Shown here: positions 1 to 50,105 of the stretch, in pieces
Layout of the letters: every line of letters starts with the position of its first letter
How positions within the stretch are numbered: the first letter of the stretch is position 1
Assembly (NCBI GenBank): GCA_019119365.1
Contig: DWXD01000039.1
Span: forward strand, 1-50,105
Source of the DNA: Candidatus Gemmiger stercoripullorum
Lineage (GTDB): Bacteria > Bacillota > Clostridia > Oscillospirales > Ruminococcaceae
DNA length: 50,105 nucleotides
Direction: 5' to 3'
Notes under the pieces: generated by a model
Told to the model about the DNA's origin: nothing
Database searches by the model: none
The model's input: only the letters and a program-made list of their open reading frames with translations
Translations under genes and position numbers: made by a program

Positions 1-474
1 CCTTGCCGCCTGTAGGGGCCGATTCCATATCGGCCCGGGGACCCGACGGCGGCGCAAGGTTCCACGGGCGGGATCTCCGGCCTAAGAGCCGCCGCTGCGC
101 GGCGGTTGGCCACCGAAACGCGCCTGCGGGCGCAGTAAATCCCTCCCCTACAAACCTTCCGAAACGACCGGCCAAACCGGACGGCCACGGCCACCCGGGT
201 GGCCGTAGGACGGGATGCCCTCATCCCGCCGGACCACGCGGCGGCGCAAGGTTACGATTTTGAAATCGCCAAGGTGCGGCGGGCGTGAACGCCCGCCCTA
301 CGGAGCGGGGAAAACATGGCGACCACCCGGGAAAACGCGGCGGCCGCCCGGGCCGGGCCGCCAAAACCGGCCCCGCAAAATCAATACGCCTTCTCGGCCA
401 GGTCCGGCCCGTAGTCTTTCACTTCGCCGCCGACGGCATCGGCGAGCCAACCGGCGACCGACCGGCCCCTGCGC
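1..474. repeat. Intergenic palindrome cluster 1
   Basis: No gene is supported here. The tract holds a chain of short palindromes each flanked on one side by GTAGGG or CCCTAC: GGGCCGAT/ATCGGCCC at 16-36, a GGGCGGGAT...ATCCCTCCC unit at 66-148 carrying a 62-bp insert, a CGGGATG/CATCCCG unit at 208-230, and GGCGGGCGT/ACGCCCGCC at 278-297. The same units recur at 2943-3529, 8690-9000, 10282-11400, 14031-14700 and 39909-41160. Open frames crossing the tract are artefacts. Confidence 0.85.
75..136 (+). repeat. 62-bp structured insert, copy 1
   Basis: A 62-bp sequence starting CTCCGGCCTAAGAG and ending GCGGGCGCAGT lies between GGGCGGGAT and AAATCCCTCCC, so it splits the loop of a palindrome found uninterrupted elsewhere (for example 10406-10425). 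It can fold into a GCCGCCGC-TGC-GCGGCGGT hairpin and a second GCGCC-TGCG-GGCGC hairpin. Three other copies of exactly the same length occur at 3271-3332, 14119-14180 and 40765-40826. The right palindrome arm here ends CCTCCC while the left arm is GGGCGGG, so the host unit is itself a mixture of two families. Confidence 0.85.
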
Positions 475-503
475 TTGACAAGGCGATGAGACAAGCGTAT
501 CAT
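475..503 (+). promoter_or_regulatory. Sigma-A promoter of the TetR gene
   Basis: TTGACA at 475-480 and TATCAT at 498-503 are separated by 17 bp, about 50 bp upstream of the regulator gene. The match and spacing are close to consensus. Confidence 0.75.
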
Positions 504-545
504 CAAAAGCGGGGTGAGTCAACTGTCCCGGCAAAAATGAGACAA
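486..545 (+). promoter_or_regulatory. Possible autoregulatory direct repeats
   Basis: ATGAGACAA occurs at 486-494, inside the -35/-10 spacer, and again at 537-545 just before the ribosome binding site of the TetR gene. The placement suggests operator sites for the encoded repressor. This is an inference; TetR operators are normally inverted repeats and these are direct. Confidence 0.35.
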
Positions 546-556
546 CGGAGGAGGGT

Positions 557-1102
557 TTGTTTCAACCGATGAACAACCGGCAAAAAAACAGCTATGTCCG
601 CCGCCAGATCCTGCAGGCGCTGCTGGCCATGATGGAGGAGCAGGACTTTCCCACCATCTCGGTCAGCGCGCTGACAGCGCGCGCGGGCGTGGGGAGGGCG
701 TCCTTCTACCGCAATTTCACCGGCAAGGAGGACGTGCTGCGCCAGGAGGCCGCGCGCCTGACGCAGTGCTGGCAGCGCGAATGGGAACAGCGCGAAGACG
801 CCGCGCCGAACGAGTTCCTCATCAGCCTGCTCGATTTTTACAAGCAGCACGCGGCGTTTTACCGCCAGCTGTACAGGGCGGGGCTTTCCGGCGTTGTGCT
901 TGACACGATCCTGCAAAGCGCCGCCATCACCCGGGACCTGCCGAACGCGGCGGCGTACCTGCGCTCGGCCATGGCGTACATGGTGTACGGCTGGGTTATT
1001 GAATGGATGCGCCGCGGCATGCAGGAATCCGGCAGCGAGCTGGCAAAAATGATCGCAGACGCGCAGAGCGGAGGGCAGACGGATGGCGGCAGAGATCCTT
1101 GA
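557..1102 (+). CDS. TetR/AcrR family transcriptional regulator
   Basis: A 181-residue protein with an N-terminal helix-turn-helix (about residues 14-60: QILQALLAMMEEQDFPTISV...AGVGRASFYRNFTGKED), typical of TetR repressors. The C-terminal ligand domain resembles the DhaS/TetR_C_7 type with FYKQHAAFYRQLY. It would bind DNA as a dimer and respond to an unseen ligand. The start is uncertain: TTG at 557 sits 5 nt after GGAGG (547-551), and ATG at 569 is also possible with a long spacing. It has its own strong promoter and overlaps the following methyltransferase gene by 20 bp, so the two are probably co-transcribed. No efflux pump gene lies next to it, so its target is unknown. Confidence 0.85.
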   Translation: MFQPMNNRQKNSYVRRQILQALLAMMEEQDFPTISVSALTARAGVGRASFYRNFTGKEDVLRQEAARLTQCWQREWEQREDAAPNEFLISLLDFYKQHAAFYRQLYRAGLSGVVLDTILQSAAITRDLPNAAAYLRSAMAYMVYGWVIEWMRRGMQESGSELAKMIADAQSGGQTDGGRDP

Positions 1103-1826
1103 CCACGGCACGCGGGTGCTGACCGGCCCGGGCGCGGGGTTCGGCAGCGACGCGCTGCTGCTGGCGCGGTTTGCGCGCCCGCGCGTTGGCGAGGCGGCGC
1201 TTGATTTGTGCAGCGGCTGCGGCATTGTGGCGCTGTGCTGGCACGACGAAGGCCACCGCGGCCCCTGCGCGGCCGTGGAGCTGGACGCCGCGGCGTCGGC
1301 GCTGTGCGCGCAGGCCGTGGCCGAAAACGGGCCCGCCGCCGCGCACATCACGCCGGTCTGCGCCGACCTGCGCGCCTTCTGCCAGGCGGGGCCGGAGCGC
1401 GGCCGGTTCGACTTTGCGGCCTGCAACCCGCCGTATTTCCGCGGCGGCCCGCCCAGCCCGGACGCCCGCCGCGCCGCCGCCCGCCATGAAGGGGCCTGCA
1501 CGCTGGATGACGTGGCCGCCTGCGCGGCGCGGGCGCTGCGGTTTGGTGGGCGGTTTGCGCTGTGCCACCGCCCGGCGGACCTCGCGCGCGTCTGCGCGGC
1601 GCTGTGCGCGGCGGGGCTGGAGCCCAAGCGGCTGGCCTTTGTGCGCAGCCGCCCGGACGCCGCGCCGTGGCTGTTTTTGCTGGAGGCGCGCCGCGGCGGC
1701 CGCCCCGGCCTTGTGCTGGAACCGGACGTTCTGCTCACAGCCGGGGGCGCGCTGTACGGCGCGGCGCACCAAAAATGCGCAGACGGCCCCGCACAAAAAA
1801 CATGCCAAACCGGCGGCGGGGAATAG
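1083..1826 (+). CDS. TrmN6-like tRNA1(Val) adenine-N6 methyltransferase
   Basis: A 247-residue class I SAM-dependent methyltransferase. Motif I is DLCSGCGIVAL (residues 41-51), an acidic residue ends the second strand (AAVELD), and the catalytic NPPY motif of N6-adenine methyltransferases is at 115-118. The length and motif order fit the YfiC/TrmN6 group, which modifies A37 of tRNA1(Val); Firmicutes members are usually annotated this way without biochemical proof. It overlaps the 3' end of the TetR gene by 20 bp, implying coupled translation. A related RNA or protein methyltransferase cannot be excluded. Confidence 0.8.
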   Translation: MAAEILDHGTRVLTGPGAGFGSDALLLARFARPRVGEAALDLCSGCGIVALCWHDEGHRGPCAAVELDAAASALCAQAVAENGPAAAHITPVCADLRAFCQAGPERGRFDFAACNPPYFRGGPPSPDARRAAARHEGACTLDDVAACAARALRFGGRFALCHRPADLARVCAALCAAGLEPKRLAFVRSRPDAAPWLFLLEARRGGRPGLVLEPDVLLTAGGALYGAAHQKCADGPAQKTCQTGGGE

Positions 1827-1852
1827 ACGCGGACCCCATTCTATGGTATAAT
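1824..1852 (+). promoter_or_regulatory. Promoter of the acyltransferase gene
   Basis: TATAAT at 1847-1852 is preceded after 17 bp by TAGACG (1824-1829), a 4/6 match to the -35 consensus. It overlaps the stop codon of the methyltransferase gene. Confidence 0.6.
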
Positions 1853-1907
1853 CCATACGGATAATTCTTTAACCCCCCGTATTCCGCTGCAAAGAAGGTG
1901 ACGCCGG

Positions 1908-2942
1908 ATGGACAGCCAGCCCGCACAAAACCGCTACCTGCCGGAGCTGGACCTGGTCCGCACGGCGGCCACCGCGCTGATCCTTGTCTACCATTTTGCG
2001 GCCGAGTTTGCCGCCGCCGGGCTGCTGCCGGGCGCGGCGTGGCCCGCGTTCGGGGCGGAGGTTGGCATCGAGCTGTTCTTCCTGCTTTCGGGCGCAAGCC
2101 TGTGCTGGGGGCGCGGCGGCCGGTTCGACGCCCGCCGGTATTACGCCGGGCGGGCGCTGGCCATCTACCCGTGCTTCTGGGTCGGGTTTGCGGCGCTGTT
2201 TTTGTACGGCGAAGTGCTGCACGGCAACAATGCCGGCATCCCCAAATGGAAGCTCGTATTTTCTGTGCTGGGGCTGGACGGCTACCTGCTGCCGCTGGGC
2301 GCAAACTTTTACAAGATCGGCGAGTGGTTTTTGGGCTGCCTGCTGTTGATCTACCTGCTGTTCCCGCTGCTGCGGCGGCTGCAGAACGGCCGCCGCCGCT
2401 GCCTGGCGGCCACCGCCGCGCTGGGCGCGGTGTGGCTGGTTTGGCCGCTGTGCTGCCCGCCCCCGTGGGACGCGGCGCACACGGTGCTGGGGCGGGTGTT
2501 CGTGTTCTGGTGCGGTATGCTGGCCGCGCGTGTGCTGCGCGCGCCGCGCCGGTTGGGCCTGCTGGCCGCGCTGGCGGGCGGCGGGGCGGTGCTGGCGCTG
2601 GCGGCCCTGCCGTGGCCGGGGCGCTGGCCGCAGCCTGCGGCGCTGTGCGCCGCGCTGCTGGTGCTGGCGCTGGCGGGCCTGGGCGGCCCGGCGCTGGACC
2701 GCTGGCCCCGCGCGGCGGGGGCGGCGCTGCGCTGGTGCGCGCGGCAGAGCTACGCCGTGTTTTTGGTGCACCATGTGTTTTTGACCCTTGTCGCCGTGCC
2801 GCTGGCCCGCCGCCTTGCCCTGCCCGCGGCCGTGTGGTTTTTGCCGTATGCGGCCGCCTGCCTGGCCCTCGGCGCGGTTTTGGTCATTGTGGCCAAACCC
2901 GTGCGGTTCGTTTTGGCGAAAGCGCTGGGGGCCGCGCGGTAA
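1908..2942 (+). CDS. Acyltransferase 3 family membrane protein
   Basis: A 344-residue multi-pass protein of the acyltransferase-3 (OafA/YrhL-like) family, which moves acyl groups, often acetyl, onto sugars or other surface molecules. The N-terminal signature is LPELDLVRTAA...LILVYHF with the conserved histidine at residue 29. A GAELFFLLSGASL-like segment and about nine to ten hydrophobic helices follow, and a late SYAVFLVHHVFLTL helix is typical. The start is set by GAAGGTG about 8 nt upstream of the ATG. The acceptor is not predictable; neighbours give no cell-wall context. The gene is very GC-rich. Confidence 0.85.
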   Translation: MDSQPAQNRYLPELDLVRTAATALILVYHFAAEFAAAGLLPGAAWPAFGAEVGIELFFLLSGASLCWGRGGRFDARRYYAGRALAIYPCFWVGFAALFLYGEVLHGNNAGIPKWKLVFSVLGLDGYLLPLGANFYKIGEWFLGCLLLIYLLFPLLRRLQNGRRRCLAATAALGAVWLVWPLCCPPPWDAAHTVLGRVFVFWCGMLAARVLRAPRRLGLLAALAGGGAVLALAALPWPGRWPQPAALCAALLVLALAGLGGPALDRWPRAAGAALRWCARQSYAVFLVHHVFLTLVAVPLARRLALPAAVWFLPYAAACLALGAVLVIVAKPVRFVLAKALGAAR

Positions 2943-3529
2943 AGGCGGGGTGGGCGTTCACCGCGGTTCGTAGGGGAGGGCCATGGCCCTCCCGCGGGAC
3001 CTTGCGGTAGCGCAAGCCGGGCCGATATGGAATCGGCCCCTACAGAGGTTTGCGTTTGCGCAAGGTTGCGCCTTCCCGGTCGGCCACTATGTTTCCCCCG
3101 TTCTGTAGGGCGGGCGTTCACGCCCGCCGCACCGCGGCGATTCAAAACCGGGATGTTCGCAATGCCGCAGGGTGCGGCGGGATGAGGGCATCCCGCCCTA
3201 CGGCCGCCCGGGCGGCCGCAGCCGTTCCGGTTGGCCCGGAACGAAAAAATTGTTCGTAGGGGCGGGATTTACTGCGCCCGCAGGCGCGTTTCGGAGGCCA
3301 ACCGCCGCGCAGCGGCGGCTCTTAGGCCGGAGATCCCGCCCGCGGGACCTGCGGCAACGCAAGGTTCCCGGGACGATGCGAGCATCGTCCCCTACATGGG
3401 TTTGCGTCTCCCGGTCGGCCGCGAACCGCCCCCAAAACCCAATTCCTCATTCCTCATTCCTCATTCCTAATTCCTAATTTTCCCCCCGCCTTCCCACCTC
3501 CTCAACCCTGAAAAAACGGAGAGTCTCCC
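2943..3529. repeat. Intergenic palindrome cluster 2
   Basis: No gene is seen. Units include GGGAGGGCC/GGCCCTCCC (2974-2993), GGGCCGAT/ATCGGCCC (3019-3039), GGCGGGCGT/ACGCCCGCC (3109-3128), GGCGGGATG/CATCCCGCC (3176-3197), a GGGCGGGAT unit split by the 62-bp insert (3260-3341), and GGGACGATGC/GCATCGTCCC (3370-3391). The end of the tract (about 3446-3480) is a period-7 array of CTCATTC/CTAATTC units immediately before the radical SAM gene. Confidence 0.85.
3271..3332 (-). repeat. 62-bp structured insert, copy 2
   Basis: Reverse-orientation copy beginning ACTGCGCCCGCAGG and ending GGCCGGAG. It sits between GGGCGGGATTT and ATCCCGCCC, so removing it restores an intact palindrome. No clear target duplication is visible beyond a one-base ambiguity (A). 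Confidence 0.85.
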
Positions 3530-4921
3530 ATGCCTCTTTTGAGCCGGGCGGAAACGCAGTTTTTGCGCCGCCATCTGAACCAGGTCTGTCATGTCACGCT
3601 GGACCCTGCGGGGCCCGGCGTGGTGCGCATCCACCTTGTGCCCAACCGCCACCGCGTGTGGGAGGTCCCGTTCGTCGCCATCCTCAACGGGCGGGACATT
3701 CTGCCGCTGCGCGTGTCGTGGGCGATCTTGCTGGCCAACTTCATCGAGGCGCTGCACGCGCATGAGGGCGAAACGCTCACGCCGGAGCAGCGCGACGCCG
3801 CCGCCCGCGCCGCCGTGGAGGCGACCGCCGCCGTCTACCGCAAAACGCCGAAAGAGCAGATCGCGGCCGATCTGCAGAGCATGATGGCGACGCTGTTCGC
3901 CGTGGCGCACGGGCAGACCCCGCCGCTGGGCGTGCAGGCGATGGACCTGGGGGCCTATGCGCCGCACATGACCGCGCCCCACCGCATCGACCTGCTTGTC
4001 AGTGCGATGGTCAAGGACGGGGCCTGGCACTGCAACCAAAAATGCCTGCACTGCTACGCCGCGCGCCAGCCCTACGGCGCGGTGGAGGAGCTGGACACCG
4101 ACCAGTGGCTGGCCGTGATCCAGAAATGCCGCGCCGCCGGGGTGCCGCAGCTGACCTTTACCGGCGGCGAGCCCACGCTGCGCCACGACCTGGTCAAGCT
4201 GGTGGACGCGGCGCAGTGGTTTGTGACCCGCCTGAACACCAACGGCCGCATGCTGACCCCGGCGCTGTGCCGCGAGCTGTATGAAGCCAGCCTGGACAGC
4301 GTGCAGGTCACGCTCTATTCCGCCGACGAAGCCACCCACAACACGCTGGTCGGCGCGGCCGGTTTTGCGGACACCGTCGCGGGCATCCGCAGCGCGGTGG
4401 AGGCGGGGCTCAATGTCAGCGTCAACACGCCGCTGTGCAGCCTGAACCGGGACTATGCCGCCACGCTCACGCTGGCCCACAGCCTGGGCGTGCGCTATGC
4501 CACCTGCAGCGGGCTGATCCCCGCCGGGCGCGCCGAGAGCACGGCCAGCCGCGCCACCCGCCTGACGCCCGAAGAACTGGCCGGTGTGCTGCGCACCGCG
4601 CAGGACGCCGCCGCCCGCTTGGAGATGGAACTGGATTTCACAAGCCCCGGCTGGCTGGACGACGACACGCTGCGCGCGCTGGGCTTTGCGCAGACCCCGC
4701 GCTGCGGGGCGTGCCTGTCCAACATGGCCATTGCGCCGGACGGCACCGTGCTGCCCTGCCAGAGCTGGCTGCGCGGCCCGGCGCTGGGCAACATCCTGCA
4801 CCAGCCGTGGCGGCGCATCTGGGGTTCGCCGGCCTGCCGCCGCATCCGCCGCCAAAGCGCCAAAATGCGCCCCGGCTGCCCGCTGGGGTCCACCCCGATC
4901 CAAAAGGAGGGCAACCCATGA
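3530..4921 (+). CDS. Radical SAM/SPASM maturase-like enzyme
   Basis: A 463-residue protein. An atypical 150-residue N-terminal region precedes a radical SAM core with the [4Fe-4S]-SAM cysteines C168, C172, C175 (CNQKCLHC) and the SAM-contacting GGEP at 212-215. The C-terminal part carries five further cysteines (C392, C395, C410, C436, C450) with the IAPDGTVLPCQSW...GNILHQPWRRIW pattern of SPASM domains, which bind auxiliary clusters in peptide and protein maturases. GGAGAG about 8 nt upstream supports the start. The stop overlaps the next start as ATGA, and that gene encodes a cysteine-ladder membrane protein, an obvious candidate substrate. Membership in the SPASM superfamily is firm; the substrate is an inference. 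Confidence 0.9.
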   Translation: MPLLSRAETQFLRRHLNQVCHVTLDPAGPGVVRIHLVPNRHRVWEVPFVAILNGRDILPLRVSWAILLANFIEALHAHEGETLTPEQRDAAARAAVEATAAVYRKTPKEQIAADLQSMMATLFAVAHGQTPPLGVQAMDLGAYAPHMTAPHRIDLLVSAMVKDGAWHCNQKCLHCYAARQPYGAVEELDTDQWLAVIQKCRAAGVPQLTFTGGEPTLRHDLVKLVDAAQWFVTRLNTNGRMLTPALCRELYEASLDSVQVTLYSADEATHNTLVGAAGFADTVAGIRSAVEAGLNVSVNTPLCSLNRDYAATLTLAHSLGVRYATCSGLIPAGRAESTASRATRLTPEELAGVLRTAQDAAARLEMELDFTSPGWLDDDTLRALGFAQTPRCGACLSNMAIAPDGTVLPCQSWLRGPALGNILHQPWRRIWGSPACRRIRRQSAKMRPGCPLGSTPIQKEGNP

Positions 4922-6036
4922 GCGAACAGACCCCCCTGCGCCGCGCCGCGCGCCTGTGCGCGGCGGCGGCCGCCGCGCTGCTTTTGTGCCTGGCTGCCGC
5001 GTGGTTGTGCCCGGCCAGGGCCGACCTTGACCGCATCCGCAGCTACACCGTCACGGTGGACCCGCGCGCCGACGGCAGCGCCGACATCACCTATGACATC
5101 GACTGGGAGGTGATCGGCGGCAGCGCCGAAGAACCGCTGTCCTGGGTGCGCATCGGCCTGGCCAACGGCGAGGTGGACAGCTTCGAGAACCTCACGCCCG
5201 AAACCGTCTCCGGCGTGCGCTATTCCGGCGACGGCGGCGGGTCGTTTGCGCGCGTGACCTTCAAAAAGCGCTACTACCCGCCCGACTACGCGGCCGCCTC
5301 CGGCCAGGAGAGCCGCGTGCAGTTCGCCTTCCGCGTGCACCAGAGCCAGCTGTACACCCTCAACGAGGATGGCACGGCCAGCTATGTGTTCACGCCCGGC
5401 TGGTTCAGCGATTTGAGCATCGACGAGATGACGGTGCGCTGGCGCGCCGACGAGGGCGTGACCGCCGACGCGACCGATTCGGAGGACGGCTACTTTGTCT
5501 GGCGCTTCGGCGCGCTGGGGCACGATGCGCGCGCCACCGTGCGCGTGCGGGTGCCCGCCGCCGCGGCCGCCGCCTTTGACCCGGCCGCCGCGCTGCCCGC
5601 CGCCGGGCAGAGCTCCGCGCTGACGGACCTGATCCCCGCCTTCGTGACGCTGGTCGTCGTGCTGCTGGCCGTGTATGCGCTGGTGCTGGCGGCACGCTCC
5701 CACCCGCGCTGGCGCGGCGGGTTCGGCAGCGCGGCGTCCGACTGGGTGTTTTACACAAACGGCCTGCACACCATCCACCTGGCGCGCGGGCTGACGCCGC
5801 CGCCCGGCTACCGCCCCGCCCCGCCGCCGCCCGGCTTTAAGGCCGGGGGCGGGCAGTTCCGCGGGGGCGGCGCGGGCAAAAGCGATTCCGGCCACAATGC
5901 GGGCTGCGCGTGCGCGTGCGCCTGCGTGAGCTGTGCGTGCGCCTGCGCCTGTGCGGGCGGCGGGCGCGCCGGGTGCAGCGCCAAGAACTTCTACCGCATT
6001 ACGATGGCAGACGGGGGAAACAGCGATGAGCATTGA
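4918..6036 (+). CDS. Membrane protein with Cys-Ala ladder tail
   Basis: A 372-residue protein with a signal peptide (residues 1-36), an extracellular beta-rich domain (about 37-215) resembling DUF2207-type ectodomains, a transmembrane helix (237-259) and a cytoplasmic tail. The tail runs through a Pro/Gly-rich linker (292-325) to HNAG followed by two CACACAC runs separated by VS, then AGGGRAGC. Cysteines are at 330, 332, 334, 336, 339, 341, 343, 345 and 353. The tail faces the cytosol, where the radical SAM enzyme encoded just upstream acts, so it may be cross-linked or made to hold metal. AAGGAGG lies inside the upstream gene. The start overlaps the maturase stop by 4 bp and the end overlaps the AAA+ gene by 11 bp. 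I know no characterised family for it. Confidence 0.85.
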   Translation: MSEQTPLRRAARLCAAAAAALLLCLAAAWLCPARADLDRIRSYTVTVDPRADGSADITYDIDWEVIGGSAEEPLSWVRIGLANGEVDSFENLTPETVSGVRYSGDGGGSFARVTFKKRYYPPDYAAASGQESRVQFAFRVHQSQLYTLNEDGTASYVFTPGWFSDLSIDEMTVRWRADEGVTADATDSEDGYFVWRFGALGHDARATVRVRVPAAAAAAFDPAAALPAAGQSSALTDLIPAFVTLVVVLLAVYALVLAARSHPRWRGGFGSAASDWVFYTNGLHTIHLARGLTPPPGYRPAPPPPGFKAGGGQFRGGGAGKSDSGHNAGCACACACVSCACACACAGGGRAGCSAKNFYRITMADGGNSDEH

Positions 6037-8086
6037 ACAGCAGTACGACGCCTGGGTACAGGGGCTGGTGGGCGGCAAGCGCAGCGCCGCCGGGGAAAGC
6101 GAAGACGCGCGCAGCAGCCTGGAGCAGATGCAGGCGCAGCTGGACGCGCTGGCCGCCGGGCAGAAACGCCAGACCGCGGCCGCCAAAGCGCTGGACGCCG
6201 TGCAGAAAGCCGCGGGCGCGACCGCCGAAAGCGTGCGCCGCATGAGCAGCGAACTGACCAGCAGCCTGCGCAGCGACGGGCTTTTGGACAGCGCGCAGGC
6301 GCAGCCGCCCGCCGCGGCCGCCGCGCCGGACCGCGCGCGCGCCGGGTTCGACGGCCTGGCCGCCCGGGTGCGCGCCCGGGTCATCGGGCAGGATGAATTC
6401 GTCGCCGATGTCGTCAAGGCGTTCCGCCGCCCGTTTGTGATGGGCGCGCCCGGGCCGGACAAAGCGCGCGGGCTGATGCTCCTGTGCGGCCAGCCCGGCA
6501 CCGGCCGCCACTTCACGCTGCGCTGCGTGGCCGAAGAACTTGCCGCGCGCGGCATCCTGCGCAGCGCCGCGGTCGAAACGCTGGACCTTTCGCTCTACCC
6601 GGGCCCGGCGCAGGAAAAACTGTTTTTGCAGGACCTGTATTCGGCGCTGCAGTCGGACGCCGAGGTGCTCGCCTTTGACAACTACGAAGCCTGCGCGCCC
6701 GGTTTCCGCAACATGCTGGCCACGCTGGCCGCCGAAGGCACGCTGGCGCTGGCCAACCGCTATGTGCTGCAGCGCGGCATCCTGGTCGACGTCGGCACGG
6801 CGCTGGCCCCCGGCGCGGTCGGCGAGCTGCAGGCCGCGGGCAAATACTTCGTGTTCTTCTCCGCCAAAGGCGAGGACGCGCTGGCCGAGGCGTTCGGCGC
6901 GCGCTTTGTGGACGCGCTGGCCGGGGATATCTGCCGCACCGCGCCCTTCACGCCCGAAAGCCTTGCCGCCATTGCGGCACGCGGGCTGAACAGCCTTGCG
7001 CAGGAGACGCGCCGCCAGACCGGCCTTGTGCTGGGGATGGGCGCCGACGTGCGCGATTTTGTCGCCGGGCAGTACGGCAAGACCGGCGGCATGGACGCGA
7101 TGGCGCAGTATCTCGACACGATGCGCCGCGCCCTGGCCGAATATGTTCTGGAAACCGACCCGGCCCCCGCCGCCGGGACCGCCGTGGCGCTGCGGGTGGA
7201 AAACGGCCGCCTGCTGGCCGCCGTGGGCTCCGGCGCGCCGTTTGACCTGCTGGCCCTGCTGCCGCAGGCCTACCGCGGCGACATCGAGGCCGTCGAGGCC
7301 GAGCTCGACGCCATCGTCGGCCTGGAACCGGTCAAGAGCTACCTGCGCGAGCTGGCCGCCAACGTCCAGGCCCAGCAGCGCCGCAAGGCCCAGGGCCTGC
7401 CGGTGGCCGAAGTCAACCGCCACATGATCTTTACCGGCAACCCCGGCACCGGCAAAACGACCATCGCGCGCATTTTGTCCAAATACCTCAAAGCCATCGG
7501 CGCGCTGCGCGGCGGCCAGCTTGTCGAAGTGACCCGCGCCGACCTGGTCGGGCGCTATGTCGGCCACACCGCGCCGCTGACCAACCAGGTCATCCAGAGC
7601 GCGCTGGGCGGCGTGCTGTTCATTGACGAAGCGTACAGCCTCTACCGCAGCCGGGACGACAGCTTCGGCCTCGAGGCCATCGACACGCTGGTCAAGGGCA
7701 TCGAGGACCACCGCGACGACCTCGTCGTCGTGCTTGCGGGGTATACAAAGGAGATGCAGCAGTTTTTGCAGGCAAACTCCGGTTTGGCAAGCCGCTTCCC
7801 CAACCAGATCGAATTCCCGGACTATACGGCCGAGGAGCTGTGGCGCATCACGGCCCTGCAGGCCAAGGGCAAGGGCTATACGCTGGACGCGGGCTGCGAA
7901 GCGCCGCTGAAAGCCTACTACGCCCGCCGCCAGCAAGCCGACGCCGCCAAGGCCGGCAACGGCCGCATGGCGCGCAACGTGCTGGAAAAGGCCATCCTCA
8001 ACCAGGGCAAGCGCCTGATCGCCGACCCCGCCGCCGATCTCGCCCTGCTGCTGCCGGACGACTTTGAGCTGGAAGAGGACGCGTGA
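6026..8086 (+). CDS. Two-module AAA+ ATPase, CbbX/SpoVK-like
   Basis: A 686-residue cytosolic protein. A helical N-terminal region (1-105) is followed by a Clp-like first module starting VIGQDEFVADVVKAFRRPF, whose Walker A is degenerate (GQPGTGRH, 155-162, lysine replaced by arginine) and whose Walker B reads LAFDNYEA. The second module is canonical: GNPGTGKT (471-478), LFIDEA (531-536), sensor VVLAGY (568-573) and arginine finger SRF (589-591). Module two resembles the CbbX, SpoVK and EccA ATPases, which remodel protein complexes. The start overlaps the Cys-tail protein by 11 bp. A plausible role is remodelling or delivering the modified membrane protein; this is inferred from operon structure only. 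Confidence 0.9.
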   Translation: MSIEQQYDAWVQGLVGGKRSAAGESEDARSSLEQMQAQLDALAAGQKRQTAAAKALDAVQKAAGATAESVRRMSSELTSSLRSDGLLDSAQAQPPAAAAAPDRARAGFDGLAARVRARVIGQDEFVADVVKAFRRPFVMGAPGPDKARGLMLLCGQPGTGRHFTLRCVAEELAARGILRSAAVETLDLSLYPGPAQEKLFLQDLYSALQSDAEVLAFDNYEACAPGFRNMLATLAAEGTLALANRYVLQRGILVDVGTALAPGAVGELQAAGKYFVFFSAKGEDALAEAFGARFVDALAGDICRTAPFTPESLAAIAARGLNSLAQETRRQTGLVLGMGADVRDFVAGQYGKTGGMDAMAQYLDTMRRALAEYVLETDPAPAAGTAVALRVENGRLLAAVGSGAPFDLLALLPQAYRGDIEAVEAELDAIVGLEPVKSYLRELAANVQAQQRRKAQGLPVAEVNRHMIFTGNPGTGKTTIARILSKYLKAIGALRGGQLVEVTRADLVGRYVGHTAPLTNQVIQSALGGVLFIDEAYSLYRSRDDSFGLEAIDTLVKGIEDHRDDLVVVLAGYTKEMQQFLQANSGLASRFPNQIEFPDYTAEELWRITALQAKGKGYTLDAGCEAPLKAYYARRQQADAAKAGNGRMARNVLEKAILNQGKRLIADPAADLALLLPDDFELEEDA

Positions 8087-8188
8087 CCGCGCCCCGGCAC
8101 GCAGGCTGCCCGCACGGGCGCAGGCGCGCGCAGGCCGCGTTGTGGACGAAATCGCTTTTGCCCGCGCCGCCCCCGCGGAACTGCCCCC

Positions 8189-8217
8189 TTGAAACGGGCG
8201 GGATTTTCGGGTATAAT
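8189..8217 (+). promoter_or_regulatory. Promoter of tRNA-Ile2
   Basis: TTGAAA (8189-8194), 17 bp, TATAAT (8212-8217), 24 bp before the tRNA. Confidence 0.8.
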
Positions 8218-8241
8218 AGAAGCCGCTTTCCCGCCCGGTGC

Positions 8242-8318
8242 GGGCCAGTAGCTCAGTTGGTCAGAGCTGGCGGCTCATAACCGCTTGGTCCCGGGTTCAA
8301 GTCCTGGCTGGCCCACCA
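8242..8318 (+). tRNA. tRNA-Ile2 (CAT, lysidine type)
   Basis: A 77-nt cloverleaf with encoded CCA. The acceptor is GGGCCAG/CTGGCCC, the D arm GCTC..GAGC, the anticodon loop CTCATAA, and the T loop TTCAAGT. The CAT loop context CTCATAA followed by CCG, and GCTTGGTC in the variable region, match tRNA-Ile2, in which C34 is converted to lysidine, better than elongator tRNA-Met (TTCATAC). It is followed by duplicated copies of its own 3' end. Confidence 0.85.
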
Positions 8319-8664
8319 ATAAGATTGCCCCCGCTAAGGCGGGGGCATTTTTAAATAAACGGGCCAGCCAGGACTTGAAAGCCCGGCGGCGTAAGCCGCA
8401 AAAAACAGTCCGGTGGACTGTTTTTTAGGGCGTGGGTGGCGTGGTCCCTGGCTGGCCCACCACAATTTTGCCCCCGCTAAGGCGGGGGCATTTTTTAATA
8501 AGCGGGCCAGCCAGGACTTGAAAGCTCGGCGGCGCAAGCCGCAAAAAACAGTCCGGTGGACTGTTTTTTAGGGCGTGGGTGGCGTGGTCCCTGGCTGGCC
8601 CACCAATAAGATTGCCCCCGCTAAAGCGGGGGCATTTTTTAATAAATGGGCCCGCCAGGACTTG
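8303..8664 (+). repeat. Tandem tRNA-Ile 3'-end/terminator array
   Basis: Three direct copies of the tRNA tail CCTGGCTGGCCCACCA lie at 8303, 8447 and 8590, each followed by a GCCCCCGC..GCGGGGGC terminator. After each terminator comes an inverted copy of the same tRNA segment (GGGCCAGCCAGGACTTG at 8361 and 8504, a variant at 8648). The period is 143-144 bp. Between copies lies a hairpin ACAGTCC..GGACTGT flanked by A and T runs and followed by TTTTTAGGGCGTGGG. Each inverted copy could pair with the preceding tRNA tail and enclose the terminator. A comparable arrangement follows tRNA-Glu. Confidence 0.9.
8327..8352 (+). terminator. Terminator of tRNA-Ile2
   Basis: GCCCCCGC/GCGGGGGC stem with TAAG loop, then ATTTTT. 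Repeated copies occur at 8470-8496 and 8614-8640. Confidence 0.9.
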
Positions 8665-8689
8665 AAAGCCCGGCGGCGCAAGCCGCAAA

Positions 8690-9000
8690 CTTCTGTAGGG
8701 GACGATGCTTGCATCGTCCCGGGGACCCCGCGCTGCCGCAGGTGTCCGCGGGAGGGATAAATCCCTCCCCTACGACCAACGGAGGGCCCGCGGCCAACCG
8801 GGAAGCCGCAAGCACTCGGGCGGCCGTAGGGCGGGATGCCCTCATCCCGCCGGGCCCCGCGGCAAAACAACCCCCCGAATTTTGAATTGCAAAGGAAGGT
8901 GCGGCGGGCGGTCGCGTTCAGCGGGCCGCCGCCTTCTTCCTGCATCCCGCCCGCGCGGCGCGCATAGGTATGGGGGTATATCCCAAAAGGAGGCGGGCGC
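8690..9000. repeat. Intergenic palindrome cluster 3
   Basis: Palindromes GGGACGATGC/GCATCGTCCC (8699-8720), GGGAGGGAT/ATCCCTCCC (8750-8769) and GGCGGGATG/CATCCCGCC (8830-8851) follow the tRNA array. The last part holds the AAAGGAGG ribosome binding site of the next gene. No gene or clear promoter is visible. Confidence 0.8.
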
Positions 9001-10281
9001 ATGCGTGTACGGCGGTGGGCGGCAGCGGCGGGGGCGGCGCTGCTGTGGGCGGTGGTGCTGGCGCTGCCCGCGCTGGTCCCGGGCGGCGGGGCGGGGCCTG
9101 CCGCCCGCGCGTCCCAAACCCCGGCGCCCGCCGCCGCCCCGCGCACGGCGCAGGACCCGGCGGACGCCCGGCCCTACCGCGCGGTGTGGGTGTCCTATCT
9201 CGAATGGCAGAACGTTGATTTTTCGTCCGCCGCGGCGTTTGCGGCCGATGCGGGCGCAATGCTGGACGGCATCGCCGCGCTGGGGGCCAACGTTGTGCTG
9301 GCGCATGTGCGGCCGTTTGGGGACGCGCTGTACCCGAGCGCGCTGTACCCGTTTAGCCACCTGTGCACCGGCACGCAGGGGCAGGACCCCGGCTTTGACC
9401 CGCTGGCCCTGCTGGTGGAAGCCGCCCACGCGCGCGGCCTGCAGCTGGAAGCCTGGATCAACCCCTACCGCCTGCAGGCGGGCGGCAGCCCGGCCGCGCT
9501 GGCCGCCACAAACCCCGCCAGCCTGCACCCGGGCTGGGTGCGCGAGGCGGAAGGCGGGCTTTATCTTGACCCGGCCGACCCCGCCGTGCGGCAGTACATC
9601 GCGGACGGCGTGGCCGAGCTGTGCGAAAACTATGACCTGGACGGCATCCATTTTGACGATTACTTCTACCCCACGACCGACCCAGCCTTCGACGCCGCCG
9701 ACTACGCGGCCTACTGCGCCGGAACGCCCGACCCGCTGCCGCTGGACGACTGGCGGCGGCGCAACGTCGACGCATTGGTCACCCTGTGCCGCGAAACCGC
9801 GCAGGGGTACGGCGTGCGGTTCGGCATTGCGCCGCAGGGCGACCCCGCGCTCAACTACAGCGCGCAGTACAGCGACGCCGCGCGCTGGCTGGCCGAAGGC
9901 ATGGTCGATTACCTGATGCCGCAGCTGTACTGGGGGCTGGACTACACGCAAAACGGCGACGGCAGCCACGCGCTGGGGGCGCTGGCGGCGCGTTGGCTGG
10001 CGCTGGAGCGCGCGCCGGGCACGGCGCTGTACTTCGGCCTCGGGGCCTACCGCATCGGCGAAGGCGACGGCGGCGACCGCAGCGGCCCCGGCAGCGAGTG
10101 GCAGACCGGCCGCGCGCTGGCCGCGCAGGCCGCGGCGCTGGCGGACCTCGGCGGCGAGGGCGTGGGGCTGTACCGCTATGATTCTCTGTTTGCAAACACC
10201 CTCTGGCCGACCCTGGCCGCCCAGGAACACGCCGCCCTGCAGGCGCTCTTCGCGGCGCAAGCGCCTGCGGGGGAATATTGA
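9001..10281 (+). CDS. GHL10 (DUF187) glycoside hydrolase-like protein
   Basis: A 426-residue exported protein. A signal peptide occupies about residues 1-36. A TIM-barrel of the DUF187/YngK family (glycosyl hydrolase-like 10) begins at RPYRAVWVSYLEW, with the characteristic LEAWINPYR near residue 150 and LDGIHFDDYFYP near residue 215. The family is thought to act on polysaccharides, and some members hydrolyse bacterial exopolymers. AAAGGAGG 8 nt upstream sets the start. It stands alone between repeat tracts, so its substrate cannot be inferred from neighbours. Confidence 0.85.
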   Translation: MRVRRWAAAAGAALLWAVVLALPALVPGGGAGPAARASQTPAPAAAPRTAQDPADARPYRAVWVSYLEWQNVDFSSAAAFAADAGAMLDGIAALGANVVLAHVRPFGDALYPSALYPFSHLCTGTQGQDPGFDPLALLVEAAHARGLQLEAWINPYRLQAGGSPAALAATNPASLHPGWVREAEGGLYLDPADPAVRQYIADGVAELCENYDLDGIHFDDYFYPTTDPAFDAADYAAYCAGTPDPLPLDDWRRRNVDALVTLCRETAQGYGVRFGIAPQGDPALNYSAQYSDAARWLAEGMVDYLMPQLYWGLDYTQNGDGSHALGALAARWLALERAPGTALYFGLGAYRIGEGDGGDRSGPGSEWQTGRALAAQAAALADLGGEGVGLYRYDSLFANTLWPTLAAQEHAALQALFAAQAPAGEY

Positions 10282-11400
10282 AACCGCACCTGTAAACCAC
10301 GGAAAACGACCCGCCAACCGGGAAACTGCGGTCCCTACGTTATGACAAACCTCTGTAGGGGACGATTCCATATCGGCCCGGGGGGCGCGGCACCGCAAAC
10401 ACCCCGGGCGGGATAAATCCCGCCCCTACAAACCTTCCGAACACGACCCGCCAAACCGGAACGGCCGCAACCACCCAGGCGGCCGTAGGGCGGGATGCCC
10501 TCATCCCGCCGTACCCCGCGGCGGCGCAAACGTCTCAATTTTAAATCGCCAATGTGCGGCGGGCGTGAACGCCCGCCCTACGGAACGGGGAAAATGCGGC
10601 GGTCAACCCGGAAACCGCGGCCCTGCGTTACAACAAACCTCTGTAGGGGACGATGCTTGCATCGTCCCGGGAACCCTGCTGCACCGGAAGGTCCTCGGGA
10701 GGGCCATGGCCCTCCCCTACAAACCTTCCGAACACGACTCGCCAAACCGGGACGGCCGTAACCACCCGGGCGTTCGTAGGGCGGGATGCCCTCATCCCGC
10801 CGCACCCCGCGGCGGCGCAAACGTTTGCGGGCGGATATGGAATCCGCCCCTACGGTCAATGGTAGGGTGTGCGACCAACCGGGAAACCGCAACCTTGTCG
10901 CACCGCAAACCCATGTAGGGGACGATGCTTGCATCGTCCCGGGAAGCCTGCTGCACCGGAAGGTCCCCGGGAGGGATAAATCCCTCCCCTACAAACCTTC
11001 CGAACACGACTCGCCAAACCGGGACGGCCGCAACCACCCAGGCGTCCGTAGGGCGGGATGCCCTCATCCCGCCGCACCCTGCGGCGGCGCAAACGCCCGC
11101 GGGCGGATATGGAATCCGCCCCTACGGATGACGGCGAATGCCGCGGCCAAGCGGGAAAACGCGGTCCCTACGTTATAACAAACCTCTGTAGGGGACGATG
11201 CTTGCATCGTCCCGCACACCCCGCGGCACCGCAAACACCCCGGGCGGGATAAATCCCGCCCCTACAAACCTTCCGAAACCACCCGCCAAACCGGAACGGG
11301 CTGCAACCACCCGGGCGATCGTAGGGCGGGATGCCCTCATCCCGCCGGACCCTGCGGTGGCGCGAGGTTCCATGGGCGGATACGGGACCCGCCCCTGCGC
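10282..11400. repeat. Intergenic palindrome cluster 4 (1.1 kb)
   Basis: No gene. More than ten palindromic units in tandem, including 10406-10425, 10489-10510, 10558-10577, 10647-10668, 10697-10716, 10780-10801, 10829-10849, 10919-10940, 10969-10988, 11052-11073, 11101-11121, 11192-11213, 11242-11261 and 11325-11346. Each has GTAGGG or CCCTAC at one end. Conserved linkers such as CAAACCTTCCGAA and GCGGCGGCGCAAACG recur between units, so larger composite blocks have been duplicated. The unit at 10359-10379 is chimeric, with a GGGACGAT left arm and an ATCGGCCC right arm. Confidence 0.85.
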
Positions 11401-11471
11401 AGGCTTCCGGCGTTCCGGCGGGGCGGGGGAGGGGAGCGCGGGGACAAAAATGTGATTAGCCAAAACTAACC

Positions 11472-11485
11472 GTTGCCGTGGCAAC
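11472..11485. promoter_or_regulatory. Inverted repeat upstream of pflB promoter
   Basis: GTTGCC-GT-GGCAAC is a perfect inverted repeat abutting the -35 box at 11486. It is a candidate operator. It does not match the Rex or FNR consensus, so the regulator is unknown. Confidence 0.4.
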
Positions 11486-11514
11486 TTCACTTTTGCGGCG
11501 AAACGCGCTATACT
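11486..11514 (+). promoter_or_regulatory. pflB promoter
   Basis: TTCACT (11486-11491), 17 bp, TATACT (11509-11514), leaving a leader of about 80 nt before the pflB start. Confidence 0.65.
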
Positions 11515-11598
11515 AATGGGGCGCTCGAGACAGCGCGGAAAAAATCGCCAAAACGCACAAAAGCGCGCCTGCTTCCGGCGGCGCAAGGAGGTCTACCG

Positions 11599-13851
11599 AT
11601 GATCAACTATCCCCAGTGGGACGGCTTTGAGGGCCGCCTCTGGAAAGAGGAAATCAACGTCCGCGACTTTATCCAGAAAAACTACCGCCCGTATGACGGC
11701 GACGAATCCTTCCTGGCAGGCCCCACCGAAGCCACCAACAAGCTGTGGGGCGCGCTGCAGGCCCTGCAGAAGGAAGAACGCGCCAAAGGCGGCGTGCTGG
11801 ATATGGAGACTGAGGTCGTGTCCGACCTGACCTCCTACGGCCCCGGCTATATCGACCCCGAACTCAAGGACCTGGAGAAGATCGTCGGCCTGCAGACCGA
11901 CAAGCCGCTCAAGCGCGCCTTCATGCCGTTCGGCGGCATCAAGATGGCCGAGCAGGCCTGCACGACCTACGGCTATACGCCCAAACCGGAACTGCACGAG
12001 ATCTTTACCAAATACGCCCGCACCCACAACACGGCCGTGTTTGACGCCTATACCCCCGAGATGAAGCGCGCGCGCCACAGCCACATCATCACCGGCCTGC
12101 CCGACACCTACGGCCGCGGCCGCATCGTGGGCGACTACCGCCGCGTGGCGCTGTACGGCATCGACCACCTGATCGCCGCCAAGCAGGAGGATTTTGCCAA
12201 CTGCGGCGACGGCACCATGACCGACGAGGTCATCCGCCAGCGTGAGGAGCTCGCGCTGCAGGTCCGCGCGCTCAACGGCATGAAGGAGATGGCCGCCGCC
12301 TACGGCTTCGACATTTCCGCCCCGGCCAAGAACGCGCGCGAGGCCGTGCAGTGGGTCTACTTCGGCTACCTGGCCGCCATCAAGACCCAGAACGGCGCGG
12401 CAATGAGCGTGGGCCGCATCTCGACCTTCCTGGACATCTACATCCAGCGCGACCTGGACAACGGCACGCTGACCGAGCAGGAAGCGCAGGAGCTCATCGA
12501 CCATATGGTCATGAAGTTCCGCATGGTCAAGTTTGCGCGCATCCCCAGCTACAACCAGCTGTTCTCCGGCGACCCGGTGTGGGCCACGCTGGAGGTGGCC
12601 GGCATCGGCATGGACGGCCGTTCGATGGTGACAAAGAACGACTACCGCTTTTTGCACACGCTGGAAAACATGGGCCCCGCGCCGGAGCCCAACCTGACGG
12701 TGCTGTATTCCAGCGCGCTGCCGGAAACCTTCAAGAAATACGCCGCCGCAGTCTCCATCAAGACAAGCAGCGTCCAGTATGAGAACGACGACGTCATGAA
12801 GCCTGTCTGGGGCGACGATTACAGCATCTGCTGCTGCGTGTCCGCCACCCAGACCGGCAAGGAGATGCAGTTCTTCGGCGCGCGCGCCAACCTGGCCAAG
12901 TGCCTGCTGTACGCGATCAACGGCGGCATGGACGAAAAGCTGCACGAGCAGGTCGGCCCCGCCTATGCGCCAGTCACTTCGGAATACCTCGACTATGACG
13001 AGGTCATGAAAAAGTACGACGTGATGATGGACTGGCTGGCCGGGCTGTATGTCAACGTGCTGAACCTGATCCAGTATATGCACGACAAATACTACTACGA
13101 AGCCGCCGAAATGGCGCTGATCGACACCGACGTGCGCCGCACGTTTGCGACCGGCATCGCGGGCTTCAGCCATGTGGTGGACAGCCTTTCGGCCATCAAG
13201 TATGCCAAGGTCAAGTGCGTGCGCGACGAGACCGGCCTCGTTGTCGGCTATGAGACGGAGGGCGACTTCCCGAAATACGGCAACGACGACGACCGCGCGG
13301 ACGACATTGCGGTGTGGCTGCTCAAGACCTTTATCACCAAGGTCAAGCGCCGCCACACCTACCGCAACTCGGAGCCGACGACCTCGATTTTGACTATTAC
13401 CTCCAACGTCGTGTACGGCAAGGCCACCGGCGCCACGCCGGACGGCCGCAAGGAGTACACCCCCTTCGCCCCCGGCGGCAACCCGAGCTACGGCGCCGAG
13501 ACCCACGGCCTGCTGGCGAGCCTCAACTCGGTGGCCAAGCTGCCGTATGTGTGGGCGCTGGACGGCATCTCCAACACCCAGACCATCAACCCGGACGCGC
13601 TGGGCCATTCCGGCAGCGAGCGGGTGCAGAACCTCGTGCAGGTCATGGACGGCTACTTTGACCAGGGCGCGCACCATCTCAACGTCAACGTCTTTGGCAA
13701 AGAGAAGCTGATCGACGCGATGGAGCACCCCGAAAAAGAGGAGTACGCCAACTTCACGATCCGCGTCTCCGGCTATGCGGTCAAGTTCATCGACCTGACC
13801 CGCGAGCAGCAGCTGGACGTCATCGCCCGCACCTGCCACAAGCAGCTGTAA
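11599..13851 (+). CDS. pflB: Formate C-acetyltransferase (pyruvate formate-lyase)
   Basis: A 750-residue glycyl radical enzyme converting pyruvate and CoA to acetyl-CoA and formate during anaerobic fermentation. Catalytic cysteines lie in [15 protein letters not shown], with three consecutive cysteines at 411-413 where Escherichia coli PFL has a pair. The glycyl radical residue is G725 in RVSGYAV near the C-terminus. Length matches the family (about 750-760). AAGGAGGT 6 nt upstream fixes the ATG. It has its own promoter and terminator; the activase gene pflA lies 1.7 kb downstream, separated by repeats and an opposite-strand gene, rather than adjacent as in many genomes. Confidence 0.97.
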
Positions 13852-13866
13852 GCACAGCCCAAAACC

Positions 13867-13902
13867 CCGCCCCCTCCCCCGCAGCGGAGGGGGCGGATTT
13901 TT
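13867..13902 (+). terminator. pflB terminator
   Basis: Stem CCGCCCCCTCC/GGAGGGGGCGG with an 8-nt loop, followed by ATTTTT, 16 bp after the pflB stop. Confidence 0.9.
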
Positions 13903-13955
13903 AGAGTTTGGATTTTAGAGTTAAGAGTTTAGAGTTCAGAGTTCAGAGTTTAGAT
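13902..13955 (-). repeat. Heptanucleotide array, AGAGTTN type
   Basis: A run of imperfect 7-bp units (AGAGTTT, AGAGTTA, AGAGTTC) directly after the pflB terminator, ending in GATGCGG. It belongs to the family found at 18016, 18155, 19022, 19142, 26541, 28022 and 45414. Confidence 0.8.
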
Positions 13956-14030
13956 GCGGTGCGCGGCCTGGCGGCCGCGATGGAAATACGGCGCGGCGGG
14001 ACGCTTGTGGTATTTTGTTTTTGGGGCGCG

Positions 14031-14700
14031 GGCCCCTGCGGACGGCGGCGAATGCCGCGACCAACCGGGATGCTGCGGCCCCGCATTACAACAAACCCCT
14101 GTAGGGGACGATGCTTGCACTGCGCCCGCAGGCGCGTTTCGGAGGCCAACCGGGCCGCAGGCCCGGCTCTTAGGCCGGAGATCGTCCCGGGAACCCTGCG
14201 TCGCCGCAAGGCCCCGGGCGGATATGGAATCCGCCCCTACGAATAAATTTTGTGTTTCACACCAACTGGATGGCGGTGGCATCTGTGCCGGTTCGTAGGG
14301 GAGGGCCATGGCCCTCCCGTGGATGTTCGCGGTACGGCAAGGCCCCGCGGGAGGGGCATGCCCCTCCCCTACAAACCTTCCGAAAATGACCCGCGAAACC
14401 GGACAACCGCAACCCACCAGGGCGGCCGTAGGGCGGGATGCCCCCATCCCGCCGCACCCCGCGGCGGCGCAAGGTTCCCCGGGCGGGATAAATCCCGCCC
14501 CTACGAATAAATTTTGTGTTTGGGGCCAAACAGGGACGGCCGCCGCCTTCCGGGCGTCCGTAGGGCGGGATGCCCTCATCCCGCCGGACCCTGCGGCGGC
14601 GCAAACGTATCAATTTTAAATCACCAAGGTGCGGCGGGCGTGAACGCCCGCCCTGCGGAACCGGAAAAATGCGGCGGCCAACCCGGGAAAACCGCGCGTA
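14031..14700. repeat. Intergenic palindrome cluster 5
   Basis: No gene. Units include a GGGACGATGC palindrome split by the 62-bp insert (14105-14188), GGGCGGAT/ATCCGCCC (14216-14236), GGGAGGGCC/GGCCCTCCC (14299-14318), GGGAGGGGC/GCCCCTCCC (14349-14368), GGCGGGATG/CATCCCGCC (14432-14453 and 14564-14585), GGGCGGGAT/ATCCCGCCC (14481-14500) and GGCGGGCGT/ACGCCCGCC (14633-14652). The word ACGAATAAATTTTGTGTTT occurs twice between units and again in cluster 6. Confidence 0.85.
14119..14180 (-). repeat. 62-bp structured insert, copy 3 (stem variant)
   Basis: Same length and ends as the other copies, but the central stem is CCGGGCC/GGCCCGG instead of CCGCCGC/GCGGCGG, so both arms changed together. 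It lies in a different host palindrome (GGGACGATGCTTGC on the left, ATCGTCCC on the right), which is intact without it. Confidence 0.85.
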
Positions 14701-14704
14701 AAAT

Positions 14705-15388
14705 TTACGCCGCCGGGGCCGATGCGGGCTGCGGGGGCAGCAGGCGCGTGGCGATCAGGAGCCCGTCGGAACCTTCCTGCCCCTGGTAAGAGACAACGGC
14801 CTCGTAGTTGTTTTCCAGATACACCTTTGCCGCCTCGTCGGCGTGGTAGATCTCTTTTTCAACACCGTTGACCATACCGGCTGTGGGCTCATGGTTTTCC
14901 CAATCATAATGCTCGCGCATGGCGGCCGCCCACGCGTCCTGCTCTTCCTGCGTCCAGGTTTCGGCCAGCGGCTGCGGGGTGTGCCAGTAATACGTCACGT
15001 CCGGCAGAACCATCTCGCTGCTGAGGTACAGCCGGAAACCGCTGCTCAGCGCGTTTTGCATGGCCGGCGTATAGCTTTCGGCCGGCGCGCCCAGCGCTTT
15101 TTGCATGGACGCCAGCAGGGCGTCCCGGTCCTGGGCCTGGACCGTTGCCACCACGCCGGCCAGCTGCCCGCCGTCATACGTCAGGCGGATGCCCTGCGCG
15201 GGAACGCCGAACAGCGCGCCGGTTTCGATCAGCACGCTGTTGTCCTCGGCCACGGCGTCCGGGCAGGCTTGCTGCACGGCCTGCTGTGTGGTGTCCCACG
15301 GATACTCCGGCACCTGCACGGCCTTGTGCGCGGCGGTGCACCCCGCCAACAGCAGGGACGCCGCCAAAAGAGCTGCCAACCGTTTCAT
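14705..15388 (-). CDS. Putative lipoprotein of unknown function
   Basis: A 227-residue protein with a lipoprotein signal peptide and lipobox LLAGC (Cys17), so it should be anchored on the outer face of the membrane. The mature region is mixed alpha/beta without a domain I recognise. It has a TYDGGQLAGVVATVQ segment and a C-terminal YEAVVSYQGQEGSDGLL strand pair. GGAAGGTG upstream of the ATG supports the start. It is transcribed against pflB and pflA and shares no operon. Its function is unknown. Confidence 0.75.
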   Translation of the reverse strand: MKRLAALLAASLLLAGCTAAHKAVQVPEYPWDTTQQAVQQACPDAVAEDNSVLIETGALFGVPAQGIRLTYDGGQLAGVVATVQAQDRDALLASMQKALGAPAESYTPAMQNALSSGFRLYLSSEMVLPDVTYYWHTPQPLAETWTQEEQDAWAAAMREHYDWENHEPTAGMVNGVEKEIYHADEAAKVYLENNYEAVVSYQGQEGSDGLLIATRLLPPQPASAPAA

Positions 15389-15581
15389 GCAATCACCTTC
15401 CGTTCTCGTTTTTTCCGGGCGCGCCGCCCGGCCTAACCGTTTATGGTTTTATCATATGGCCGGGGGCATCAAACGTCAGGCCTGCCGGGGCGCCGTCCCG
15501 GCTAAAATACGGCTAAGATCGCCCCCGGCGGTGCGGCCAACCCCGCTGCTGGTTTTCCGCGCAAAAAAAGGAGGTCCCCCT

Positions 15582-16343
15582 ATGTCATCCCCCGCTTCTG
15601 CCGCCCCCCTCGGTTACGTCCATTCGGTCGAGACGTTCGGCCTGGTCGACGGGCCGGGCGTGCGGTATGTGCTGTTTTTGCAGGGCTGCCGCATGCGCTG
15701 CCGCTACTGCCACAACCCCGAGACCTGGGCCTTTTCCCGGGAAAACGCCCAAACCCCGCGCGAGGCGTTCGACGCCGCCTACCGCTACCACAATTACTGG
15801 AAAAACAACGGCGGGCTGACCGTTTCCGGCGGCGAGCCGCTGCTGCAGATCGAATTTTTGACCGAGCTGTTCCGCCTGGCCAAACAAAAAGGCGTGCACA
15901 CCACGCTGGACACCTGCGGCCAGCCCTTTACGCGCGCGGAGCCGTTTTATTCCCGATTCTGCGATCTGATGCAGTATACCGACCTTGTCATGCTCGACAT
16001 CAAGGAATGGGACAGCGCCCGCCACAAGGCGCTGACCGGCCACGGCAACGAGAATATCCTCGACATGGCGCGCTGGCTGTCCGACCACGGCAAGGATATG
16101 TGGGTCCGCCATGTGCTGGTGCCCGGCCTGACCGACGACGCGGACGCCCTGCGCGCGACCCGCGCCTTCATCGAAAGCCTGGCGACGGTGCGCCGGGTGG
16201 AGGTGCTGCCCTACCACACGCTGGGGCTGTTCAAGTGGGAGAAGCTCGGCATCCCCTATACGCTGGACGGCGTGCCCACGCCGACCGGGGAGGAGGTCCG
16301 CCGCGCCGAACAGCTGCTTGGCATCGAGCCTGCGGACGAATAA
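15582..16343 (+). CDS. pflA: Pyruvate formate-lyase activating enzyme
   Basis: A 253-residue radical SAM enzyme that installs the glycyl radical on PFL using SAM and a [4Fe-4S] cluster. Cysteines C36, C40 and C43 are in CRMRCRYC, preceded by the family motif ETFGLVDGPGVRYVLFLQGC. The TVSGGEPLLQ segment contacts SAM, and YHTLGLFKWEKLGIPY near the C-terminus is diagnostic of PflA. AGGAGG 7-8 nt upstream sets the ATG. It is separated from pflB by a repeat tract and an antisense gene, so it needs its own promoter, which I could not identify confidently. Confidence 0.96.
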   Translation: MSSPASAAPLGYVHSVETFGLVDGPGVRYVLFLQGCRMRCRYCHNPETWAFSRENAQTPREAFDAAYRYHNYWKNNGGLTVSGGEPLLQIEFLTELFRLAKQKGVHTTLDTCGQPFTRAEPFYSRFCDLMQYTDLVMLDIKEWDSARHKALTGHGNENILDMARWLSDHGKDMWVRHVLVPGLTDDADALRATRAFIESLATVRRVEVLPYHTLGLFKWEKLGIPYTLDGVPTPTGEEVRRAEQLLGIEPADE

Positions 16344-16346
16344 ACC

Positions 16347-16375
16347 TTGACGCGCCGCGCACGGCAGGGTACAAT
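16347..16375 (+). promoter_or_regulatory. Promoter of the NUDIX-GT10 operon
   Basis: TTGACG (16347-16352), 17 bp, TACAAT (16370-16375), right after the pflA stop codon. Confidence 0.75.
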
Positions 16376-16495
16376 CAAACATAGAGACAGGGCGGCGCCG
16401 CCGGACCGCGGCCCGGCCTGCCGGTTTTTCCATTTCTGCTTTTCCCCCGCGGCCCCGCCGCGGGTCCATTCCAAGCTCTGCAAAGGAGGCCCCCC

Positions 16496-17047
16496 ATGGC
16501 GCACACCGAAACCACGCTGACCAGCAAGGAAATTTTCAACGGCCATGTCATCCGCGTCACCTACGACACGGTGAAACTGGAAAACGGCGACACGAGCTTC
16601 CGCGAGGTGGTCCACCACCACGGCGGCGCCTGCGTGCTGGCCGTGACGCCGGATGACGAGGTCTACATGGTGCGCCAGTACCGCTATGCCCTGGGCGAGG
16701 AAATCTGGGAGCTGCCCGCCGGCAAGCTGGAAGCGGGCGAGGACCCGTTCGAGGCCGCCAAGCGCGAGCTGGCCGAGGAATGCGGCGTGACCGCCGGGCG
16801 CTACACCGACCTGGGCGTGATCTACCCGACTGTCGGCTACGACAGCGAAAAGATCTACATGTGGGCTGCGCAGGACCTTGAAAAAACCAGCCAGCACCTG
16901 GACCCGGACGAGTTCCTGGACGTGGTCGCAATGCCGTTTGCGACGGTGCTTGACATGGTCATGAAAGGCGAGATCAAGGACAGCAAGACGGTGGCGGCCA
17001 TCCTGAAATTTGCGCTGCTGCGCAAAAACGGCGAGGTGCGGGCCTGA
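16496..17047 (+). CDS. NUDIX hydrolase, ADP-ribose pyrophosphatase type
   Basis: A 183-residue NUDIX enzyme. The NUDIX box spans residues 76-98, with REL at 90-92, EE at 94-95 and G97. The upstream YMVRQYRYALGEEIWELPAGKLE is characteristic of the ADP-ribose pyrophosphatase (NudF) subgroup, which cleaves ADP-ribose to AMP and ribose-5-phosphate. AAAGGAGG sets the start. The stop overlaps the following GT10 start by one base (TGATG), suggesting coupling. Confidence 0.9.
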   Translation: MAHTETTLTSKEIFNGHVIRVTYDTVKLENGDTSFREVVHHHGGACVLAVTPDDEVYMVRQYRYALGEEIWELPAGKLEAGEDPFEAAKRELAEECGVTAGRYTDLGVIYPTVGYDSEKIYMWAAQDLEKTSQHLDPDEFLDVVAMPFATVLDMVMKGEIKDSKTVAAILKFALLRKNGEVRA

Positions 17048-18018
17048 TGCCCGGCCGTGTGCGCCTGGCCGTGTGCGACCTTGCGCCCGACTGGGACCCG
17101 CGCGACAACTATCTGACCCGGGCGCTGCGCAGCGGCGGCTGGGAGCTTACATTCTGCCAAAGCCCGGCCGAGGAGCCGGACTTTGTTTTGTGCGGCACGT
17201 TCGGGCATGCGGCGCTGGAGTATCCCTGCTGCCGCATCCAGTATTCGGGCGAGGACAGCTGGCCGGACCTCAATTTGTACGACTACGCCATCGGCTTCCC
17301 GCTGCTCGACTATGACGGGCGCTACCTGCGCCTGCCGCTGTACGCGATGCGCGACACCTGGGCCCCGGCGCTGCAAAAGCACAAAACCCCGCCCGCGGAT
17401 GTGTTCGCGCGCGCGGGGTTCTGCGCGGCCGTGGTCAGCAACGATTATTCCGCCGCGCGCAACGCCGTGATGGACGAGCTGTTCGCCCGCGGGCTGTTGC
17501 AGAGCGGGGGAGGGTTCCGCAACAACACCGGCGGCCCGGTGGCGGACAAGCAGGCGTTCCAGCGCGGGTTCCGCTTTGCGCTGGCCATCGAGAACAGCGC
17601 CGACCCCGGCTATTGTACCGAGAAGATCGTGGACGCCTGGGCGGCCGGGGCCGTGCCGGTTTACGGCGGCGACCCGCTTGTAAAGCAGGAGTTCAACCCC
17701 GCTGCCTTTGTCTGCGCCGACGATTATGAAAGCCCGGCCGCTTTGGCCGACGCCCTTGTGGAACTGTCCAAAGACAGGGACGCTTTTTGTGCCATGTGCG
17801 CGGCGCCGGTCCTGCTGCCGGACAGCCGCGCGGCCGCCTATACGACCGATGCGGCGGCGCGGGATTTCCTGGGCGGCATTGTGGCGCGCGGGCCGCACCT
17901 GCGCCGCAACCGCAGCTGCTGGGGCAGCATCTATGAAAACGACCTCAAATACTACCACACCCTGGCCCAAAACGCCGCCCGCCCCAAACCGCTGTGGCGG
18001 AAAATTTTGAAGATTTAG
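17047..18018 (+). CDS. GT10 (fucosyltransferase-like) glycosyltransferase
   Basis: A 323-residue cytoplasmic protein without a signal peptide. The GT10 signature occupies residues 177-208: FALAIENS, then YCTEKIVDAWAAGAVPVYGG, which matches the nucleotide-sugar binding region of alpha-1,3/4-fucosyltransferases. It would transfer fucose or a related sugar from a GDP donor onto a surface glycan. There is no neighbouring polysaccharide cluster. It shares one base with the NUDIX gene stop and is read from the same promoter. The family assignment is good; acceptor and linkage are unknown. Confidence 0.85.
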   Translation: MPGRVRLAVCDLAPDWDPRDNYLTRALRSGGWELTFCQSPAEEPDFVLCGTFGHAALEYPCCRIQYSGEDSWPDLNLYDYAIGFPLLDYDGRYLRLPLYAMRDTWAPALQKHKTPPADVFARAGFCAAVVSNDYSAARNAVMDELFARGLLQSGGGFRNNTGGPVADKQAFQRGFRFALAIENSADPGYCTEKIVDAWAAGAVPVYGGDPLVKQEFNPAAFVCADDYESPAALADALVELSKDRDAFCAMCAAPVLLPDSRAAAYTTDAAARDFLGGIVARGPHLRRNRSCWGSIYENDLKYYHTLAQNAARPKPLWRKILKI

Positions 18019-18230
18019 AGTTGAGAGTGCAGAGTTAAGAGTTTAGATTTGGTGGACCCGCGGCTGTTGCCGCGGGAAAAAACAGAGTCCGCGGCAGTTT
18101 CGATAGGGAGGCCCGCGAACAGACCTTCCCTCACTTTTTTTGCGCCGCCTGCGGCGACGCTCCACCACATCTGAACTCTAAACTCTTAACTCTGAACTCT
18201 CAAAATCTCAACTCTCAACTCTCAAAGCAC
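18016..18230. repeat. Facing pair of heptanucleotide composite elements
   Basis: Two copies of the composite element face each other. The left copy (18016-18076) has AGAGTTN units, then GGTGGACC and a CCGCGGC-TGTT-GCCGCGG palindrome. The right copy (about 18142-18227) has a GCCGCCTGCGGCG palindrome, then TCCACCACATCT and AACTCTN units ending 25 bp before the trmO start. The 65 bp between them hold nothing recognisable. Confidence 0.8.
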
Positions 18231-18252
18231 TTCCGCCCGAAAGGAGGCCCCC

Positions 18253-18960
18253 ATGCCCGAAGCGGCCTATACCCTGACCCCGATCGCGCATATTCGCAGC
18301 GAATTTAGGGAAAAATTCGGTATCCCGCGGCAGAGCGGGCTGGTGGATGCGCTGCGCGCGCAGGTCGTGTTCACGCCGCCGTTCCGCAACGCCGACGCGC
18401 TGCGCGGGCTGGAGGATTACAGCCACCTGTGGCTGATCTGGCAGTTTTCGCAGGTCGTCGCAGCCGGGGCCGACGGCGCGAACTGGTCGCCGACCGTGCG
18501 GCCGCCCCGCCTGGGCGGCAATGTGCGCATGGGGGTGTTCGCCACGCGCAGCCCGTACCGGCCCAACGCGCTGGGGCTTTCCTGCGTGCGGCTGGTGGGC
18601 GTGCAGCCGGACGGCCCCGAAGGCCCGGTGCTGACCGTCGCCGGGGCCGACCTGCTGGATGGCACGCCGATCTACGATATCAAGCCCTACCTGCCCGGCG
18701 TGGACGCCCACCCCGAAGCCGCCGCCGGGTTTGCCGGGCCCGCGGCCGCCCACGCGCTGACCGTGCGCGACCCCGGCGGCTGCCTGGCCGCCCTGCCGCC
18801 GCGCCAGCGCGCCGCGCTGGAAGGCGTGCTGCAAAACGACCCGCGCCCCGGCTACCAGCGCGACCCCGCGCGCGTCTACGGCCTCGCCTTTGCCGGTTAC
18901 ACCGTGCGCTTCACCGTCGATAACGACGTGCTGACCGTCCTGGAGCTGAAAGCGGAATAA
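18253..18960 (+). CDS. trmO: tRNA (t6A37) N6-methyltransferase TrmO
   Basis: A 235-residue TrmO/TsaA (YaeB) family protein, which uses SAM to methylate N6-threonylcarbamoyladenosine at position 37 of certain tRNAs. It opens with TPIAHIRSEFREKFGIPRQSGL, has LEDYSHLWLIWQF, and contains the SAM-binding segment FATRSPYRPNALGLSCVRLV; IYDIKPYLPGVD follows. All are conserved in the family. AAAGGAGG 8 nt upstream supports the ATG. A heptanucleotide array fills the region just upstream, and no standard promoter is evident. Confidence 0.93.
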   Translation: MPEAAYTLTPIAHIRSEFREKFGIPRQSGLVDALRAQVVFTPPFRNADALRGLEDYSHLWLIWQFSQVVAAGADGANWSPTVRPPRLGGNVRMGVFATRSPYRPNALGLSCVRLVGVQPDGPEGPVLTVAGADLLDGTPIYDIKPYLPGVDAHPEAAAGFAGPAAAHALTVRDPGGCLAALPPRQRAALEGVLQNDPRPGYQRDPARVYGLAFAGYTVRFTVDNDVLTVLELKAE

Positions 18961-18964
18961 CCCC

Positions 18965-19177
18965 ACCTTTCCGCCGCCGCCTCATTCCTGATTTTCCTCC
19001 GCGCCTCCGCCGCGGAGACCACCACATCTAAACTCTGAACTCTTAACTCTGAACGCTGGAAAACGGAATGCTCCCCAACTTTCCGCCGCCATAATTCCTC
19101 ATTCCTGATTTTTCCCCGCGGCGGAGCCGCGGGGTCCACCACATCTAAACTCTAAACTCTTAACTCTGAACTCTAAA
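18965..19177 (+). repeat. Two tandem heptanucleotide composite elements
   Basis: Two composite elements in the same orientation. The first has a CTCATTCCTGATTTT stretch, a CTCCGCG..CGCGGAG palindrome, CCACCACATCT and AACTCTN units up to 19055. The second repeats the order from about 19088: ATTCCTCATTCCTGATTTT, CCCCGCGGC..GCCGCGGGG, TCCACCACATCT and AACTCTN units to 19177. The second array ends directly at the cysK ribosome binding site. Confidence 0.85.
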
Positions 19178-19195
19178 AAAAGGAAGGTGCGCCCC

Positions 19196-20134
19196 ATGTC
19201 CAAGATCTATACCTCGGCCGACCAGCTCATCGGCCATACGCCGCTGCTGGAGCTCTGCCGGTTGGAGCAGTCGCTGGACCTGCGCGCGCGGCTGCTGGTC
19301 AAGCTCGAATCCTTCAACCCCGCCGGTTCGGTCAAGGACCGCGTCGCCAAAGCCATGCTGGACGAAGCCGAGGCCGCGGGCAAGCTGGGCCCCGGCGCGG
19401 TCATCATCGAACCGACGTCCGGCAACACCGGCATCGGCCTGGCCAGCGTGGCGGCCGCGCGCGGCTACCGCGTCATCATCGTCATGCCGGACACAATGAG
19501 CGCCGAGCGCCGCGCCCTGATGAAAGCCTACGGCGCCGAACTGGTGCTCACGCCCGGCGCGGGCGGTATGGCCGCGGCCATCGCCAAAGCGGACGAGCTC
19601 GCCGCCGGCATCCCCGGCGCGATGGTGGCCGGGCAGTTCGTCAACCCCGCCAACCCCGCCGCGCACGAAGCCACGACCGGCCCCGAGCTCTGGCAGGACA
19701 CCGACGGCCAGCTCGACGTCTTTGTCGCCGGGGTGGGCACCGGCGGCACCATCACCGGCGTGGGGCGTTACCTCAAGCGGCAGAACCCCGCCGTGCGCAT
19801 CGTGGCCGTGGAACCGGCGCGCAGCGCCGTGCTTTCGGGCAGCCCGGCCGGGGCGCACGGGCTGCAGGGCATCGGCGCGGGCTTTGTGCCCGAAGTGCTT
19901 GACACCGGCGTCTACGACGAAGTGCTGACCGCCACCGAGCAGGACGCCTATGCGGCCGCGCGCCTGCTGGGCCGCCGCGAGGGCGTGCTGGCGGGCATCT
20001 CGTCCGGCGCGGCGCTGTGGGCGGCCATCGAGGTCTGCCGTCGCGCGGACAGCGCTGGGAAGACCGTCGTCGCCCTGCTGCCGGACACCGGCGACCGTTA
20101 CCTCTCCACCGATCTGTTCGCGGAAGACGCGTAA
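19196..20134 (+). CDS. cysK: Cysteine synthase A (O-acetylserine sulfhydrylase)
   Basis: A 312-residue PLP enzyme making cysteine from O-acetylserine and sulfide. The PLP lysine is K47 in NPAGSVKDR. The substrate loop TSGNTGIGLA and the phosphate-binding GTGGTITG are both present. Length and motifs fit CysK. The ATG at 19196 follows AGGAAGG at good spacing; GTG at 19187 lies within that site and is unlikely. It is followed by a strong tRNA promoter. The leader consists largely of a heptanucleotide array, so its regulation is unclear. Confidence 0.95.
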   Translation: MSKIYTSADQLIGHTPLLELCRLEQSLDLRARLLVKLESFNPAGSVKDRVAKAMLDEAEAAGKLGPGAVIIEPTSGNTGIGLASVAAARGYRVIIVMPDTMSAERRALMKAYGAELVLTPGAGGMAAAIAKADELAAGIPGAMVAGQFVNPANPAAHEATTGPELWQDTDGQLDVFVAGVGTGGTITGVGRYLKRQNPAVRIVAVEPARSAVLSGSPAGAHGLQGIGAGFVPEVLDTGVYDEVLTATEQDAYAAARLLGRREGVLAGISSGAALWAAIEVCRRADSAGKTVVALLPDTGDRYLSTDLFAEDA

Positions 20135-20176
20135 AGCGGCGGAAAAATTTTCCTGCAAAAAAGCGCGGCGCAGGGC

Positions 20177-20205
20177 TTGACAACCGCAGACATTTTTCGT
20201 ATAAT
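20177..20205 (+). promoter_or_regulatory. Consensus promoter of the tRNA-Met/Glu genes
   Basis: TTGACA (20177-20182), exactly 17 bp, TATAAT (20200-20205): a perfect sigma-A promoter 31 bp before tRNA-Met. Confidence 0.92.
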
Positions 20206-20236
20206 GTTCTAGCACCCTAAATTCAGGGGAGATTGT

Positions 20237-20313
20237 GGCGGTATAGCTCAGTTGGCTAGAGCATTCGGTTCATACCCGAAGTGTCACCGGTTCAAATCCA
20301 GTTACCGCTACCA
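20237..20313 (+). tRNA. tRNA-Met (CAT, elongator)
   Basis: A 77-nt cloverleaf with encoded CCA and CAT at 20271-20273. The acceptor is GGCGGTA/TACCGCT with the G1-U72 wobble seen in Firmicute elongator tRNA-Met. The loop TTCATAC and stem CGG..CCG match elongator rather than initiator or Ile2. Confidence 0.92.
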
Positions 20314-20316
20314 TTG

Positions 20317-20402
20317 ATGCAGGGTTTCGCCAAAATACTTGGGGGCCGGCCGCAATAGTGGCTGGTAAGTTGCTTGCTGTTTTAGCGAAGTCCTGCATTT
20401 TT
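20317..20402 (+). terminator. Long-loop hairpin between tRNA-Met and tRNA-Glu
   Basis: ATGCAGG-GT-TTCGC (20317-20330) can pair with GCGAA-GT-CCTGCAT (20385-20398), followed by a T run that reaches to 3 bp before tRNA-Glu. The 54-nt loop includes a GGCCGGCC palindrome. It may be a terminator or processing structure. tRNA-Glu has no clear promoter of its own, so read-through seems required. Confidence 0.5.
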
Positions 20403-20404
20403 CC

Positions 20405-20479
20405 GGCCCGTTGGTCAAGCGGTTAAGACACGGCCCTTTCACGGCTGTAACATGGGTTCGATTCCCGTACGGGTCACCA
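20405..20479 (+). tRNA. tRNA-Glu (TTC)
   Basis: A 75-nt cloverleaf with encoded CCA. Acceptor GGCCCGT/ACGGGTC, anticodon loop CTTTCAC with TTC at 20438-20440, T arm GGGTTCGATTCCC. Confidence 0.95.
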
Positions 20480-20690
20480 AACAAAACGCCTGCCTTTGTA
20501 AAAAGGCAGGCGCTTTTTCTTGTGTCGCGCGCTGTTTGGGTAGAAAGTACGGGAATCGAACAGCTCGTGCCGGCCGTCCTGCGTCCCGGCCGGCAAAAAC
20601 GCCCCTGCGGGGCGTTTTTAGAGCGCGGGAAATTTCCCGTACGGGTCACCAAACAAAACGCCTGCCTTTGTAAAAAGGCAGGCGTTTTTC
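20456..20690 (+). repeat. Duplicated tRNA-Glu 3' end and terminator
   Basis: The 51 bp at 20462-20512 (tRNA tail from TTCCCGTACGGG through CACCA and the terminator stem) recur identically at 20634-20684. Between them lie an inverted copy of the T-arm segment (GTACGGGAATCGAAC at 20547-20561), a GCCGGCC palindrome, and a hairpin ACGCCCC-TGC-GGGGCGT flanked by A and T runs (20595-20619) followed by TTTTTAGAGCGCGGG. The order of parts is the same as downstream of tRNA-Ile2. Confidence 0.9.
20487..20519 (+). terminator. tRNA-Glu terminator
   Basis: CGCCTGCC/GGCAGGCG stem with a TTTGTAAAAA loop, followed by CTTTTTCTT. An identical stem recurs at 20659-20684. Confidence 0.9.
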
Positions 20691-20753
20691 TTGTATCACG
20701 CGCTCTGCAAATTCAAAAAGCAAAAAACCTTTTCTTTGCAAAATTGGCGGTGC

Positions 20754-20773
20754 GGCGGGCGTGAACGCCCGCC
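20754..20773 (-). repeat. Isolated GGCGGGCGT palindrome
   Basis: A single GGCGGGCGT/ACGCCCGCC unit ending in CCCTAC, between the tRNA-Glu array and the restriction-modification gene. The rest of 20690-20872 is non-coding, with an AGCCGG..CCGGCT hairpin near 20832-20855 that may end transcription of the minus-strand gene. Confidence 0.75.
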
Positions 20774-20872
20774 CTACAATGCAAGGCAAATGCTCTGCAA
20801 GCGATGGAGAAACATCTTTTTCGACAGTTTAAGCCGGAGGCGCAAGCCCCCGGCTGTTTTGATGTGGACTTT

Positions 20873-23668
20873 TCAATTTTTCTGTTTGGCGTCCAGTTCG
20901 GCGACCTTTTGCTGGTAGAGCTTCATCAGTTCAGCCACGCAGGAACTCTCGGTGGTGGTCTTCACGTCAAAGCCGTAAGCCTGCATGACGGCGCGGTCGT
21001 TGTTCTGGTGGGCTTTGCGCAGTTCGGGCGGCATGGTCAGGTCGTCGTACAGGTCGGCCAGGCTGCTGTCCGGGTAGAGGGCGCGGGCGTCGAGAATCGC
21101 CTGGGCGGTTTGCTCGATCTTGGCCTTTTGCGCGTCGGTGGGGGTGGGCCAAACAAAGTTATTATAGACGATATTTATGGAATAGCTGTAATCACTTTTT
21201 AGGCGGCCTGTGACAACGCGCATCCAGGCCATGTGCACATTTGATGTCAATATGCCAAAATGGTACAACGTTGCATTTGGCATTAATCGCAGTTTATTGC
21301 TGCAAAGAATATCAGGTTGCATAAAGCCCATTGGTACATAGCGGCGTCTTTCAGAGGATACCTCAGGGATGACGATATAGGTGCTACTGGGCATATTCTC
21401 GGTCTGGAAGTGTGTGGGTTGGTCTGCCAATTTCACTGTCGATGCCCGTGAACTGGCAGAGCGGTACGCTTTGACAGCTTCCACACGTTTCAGACAGTGG
21501 GGCATCTTTCTTAATTGCGAAGGTGAACATTCGCCCAGCCAAAGACAGTAGCGAGGTGTTCGGTTGATAAACTCTCGTGAACCATACCACAAATGAAAAT
21601 AGGGCTTTGCAGAAGGCTCTTCTTTCAGAAACGTCTTCATTTCGTCCTTTTCAAACAGATATTGTCCATCGTCAATTGGCTGGTTGCCCATTCCAATTTC
21701 CGGCACATCACAAATTGGTTTGTTCCGGCTTTCCACAAAAATGTTTTCGCCGTCCAACAGATACCCGTTGATATTCTTGACTTCCTGGTAACGGTCGCCG
21801 TCAAACAGCTTTTTGGGGGCCGGGTTGGCTGCTACACTAAACCCAATAATGACACAATGAACATGTGCTTTGCTTTTGGCTTCGCTGTCCCAGCGGAAAG
21901 TGCGGTAGGCAAAATCAATATGCACACCCTCCGCAAACAGGGGCTTCCACAAATTTGCAACGCTCTCACCTTGCGATACGGAGTTTGTGGAGACCAGAGC
22001 CGTGCGGATAGCGGCGCCTTGCATCAGATCGGACGCTTTCTTGTACCAGCAGCACACATAGTCCAGATTGCCTGCGTTTTTCCATCCGGGGAAGATGCTG
22101 TTCACATCCTCCTTCTGCGCTTTGCCCATCAGCCGCGCCCCCACAAACGGCGGGTTCCCCATAATATAATTCAGCTTTGCCTTGGGCACCACGGTCTCCC
22201 AATCCATCTGCAGGGCGTTGCCTTCCACAATATAGGCGTTGGTTTTCAGCGGCAGGAACGGAAGCGGTACCAGCAGGATCTTTTCCGTTTCCTTCATCAT
22301 CTGGCTTTCGGCAATCCACAGCGCTGTCTTGGCGACCGTCACCGCAAAGTCGTTGATTTCGATGCCGTAAAACTGGCTGATGGAAATTTGGATAGGGCTT
22401 TCACTGGGGGAGTACATCGCCACCTGCCCGTGGGCCAATTCCAACAGCACGCGGTTTTCCAGCCGCCGCAAGCTCAAATAGGTCTCGGTCAAAAAGTTGC
22501 CGGAGCCGCACGCCGGGTCCAGGAACGTCAGCGACGCCAGCTTGCGCTGGTAAGTGCGCAGCTTGACGGCTTTGGTGCGCTCGACTGTGATGGCGCAAAT
22601 CTCGTCCAGTTCTTTCTTCAGATCATCCAGAAACAGCGGGTCGATGACTTTATGAATATTCTCGATGCTGGTATAGTGCATCCCGCCGTGGCGGCGGGTC
22701 TCCGGGTTCAGCGTGCTCTCAAACACCGCGCCGAAAATCGTCGGGCTGATTTCCGACCAGTTGAAGTCCTCGCTGGCCTTTGTCAAAATCAAATCCCGTA
22801 TTTCGTCGGTGAAAGGCGGTATCTCGATGTCCTCATCGGCAAACAGGCCGCCGTTGACATAGGGGAAAGCGGCCAAATCCGGGTTGTCGTCCTTCAGGTA
22901 CGGGTCGCGGTTCTGCGGCTCGGTATCCAATATTTTGAACAGTTCCACCAGCGCCCGGCGCATCCCGCGCGTGTCAAAAGCGGCCAGATAGTCATGGAAC
23001 ATCCCCTTGCGGCCAAAGATACCGGCATCCTCGGCGTAAAAGCAGAAAACCAGCCGAACGCACAGCTTGTTCAGGCTTTTCAGGGCGTGTTCGCTTTCCG
23101 GGTCGGCATACTGCTTGGCAAACGCATCATACAAAAGGCCGACGATTTCACCGGCCGCAATGGAAACCTGCATCTCCCGCTGGATGTGGTCGTTGCCGGT
23201 ATCCACAAGGAATTGCAGGCGGTAGTATTCTTTTTCCAGGTCGGCCAGCTCGATGACCTCCGGCTCGCCCTGGGGCCGCTCCATGTCATAGACAAAGAAG
23301 GTGCTGAAATTGCAGGTGATGACCCAGCGCGGGTGTTTGGACAGGGGCAGCTCGGTGATATAGCGTTTGGCTTGCTGGAACGGCGACAGAAGCGAGCCAT
23401 CCGATTGACGGATGCCCTTTTTCATATCTTTGCCCAGCGCCTTCTGCTCAATCAGCACACGGGTGGCGGGAATGTAACCGTCGATAAAACTGGCGTGGTC
23501 CAGGTGGACCTGGTCCTCAAATTCAATGAATTGTTCGGGATGCTCCACGCCGTACACATCCCGCAGCAGCGACAGCCAGAAGGGTTGACTCTCGCCTTTC
23601 TCATAGCCTTTGCCCTGCCAGTAGGCGGCAAACTCTTTGGCGGCTTTTTGCTGTTGTGCAGCGGTCAT
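20873..23668 (-). CDS. MmeI-like fused restriction-modification enzyme
   Basis: A 931-residue protein of the MmeI/type IIL group (or a class IIG relative), which joins a nuclease, an adenine methyltransferase and target recognition in one chain. The N-terminus has a PD-(D/E)xK-like pattern (D63 then EQK at 74-76). Motif I is LDPACGSGNF near 383-392, and the adenine-type motif IV GNPPF is at 504-508. The C-terminal third is a plausible recognition region. The start is the ATG at 23668, preceded by GAGGTG at good spacing; an in-frame upstream start lacks this. Base composition is clearly lower in GC than the neighbours, and it lies next to tRNA-Glu, both signs of acquisition. No separate specificity subunit is present. 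Confidence 0.88.
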   Translation of the reverse strand: MTAAQQQKAAKEFAAYWQGKGYEKGESQPFWLSLLRDVYGVEHPEQFIEFEDQVHLDHASFIDGYIPATRVLIEQKALGKDMKKGIRQSDGSLLSPFQQAKRYITELPLSKHPRWVITCNFSTFFVYDMERPQGEPEVIELADLEKEYYRLQFLVDTGNDHIQREMQVSIAAGEIVGLLYDAFAKQYADPESEHALKSLNKLCVRLVFCFYAEDAGIFGRKGMFHDYLAAFDTRGMRRALVELFKILDTEPQNRDPYLKDDNPDLAAFPYVNGGLFADEDIEIPPFTDEIRDLILTKASEDFNWSEISPTIFGAVFESTLNPETRRHGGMHYTSIENIHKVIDPLFLDDLKKELDEICAITVERTKAVKLRTYQRKLASLTFLDPACGSGNFLTETYLSLRRLENRVLLELAHGQVAMYSPSESPIQISISQFYGIEINDFAVTVAKTALWIAESQMMKETEKILLVPLPFLPLKTNAYIVEGNALQMDWETVVPKAKLNYIMGNPPFVGARLMGKAQKEDVNSIFPGWKNAGNLDYVCCWYKKASDLMQGAAIRTALVSTNSVSQGESVANLWKPLFAEGVHIDFAYRTFRWDSEAKSKAHVHCVIIGFSVAANPAPKKLFDGDRYQEVKNINGYLLDGENIFVESRNKPICDVPEIGMGNQPIDDGQYLFEKDEMKTFLKEEPSAKPYFHLWYGSREFINRTPRYCLWLGECSPSQLRKMPHCLKRVEAVKAYRSASSRASTVKLADQPTHFQTENMPSSTYIVIPEVSSERRRYVPMGFMQPDILCSNKLRLMPNATLYHFGILTSNVHMAWMRVVTGRLKSDYSYSINIVYNNFVWPTPTDAQKAKIEQTAQAILDARALYPDSSLADLYDDLTMPPELRKAHQNNDRAVMQAYGFDVKTTTESSCVAELMKLYQQKVAELDAKQKN

Positions 23669-23778
23669 CGCGGTCACCTCGTTGTGTGGGTTTGTTGGTC
23701 TTATCATACCATAAAGTAGGGTCACAGTAAACCAACAGACAAAAAAGCAGGCGCAGCAGCGCCTGCCTCAGCTTGTAG

Positions 23779-23816
23779 AAAAACCTGCTCCGGCAATCAA
23801 GCCAGAGCAGGTTTTT
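23779..23816. terminator. Bidirectional terminator
   Basis: AAAAACCTGCTC..GAGCAGGTTTTT stem with a 14-nt loop. It is positioned to end the minus-strand HAD gene and symmetric enough to work both ways. Confidence 0.85.
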
Positions 23817-23880
23817 CTATGTTTCGTCGATTCGTCGATGCGGCGGCCGGTCAATGCGTGGTAAGCCGCCGCATCCGTGC

Positions 23881-24720
23881 TTATTCCCCCAGGTTGGCGA
23901 GGAATTTTTCTGCGAGGGCTTCGCCGTAGGGGGCGTAGGCGCCGGAGGTCAGGCGGGCGAGGGCGGTGGAGACCAGCTCCGCCCAGCTTTCGGCTTCGTG
24001 CCGGACCAGGATGGGGTAGAACCAGACGCCGTTTTTCTCGGCCGCGGCTTTGTCGCCGGGGGCGTCGCCGACCATCAGGATGTGGTCGGGCGAGTAGCCC
24101 TTGGCCTTGAGCTGCGCGATGCAGGCGGCCTTGCTGCCTGCGTCCTGGCAGCAGAGCACATCGACCGAGCCCAGCAGGCCGCAGCGCGCCCACTCTTCCT
24201 CGACCGCTTCGCGGTTGGCGCTGGACACGACCGCCACATCGGCGGCGGCATGCGCGGCGGCCAGGCCCGCGGCGGCGCCGTCAAACGGCTTTTTCTCGCT
24301 TTCGGGCAGCGCGTTGATGGCGGCGTTGACCTTTTTGGACCAGGACAGCGCTTTGGCCAGGCAGGGGCCCTGGGCCGCGGGCAGCGCCTTTTCCAGCGCG
24401 CCGTTGGACAGTTCCGGCGCGCTGGCCGCCCAGGCTTTGAGCTCGTCAAGGCCCTCGATCGCCGTGTACTGGGCGTTGATCTCATCCAGCGCCATCGCCA
24501 GGCCCTTGAAGCGGTTGACGCCGCGGGTCATGGTGTAGAGGTTGATCTCGTTCCAGCGGGCGAGGATCGGCTGCGCCCATTCTTCCAGGCCCCACTCCTC
24601 GACCATGCAGGGGCCGAAGCAGCGGAAATGCTTGATGTCCATTGTGTCCATCGCGCAGCCGTCTGAATCGACGCAGACGAGATACTCGCGGTTTTTGACA
24701 AAATGCTGCAGGTCGGTCAT
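23881..24720 (-). CDS. HAD superfamily hydrolase
   Basis: A 279-residue cytosolic phosphatase-like protein. Motif I is VDSDG (D18 nucleophile, D20), motif II VVSSAN near residue 160, and motif IV is MVGDAPGDKAAA. A large helical cap lies between motifs I and II (about 25-150). The substrate is unknown; phosphoglycolate-like or sugar phosphates are common in the superfamily. AAAGGAGGA upstream fixes the start. It is transcribed divergently from the nitroreductase gene. Confidence 0.85.
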   Translation of the reverse strand: MTDLQHFVKNREYLVCVDSDGCAMDTMDIKHFRCFGPCMVEEWGLEEWAQPILARWNEINLYTMTRGVNRFKGLAMALDEINAQYTAIEGLDELKAWAASAPELSNGALEKALPAAQGPCLAKALSWSKKVNAAINALPESEKKPFDGAAAGLAAAHAAADVAVVSSANREAVEEEWARCGLLGSVDVLCCQDAGSKAACIAQLKAKGYSPDHILMVGDAPGDKAAAEKNGVWFYPILVRHEAESWAELVSTALARLTSGAYAPYGEALAEKFLANLGE

Positions 24721-24779
24721 GGTGTTTCCTCCTTTGGTGGGCCGGGCCGCGCCCGGCGGAACGGTACTTTTATTTGTTC

Positions 24780-24788
24780 ATTATATCA
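24780..24788 (-). promoter_or_regulatory. Extended -10 promoter of the HAD gene
   Basis: On the minus strand TGATATAAT forms an extended -10 element about 60 nt before the ATG. No good -35 is visible, as expected for this type. Confidence 0.55.
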
Positions 24789-24874
24789 TAGAATTTTGCC
24801 TTTGTGGGGGCGCGGCCAAACTTTTTTTGCCGCGGCGGGGCGCTTTCCCTTTTTGCTTTGCGCCTTTACACGCC

Positions 24875-24903
24875 TTTACGCCGCCGCCAAATTGCAGTAC
24901 AAT
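24875..24903 (+). promoter_or_regulatory. Promoter of the nitroreductase gene
   Basis: TTTACG (24875-24880), 17 bp, TACAAT (24898-24903). Confidence 0.6.
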
Positions 24904-25008
24904 AAAACCAGTCTTTCCGGCAGGATCATTTTTCCCGCGGCTGTGCCGCGGGAAAGGCGACCCGCCCCCAAACAATGGACTCTGTATGCTGAAAAGGGAG
25001 GTTTCCCC

Positions 25009-25776
25009 ATGCCCATCCGCAACGAAGTGCTGGACCAGCTCGCCGCGCGGCGGTCGGTGCGCGTGTTCACGAACGAGCCGGTCGCGCCGGAGGAGCGCGC
25101 GGCCATTCTGGACGCCGCGTTCAACGCGCCGACGGCAGGCTGCCAGCAGCTGTACACGATTTTGGACATCACCGACCCGGCGCTGCGCGCGCAGCTGGCC
25201 GACCTGTGCGACCACCAGCCGATGATCGCCGCCGCGCCGCTGTGCCTGGTCTTTCTGGCCGACTGCCGCCGCTGGCCGCGCGCCTACCGCGCCGCGGGCG
25301 CCGCCCCGCGTGACCCCGGCCCCGGCGACCTGCTGCTGGCTGTGGCCGACGCCTGCATCGCCGCGCAGAACGCCGTGACGGCGGCCGAAAGCCTGGGCAT
25401 CGGCAGCTGCTATATCGGCGATGTGCTGGAAAACGCCGAAGCGATGCGCGCCGCGCTGGCGCTGCCGCCGCATGTGGTCCCCGCGGCCATGCTGATCTTC
25501 GGCCGCCCGACCGAGCAGCAGCGCACCCGCGAAAAGCCCCGCCGCTTTGCGCCGGAGGCGGTCGTGTGCGAGAACACCTACCGCGACCGCAGCGAGGCCG
25601 AGCTGCGCGCCGACTTTGCCGCCCGCGACGCCGGGCCGGGTTATGACTTTGACCGCGACCTGCAGGCGTTCTGCGCGCGCAAGTATGACAGCGATTTCAG
25701 CCGCGAGATGAGCCGCAGCGCCGCCGTCTACCTGGCCGATTTCCTGCCCGGCGCGCCCGCAGAACCGGCGAGGTAA
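25009..25776 (+). CDS. Nitroreductase family protein (FMN-dependent)
   Basis: A 255-residue flavin oxidoreductase. The N-terminal RRSVRVF (FMN phosphate contact) and FNAPTAGCQQLYTI are typical, and a second FMN region is ESLGIGSCYIGDVLEN. Length and the C-terminal extension fit the NfsA/FRP-like branch, which reduces nitro compounds or quinones with NAD(P)H. GGGAGG 8 nt upstream sets the start. It is possibly co-transcribed with the ECF gene 133 bp downstream, though that gene may have its own extended -10 element. Confidence 0.88.
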   Translation: MPIRNEVLDQLAARRSVRVFTNEPVAPEERAAILDAAFNAPTAGCQQLYTILDITDPALRAQLADLCDHQPMIAAAPLCLVFLADCRRWPRAYRAAGAAPRDPGPGDLLLAVADACIAAQNAVTAAESLGIGSCYIGDVLENAEAMRAALALPPHVVPAAMLIFGRPTEQQRTREKPRRFAPEAVVCENTYRDRSEAELRADFAARDAGPGYDFDRDLQAFCARKYDSDFSREMSRSAAVYLADFLPGAPAEPAR

Positions 25777-25909
25777 AAACCACAGGTTGGAGCAGGGCGG
25801 CGCATTTGGCCTCTTCCCCTGGGGGGAATTGTGTGGTAAAATACCCGTACAAAATGTTTGCGCCGCCCGGGCCTGCCCGGCGGGCGTTCCCCGGAAGGAG
25901 TATTTCTTG

Positions 25910-26497
25910 ATGAAAACTGAAAATCGCAGCGCGCAGGTGCAGAACCTGGCGCTGGCGGCGCTGTTTATGGCCGCCGGGCTGGTGCTGCCGTTTTTGACCG
26001 GCCAGATCCCGCAGATCGGCAGCATGCTGCTGCCCATGCACCTGCCTGTGCTGCTGTGCGGGCTGGTGTGCGGCTGGCAGTACGGCGCGCTGGTGGGCGC
26101 GGTTTTGCCGCTGCTGCGGTATCTTTTGTTCGGTATGCCGCCGGTTTTCCCCACCGGCGTGGCCATGTGCTTTGAGCTGGCCGCCTACGGTTTCCTGGCC
26201 GGGTGGCTGTATGCCCATTCGCGCTGGAAATGCGTCAAGGCGCTGTATGCCTGCCTGATCCCGGCCATGATCGGCGGCCGCCTGGTGTGGGGCGTGGTCG
26301 AAGTCGTGCTGCTGGGCCTGACCGGCAGCGCCTTTACCTGGAGCGCGTTCCTGGCGGGCGCGGTGCTCAACGCCGTGCCGGGCATCATTTTGCAGCTGGT
26401 GTTCATCCCGGCCTTTATGGTCGCGCTGGACCGCACAGGTTTCCGCCGCTTTGGCGCAAACCCCGCCGCCCAACCGGCAGAAAAACCGCAGCAATAA
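25910..26497 (+). CDS. ECF transporter S component
   Basis: A 195-residue integral membrane protein with about six helices, of the energy-coupling factor substrate-binding type. The segment GQIPQIGSMLLPMHLPVLLCGLVCGWQYG followed by GAVLPLLR is characteristic of vitamin or cofactor S components. It would work with a shared EcfA/A'/T module encoded elsewhere. The ligand cannot be read from sequence and no riboswitch is evident in the short leader. GGAAGGAG precedes ATG at 25910; TTG at 25907 is possible but less likely. Confidence 0.85.
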   Translation: MKTENRSAQVQNLALAALFMAAGLVLPFLTGQIPQIGSMLLPMHLPVLLCGLVCGWQYGALVGAVLPLLRYLLFGMPPVFPTGVAMCFELAAYGFLAGWLYAHSRWKCVKALYACLIPAMIGGRLVWGVVEVVLLGLTGSAFTWSAFLAGAVLNAVPGIILQLVFIPAFMVALDRTGFRRFGANPAAQPAEKPQQ

Positions 26498-26502
26498 AAA
26501 AC

Positions 26503-26540
26503 CGCTCCGCCCGAAACGAAAAACGGGCGGAGCGAAAATT
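26503..26540 (+). terminator. Terminator after the ECF gene
   Basis: CGCTCCGCCCG/CGGGCGGAGCG stem, ten-nucleotide A-rich loop, then AAAATTT. Confidence 0.85.
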
Positions 26541-26606
26541 TAGAGTTTAGAGTTCAGAGTTGAGAGTTCAGATATGGTGTGCCGCCCTTCGGGCGGCACA
26601 TTTTTT
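26541..26606. repeat. Heptanucleotide array with terminator-like hairpin
   Basis: AGAGTTN units (26541-26570) lead into GATATGGT and the hairpin GTGCCGCCC-TTC-GGGCGGCAC (26579-26599) followed by six T. This is the composite element with a palindrome that also looks like a terminator. An ATTCCTAATTCCTGATTTT stretch follows at about 26637-26655. Confidence 0.8.
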
Positions 26607-26677
26607 ATATCGCACGGGGAAACCGTCCGCCAATCAATTCCTAATTCCTGATTTTCCCCCGCGCCCTACCCAAATGT

Positions 26678-28006
26678 TCACCCCTCCACCTTGTAAAGCC
26701 TTACCCCGTGCGGCGGGACGTTGGCGGCCAGGCGGGCGCCGGGCAGGGGCAGGGTCTCGCCGGTCCACAGCTCGCGGGCTGCGGCGGCGGGGGCGGCGCC
26801 CTGCCAGGCGGGCACGGCGGCGGTGTCGGCGGCCATCGTGCGCGGCTGCGCGCAGAAGTTGAACAGGGCCAGATACCGCTCCGGCTGGCCGTCCGCCCCG
26901 GCCGGGCCGGTGCAGGTCCACACCGCGCCCGCTTCGTCTTTGGCGAGCTGCCGCGCGCGGAAGGACGGCGGCAGCAGCCGCAGCACCTCGCGGTTGGTCA
27001 GCAGGCTTTTGGTAAATTCGTCCAGTTGGGTCAGCTCAGCCCCCAGCATGAGCGGCGAGCCGAACAGGCACCACAAGCTCACCAGCGTGCGCTGTTCGTC
27101 GCGGGTCAGGGCGGTGGCGCGCTCTGCGCCGAAGCCGCGGCCGATGCGTCCCAGCGGCAGCATGTCGCAGTCCGGGAAAGCCCCGGGCGCGACATGGTCC
27201 TGCCAGAGCTCGCAGCGGTCGAACATCGCGCGCACATCCTCCCATTTGTCCCACAGGTCGTCGGTGATGCGCCACATGTTGGCGTTCTGCGCATAGTGCC
27301 ACGCCTGCTCGATCAGCGCCGGGCCCGGCGAAAGCGACAGCACGATGTCCCGCCCGCTGTGCAGGATCGCGTTGTGCAGGTACTCGATCTCGGCGCGGCC
27401 GCTGTAGGGCGCGTGTGGGTACATGTTGGTGTTGGCGATGTCGTCGCACTTGATGAAATCGACGCCCCACGCCGCATACATGGCGATCAGGTCGTTGTAA
27501 TACGCCTGCGCCCCGGGGTGCCCGGCGCGCACGCCGTACATGTCGGGGTTCCAGCGGCAGATGCTGGACGGGTCGGCCAGGTCGGCGGCCGTGTAGGGCG
27601 TGCCGTGCACGGGCAGGCGGCGGTGCGCCGCCGCGCGCGGGATGCCGCGCATGATGTGGATGCCGAACTTGAGGCCAAGGCTGTGCACATAATCAGCCAG
27701 CGGGCCGAAGCCCCGGCCCCCGGCCGCGGACGGGAAGCGCGCCGGGTCCGGCTGAAAACGGCCGTACTCGTCCATGGCGTGGTCGCCGAAGGGGATGTAC
27801 TGGAACTCCGCACGGCGGGCCCCGGCGTCCTTGGCGTACCACTGGATGTCAACGACGGCATACTCCCAGCCATAGGGCTTGAGCTCCCGCGCCAGCACCT
27901 CGGCGTTGGCGCGCACGTCGGCTTCGGTCACGGTCGTGTCGTAATAGTCGTAGCTGTTCCACCCCATCGGCGGGGTGAGCGCAGCGGAGGAATGCGGGAA
28001 AAGCAT
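26678..28006 (-). CDS. GH27-like alpha-galactosidase
   Basis: A 442-residue cytosolic glycosidase with no signal peptide. The N-terminal LTPPMGWNSYDYY is the GH27 clan D hallmark. The predicted nucleophile is D188 in DFIKCDDI and the acid/base lies in RITDDLWDKW (D249 or D250). A beta-sandwich C-terminal domain ends the protein. It should remove terminal alpha-galactose (or a related alpha-linked sugar) from imported oligosaccharides. AAGGAGG sets the start. A heptanucleotide composite element lies immediately upstream. Confidence 0.87.
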   Translation of the reverse strand: MLFPHSSAALTPPMGWNSYDYYDTTVTEADVRANAEVLARELKPYGWEYAVVDIQWYAKDAGARRAEFQYIPFGDHAMDEYGRFQPDPARFPSAAGGRGFGPLADYVHSLGLKFGIHIMRGIPRAAAHRRLPVHGTPYTAADLADPSSICRWNPDMYGVRAGHPGAQAYYNDLIAMYAAWGVDFIKCDDIANTNMYPHAPYSGRAEIEYLHNAILHSGRDIVLSLSPGPALIEQAWHYAQNANMWRITDDLWDKWEDVRAMFDRCELWQDHVAPGAFPDCDMLPLGRIGRGFGAERATALTRDEQRTLVSLWCLFGSPLMLGAELTQLDEFTKSLLTNREVLRLLPPSFRARQLAKDEAGAVWTCTGPAGADGQPERYLALFNFCAQPRTMAADTAAVPAWQGAAPAAAARELWTGETLPLPGARLAANVPPHGVRLYKVEG

Positions 28007-28338
28007 GGGGGACCTCCTTGTTTTAGAGTTGAGAGTTCAGAGTTCAGAGTTTAGAGTTCAGATGTGGTGGAGCGCCGCCTGCGGCGGCGCAGCAAACTGT
28101 CCAAAAAGCCGGTTGTTTCCCGGCGGCAGAGCGTTTGCCCTACAGGGCAACCGGAAACGGCAGCCGAAGGTGAAGCGGGTGGTTCCCCCGACACGCCGGA
28201 GCGCCGCCTGCGGCGGCGCAAATAGCCGGGGAAGCTGCGTTGTCTTTCCCTGCGGCACGGGGAAAGACCGTGGGGGTAAGCGGGCGGCAAAACAAGCGGC
28301 CTTGTTTTTATTTGGGGAACCGCGCAGCGGGGCGGCGT
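28007..28338. repeat. Heptanucleotide composite and GCCGCC palindromes
   Basis: AGAGTTN units at 28022-28062, then ATGTGGTGG and a GCGCCGCC-TGC-GGCGGCGC palindrome (28072-28090). A near-identical palindrome recurs at 28201-28219. Between them is a GCCCTACAGGGC stretch. No gene is supported. Confidence 0.75.
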
Positions 28339-28797
28339 TTATTTTTGCGCTTCCAGGGCGGCCAGCAGGCCGCGGCAGCCGTCCAGGACGTCGCGCCAGG
28401 TGGCCTCAAAGTCGCCGGTATACCACGGGTCGGCCACCTCGCCGGGGCGGCGGGCGTATTCCAGCAGCAGGTGCATCTTGCCCGCCGGGTCGCCGCCGCA
28501 AAGCCGCCGCATGTTGTACAGGTTTTCCTCGTCCATGCCGATCAGCAGGTCCCAGGCGGCGTAGTCGGCGCGCGTCAGGCGGCGCGCGGTCTTGCCGGCG
28601 CAGCCGATGCCGTGTTCGGCCAGCTTGCGCTGCGCGGGCGGGTAGACCGGGTTGCCGATCTCCTCGCTGCTTGTCGCAGCCGAGGCAATCTCGTACCGCC
28701 CCGCGCACCCGGCCCGCCGCACCAGGTCCTTCATCACAAACTCCGCCATCGGGCTGCGGCAGATGTTACCATGGCAGATGAATAAAACCTTCGTCAT
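28339..28797 (-). CDS. Low molecular weight protein-tyrosine phosphatase
   Basis: A 152-residue cytosolic phosphatase. The P-loop CHGNICRS (C8 nucleophile, R14) is at the N-terminus, and the general-acid motif is DPWYTGDF near residue 120. Size and order match LMW-PTPs. It may dephosphorylate arginine or tyrosine on proteins. The ATG at 28797 places the P-loop in the usual position. A TATAAT box on the minus strand at 28837-28842 is a probable -10. Confidence 0.93.
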   Translation of the reverse strand: MTKVLFICHGNICRSPMAEFVMKDLVRRAGCAGRYEIASAATSSEEIGNPVYPPAQRKLAEHGIGCAGKTARRLTRADYAAWDLLIGMDEENLYNMRRLCGGDPAGKMHLLLEYARRPGEVADPWYTGDFEATWRDVLDGCRGLLAALEAQK

Positions 28798-28888
28798 CGT
28801 GTGTGCGCCCCTTTTCTGGATGTTTTTGTCTTGCTGATTATACCATAAAGGACCGCCATTTGCACCTTCAATTCCTCCAGAAAAACAG

Positions 28889-28925
28889 TCAAGGGGCGGC
28901 AGCATCCCTTGCTGTCGCCCCTTGA
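28889..28925. terminator. Strong hairpin at the edge of the AT-rich cassette
   Basis: TCAAGGGGCGGCAGC/GCTGTCGCCCCTTGA, a 15-bp stem with one G-U pair and a 7-nt loop. It is preceded by AAAAA, so on the minus strand it is followed by a U run and would end the transcript of the cassette genes. Confidence 0.7.
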
Positions 28926-29015
28926 TTGCCTGCCAGCAAAGGCGGGCGGGGCCGCAGGCGGCGGCGCAATGCGCCGTTTATCTTGACCGCCCGCTGGCTC
29001 GGCTGGCTTTGCTAA

Positions 29016-29216
29016 TTACTGGCGTGCATTTTGTTCACGCTTTAATCGCGCTTTTGCTTCTTCAACACTTTCTCCCTCTTTCGTCAAATAGCGGTCAACA
29101 AAAGCGTCCTCAATTTTGGTGTAGCCGCCGACAACCGTATCTTCAACTTTTTGATAGGTATCAACAACTTTCTTTGCTATTTTCTCATTTGTTTCTACGA
29201 GTTTTGATTTTACCAT
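29016..29216 (-). CDS. Small charged helical protein, unknown
   Basis: A 66-residue, mostly helical, charged protein (MVKSKLVETNEKIAKKVVDTYQKVED...) ending KREQNARQ. It overlaps the stop of the upstream membrane protein gene by 7 bp, so it is the third gene of a minus-strand operon. I recognise the arrangement with a TetR regulator from gut Firmicute genomes but know no function. Confidence 0.75.
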   Translation of the reverse strand: MVKSKLVETNEKIAKKVVDTYQKVEDTVVGGYTKIEDAFVDRYLTKEGESVEEAKARLKREQNARQ

Positions 29217-29893
29217 ATATCAGGTTCCTTTCCTTTTGATGTTTTAATCATTGACAAGCCCAGTATCAGTACAAACAAGCATACGGCAGCTCCCGTGACG
29301 GCGTTCATAAAATGAACGTTTCCGGCGCTCATGGAACCGAAAGAAACCAGCATAGAGCGTTGTAATGTAAGTATGGAAGCAGCTACTTCTGCATATCCGA
29401 TATTCCGTATTGCCCTTAATAGCGGGGATGGATTTTTGTGTTGCTTTACTGCCTTTACTATTGCCATTGTAATTTTGTAAAAGGTGTAAGCGGCAATCGA
29501 TATCATCATGATTTCTTCATGCTGTGTAGCAATATTCTGCGACAGGCTAAGATAATTGACTGTTGCAAGCACAACTCCCAATACGAGCAATAGTAAGCCG
29601 GATAGCTTCATCACAAACAATTCTGTATCGTTATCTGGTGATTTTTGATGATTTCGCTCACACAATACCGCAGAAAACCGCACTGTAGCTAAAATACCAT
29701 AAAAAGCGCACATGGCAATAAACCAGAGGGAAAGGTTCAAAATGCCGAGCACAAGGTGATATAAAGCGTAGAGCAAATTGAATGCAAGGGACGCCGTAGC
29801 TGACAGGATGATACGATAACGCTTGCTGGACGCAATCCTTTTGCCTGTTTCTGTTTTATTGAGCAGTGATAAGGCTTTCTGCGTCGGCTTCAA
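29210..29893 (-). CDS. Multi-pass membrane protein, unknown
   Basis: A 227-residue protein with about five to six hydrophobic helices (for example LAFNLLYALYHLVLGILNLSL, LSGLLLLVLGVVLATVNYLSL and AVTGAAVCLFVLILGLSMI). It starts with TTG at 29893; TTGA overlaps the stop of the upstream gene by 4 bp, implying translational coupling. GC is much lower than the chromosome average. Its function is unknown. It is probably controlled by the divergent TetR gene. Confidence 0.8.
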   Translation of the reverse strand: MKPTQKALSLLNKTETGKRIASSKRYRIILSATASLAFNLLYALYHLVLGILNLSLWFIAMCAFYGILATVRFSAVLCERNHQKSPDNDTELFVMKLSGLLLLVLGVVLATVNYLSLSQNIATQHEEIMMISIAAYTFYKITMAIVKAVKQHKNPSPLLRAIRNIGYAEVAASILTLQRSMLVSFGSMSAGNVHFMNAVTGAAVCLFVLILGLSMIKTSKGKEPDIW

Positions 29894-30261
29894 TCTTTAA
29901 TACCTTTTGTCAACGGGATCAGGCAAAGAAGAATGACAATTCCAATAAGCCCGATTACAACACCCATAACCATTTTGCCCCATACCATGCTGAAACACAT
30001 CCCAACGCCCAGCGCCAGAGCACCCACGACACCGACAATAACGGTCAGAACGGTTTTGCCAGTAATATGGAGCGGCTCCTTATGTTCCATCTTTCGCCAA
30101 ACAAACAGTGTAATAAGACCGAGAAGCAGACCGACACAACCGAAAATGACACCCGGCTTAAAAGCGTTCCATTCCGGGATAAATGCCATGCACATTCCCA
30201 ACGCAAACAGAACAACACTCACCGTTCCTAATACCATCGCTACAAAACTACTTTTTTTCAT
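29890..30261 (-). CDS. Small membrane protein, first gene of cassette
   Basis: A 123-residue protein with four predicted membrane helices (VAMVLGTVSVVLFALGMCMAF, PGVIFGCVGLLLGLITLFVW, VLTVIVGVVGALALGVGMCF and MVMGVVIGLIGIVILLCLI). GGAGGTG upstream supports the ATG at 30261. It is the first gene of the minus-strand operon and divergent from the TetR gene. The family is not one I can name with confidence. Confidence 0.8.
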   Translation of the reverse strand: MKKSSFVAMVLGTVSVVLFALGMCMAFIPEWNAFKPGVIFGCVGLLLGLITLFVWRKMEHKEPLHITGKTVLTVIVGVVGALALGVGMCFSMVWGKMVMGVVIGLIGIVILLCLIPLTKGIKD

Positions 30262-30288
30262 CTGATAAGCACCTCCAAAACATTAAAA

Positions 30289-30369
30289 CAACAGTTGTTG
30301 CTTTATTACAAATCAAGTATAATGGGGTTGTAGGCAAAAAACAATCATCAATTTATCAACAAGTGTTGA
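30289..30369. promoter_or_regulatory. Divergent promoter with two TetR-type operators
   Basis: CAACA-GT-TGTTG (30289-30300) overlaps a TTGTTG -35 (30295-30300) that is 17 bp from TATAAT (30318-30323), reading toward the TetR gene. A second site, TCAACA-AG-TGTTGA (30356-30369), lies just before its ribosome binding site. Both share CAACANNTGTTG. The first site would also cover the opposite promoter. Binding by the TetR protein is inferred. Confidence 0.65.
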
Positions 30370-30384
30370 GATAAAGGAGCTTTT

Positions 30385-30936
30385 ATGAATACGCCAAATA
30401 ATAAGCGAAAAAAAGAGTCTATGGAGCGTATTGAGAAAGTTTTTATTGAAATGCTCCAGACAAAAAAGTTGAGCGAAATCAGTGTATCAGACATTTGTAA
30501 ACTCGCCGGATTAAACCGAACCACGTTCTACGCAAACTATACAGATATTTATGGATTGGCCGACGCGATACGGAATAAGCTGGAAAATGAAGTGTCAGAC
30601 TTATACAGAGAGGAAGTCACACAAGGCTTTAACAGCAACGATTATCTGAAATTGTTCCGGCACATCAAAGACAACCAAATTTTTTACAAGACTTATTTCA
30701 AGCTGGGATATGATAACAACTATAAAATTTTCCGGTATGATACTAATCTTGCCCGTGAGCATTTTCAGAACAGATTTATTGAATATCACATGGAATTTTT
30801 CAAAGCAGGCATTACACAAATTATAAAACTTTGGCTAAAAAGCGGCTGTAAAGAAAGCCCAGAGGATATGGCTGAAATCATCAAAAGCGAATATCATGGG
30901 CGGGATAGCTTTTTTGCTGATAAAAGTACGGAATAG
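30385..30936 (+). CDS. TetR/AcrR family regulator of the cassette
   Basis: A 183-residue TetR-type repressor. Helix-turn-helix at about residues 30-55: LSEISVSDICKLAGLNRTTFYANYTDIYGLAD. The C-terminal domain is of the TetR_C_7 type (HIKDNQIFYKTYFKLG). AAAGGAG sets the start. It is divergent from three membrane or small protein genes with two matching inverted repeats between them, the usual arrangement for local repression. It is AT-rich like the cassette it probably controls. Confidence 0.9.
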   Translation: MNTPNNKRKKESMERIEKVFIEMLQTKKLSEISVSDICKLAGLNRTTFYANYTDIYGLADAIRNKLENEVSDLYREEVTQGFNSNDYLKLFRHIKDNQIFYKTYFKLGYDNNYKIFRYDTNLAREHFQNRFIEYHMEFFKAGITQIIKLWLKSGCKESPEDMAEIIKSEYHGRDSFFADKSTE

Positions 30937-31258
30937 AGGGTTGCCGTCTATCAAATTCTTGCGTGTTACTTTATGGCACATGAGCATTTACTCACTGAAC
31001 ATATTTACCTGCATACAGCAAGCGGCGATACTCCTGTTCTGGAATATCGCCGCTTGCGTTCTCCTATATCGAAACTTGTCACATCAAGGCGCTTCCAAAA
31101 ATGCTGTAGTAGTGATGTGGTAAGCGCCTTTCTGCTCCGTAAAGCCCTTGATTTTACGGGCTTTTGCGGGATTTTTCAAGATACTGCCGTGGCAAAAAAG
31201 TATTTTGGTCATCGCTTTATAACGCCTCGTAAATCCTGTATTGCCAGACAAACCCACT
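30937..31258. other. Non-coding AT-rich stretch
   Basis: No convincing gene. A hairpin AAGCGGCGATA..ATATCGCCGCTT-like (about 31019-31054) may end the TetR transcript, and AAAGCCCTTGATTTTACGGGCTTTT (31141-31165, two arms around TTGATTTTA) looks like a terminator remnant. The stretch could be debris of a mobile element, but no integrase is recognisable. Confidence 0.5.
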
Positions 31259-31804
31259 TCAGGAAAGCAAAGCCGTCCCGCTTGCGATTTTTTCTTGTAT
31301 GGCGGAAACGGTTTCCTGAACGGAACAAGTTGTCGTATCTATAACATGCGCTTCATAGCGCCCCAGGCCGCAAAATTGTTCCCACATGGTTTCCACCAGT
31401 TCGATATTGGTTTTTCTGTCCAGCTTTGCGCGCTGCACGGCCCGCCGCATCGTCTCTTCCTTGCCGGTCCTTAAAATAATGTAATGGACCTCGTACCCTT
31501 CCCGGGCAAGGGCTCGCCATGGTTCCAAAAACCACGGGCCGACAATTCCGTCTACAATTACATCATACCCGCCGCGGGCGTATCGCTTGGCGGCTTCCAA
31601 AAATGCTTCAATGACAACCAGGTTCTGTTCGTTGGATTCCGGCAGATGCGGCGGTATGGCACCTTTGCTTAAATAGTGAAAAAAGTCGTCCGTGTGCATG
31701 TGCACGGATTTATCCATACCGGATTCTTTCGCAACGATCGACGCAGCCGTTGTCTTGCCTGTCCCCGGCAAACCGGTGATCACAATAATTTTTCCCTGCT
31801 TCAT
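31259..31804 (-). CDS. P-loop kinase-like ATPase (AAA_33/zeta type)
   Basis: A 181-residue nucleotide-binding protein. Walker A is GLPGTGKTT near the N-terminus; HTDDFFHYL and VIVDGIVGPWFLEPWRAL resemble the substrate and Walker B regions of small-molecule kinases and chloramphenicol phosphotransferase-like proteins. It may phosphorylate an unknown small molecule. The ATG at 31804 is preceded by GGGGAGGG. Its composition is closer to the AT-rich cassette than to the GC-rich neighbours, so it may have arrived with it. Confidence 0.8.
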   Translation of the reverse strand: MKQGKIIVITGLPGTGKTTAASIVAKESGMDKSVHMHTDDFFHYLSKGAIPPHLPESNEQNLVVIEAFLEAAKRYARGGYDVIVDGIVGPWFLEPWRALAREGYEVHYIILRTGKEETMRRAVQRAKLDRKTNIELVETMWEQFCGLGRYEAHVIDTTTCSVQETVSAIQEKIASGTALLS

Positions 31805-32002
31805 TGGTGTCCCTCCCCGTCCTTTCTGGTTGCCTTTGCCACGATTATACAATAGCCGTTCGCTTATGGGAATAGATGGAGCTTGAACCTGCCGGGCGGC
31901 ACAGCCGGGGGTACGGTGTTTGTTGTCTCGCGCATACAAAAAGCGCATGGCTTTTCATGCGATGCCGCAACGCGCGAGACAGCTGTTTTGTGTGTTCTGC
32001 AA
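31805..32002. other. Intergenic region with nested inverted repeats
   Basis: GTCTCGCGC (31925-31933) pairs with GCGCGAGAC (31972-31980), enclosing CGCATG (31944-31949) and CATGCG (31956-31961). This could be a terminator-like or small RNA structure between the GNAT and kinase genes. No gene is seen. Confidence 0.45.
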
Positions 32003-32551
32003 TCAAACTTTGCCCGCTGCCCGCAGGTCGTATTCCAGCTGGCAGTCGAAGGGTTCGGCGGCGGTGTGGGCGGGGTGGCGCCAGGCGGCGTCGGTGCAGC
32101 CCAGGCCGCGGTAGAACGCCTGGGTCTCGGCGGCCGAGTGGGCCGAGATATAGAGCTTTTGCGCGCCGCGCCTGCGGGCCCAGGCGGCGGCTGCGGCAAA
32201 CAGCGCCGTGCCGGCGCCCCGGCCGCGCCAGTCGGCCGAGACGTGCAGCTCGAGCAGGTCGATGTATTCCCCCTGTGCTCCGCAGGGCTGCGCGGCGGCC
32301 GCGGCAAAGCCCTTGAGCTGCGCGCCGCAGAACGCCGCGCGCACAAAGCCGCCCGCGGCGAGCGTGCGGCGCAGCCCGGCCGCCAGCGCGGCGATGTCGG
32401 CGGCGGACCAGTCGTCGATGAACGGGTCGGGCCGGATGGTCCAGCCGCCGTTTTCCCACCGCCAGCAGTCGACCACCACCTGGCGGCGTATAAAGCCCGC
32501 AAACAGGGCGGGGGTCGCCTCGGCGGGGCCCAGGTTGCGGAAGGTGAGCAT
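32003..32551 (-). CDS. GNAT family N-acetyltransferase
   Basis: A 182-residue acetyl-CoA-dependent acyltransferase. The motif A region LLELHVSADWRGRGAGTALFAAAAAWAR contains the RGRGAG pyrophosphate loop, and YRGLGC follows near the C-terminus. The acceptor is unknown. The start is placed at 32551 after GGAGGGG. It lies 19 bp downstream of the GH38-like gene on the same strand and is probably co-transcribed. Confidence 0.85.
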   Translation of the reverse strand: MLTFRNLGPAEATPALFAGFIRRQVVVDCWRWENGGWTIRPDPFIDDWSAADIAALAAGLRRTLAAGGFVRAAFCGAQLKGFAAAAAQPCGAQGEYIDLLELHVSADWRGRGAGTALFAAAAAWARRRGAQKLYISAHSAAETQAFYRGLGCTDAAWRHPAHTAAEPFDCQLEYDLRAAGKV

Positions 32552-32570
32552 AAACGTTCCCCCCTCCGCC

Positions 32571-34952
32571 TTAGCCGGTGATGACGGCGCAGGCGTCAAA
32601 GCTGCGCGCGGTCAGCTCGGCCATGGCGCGGCGCGGGTCGGTTTCGGCGGACAGCCACAGCGTGTAGCGGTATTCGGCAAAGCCGGACAGGTCCAGCTTG
32701 AAGTTCGTTTCCCAGCAGTTGTTCATGACCCAGGAATAGACCGGGCGGCGGTTGTCCTCCGGCTTGTTTTCGCACAGGCGGATCGGGTGGGCGCGCATCT
32801 CGCCGAAATAGTACAGCGGCACGTCGCGGCTGGCGATCAGCGCGCTGCCGCCTTCGCCCACAAAGGCGATGCCGGTGTCCGACATCGTGTACTCCATGCA
32901 GGTGCCGGGCAGCTGGTCCAGCCCGGGGCGGTAGGGCTCGCTGCCCTTTTCGGCCCAGAGCGCCTGCGCGCCGCCCAGCTCCAGCGTCAGCGGCAAAAAG
33001 ACGCTCTCGATATCGCTGGACAGCGTCTTGCCCAGCTGCAGCGCAAAGTCGATGCGCGGGACCGCCTCGTACAGCGTGACGGCGACATCCGCCCGGACCG
33101 TGCCGGGCAGCGCATACACAAGCCGCAGGCGGGTAAAGACAGGGCCGTGTTCCTCGCAGCGCACCTCGGTCAGCCGCCCGGCCGTCAGCACGGCGTGGGG
33201 GCCGCGGATGTTGCGCCCCAGCAGGCGGCGCTCCTCATAGGCGTCGGTTTGCCCCGGGCGCAGCGGCGTGACCTCATACAGCGGCGTGAAAAACGGCGCG
33301 GCGCCCGGCCCCAGCAGGTTTTTGCCGCTGCGCTTGTCCACCAGCGCCGTCACGCCGTCCCCGGCGCGGCAGTCCAGCCGGAACCAGCGGTTTTCATAGC
33401 CGTAAGGCAGGCGGAAGGACACGGGGTCATAGTCGTTGACAATGTCGCGCACGCGCTCGGCCCCCACATAGCAGCGGCGGCTGTTGAGCGTTTCGGGCAG
33501 CGGCGGCCGTTCGGCGAACGTATAGCGCCGCTCGCATACGCCGGTAAAATCATCCAGGAAGGTGATGCGCCGCCCGCGCGGGTGGGGCGATACCTGGCAG
33601 GGCAGCTCAGTCCCGTCTTCGCGCCGGACGCACGCGCGGGGCAGCGACAGCGTCTCGACGTAAAATTCGACAGGCTGGGGCCCGGGCGCGCCGCCCGGCG
33701 CAAGCACCCGCAGCGTGCCGCTCGTGTTATAGTAGCGCAGCGTGTCGCCCTTTTCCCGGGTAACGGCCCCCAGCAGGCGGCTGGCCGCCTCGTGCGCTTT
33801 GGAGGCGTAGCTGTTTTTGCGCATATCCAGGTCCAGCACCATCGTGTCGCAGGGGTCGGTGATGGTGGAGGAATGCCCCCAGGTGTGCTCGGCATACAGC
33901 AGCAGGGCGTCCTCGGCTTCGCGGCACAGGGCGGGGTACTTTTCCCACGCGGCCGGGTCCAGCCGCCGCGCCAGCGCGTAGCGGTGCTGCGCTTCGCGGT
34001 AATGCTTGACCGCATAAGGGGCCGAGCCGACGCCGTTGGCCCACCAGTCGGTCAGGTCGCCGCGGTACACGGGGCTGCCCTGCAGTTTGGGGGCGATGGC
34101 CGCGTACAGCTCCTGCAGGCTGACCATGCGGATGTCTACGCCGTCCGGGTATCGGGCGGCGTAGCCTTCGATCGTGCGCAGGATCTCCGGCTCGGGCGGG
34201 GCGTTGTCGCTGAACACGCCGGACACGCTGGCGATGATAAAGTCATACGGGTAGCCGTTTTGTTCGCACTCGTCCAGGTAATGGTCCAGGTTGCGGCGCA
34301 GCGCTTCGACCGGGTCGGCGGGCAGGTCTGCGCCAAAGTTCTGCATCATGAAGTTGGCCGTGCGGTTGGGGCGCAGCCCCAGCACGTTGCCAAGGTTATA
34401 GTGCTCGCCGTTCCACACCAGCAGCCGCTGCCCGGCGGCGTTCTCCCACCAGTAGGCGGTCTGGTTGCGGTAGAGCGGGTACATGCCGTGGTGGCAGTGG
34501 ATGTTCGTGTACAAAAACTCGATGCCATGGCGCAGCAGCACGTCGCGCTGGCCCATCGAGATGCCGTTGATGTCGGCGCACATGGCCGTTTTCGGCTCCA
34601 CGCCCCGGCTGCGCAGCAGCGCGCAGGCTTCGCCCAGGCGGCGGTCCAGCACCGCGCAGTCCGCCAGGTCGCAGAAGTTGAGATAGTTGGCCGAAAAGCC
34701 GAGGCGGCCGGCGCGCATCAGCGCAAAGAACTGTTCGGCCTCGGCGGGGGCGGCTTCCTTCAGGAACTGCTCGGCGCAGAACCAGGTCTCGCAGTTCCAG
34801 CGGAAGGCGGCGTTGCGCGCCTGGCCCAGAATGCGCAGCGCGCTGCGGATGTAATCGACCTGGACCTGCACGACGCGCTCCTGCAGGTCGGTATAGCCGA
34901 TGTCGGTGTGGGAATGATGGATGACGTACAGGGTCTTGATCTGGCGGGGCAT
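32571..34952 (-). CDS. GH38-like alpha-mannosidase family protein
   Basis: A 793-residue cytosolic glycosidase-like protein. The N-terminal VIHHSHTDIGYTD carries the HxHxD zinc-binding motif of GH38 (H13, H15, D17), and MCADINGISMG provides the probable nucleophile aspartate. The rest matches the helical and large beta domains of the family. It should cleave alpha-mannosides, but distant members have drifted and the substrate is uncertain. GGGAGGT precedes the ATG. It is divergent from the GH2 beta-galactosidase gene, suggesting a joint glycan-use locus. Confidence 0.85.
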   Translation of the reverse strand: MPRQIKTLYVIHHSHTDIGYTDLQERVVQVQVDYIRSALRILGQARNAAFRWNCETWFCAEQFLKEAAPAEAEQFFALMRAGRLGFSANYLNFCDLADCAVLDRRLGEACALLRSRGVEPKTAMCADINGISMGQRDVLLRHGIEFLYTNIHCHHGMYPLYRNQTAYWWENAAGQRLLVWNGEHYNLGNVLGLRPNRTANFMMQNFGADLPADPVEALRRNLDHYLDECEQNGYPYDFIIASVSGVFSDNAPPEPEILRTIEGYAARYPDGVDIRMVSLQELYAAIAPKLQGSPVYRGDLTDWWANGVGSAPYAVKHYREAQHRYALARRLDPAAWEKYPALCREAEDALLLYAEHTWGHSSTITDPCDTMVLDLDMRKNSYASKAHEAASRLLGAVTREKGDTLRYYNTSGTLRVLAPGGAPGPQPVEFYVETLSLPRACVRREDGTELPCQVSPHPRGRRITFLDDFTGVCERRYTFAERPPLPETLNSRRCYVGAERVRDIVNDYDPVSFRLPYGYENRWFRLDCRAGDGVTALVDKRSGKNLLGPGAAPFFTPLYEVTPLRPGQTDAYEERRLLGRNIRGPHAVLTAGRLTEVRCEEHGPVFTRLRLVYALPGTVRADVAVTLYEAVPRIDFALQLGKTLSSDIESVFLPLTLELGGAQALWAEKGSEPYRPGLDQLPGTCMEYTMSDTGIAFVGEGGSALIASRDVPLYYFGEMRAHPIRLCENKPEDNRRPVYSWVMNNCWETNFKLDLSGFAEYRYTLWLSAETDPRRAMAELTARSFDACAVITG

Positions 34953-35025
34953 AGCCGTTACCTCCCGATATTTCCAACAAATATTTCCGGCCGCGTGCAG
35001 GGGCGCGGCGGCCCGTTTTGCCTGT

Positions 35026-35054
35026 ATCATAGCAGACGCCGCCGCGCCTGGCAA
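35026..35054 (-). promoter_or_regulatory. Promoter of the GH38-GNAT operon
   Basis: Minus strand TTGCCA (35049-35054), 17 bp, TATGAT (35026-35031). Confidence 0.65.
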
Positions 35055-35125
35055 GCGGCGCGCGCAAAAAAGAAAAAACAAAAGAAAAGCGCAGGGAAAT
35101 TCTTGAAAAACGCGCCGTTTCCCTG

Positions 35126-35154
35126 TTGCCGCCGCGCGCCAAAAGCCTTACAAT
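35126..35154 (+). promoter_or_regulatory. Promoter of the GH2 beta-galactosidase gene
   Basis: TTGCCG (35126-35131), 17 bp, TACAAT (35149-35154). It lies 71 bp from the divergent GH38 promoter, so a shared regulator could act between them. Confidence 0.65.
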
Positions 35155-35236
35155 AGGGGCAGACAAACGCCCGGGGCGCTGCCGCGGGCCCGCCCACAGT
35201 GTCAAAATATCCGCCCCGGAAAAAGGAGGCCCCCTT

Positions 35237-38095
35237 ATGCCGCACGTTTCCACCCCCTCGCTCGCCTGGCTGGAAGACCCGGCCGTCTTCGCGGTCAACC
35301 GCCTGCCCGCCCATTCGGACCACCGCTTTTATGTGGACGGGCAGCAGCCCGTCCAACCGCTTGACGGCCGCTGGCGCTTTGCCTGGAGCCCCTGCCCCGC
35401 CGCGCGCCCGGCCGGGTTTTACGCGCCGGACGCCGACCTTTCGGCGTTCGGTTCCATCGCCGTGCCCGGCCACATCGAAACGCAAGGCTACGGCCAGCTG
35501 CAGTACATCAACACCCTCTACCCGTGGGACGCCCTGCAGGAGCTGACCCCGCCCCGGATCGCCTGGGAGGATTGCCCCGTCGGCAGCTATGTGACCGAGT
35601 TCGACCTCGCGCCCGCGCTGCGCGGCGGGCGGGTGTGCGTCTCGTTCCAGGGCGTCGAGACCGCGTTTTACTGCTGGTGCAACGGGCAGTTCGTCGGCTA
35701 CAGCGAGGATTCCTTCACCCCGGCCGACTTTGACCTGACCCCCTTTGTGCGCGAAACCGGCAACCGCCTGTGCGTCGAGGTGTACAAGCGATCCTCCGCC
35801 TCCTGGCTGGAGGACCAGGACTTCTTCCGCTTTTCCGGCATCTTCCGCCCGGTGTTCCTCTATGCAAAGCCGCGCACGCACATCGAAGACCTGTGGCTGC
35901 GCGCCGGCCTGGCGGCGGACAACGCCACCGGCACGCTGGCCCCGCGGCTCAAGACCTCCTGCGCGGACCCCGCCTGCGCCGAAGCCTGCACCGTCGATTG
36001 CCGCGTGACCGCGCCCGGCGGCGCGGTTTTGTATGAAGCGCCGCTTGCCCTGACCCCGGCGGGCGGGGAAGAGGGCTGCATGGTGTGGCAGGCCGCGCCC
36101 ATCGCGCTGCCCGGCGTGCGCGCCTGGAGCCACGAGGACCCGGCGCTGTACGCCGTGACGCTGACGCTGCGCGGCGCGGACGGCCGCGCCATCGAGACCG
36201 TGCCCTACCGCACCGGCTTCCGCCGCTTTGAGATGATCGACGGCGTCATGTGCCTGAACGGCAGCCGGGTCTTTTTCAACGGCGTCAACCGGCACGAGTG
36301 GAACCCCGAGAACGGCCGCGCCATCGGCATGGCCGACATGGTCAAAGCGATGGAGACCTTCCGCCGCAACAACATCAACGCCGTGCGCACCTGCCACTAC
36401 CCCGACCAGACGCCGTGGTACGACCTGTGCGACGAAAACGGCGTGTATATGATCGACGAGACCAACCTGGAGACCCACGGCAGCTGGCAGCACCGCGGCG
36501 GCGACCCGCTGGCCGACAACCTGCCCGGCAGCCGCCCCGAATGGAGGGCCTGCGTGCTGGACCGCGCGCGCTCGATGTTCGAACGCGACAAAAACCACAC
36601 GGCGGTGCTGTTGTGGAGCTGCGGCAACGAGAGCTTTGCGGGCGAAAACATCCTGGCCATGAGCCGCTTTTTCCGGGAAAACGACCCCGGGCGCCTGGTG
36701 CACTATGAGGGCGCGGCGACGGCGCGGCTGTTCGGCGGCGACCCCGCATGGGAGGCCGCGACCGACGTCGAGAGCCGTATGTACACCGAACCCAGGGACA
36801 TCCGCGCCTATCTCGAAAGCGGGCCGAAAAAGCCGTTCATCCTGTGCGAGTACATGCACGACATGGGCAACTCCCTCGGCGGCATGGAGAGCTACATCCG
36901 CCTGGGCGAAGAATTCCCGCAGTACCAGGGTGGCTTTATCTGGGATTATATGGACCAGGCGCTGTGGCGCACCGACGCGCTGGGCCGCCGGACCCTTGGC
37001 TACGGCGGCGATTTTGGCGAGCGGCAGACGGATTATAACTTTTCCGCCAACGGCATCGTCTTTGCGGACGGCGCGGAAAAGCCCGCCATGCAGGAGGTGC
37101 GCTACTGGCATGCGCCCGCGGCGGCCCGCGCCGCGCACGACGCCGCCAACGCCGCGGCCGCGGCGGCCAGCGCGCAGAACATCGCGGCCGAACACGCCGC
37201 GCACGGAGCCGCCGAAGCCGCTGCGCCCGACCTGAAGCTCGTGCACGGGGACGGCGCGCTGGGCGTGCACGGGCAGGGCTTTTGCGTGCTGTTCTCCTAC
37301 ATCCACGGCGGGCCGGTCAGCCTGCGGGCCCACGGGGCCGAATGGCTGTACCGCGCGCCGCGGCCCGTTTTCTGGCGCGCAGCCACCGAAAACGACAAAG
37401 CCTGCGGCTTCCCTGTGCGCAGCGCGGCCTGGCTGGCGGCCGACAGCCAGACCCCATGCACCGGCGTGACGGTGGAGCGCGAAAGCCCGCGCGCCGTGAC
37501 CGTGGCCTGCCGGTTCGAGCCCCCGGCCGTGCCCGGCGCGTTCGCCGTGCTGCGGTATACCGTCACGGCGGGCGGCACGCTGACGCTGACGGCCGAATAC
37601 CACGGCGCGCCCGGCCTGCCTGAGCTGCCCTGCTTTGGCGTGCGGCTCACGACGCCCGCGCCGCTGGGCTGTGTCGGCTGGACCGGCCTTTCGGGCGAAA
37701 CCTACCCCGACCGGTACAAAGGCGGCGTGTTCGGCGCGCACAGCGAAACGCCGCACATCACGCCGTACCTGGTCCCGCAGGACTGCGGCTGCCACATGAA
37801 CACCCACGCCGTGCGCCTGCAGTACCGCACCCCCGGCGGCCGGAGCCCCGCGGCGCTGGAGCTGACCATGGCCGGGGCGCCGTTCGCGTTTTCGGCGCTG
37901 CCCAACACGGCGGCGGAGCTGGAAGCCGCCGACCACCGCGAGGACCTGCCCGCCACGGCGCACACCCACCTGTGCCTGTACGCGGCCATGCGCGGCGTGG
38001 GCGGCATCAACACCTGGGGCGCGGACGTCGAACCGCCGTACCATGTCAGCGCCGAAGCCGCCCACACGCTGACCGTGCGCCTGGCGCTGGCTTGA
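35237..38095 (+). CDS. lacZ: GH2 beta-galactosidase
   Basis: A 952-residue cytosolic beta-galactosidase of the LacZ type that hydrolyses lactose-like beta-galactosides. Domain order is an N-terminal jelly roll, an immunoglobulin-like domain, a TIM barrel with acid/base E465 (WSCGNES) and nucleophile E538 (LCEYMHDMGNS), and C-terminal beta domains. The catalytic residues fall almost where they do in Escherichia coli LacZ (461, 537). An alanine-rich, low-complexity linker at about residues 629-665 before the last large domain is unusual. AAAAGGAGG precedes the ATG. The stop codon overlaps the -35 box of the SCIFF promoter. Confidence 0.93.
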   Translation: MPHVSTPSLAWLEDPAVFAVNRLPAHSDHRFYVDGQQPVQPLDGRWRFAWSPCPAARPAGFYAPDADLSAFGSIAVPGHIETQGYGQLQYINTLYPWDALQELTPPRIAWEDCPVGSYVTEFDLAPALRGGRVCVSFQGVETAFYCWCNGQFVGYSEDSFTPADFDLTPFVRETGNRLCVEVYKRSSASWLEDQDFFRFSGIFRPVFLYAKPRTHIEDLWLRAGLAADNATGTLAPRLKTSCADPACAEACTVDCRVTAPGGAVLYEAPLALTPAGGEEGCMVWQAAPIALPGVRAWSHEDPALYAVTLTLRGADGRAIETVPYRTGFRRFEMIDGVMCLNGSRVFFNGVNRHEWNPENGRAIGMADMVKAMETFRRNNINAVRTCHYPDQTPWYDLCDENGVYMIDETNLETHGSWQHRGGDPLADNLPGSRPEWRACVLDRARSMFERDKNHTAVLLWSCGNESFAGENILAMSRFFRENDPGRLVHYEGAATARLFGGDPAWEAATDVESRMYTEPRDIRAYLESGPKKPFILCEYMHDMGNSLGGMESYIRLGEEFPQYQGGFIWDYMDQALWRTDALGRRTLGYGGDFGERQTDYNFSANGIVFADGAEKPAMQEVRYWHAPAAARAAHDAANAAAAAASAQNIAAEHAAHGAAEAAAPDLKLVHGDGALGVHGQGFCVLFSYIHGGPVSLRAHGAEWLYRAPRPVFWRAATENDKACGFPVRSAAWLAADSQTPCTGVTVERESPRAVTVACRFEPPAVPGAFAVLRYTVTAGGTLTLTAEYHGAPGLPELPCFGVRLTTPAPLGCVGWTGLSGETYPDRYKGGVFGAHSETPHITPYLVPQDCGCHMNTHAVRLQYRTPGGRSPAALELTMAGAPFAFSALPNTAAELEAADHREDLPATAHTHLCLYAAMRGVGGINTWGADVEPPYHVSAEAAHTLTVRLALA

Positions 38096-38121
38096 CAAAC
38101 CCCCGGCCCTGCGTGTACAAT
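38092..38121 (+). promoter_or_regulatory. Promoter of the SCIFF peptide gene
   Basis: TTGACA (38092-38097), 18 bp, TACAAT (38116-38121). The -35 box includes the lacZ stop codon, so the gene pair is extremely compact while the promoter is strong. Confidence 0.8.
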
Positions 38122-38155
38122 AAAGGAAACCAATGATAAAAGGGGTGACTGTTTT

Positions 38156-38296
38156 ATGAAGCACATCCAGACTCTCAACACCCGCGACATGGCCAAGAGC
38201 CTGAACAACGGCGGCTGCGGCGAATGCCAGACCTCCTGCCAGAGCGCCTGCAAGACCAGCTGCGGCATCGCCAACCAGCCCTGCGAGAAGAAGTAA
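38156..38296 (+). CDS. scfA: SCIFF ranthipeptide precursor
   Basis: A 46-residue ribosomal peptide of the SCIFF (six cysteines in forty-five residues) family. It begins MKHIQTLNTRDMAKSL and contains six cysteines at 21, 24, 28, 32, 36 and 43 in its second half. The radical SAM maturase downstream forms thioether cross-links to non-alpha carbons in this family (ranthipeptides). AGGGGTGA 8 nt upstream sets the start. The family is highly conserved in Clostridia; proposed roles include quorum sensing, but its function is not settled. Confidence 0.96.
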   Translation: MKHIQTLNTRDMAKSLNNGGCGECQTSCQSACKTSCGIANQPCEKK

Positions 38297-38325
38297 ACCT
38301 TTTTTCGCATCCATTGCCGGGACAC

Positions 38326-38344
38326 CCCCGTGCGCTGCACGGGG
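38326..38344 (+). terminator. Hairpin between scfA and scfB
   Basis: CCCCGTGC-GCT-GCACGGGG, extended by CCGG..CCGG, without a strong T run. Likely a partial terminator or RNA-stabilising hairpin that would favour peptide over maturase expression. Confidence 0.45.
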
Positions 38345-38459
38345 TCTGTTCCGGTATTTCTTTGCCCCGCGGCGGGGCCTGCGGGCCTTTGCCCTGTATA
38401 TATCCTATCCACATTTCCATCCCACCAGATTCCCGGCCCGGCCGGGCGAGAGGACGACT

Positions 38460-39908
38460 ATGATCCATCAATATAAACAAAACGGCTACAACATTGTTGT
38501 GGATGTCTACAGCGGCAGCGTGCACGCGGTGGATGAGCTGGCCTACGACGCGATCGCGCTGGTCGATGCGGGCACGCCGCGCGCCGATATTGCGCCGCAG
38601 CTGCTGGCCAAATACAAGGACCACCCCGAGGTGACGCAAGCCGACATCGAGGACTGCCTGGCCGACATCGACGAGCTGACCGCGCAGGGCAAGCTGTTCG
38701 CGCCCGACATCTACGAAAGCCACGCCTTCGACTTCAAAAACCGCTCCACCGTCGTCAAGGCGTTGTGCCTGCATGTGGCCCACACCTGCAACCTGAACTG
38801 CGAATACTGCTTTGCGGCGCAGGGCAAGTTCCACGGCGACGCCGGGCTGATGAGCTTTGAGACCGGCAAGCGCGCGCTGGACTTTTTGATCGAAAACTCC
38901 GGCACGCGCCACAACCTGGAAGTCGACTTCTTCGGCGGCGAACCGCTGATGAACTTCGAGGTCTGCAAGCAGCTGGTGGCCTATGCGCGCTCGATCGAAA
39001 AGCAGCACAACAAAAACTTCCGCTTCACGCTGACCACCAACGGCATCGGCATCACCGACGAAGTCATCGAGTGGGCCAACAAAGAGTGCTATAACGTCGT
39101 GCTCTCGCTGGACGGCCGCAAGGAGGTCAACGACCGCTTCCGCAAGGACCTGGCGGGCAACGGCAGCTACGACCGCATCGTGCCCAAGTTCCAGAAGCTC
39201 GTCAAAGCGCGCGGCGGCAAGGGCTACTATATGCGCGGGACGTTCACGCATTATAATGTCGATTTCACGAACGACCTGTTCCACATGGCCGACGACCTCG
39301 GCTTTACGGAGCTTTCGATGGAACCGGTCGTGACCGCGCCCGGCAGCCCGGAGGCGCTGACCGAAGAGGACCTGCCCCGGCTGTACGACCAGTACGAGCT
39401 GCTGGCCAAAGACATGCTGCGGCGCGAAAAGGCCGGCAAACCGATCACGTTCTACCACTATATCCTGGACCTTGCGCACGGGCCGTGCGTGTACAAGCGC
39501 ATCTCGGGCTGCGGTTCCGGCACCGAATATATGGCCGTGACGCCGTGGGGCGACCTGTACCCCTGCCACCAGTTTGTCGGCGATGCGGCGTACAAGCTCG
39601 GCAACGTGTGGGACGGCGTGACCAACACCGCCCTGCGCGACGAGTTCAAGCTGTGCAACGTCTACGCCCGGCCCGGCTGCAAGGACTGCTGGGCCCGGCT
39701 CTACTGCGCGGGCGGCTGCGCGGCCAACGCCCTGCACGCGACCGGGGACATCCACGGCGTGTACGAGTACGGCTGCAAGGTGTTCCGCAAGCGCATCGAG
39801 TGCGCGCTGATGATCAAGGTGGCCGAAAGCCTGGACCCGGACCTCGCCCCTGCGCACGCGGACCTCGCCCCGGCCGAAGACTGCGGCGACTGCGGCGGCT
39901 GCGAATAA
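38460..39908 (+). CDS. scfB: SCIFF peptide maturase, radical SAM/SPASM
   Basis: A 482-residue radical SAM enzyme that installs thioether bonds in the SCIFF peptide. An N-terminal peptide-recognition-like region (about 1-95) precedes C110, C114, C117 (CNLNCEYC) and the DFFGGEPLMNFE motif. The SPASM domain (about 350-455) carries CGSGTEYMAVTPWGDLYPCHQFVG and CKDCWARLYCAGGC. The tail ends CGDCGGCE, adding three cysteines beyond the usual domain. The start is the ATG at 38460; upstream of it GAGAGGACG is a modest ribosome binding site. It lies 163 bp after scfA and probably shares its promoter. Confidence 0.95.
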   Translation: MIHQYKQNGYNIVVDVYSGSVHAVDELAYDAIALVDAGTPRADIAPQLLAKYKDHPEVTQADIEDCLADIDELTAQGKLFAPDIYESHAFDFKNRSTVVKALCLHVAHTCNLNCEYCFAAQGKFHGDAGLMSFETGKRALDFLIENSGTRHNLEVDFFGGEPLMNFEVCKQLVAYARSIEKQHNKNFRFTLTTNGIGITDEVIEWANKECYNVVLSLDGRKEVNDRFRKDLAGNGSYDRIVPKFQKLVKARGGKGYYMRGTFTHYNVDFTNDLFHMADDLGFTELSMEPVVTAPGSPEALTEEDLPRLYDQYELLAKDMLRREKAGKPITFYHYILDLAHGPCVYKRISGCGSGTEYMAVTPWGDLYPCHQFVGDAAYKLGNVWDGVTNTALRDEFKLCNVYARPGCKDCWARLYCAGGCAANALHATGDIHGVYEYGCKVFRKRIECALMIKVAESLDPDLAPAHADLAPAEDCGDCGGCE

Positions 39909-41160
39909 ACCGCGCCCGGCGGCTGGCCGCGAATAAACGGCGCCCGGCAAATGCCGCGGCCAACCGGGAAACCGCGGCCCCGCATTACAACAAACCCTTG
40001 TAGGGGACGATGCTTGCATCGTCCCGCGGACTCCGCGGCGCCGCAAACGCCCCGGGCGGATATGGAATCCGCCCCTACGGACGACGGCGAGCGCCCGGCC
40101 GCCCGGGAAGCGATACCCCCGCGTTACAACAAACCCCTGTAGGGGACGATGCTTGCATCGTCCCGCACACCCCGCGGCACCGCAAACGCCCGCGGGCGGG
40201 ATAAATCCCGCCCCTACGAATAAATTTTGTGTTTCGGGCCAAACCGGATGGCCGCCACCCACCCGGACGACCGTAGGGCGGGATGCCCCCATCCCGCCGC
40301 ACCCCGCGCCGCCGCAAACGCCCGCGGGCGGGATAAATCCCGCCCCTACGAATAAATTCTGTGCTTCAGGCCAAACCGGAACGGCCGCCACCACCCGGAC
40401 GACCGTAGGGCGGGATGCCCCATCCCGCCGCACCCCACGGCGGTGCAAACGTCTCAATTTTAAATCGCCAATGTGCGGCGGGCGTGAACGCCCGCCCTAC
40501 AAAACCGGAAAATTGCCGCGGCCAACCCGGAAAAACCGCGGCCCCGCATTACAACAAACCCCTGTAGGGGCCGATTCCATATCGGCCCGGGAACCCCGCG
40601 GCGGCGCAAACGCCCCGGGCGGATATGGAATCCGCCCCTACGGACGAAGGCGAGCGCCCGGCCGCCCGGGAAGCGATATCCCCGCGTTACAACAAACCTC
40701 TGTAGGGGACGATGCTTGCATCGTCCCGCGCACCCCGCGCCGCCGCAAACACCCCGGGCGGGATCTCCGGCCCAAGAGCCGCCGCTGCGCGGCGGTTGGC
40801 CTCCGAAACGCGCCTGCGGGCGCAGTAAATCCCGCCCCTACGAATAAATTCTGTGTTTCAGGCCAACCGGATGGCGGTGGCATCTGTGCCGGTTCGTAGG
40901 GGAGGGCCATGGCCCTCCCGTGGATGTTCGCGGCGGCGCAAGGCCCCGCGGGAGGGGCATGCCCCTCCCCTACAAACCTTCCGAATATGTCCGGCCCAAA
41001 GGAACGGCCGCCACCACCCAGACGACCGTAGGGCGGGATGCCCTCATCCCGCCGCACCCCGCGGCACCGCAAACACCCCGGGCGGATATGGAATCCGCCC
41101 CTACGGACGACGGCGCACCCCGCGCCGCCGCAAACACCCGCGCAACGGCCGGGACCGCCC
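39909..41160. repeat. Intergenic palindrome cluster 6 (1.25 kb)
   Basis: No gene. Units include 40054-40074 and 40617-40637 (GGGCGGAT/ATCCGCCC), 40194-40213 and 40326-40345 (GGGCGGGAT), 40277-40298, 40409-40429 and 41032-41053 (GGCGGGATG), 40477-40496 (GGCGGGCGT), 40568-40588 (GGGCCGAT), 40900-40919 (GGGAGGGCC), 40950-40969 (GGGAGGGGC), 41080-41100, and several GGGACGATGC units. A 62-bp insert splits the unit at 40756-40835. Long open frames here are artefacts. Confidence 0.85.
40765..40826 (+). repeat. 62-bp structured insert, copy 4
   Basis: Copy in the same orientation as copy 1, between GGGCGGGAT and AAATCCCGCCC. It differs from copy 1 by only a few bases (for example CCCAAGAG for CCTAAGAG). 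Confidence 0.85.
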
Positions 41161-41179
41161 GCCGCCCCCTCACCACCCC

Positions 41180-41205
41180 GCCCCCTTGCACAAGGGGGCT
41201 TTTTT
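41180..41205 (+). terminator. Terminator at the end of cluster 6
   Basis: GCCCCCTTG-CA-CAAGGGGGC followed by six T. No gene lies closer upstream than scfB (1.3 kb), so it would end transcripts crossing the repeat tract. Confidence 0.85.
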
Positions 41206-41303
41206 GTTGCACTTTTTACAAAAACGCCGCGCTTTATTTGTCGCATCTGCGCGGCGGCGCGGCCATCCGGCAAAATTTTACAACTTTTCGACGCCGCGCG
41301 GGG

Positions 41304-41332
41304 TTTTCACGGCAGGCCATTCATGGTATGAT
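41304..41332 (+). promoter_or_regulatory. Probable promoter of the ABC operon
   Basis: TATGAT (41327-41332) with a weak TTTTCA -35 (41304-41309) at 17 bp, 47 bp before the first gene. Confidence 0.5.
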
Positions 41333-41378
41333 AGACCCATGTATCCCCCTTGAGGGGCGTGGGAAGGAGGCGCGTTTT

Positions 41379-42230
<852 letters not shown>

Positions 42231-42242
42231 GGAGGAATCCCC

Positions 42243-43841
42243 GTGAAACATTGCATCCCCCGCGCCGCGCTCAGCGCGCTGCTGGCGCTGGCGCTGTGCG
42301 CCGGACCGCTGACCGTCCCCGCCCTGGCGGAGGAAGCTTCCCCCGCACCGGCCGCCACCCCGGCCGCCGCCGGGGAAGCTGCGGCGGAAACGACGCCCGC
42401 CCCGACGCCGACAGCCACCCCGCTGATGGCGGTGTATAAGGAAGCCGCCGTTTTGACGGAAGAACTGCCGTCCCCGGGGCCGGACGCCGGGCAGCCCGAA
42501 ACTTCGGCCGCGCCTGTGCTGCCGACCGAACCGCCCGTGGAGGTCGTGCCCACCCCCGAACCCACGCCGTACAACGGTACGGGCGTTTACGTCGTCGCCG
42601 CGGCTGTGACCGACCCGGCGGGCGGCGAGATCCCCACCATTGAGTGGGGCGACCGCGTCAACGTCGTTCTCAGTGTGCTGGACCACTCTTCGGCGCAGTA
42701 TGACATCGCGCCCGAGCAGATCTCGGCGCGCGTCAACTCTTCGACCTTTACCTTCACCGGCAACGGCGAGATCGGCCAGCTGGTCGAGGGCGAGGACGAC
42801 AACGGCCCCTACTACAGCTATAACCTCTTGTTCCGCGACGTCATTTATAACGGCGGCGGCAATACCTTCCCGGTCAACCTCAGCTATATCGACTCGACGC
42901 TGCCGATGCAGCAGTTCTCGGTCACGCTGGGCCAGTGTGTCGACGAAGATCCCAACGACCCCAGCGACGCCCGCGCGCCCAGCCTGATCGTGCGCAGCGC
43001 TTCCTACGGCACCGAGACGATCACGGCGGGCAGCCCGTTCACGCTGTCGCTGACGCTGTACGCCTCCAACGGCACCGAATCGGTCGCCGATGTCGTCGCC
43101 TCGCTCACGCTGCCCGAGGGCGTGACTATGACCGGCGGCAACCTGTCGAGCTATGTGGGCACGATGGCCCCGCAGTCCAGCAGCGACGTCAGCTTCAGCA
43201 TCCAGACGAGCGCCGGGTTCACCGGCGGCGTCGCCAACATCACGGTCAACCTGGCCGGGGCGGGGGCCGTTTCGGGCAATGCCGTCACCGGCACGACCAC
43301 CATCTCGGTCCCCATCAGCCAGCCCGACCGCTTTGAGCTCGGCGAGCTGCAGGTCAACGACACGATCTACCTGGGCGATACCGCCACCGTCACGCTCAAC
43401 TTTGTCAACAAGGGCCGCAACCCGGTCGCCAACATCGAGGCTTCGATCACCGGCGAGGGCCTTGGCGCCGAGATGACGCAGCAGTACATCGGCAACCTCA
43501 ACGCAGGCACCGAGAACAGCGTCGACTTCGACCTTCTGCCCACCCAGGCCGGGCCGGTCAGCGGCAGCATTGTGCTGACCTATGAGGCCGAGGACGGTTC
43601 GATCAAGACCGCCAGCAAGGACTTTTCCTTCTCGGTCGAAGAAATGCCGGTCTACGACGACCCGATGATGGACCCCGGCATGATGGAGCCCGCCGCCCAG
43701 CCCGGCCTGCCCGTGTGGGGCATCGCGCTGATCGCGGTGCTGGCCGTCGTGATCGTTGTGGTTGTGATCGTCGTGATCCGCCGCAAAAAGAAGAAGGCCG
43801 CCGCGCTGGCGGACCTGGAGGGCGAGGATGAAGATCTCTGA
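42243..43841 (+). CDS. Anchored extracellular protein with Ig-like repeats
   Basis: A 532-residue exported protein. Signal peptide (1-29), a Pro/Ala/Thr-rich spacer (30-115), then repeated beta-sandwich domains of the CARDB/NEW3 type (about 120-475), a membrane helix near 490-512 (VWGIALIAVLAVVIVVVVIVV) and a basic cytoplasmic end RRKKKK. Placed between the ATPase and permease of a MacB-type transporter, it may take the role of the MacA adaptor, binding or presenting the exported substrate. This is an inference from context. GTG start after GGAGG; the end overlaps the permease gene by 14 bp. Confidence 0.82.
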   Translation: MKHCIPRAALSALLALALCAGPLTVPALAEEASPAPAATPAAAGEAAAETTPAPTPTATPLMAVYKEAAVLTEELPSPGPDAGQPETSAAPVLPTEPPVEVVPTPEPTPYNGTGVYVVAAAVTDPAGGEIPTIEWGDRVNVVLSVLDHSSAQYDIAPEQISARVNSSTFTFTGNGEIGQLVEGEDDNGPYYSYNLLFRDVIYNGGGNTFPVNLSYIDSTLPMQQFSVTLGQCVDEDPNDPSDARAPSLIVRSASYGTETITAGSPFTLSLTLYASNGTESVADVVASLTLPEGVTMTGGNLSSYVGTMAPQSSSDVSFSIQTSAGFTGGVANITVNLAGAGAVSGNAVTGTTTISVPISQPDRFELGELQVNDTIYLGDTATVTLNFVNKGRNPVANIEASITGEGLGAEMTQQYIGNLNAGTENSVDFDLLPTQAGPVSGSIVLTYEAEDGSIKTASKDFSFSVEEMPVYDDPMMDPGMMEPAAQPGLPVWGIALIAVLAVVIVVVVIVVIRRKKKKAAALADLEGEDEDL

Positions 43842-45300
43842 CCAGGTGGCGCTCGCCGCCAAAAACCTGTCCCGCCGCAAGGGGCGCACGGCGCTGACCG
43901 TCATCGGCGTCGTCGTGGGCACCTGCGCGGTCATCGTCATGATCAGCCTGGGCATCGCGCAGAACAAAAGCTACGATGAGATGCTGGCCAGCTGGGGCGA
44001 CCTGACCCAGATCCAGGTCTACGGCGGCAGCATGGGCGTTTCGGTGTCGATCGGCGGCACAACGGTCAGCTCCTCCTCCAGCGAAGCGCCTCCCAAGCTC
44101 AACGATGAGATGGTCGAGACCTTCAAGGCGATGGACCATGTGATTGCGGTCACCCCCTATTACGAGGGCTACAACCTGCAGGGGCGCATCAGCGCGGGCA
44201 TGAACGAGCGGTATCAGATCACCGGCTTATACGATCTGTACGGCATCGACCCGGCGGCGATGGAGCCGATGGGCTTTGAGCTGGCCGACGGCGAATGGCT
44301 GTCCGATTCTGCCAACTACGGCAAGGACACGCTGCCGGTGCTGGTCGGCACCACGTCGGGGTACAACTTTCAGGACACGCGCCGCAGCTATACCTCCACC
44401 AAGCGGCAGCGCTGGGCGGGCCAGACCGACGCTTCGGGCAAGGAGCTGCCGCCCTTCGTCGACGTCAACAAGGACGACATGACGCTGACGCTGACGGACG
44501 GCGACCCCGACGCGCCCAAGGAAAAGACCTGGAAGCTCAAGGTTGTGGGCACGATGGCGGTAAACGAAAAGTACTACTGGACGCAGAGCGGCATCGTGCT
44601 GCGCCTGAAAGACATGAAGATGCTGATAGAGGAGAACAACCACCTGCTGAACAAAAACAACAATTACTATGAGACCGACCTGACCGAGTACCAGAACGTC
44701 TATGTCAAGGTGGACGACATGGACAACGTCGACGAGGTCGGCGAGGCGATCAAGGCGTACGGGTTCAGCACCTACTCGATGTCCGACACGCGCGAGGAGA
44801 TGCAGAAGCAGGTGGGCCGCAACCAGATGATGCTGGGCGGCCTGGCGGCCATCAGCCTGTTCGTGGCGGCGCTGAACATCGCCAATACCATGACCATGGC
44901 CATCTACGAGCGCACGCGCGAGATCGGCGTGATGAAGGTGCTGGGGTGCGAGCTGAAAAACATCCGCCGCATGTTTTTGATCGAAAGCGGCTTCATCGGC
45001 TTCATCGGCGGTGTCGCCGGCGCGCTGCTGAGCTGGGGCGTCAGCTTTATCCTGAACAACCTGCTCGTCATTGCCAGCGGGGTGATGATGCTGCTGCAAA
45101 GCCTGGGCGTCCAGGCGAACCTGGACCTGAGCTTTCTCATGAACAGCGGCATGGGGACCGGCTCCACCATGTCCATCATTCCGCTGTGGCTGGTGGGCGT
45201 GGCGCTCGTCTTTGCCACGGTGATCGGCATCCTTTCCGGCATTGCCCCCGCCAACCGCGCCGTGCGCATCAGCGCGCTCGAAGCCATCCGCCACGAGTGA
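43828..45300 (+). CDS. MacB/FtsX-type ABC transporter permease
   Basis: A 490-residue permease. It begins with the amphipathic stretch and first helix seen in MacB-like permeases (NLSRRKGRTALTVIGVVVGTCAVIVMISLGIAQNKSY), followed by a large extracellular domain (about 50-325) and three C-terminal helices including GGLAAISLFVAALNIANTMTMAIYERTREIGVMKVLG, an FtsX-family hallmark. It works with the ATPase two genes upstream, probably exporting a peptide or lipid-linked substrate or acting as a mechanotransmitter. The start overlaps the previous gene by 14 bp. Confidence 0.93.
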   Translation: MKISDQVALAAKNLSRRKGRTALTVIGVVVGTCAVIVMISLGIAQNKSYDEMLASWGDLTQIQVYGGSMGVSVSIGGTTVSSSSSEAPPKLNDEMVETFKAMDHVIAVTPYYEGYNLQGRISAGMNERYQITGLYDLYGIDPAAMEPMGFELADGEWLSDSANYGKDTLPVLVGTTSGYNFQDTRRSYTSTKRQRWAGQTDASGKELPPFVDVNKDDMTLTLTDGDPDAPKEKTWKLKVVGTMAVNEKYYWTQSGIVLRLKDMKMLIEENNHLLNKNNNYYETDLTEYQNVYVKVDDMDNVDEVGEAIKAYGFSTYSMSDTREEMQKQVGRNQMMLGGLAAISLFVAALNIANTMTMAIYERTREIGVMKVLGCELKNIRRMFLIESGFIGFIGGVAGALLSWGVSFILNNLLVIASGVMMLLQSLGVQANLDLSFLMNSGMGTGSTMSIIPLWLVGVALVFATVIGILSGIAPANRAVRISALEAIRHE

Positions 45301-45334
45301 GCCGCCGCGGCCCAAAGCGTTTATAACTGTAAGA

Positions 45335-45369
45335 AATCCCCGGCCTGCCCGCGCAGGCCGGGGATTTTT
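45335..45369 (+). terminator. Terminator of the ABC operon
   Basis: AATCCCCGGCCTGC/GCAGGCCGGGGATT stem with CCGC loop, followed by TTT. Confidence 0.9.
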
Positions 45370-45370
45370 C

Positions 45371-45468
45371 GCGCCCAAAAATTTCCCCGCGGCCACCGGC
45401 CGCGGGGTCCACCACATCTAAACTCTGAACGCTAAACTCTCAACTCTAAACTCTCAACTCTAAACTCA
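45371..45468 (+). repeat. Heptanucleotide composite element between convergent genes
   Basis: CCCCGCGGCC..GGCCGCGGGG palindrome, then TCCACCACATCT and about seven AACTCTN units, ending at the sbcC stop codon on the opposite strand. Confidence 0.85.
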
Positions 45469-48303
45469 CTACTCCGCCACAACCTCCGCAGCGCTGCCGT
45501 GGCGGGTCTTGCGGACAAGGATTTTGCGCGGGATGCGGTCCTGCAAACTTTCAACATGGCTGATGATGCCGACGAGCTTGTCCGCCCCGGCAAGCGCCGT
45601 CAGCGTGTCGATGGCCTTGTCCAGCGCTTCGGCGTCCAGCGTGCCGAAGCCTTCGTCCACAAACAGCGTGTCCACCTCCACGCCGCCGGCCTGCTGCTGG
45701 ATCGTATCGCTGATGCCCAGCGCCAGGCTCAGCGCGGCCAAAAAACTCTCCCCGCCCGAAAGGCTGCCCACCGGGCGGGTCTTGCCGGTGTAGGCGTCGA
45801 ACACATCGAGCTCCAGCGCCGTTTTGGCGGCGACAGCGGCGTCCTCCCGCCGCAGCAGGCGGTACTGCCCGCCGGTCATGCGGGTAAAGCGCAGGTTGGC
45901 GGCGGCCACCACGCCGTCAAAGTGGAACGCCTGCACATACTGCTCAAACGGCAGCTTGGGGCGGCCGGTCAGGTTGCCGTTGATCGTGCGGCTCAGGTTG
46001 TCCATGACTGCGCTGTGCGCGCGGGCCTGTTCGGCCTTTTGCAGCGCGGCGGCCAGCGCGGCGGCGGCCGTGCGGTTGGCGGCCAGCGCGTGCTGCGCGG
46101 CGGTCAGCCGGGCGCGGGCCTGCTGCTGCGCGGTCTCGGCTTCGTGCAGGGCGGTCTCGGCGGCGGCCGGGTCGGGCGTTTTGGGCGCGGCGGCGGCCTC
46201 TTTGCCAAGGGCTTCGGCTTCGCCAAGGGCTTTGTCCAGCGCGGTGTCGAACCGGCGGCGCGCGGCCGCGGCCGCGGCCAGCTCCTCGTTCAGCTGCTTC
46301 TGGGCGGCGGCCGTCCGGCGGCGCGCGGCGGCCAGCGCCGCGGCGTCGGGGTAGGGCAGGCCGCGCGCCAGCTCGGCGCGGCGGGCCTCGGCGGCGGCGC
46401 GGGCGGTTTCGGCTTCGCGCAGGGCGGCCTCGGCGGCTTCGCGCGCGGCGTGCAGCGCCGGTTCGCGGACGGCCTCGGCGGCTTGCTCGGTTTCCAGCCC
46501 GGCGCGGCGGGCGGCGCGGGCGCGGGCTTCGGCCAGCGCGGCGCGCACCCCGGCCAGGCCGCTGTCCAGCGCGGCCGCCTGGGCCGAAAGCGCCGCGGCC
46601 AGCTGTTCCGGCGTCAGGGCGGCGGCCTCGGGGCCGTCGTATGCTTTTTTGCGTTTGGCAAAGAACGCGGCCGCGCCGCGGTACAGCGTTTCGCGCAGCG
46701 TTTTTTCGCGCGCGGCGGCCTGCCCGGCGGCCGTGCTGGCGGCGGTGGCGGCGGCCTGGGCGGCGTGCAGCGCGCGGTCGGCGGCTTCGCAGTCGGCCTC
46801 GGTGACATGGCCGGGGGCCAGCCGGGCCGGGGCCGGGTGGTGGGTCGCGCCGCAGACCGGGCAGGGCGCGCCTTCTTCCAGCGCGGCGGCCAGCAGCCCG
46901 GCGCGCGCGGCGTTCAGGCGGCGCTGTGCGTCGTTGGCGGCGGCCGCGGCCTGGTCCTGCGCGGCCTGTTTGGCGCGGTAGGTCTGCTGGCGGGCGGCCA
47001 GCGTGCGCGCGGCCTCGGCCAGCTGGCGCGTGTCGGCCAGCAGGCCGTCGCATTCCTTCTGCTGGGCCAGCGCGGTCTGCTCATAGCCCTCGTTGCGGGC
47101 AATGTCCGCCCCGGGCTCGCCGCAGGCGGCCAGCGCCGCGGCCAGTTCGGCGCGCCGCCGCTGCCACGCGGCCAGCGCTCTGGCGGCGTCTTCGCCGTCC
47201 TTTTTGGCTTTGGCGGCGCGGACTTCGGCGTCCGCGCGTTCTTTTTCGGCTTCGGCCAGCTGGGCGTAGCGCGGGGCCAGCGCGTCGAGCTGCGAAAGCT
47301 CGGCGGCGATCTTCTCCAGCTCGGGGCGGCGGGCCTCGGTTTTGTCCCAGGCGGCGCGGCGGGCGGGGGCTTCGGCCTGCAGGCGGGCGGCCTCGGCCTC
47401 GGCGGCGCGGCGGCGTTCCAGCAGCTGCGCGCGGGCGCGGGCGGCTTCGGCTGTGGCGGCGGCCTGCTTGACGGCGGCGTCCAGCGCCTCCAGCTGCGCG
47501 GCCAGCGCCGCGGCCTGCGCTTCGCTCTCTTTGAGCAGCTGCGCGGCCAGCGCGGGCGCGGCGGCCGCCCGGTAGGGGTCCTGTGCGGTTTGCAGGGCGC
47601 GCAGCGCGGCGGCGGGGTCCGCTTCGCTCTGCTCCGCGCCGGGCGCGGGCAGCTCCAGCCGCCCCAGTTCCAGCAGCACGCGGGCGTTGGCGTCCTCGGC
47701 GGCGCGGGCGGCCGCGGTGGCGCGCTCGCGCGCGGCGTCGCCCAGGCGGCGGTACGCCCCGGTGTCAAACACCTGCCGCAGGATGGCCGCGCGGTCGGCG
47801 CTGGGGGCGTTGAGCAGGCGGGCAAAGTCGTTCTGCGCGATCAGCGAGATCTGCGCGAACTGTTTGGCGTCGATGCCCAGCAGCGCCGTGACGGCGGCGG
47901 TCACGGCCTTCGCGCCGCTGACCGGCTCCTCCGGTTCGCGCACAAGCGTCGCGCGGGGCGGGGCCAGCGTGGTGGCGGCGGCCTGTTTGCTGCGGCGGCG
48001 CGCGCGCAGCTGCTCCGGCGCGCGCTCAACCGTATACACGCGCCCGCGGTGGGAAAAGGTCAGCGCAACAAAGGTCTCGTCGCGCACGTCGGCAAAGTCG
48101 CTGCGCAGCATGGCGGGCAGGCGGTAGGCGCCGGTCGTCTCGCCGTACAGCGCAAAGGTGATCGCGTCAAACAGCGCGGTCTTGCCCGCGCCGGTGTCGC
48201 CGCTGATCAAAAACAGCCCGCCTTCGCCAAAGGCGGTCAGGTCCAGCTCGGTGCGCGCGGCATAGGGGCCGAACGCGCACAGCGTCAGGTGCAGCGGTTT
48301 CAC
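45469..48303 (-). CDS. sbcC: Exonuclease subunit SbcC
   Basis: A 944-residue SMC-like ATPase of the SbcCD complex, which opens hairpins and protein-blocked DNA ends. Walker [17 protein letters not shown] lies near residue 38. Two long Ala/Glu/Arg coiled-coil arms follow, with the zinc hook CPVC near residue 480 at the apex. The ABC signature [16 protein letters not shown] and Walker [13 protein letters not shown] are at the C-terminus. The arms are very alanine-rich, in line with high GC. Its start overlaps the sbcD stop by 4 bp, so SbcD and SbcC are translated in tandem. A palindrome-processing nuclease is notable in a palindrome-rich genome. Confidence 0.95.
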
Positions 48304-49487
48304 AGCCCCACCTCCTTCTGCAGCGCCTGCAGCGCCGTTTGTTCTTCGGCGGTCATCGCACGGCCCTGCATCTGCTCAAAAAAGCCGCCGAACAGCTCGG
48401 CAAAGCTCTTCTGGCGCAGCGCTTCGGCCGTGGGCGCGCCGGGGCCGCCCGCCCCGGCGCGCGGGGCGTAGTCCAGCCGCATCGCGTTGGGGTAGGCGGC
48501 GCGCAGCGCGGCCATCGCGTCGGGCTGCGGCGTCGGGTCGGTCAGCGTGGCCCAGATGTAATCCTGCGCCCCGGTCACGCGCGCGGGGTCGGTCAGCTCG
48601 GCCAGCGGGCCGGTCAGGCGGCGCATCGCGTGCGGCGGGCGCAGCGGCAGCAGCTCCACCGTCACGCCGCCGGGGGCAATGTCGGCCAGCACGGCGCTTT
48701 TTTGCGGGGCCGCGCCGCCCGCGCACTCGTCCAGGCTGTAGCTCAGCAAACTGCCCGCATAGCGCACGGTCTCGCTGCCCACGGCCTGGGGGCGGTGGAT
48801 GTGGCCGAGCGCCACATAGTCGAAACCGCCGTTTTCGGCAAAGCGGGCGGCCTGCACGGCCTCGACCATGCCGATGACCGGCCCTTCCCGCCCCGGCGCC
48901 AGCGCCGCCGCCACGCTCTCGCTGCCCGCGCAGGCCGGGGGCGTTTTGCCCGCCAGCACGGTTTGGTGCGCCACCAGCACGCGGCGCACGCCGGGGCGGC
49001 GCGGCGGCAGCGCGGCCAGCGCGGCGGCCACGGCGGTGTCATAGCCGGTCACGGCGGCGTCCGGCAAAAAGTGCCGCACCGCGGCCGTGCGCACAAACGG
49101 CAGCAGGCAGAATTCGACCGGCCCGGCGGCGTCGGCCAGCACGGCGACCGGCACGCGGCCGGTGAACCGCCCGGCAATGTGCACGCCCTGGCGCGCCAGC
49201 AGCCCGGCCGCATAGTCCAGCCGCTCGGCGCTGTCGTGGTTGCCGGAAACCGCCAGCACGGCGACGCCGCGGGCGCACAGCTCGCTCAAAAACCAGTCCA
49301 GCAGCAGCACCGCGCCCGCCGGGGGCACCGGCGTGTCGTAGATATCGCCCGCCAGGGCCACGGCCTGCACGCCGTGTTCTTCGCACAGCGCCAGCACCTG
49401 CGCGAGCACGGCGCGCTGGTCTTCCAGCAGGTCAAAGCCATTGACCCGCTTGCCCAGGTGCAGGTCGGCCAAATGCAGCAGTTTCAT
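48300..49487 (-). CDS. sbcD: Exonuclease subunit SbcD
   Basis: A 395-residue Mre11-type metallophosphoesterase, the nuclease of SbcCD. Metal-binding motifs are [10 protein letters not shown] (D8, H10), LAGDIYD, VSGNHDS and a later GHIHRPQ. A C-terminal domain contacts SbcC. It precedes sbcC with a 4-bp overlap and follows a GNAT gene by 28 bp, forming an operon. Confidence 0.95.
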
Positions 49488-49515
49488 AAACGGGTTCTCC
49501 TGTTCGGGGGCGGGG

Positions 49516-50016
49516 TCAGCGCCAGAGCTTTTCCCAGGTGGTCAGTTCCAGCGTCACGCCGGGCAGCACCTCGACCGCCTCGGTCCCGGCTTTGCGGAAA
49601 CGGCAGCGCTTGCAGAAGCCTTCGGCCTTGAGGTCTTTGGCCCATACGGTCAGGTACAGGCGGCTGCGGCCGTCGCCTTCGGCGAGCTTCTGCGCATAGG
49701 CGACGATGCTGCGCCCGATGCCCTGCCCGCGCGCCGTTTCGCGCAGAAACAGGCGGCTGAGGCACAGCGCCCCGGCCGGGCGCAGGTCAAGCGCGAAATA
49801 GCCGACGGCCTCGCTGCCCAGGTAGATGAGGAAATAGTTGACCGCGCCGTCGTGGATCTCGTCGTCGGTCAGGTCCTCGCTCTGGTAGCGCTCGGCCAGC
49901 GCGGCGGCGACTTTGGGCGTCAGGCGGGTGTAGTGCTGCACAAAGATCTCGCGCGCCAGCGCGGCGACCTCGCGCACATAACGGGCTTTGGTCACTTGCT
50001 TGAAAGTAGGCTTCAT
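49516..50016 (-). CDS. GNAT family N-acetyltransferase
   Basis: A 166-residue acetyltransferase. Motif A is LSRLFLRETARGQGIGRSIVAYAQKLA with the RGQGIG loop, and the strand LYLTVWAKDLKAEGFCKRCRF follows. The AKDLKAEGFCKRCRF pattern resembles small-molecule or peptide acetyltransferases; the substrate is unknown. It is the first gene of the minus-strand operon with sbcD and sbcC. GAAAGGACC upstream is a reasonable ribosome binding site. Confidence 0.87.
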   Translation of the reverse strand: MKPTFKQVTKARYVREVAALAREIFVQHYTRLTPKVAAALAERYQSEDLTDDEIHDGAVNYFLIYLGSEAVGYFALDLRPAGALCLSRLFLRETARGQGIGRSIVAYAQKLAEGDGRSRLYLTVWAKDLKAEGFCKRCRFRKAGTEAVEVLPGVTLELTTWEKLWR

Positions 50017-50060
50017 GGGGTGGGTCCTTTCGGTTTTTTTGAAGGGGAAGAGGGAAAAAA

Positions 50061-50097
50061 TAATGAGGAATTAGGAATGAGGAATTAGGAATTTTTT
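50061..50097 (-). repeat. Heptanucleotide array, ATTCCTN type
   Basis: AATGAGG/AATTAGG units in tandem (reverse complement of ATTCCTC/ATTCCTA), ending in TTTTTTGGGGG. The same type occurs at 3446-3480, 18980, 19088 and 26637. The array runs toward the window edge. Confidence 0.8.
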
Positions 50098-50105
50098 GGG
50101 GGGGG

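Follow-up and report, generated by a model that had tools for sequence, protein, structure and literature searches.

Our analysis revealed that the core of the system encoded here is a pair, formed by a radical SAM maturase and a membrane protein with a Cys-rich tail, and not a trio that includes the neighboring AAA+ protein. We consider it reasonably likely that this is a two-gene system in which the enzyme puts several Cys modifications, thioethers being the likeliest, on a full-length membrane protein. With respect to the sequence-only reading from which we started, the pairing of maturase and tail was borne out, while the AAA+ protein as a required part was not.

In the window, i.e., the whole stretch of 50,105 nucleotides that was analyzed, three plus-strand genes overlap by 4 bp and 11 bp. 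This overlapping arrangement is genuine, and the open reading frames agree in their coordinates with those described initially. The features of the locus are as follows:

3530..4921, + strand, radical SAM maturase, 463 aa (Radical_SAM and SPASM above the Pfam cut-offs)
3587..3907, + strand, predicted N-terminal RRE-like domain (AlphaFold2 model)
4031..4054, + strand, radical SAM cluster motif CNQKCLHC with C168, C172, and C175, invariant in 38 aligned sequences
4703..4879, + strand, truncated SPASM/Twitch-like region, C392 to C450 (Pfam and alignment)
4918..6036, + strand, Cys-ladder membrane protein, 372 aa (4-bp overlap with the maturase gene)
4918..5022, + strand, signal-peptide-like N terminus, aa 1 to 35 (hydropathy; helix 6-29 in the model)
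5023..5562, + strand, predicted all-beta ectodomain, aa 36 to 215 (AlphaFold2 model)
5617..5697, + strand, predicted transmembrane helix, aa 234 to 260 (model and hydropathy)
5905..5976, + strand, Cys ladder CACACACVSCACACACAGGGRAGC, aa 330 to 353, nine Cys (sequence and relatives)
5977..6033, + strand, C-terminal end SAKNFYRIT..., aa 354 to 372 (relatives)
6026..8086, + strand, AAA+ protein, 686 aa (11-bp overlap; altered first module, SpoVK/CbbX-like second module)

The two genes of the pair go together in the loci examined. When 84,980 genomes, one for each species, were scanned, 537 stretches matched, of which 516 are relatives, and we examined the loci of the best 80 of these 516 maturase matches. 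The tail protein adjoins the maturase in 80 of these 80 loci, about one-third of which are from Gemmiger. The ladder itself is readable in 74 of them (73 by pattern and one, L152, by reading of the frame); the other six contigs stop within 1 kb of the maturase, before the ladder, and all six begin the tail protein. Sixty-nine of the 74 ladders belong to an open frame that adjoins the maturase and spans 280 aa or more, four are frame-shifted (L152, L155, L157, and L164), and in one case (L130) the ectodomain contains an in-frame stop ahead of the ladder. Among Clostridia, 11 of 391 genomes have the maturase, and 11 of 382, which likely fall within the 391, have the tail. They are the same 11 genomes in both cases and represent eight genera, with four of the 11 coming from one genus; both this sample and the 80 loci include close relatives. 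The tail gene of one is broken up by transposase-like genes, and another has an internal stop in the maturase frame and a ladder piece on a separate contig. At E 1e-40, the maturase profile matched 16 of the 391 genomes, 10 with the full-length enzyme, one with a piece at a contig end, and five with the enzyme of a second system, described below. The sequence-only reading had named a maturase mostly found without the tail as the outcome that would speak against it, and these data show the opposite.

Within the genus Gemmiger, the tail protein is present in 31 of 35 genomes and in 19 of 19 good ones, and all 17 Gemmiger loci that were fetched carry maturase, tail, and AAA genes together. Two of three loci from other genera also carry all three genes, and the third is without the AAA gene in 14 kb. 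At E 0.001, the maturase has matches in 55 of 119 family genomes, with full-length ones (E <1e-130) in only 5; by score, the remaining matches are other radical SAM proteins.

Twenty-nine of the 80 examined loci (Gemmiger, Fournierella, one Subdoligranulum, and one unplaced Oscillospiraceae) have the AAA gene beside the pair, and so does one additional genus, represented by locus L059. Among the 62 loci with a tail and at least 3.5 kb of downstream sequence, it is present in 26 and absent from 36. Of the three genes whose co-occurrence across Clostridia the sequence-only reading had proposed to check, maturase and tail form a constant pair in the loci examined, but the AAA gene is not constant. 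Near-full-length AAA relatives (E <1e-180) occur in 14 of 118 family genomes, and the full-length maturase is absent from 10 of these 14, some of the genomes being incomplete. Seven AAA regions read from maturase-less genomes contained no maturase and no tail, and no common neighbor was seen by eye. Given the loci that lack it and the relatives that occur without the pair, we rejected the AAA+ protein as a core part of the system; a required role for this ATPase is not supported. The AAA protein is accessory and dispensable for the pair, which it may assist in some lineages.

As to the protein itself, Pfam AAA matches with 80.9 bits (cut-off 21.2). Both of the AAA+ modules claimed previously are present, the Walker A motif being altered in the first (GQPGTGRH) and canonical only in the second (GNPGTGKT, with FIDE). 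Its scores for the SpoVK and CbbX equivalogs of NCBIfam are below the cut-offs (294.1 versus 422.95 bits and 246.2 versus 459.25 bits, respectively). Among the NCBIfam matches listed, which were the best 25 of 58 for the enzyme and the best 25 of 72 for the AAA protein, none gave any of the three proteins a score above the model's cut-off. Phage and defense libraries left the tail protein unmatched and returned matches of the radical SAM/viperin type and the AAA type only.

The nine ladder Cys of the window protein occupy positions 330, 332, 334, 336, 339, 341, 343, 345, and 353, and most relatives carry [ST]xK[DN][FL]Y at the C-terminal end after the ladder. We compared 84 tails, comprising the window, loci from the species scan, and further loci, with two contigs counted twice. 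The constancy of their end is partly by construction, as they were collected by a pattern requiring [GS][GS]GR[AV]GC at the end, which left out L087, whose end departs from it, and L152, whose open frame is short. There are 6 to 9 Cys per ladder in 83 of the 84 tails and 10 in one, and the spacers are mostly single Ala (392), followed by ASS (54), AHSS (18), VS (17), VSS (9), VHSS (8), and VRSS (7). The final spacer has 7 residues in all 84, in part because the pattern demanded that end. The last 14 residues occur in 7 protein forms and 82 DNA forms; since two contigs are duplicated in the set, no two distinct tails share a DNA form. Because the codons vary and the end is kept at the protein level, the conservation of the ladder is more than chance, and we rejected the ladder as a DNA repeat artifact. 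Over 21 loci, mean identity is 0.88 in the 21-residue ladder end, 0.40 in the ectodomain, and 0.57 in the maturase, and the distances of maturase and ectodomain correlate (r 0.76).

AlphaFold2 modeled the window tail protein with a mean pLDDT of 80.0; the ectodomain and helix 234-260 are confident, and residues 311 to 372 are without structure. Since an N-terminal signal-peptide-like helix (6-29) is combined with a membrane helix, the bulk of the protein is probably extracellular and the ladder cytoplasmic. Hydropathy showed two hydrophobic stretches, one N-terminal and the other internal, in 37 of 37 tail proteins. Charge balance points to a cytoplasmic tail in 29 of the 37, a rough count in which seven of the peaks scored are the ladder itself. 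The nine-Cys tail and the membrane helix described earlier were both recovered, the additional signal-peptide-like helix being a refinement. As had been proposed, the partner is, judging from its sequence, a full-length membrane protein of 372 aa with signal, ectodomain, and helix and not a short peptide; across relatives, tail proteins range from about 300 to 445 aa. Foldseek matches of the ectodomain (an oligosaccharyltransferase subunit, M1 aminopeptidases, and LppM) have low TM scores, 0.20 to 0.37 by query length, and a search of solved structures with the tail protein gave no match at E 1. The ectodomain family is found in 5 of 291 Clostridia genomes, all 5 of which have the maturase, and at E 1e-4 no ectodomain relative without the ladder was detected in the 291.

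The window enzyme matches Radical_SAM with 71.7 bits (cut-off 29.5) and SPASM with 37.3 bits (cut-off 21.5) in Pfam. A full SPASM domain has a seven-Cys pattern. The only Cys left C-terminal of the radical SAM core are C392, C395, C410, C436, and C450, and at the level of sequence the end of the enzyme is Twitch-like and not a full SPASM, so that its designation as SPASM-type is upheld by the Pfam score but not by the Cys pattern. In the AlphaFold2 model (mean pLDDT 85.9), four strands within residues 20 to 60 and three helices within residues 62 to 126 precede the core; an RRE comprises three strands and three helices (PMC8326336). Foldseek with this model ranked SkfB at the top and SuiB next, at TM scores of 0.52 to 0.57 over 424 to 465 alignment columns. 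From this template-free model and these scores, the N-terminal domain is predicted to be RRE-like; Pfam PqqD had no match on the window enzyme. The family profile, when compared with solved sequences, also placed SkfB first (3e-18), in positions 163 to 428 only, which cover the core and the end but not the N-terminal domain. Curated maturase models scored far below their cut-offs, with NirJ2 as the best NCBIfam model among the matches listed (95.5 bits versus 500) and SkfB at 60.5 bits versus 300.

A second pair carries a different ladder. Its maturase has 30.5 to 32.6% core identity to the first, the enzymes of loci L088 to L092 have a full SPASM-like CxxCx5CxxxC run, and PqqD matched (E 0.055) in the one second-system enzyme tested. 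The partner is a signal-ectodomain-helix protein of 565 to 595 aa that ends in an (ACHS)n ladder and VSGGA[RK]. The maturase was found in 10 of 291 genomes and a strong ladder match (E <1e-20) in 10 of 291, and these are the identical 10. The ladder core of 10 of the 11 second-system loci has one protein form and 10 DNA forms, and we rejected this ladder, too, as a DNA repeat artifact. All 11 second-system loci also carry a third gene, whose product has about 330 aa and hydrophobic stretches. At L213, the frame that holds the ladder has 57 aa and the enzyme is matched only in part; this copy looks broken. The ectodomain profiles of the first system reached no protein of the second at E 1e-4 and so give no indication that the two substrates descend from one ancestor. 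The ACHS profile also had weak matches (E 7.5e-8 to 7.4e-4) in 14 more of the 291 genomes, which we take for Cys/His-rich low complexity.

The pairing strongly suggests that the Cys tail is the substrate of the maturase, which we regard as very probable. The chemistry of the enzyme's closest relatives points, less firmly, to a thioether as the bond formed, an assignment that we favor by a small measure. We propose a model in which the Cys-tail protein, synthesized with a signal peptide, would have its beta ectodomain on the outside and be anchored by one helix, and a flexible tail with 6 to 10 regularly spaced Cys would remain in the cytoplasm. The maturase, encoded directly upstream, would dock on this tail via its RRE-like domain and install several modifications along the ladder. 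The likeliest products would be intramolecular thioether bridges from Cys to the intervening Ala, Ser, or Val residues, by analogy with sactipeptide and ranthipeptide maturases acting on peptides and with QhpD acting on a protein subunit. Once modified, the tail would remain part of the membrane protein, where it would form a cytoplasmic element that is compact or rigid.

The ladder may instead be a substrate for another chemistry, such as epimerization, Cys oxidation of the kind seen in the maturation of sulfatases, or linkage to other tail residues, and we consider this unlikely. SPASM/Twitch enzymes carry out varied reactions (PMC6231123 and PMC8326336), and the structures that Foldseek matched to our enzyme model include those of anSME. 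However, many regularly spaced Cys with small Ala/Ser/Val-rich spacers fit repeated sulfur chemistry better than a single conversion. Sulfatases carry the motif CxP/AxR, and this motif is absent from the window tail. Still less probable is a metal- or Fe-S-binding tail, with the enzyme acting elsewhere or helping in loading. Metal-thiolate proteins typically contain Cys-X-Cys runs, and a ladder made of such runs could, unmodified, simply bind metal; some tail proteins also have a zinc-ribbon-like extra stretch between helix and ladder. Yet two different ladders are each paired with a predicted peptide-modifying enzyme, and among the members tested the tail fits no Pfam or NCBIfam family at cut-off. 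Finally, we consider it improbable that the membrane protein is a disguised RiPP precursor from which the modified ladder would be cleaved and set free. In favor of this reading, the ladder is near the C terminus, preceded by a flexible linker that is often rich in Gly, and the residues after it are conserved. Against it, the ladder is predicted to be cytoplasmic, and the ectodomain is retained throughout. In addition, a rough clustering of 89 loci found no gene cluster in more than 14 loci apart from the AAA gene, antisense frames, and the pair itself; this clustering was insensitive, recovering the maturase in only 53, and may have missed a dedicated protease or exporter.

If correct, modification of the retained tail by its maturase would represent a little-known route to modify a whole membrane protein, radical SAM peptide chemistry being known mainly from short excised precursors, with QhpC as an exception. 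The pairing, the two ladder types, and the 516 species-level matches, of which the best 80 were examined, would extend this chemistry to the lasting modification of membrane proteins, in hosts that include common gut bacteria such as Gemmiger formicilis. As a broader and more tentative proposal, two radical SAM lineages of Clostridia might rebuild membrane-protein tails into multiply cross-linked ladders (CAC/CASSC and ACHS), RiPP-like elements that would stay attached to a receptor-like host protein and be structural or signaling in nature.

Among known families, DUF2207 (PF09972) has a weak similarity to the ectodomain. The window protein scores 13.5 bits, below the cut-off of 24.4, and two second-system proteins score 19.6 and 15.6 bits (E 0.0012 and 0.019), with no match for a third. 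A Streptococcus mutans DUF2207 mutant is reported to have weaker stress tolerance and biofilm formation (PMC10457818); as the window protein is outside DUF2207 by the Pfam cut-off, this is a comparison with a nonmember. A limited literature search, which covered few subscription journals and makes for a weak absence, found no report on the tail motifs or on DUF2207 with radical SAM enzymes.

The best solved match to the window enzyme, by family profile and by fold, is the sactisynthase SkfB, which carries an RRE and a Twitch domain (PMC6231123). The two enzymes share a radical SAM core and a Twitch-like end and, going by the model, would share an RRE-like N-terminal domain, but SkfB acts on a short precursor peptide and the partner here is a membrane protein of the size range given above. 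CteB and SuiB have a full SPASM domain, unlike the Twitch-like end of the window enzyme. Ranthipeptides/SCIFF (CteB and PapB) resemble the present system in having clostridial substrates with several Cys (PMC8172795). Their precursors are short peptides, however, and sactipeptide and ranthipeptide precursors in general are short leader-core peptides, in contrast to the signal peptide, ectodomain, and helix of the Cys-tail protein. A precedent for a protein substrate is provided by QhpD, a radical SAM enzyme that cross-links Cys of a protein subunit, QhpC, and not of a released peptide (PMC8172795). QhpC differs in that Cys is bridged to Asp or Glu and in being a small subunit of the soluble quinohemoprotein amine dehydrogenase; unlike these bridge partners, the ladder spacers of the 84 tails are without an acidic residue.

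The pairing of the maturase with the tail protein, a membrane protein carrying a C-terminal Cys ladder, may not be one-to-one in every relative. Two tail-protein genes were found with a single maturase at the loci L085 (4782-6709) and L149 (7499-10136) and in the genome G346 (contigs 115 and 122), and one enzyme may therefore serve two substrates. Other tail genes look damaged. At L087 (3660-6592), transposase-like genes interrupt the tail gene, and the adjoining maturase is open; at L130 (about 2070-3174), the ectodomain holds an in-frame stop with the ladder downstream intact, which could mean that the gene is broken or that the assembly is wrong there. The tail proteins of L081, L151, L154, L156, L170, and L172 carry an added zinc-ribbon-like stretch between the membrane helix and the ladder, that of L081 scoring 17 of 25 bits against Pfam Zn_Ribbon_1.

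In the window, the Walker A motif of the first module of the AAA+ protein (6026-8086) is altered (GQPGTGRH), and judging from this motif, the module may not hydrolyze ATP normally. Reading-frame fragments that resemble one another turn up repeatedly among the ORFs listed for the window, within the intergenic stretches at about 2950-3500, 8320-8880, 10300-11450, and 13950-14800. These four stretches seem to have short sequences in common and, given the recurring fragments, perhaps belong to a dispersed repeat family of the Candidatus Gemmiger stercoripullorum genome.

At the relatives' loci L145, L152, L155, L157, L158, L160, and L164-L169, mostly from rabbit-gut Clostridia metagenome-assembled genomes, CGG codons are very rare and resemble +1 frameshift sites. 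Examples lie at two places in L155:

11377-12313, rare CGG
12343-15169, rare CGG

In 14 loci of this rare-CGG group, an in-frame stop follows within 20 codons of CGG in 22 of 29 cases, compared with 31/267 for AGG, 24/191 for GGG, 92/1741 for AGA, 8/270 for CGT, 3/83 for CGA, and 3/51 for CCG; in six other Clostridia loci, the value for CGG itself is 6/115. A +1-frame homologue alignment spans the CGG at 16 of the 29 sites (2 of them doubtful), with glycine opposite CGGN in most aligned sites, both in tail and maturase genes and in others, which we take to be UvrA, DnaE, and MurD. Among 26 tRNA matches in the incomplete L155 genome, the arginine anticodons are CCT and TCT only, and CCG is absent.

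Our reading is that CGG is undecoded in these loci, the ribosome skipping the C and taking GGN as glycine. Against frameshifting, however, the frame stays open past 7 of the 29 sites (3 of these in a single L157 gene), several CGG sites lack any homologue, and at the site shared among maturases, the normal frame also matches relatives bearing the same CGG. Among the papers listed by a limited literature search, none reported frameshifting at an undecoded CGG. The unassigned codon itself is already known (PMC8629427).
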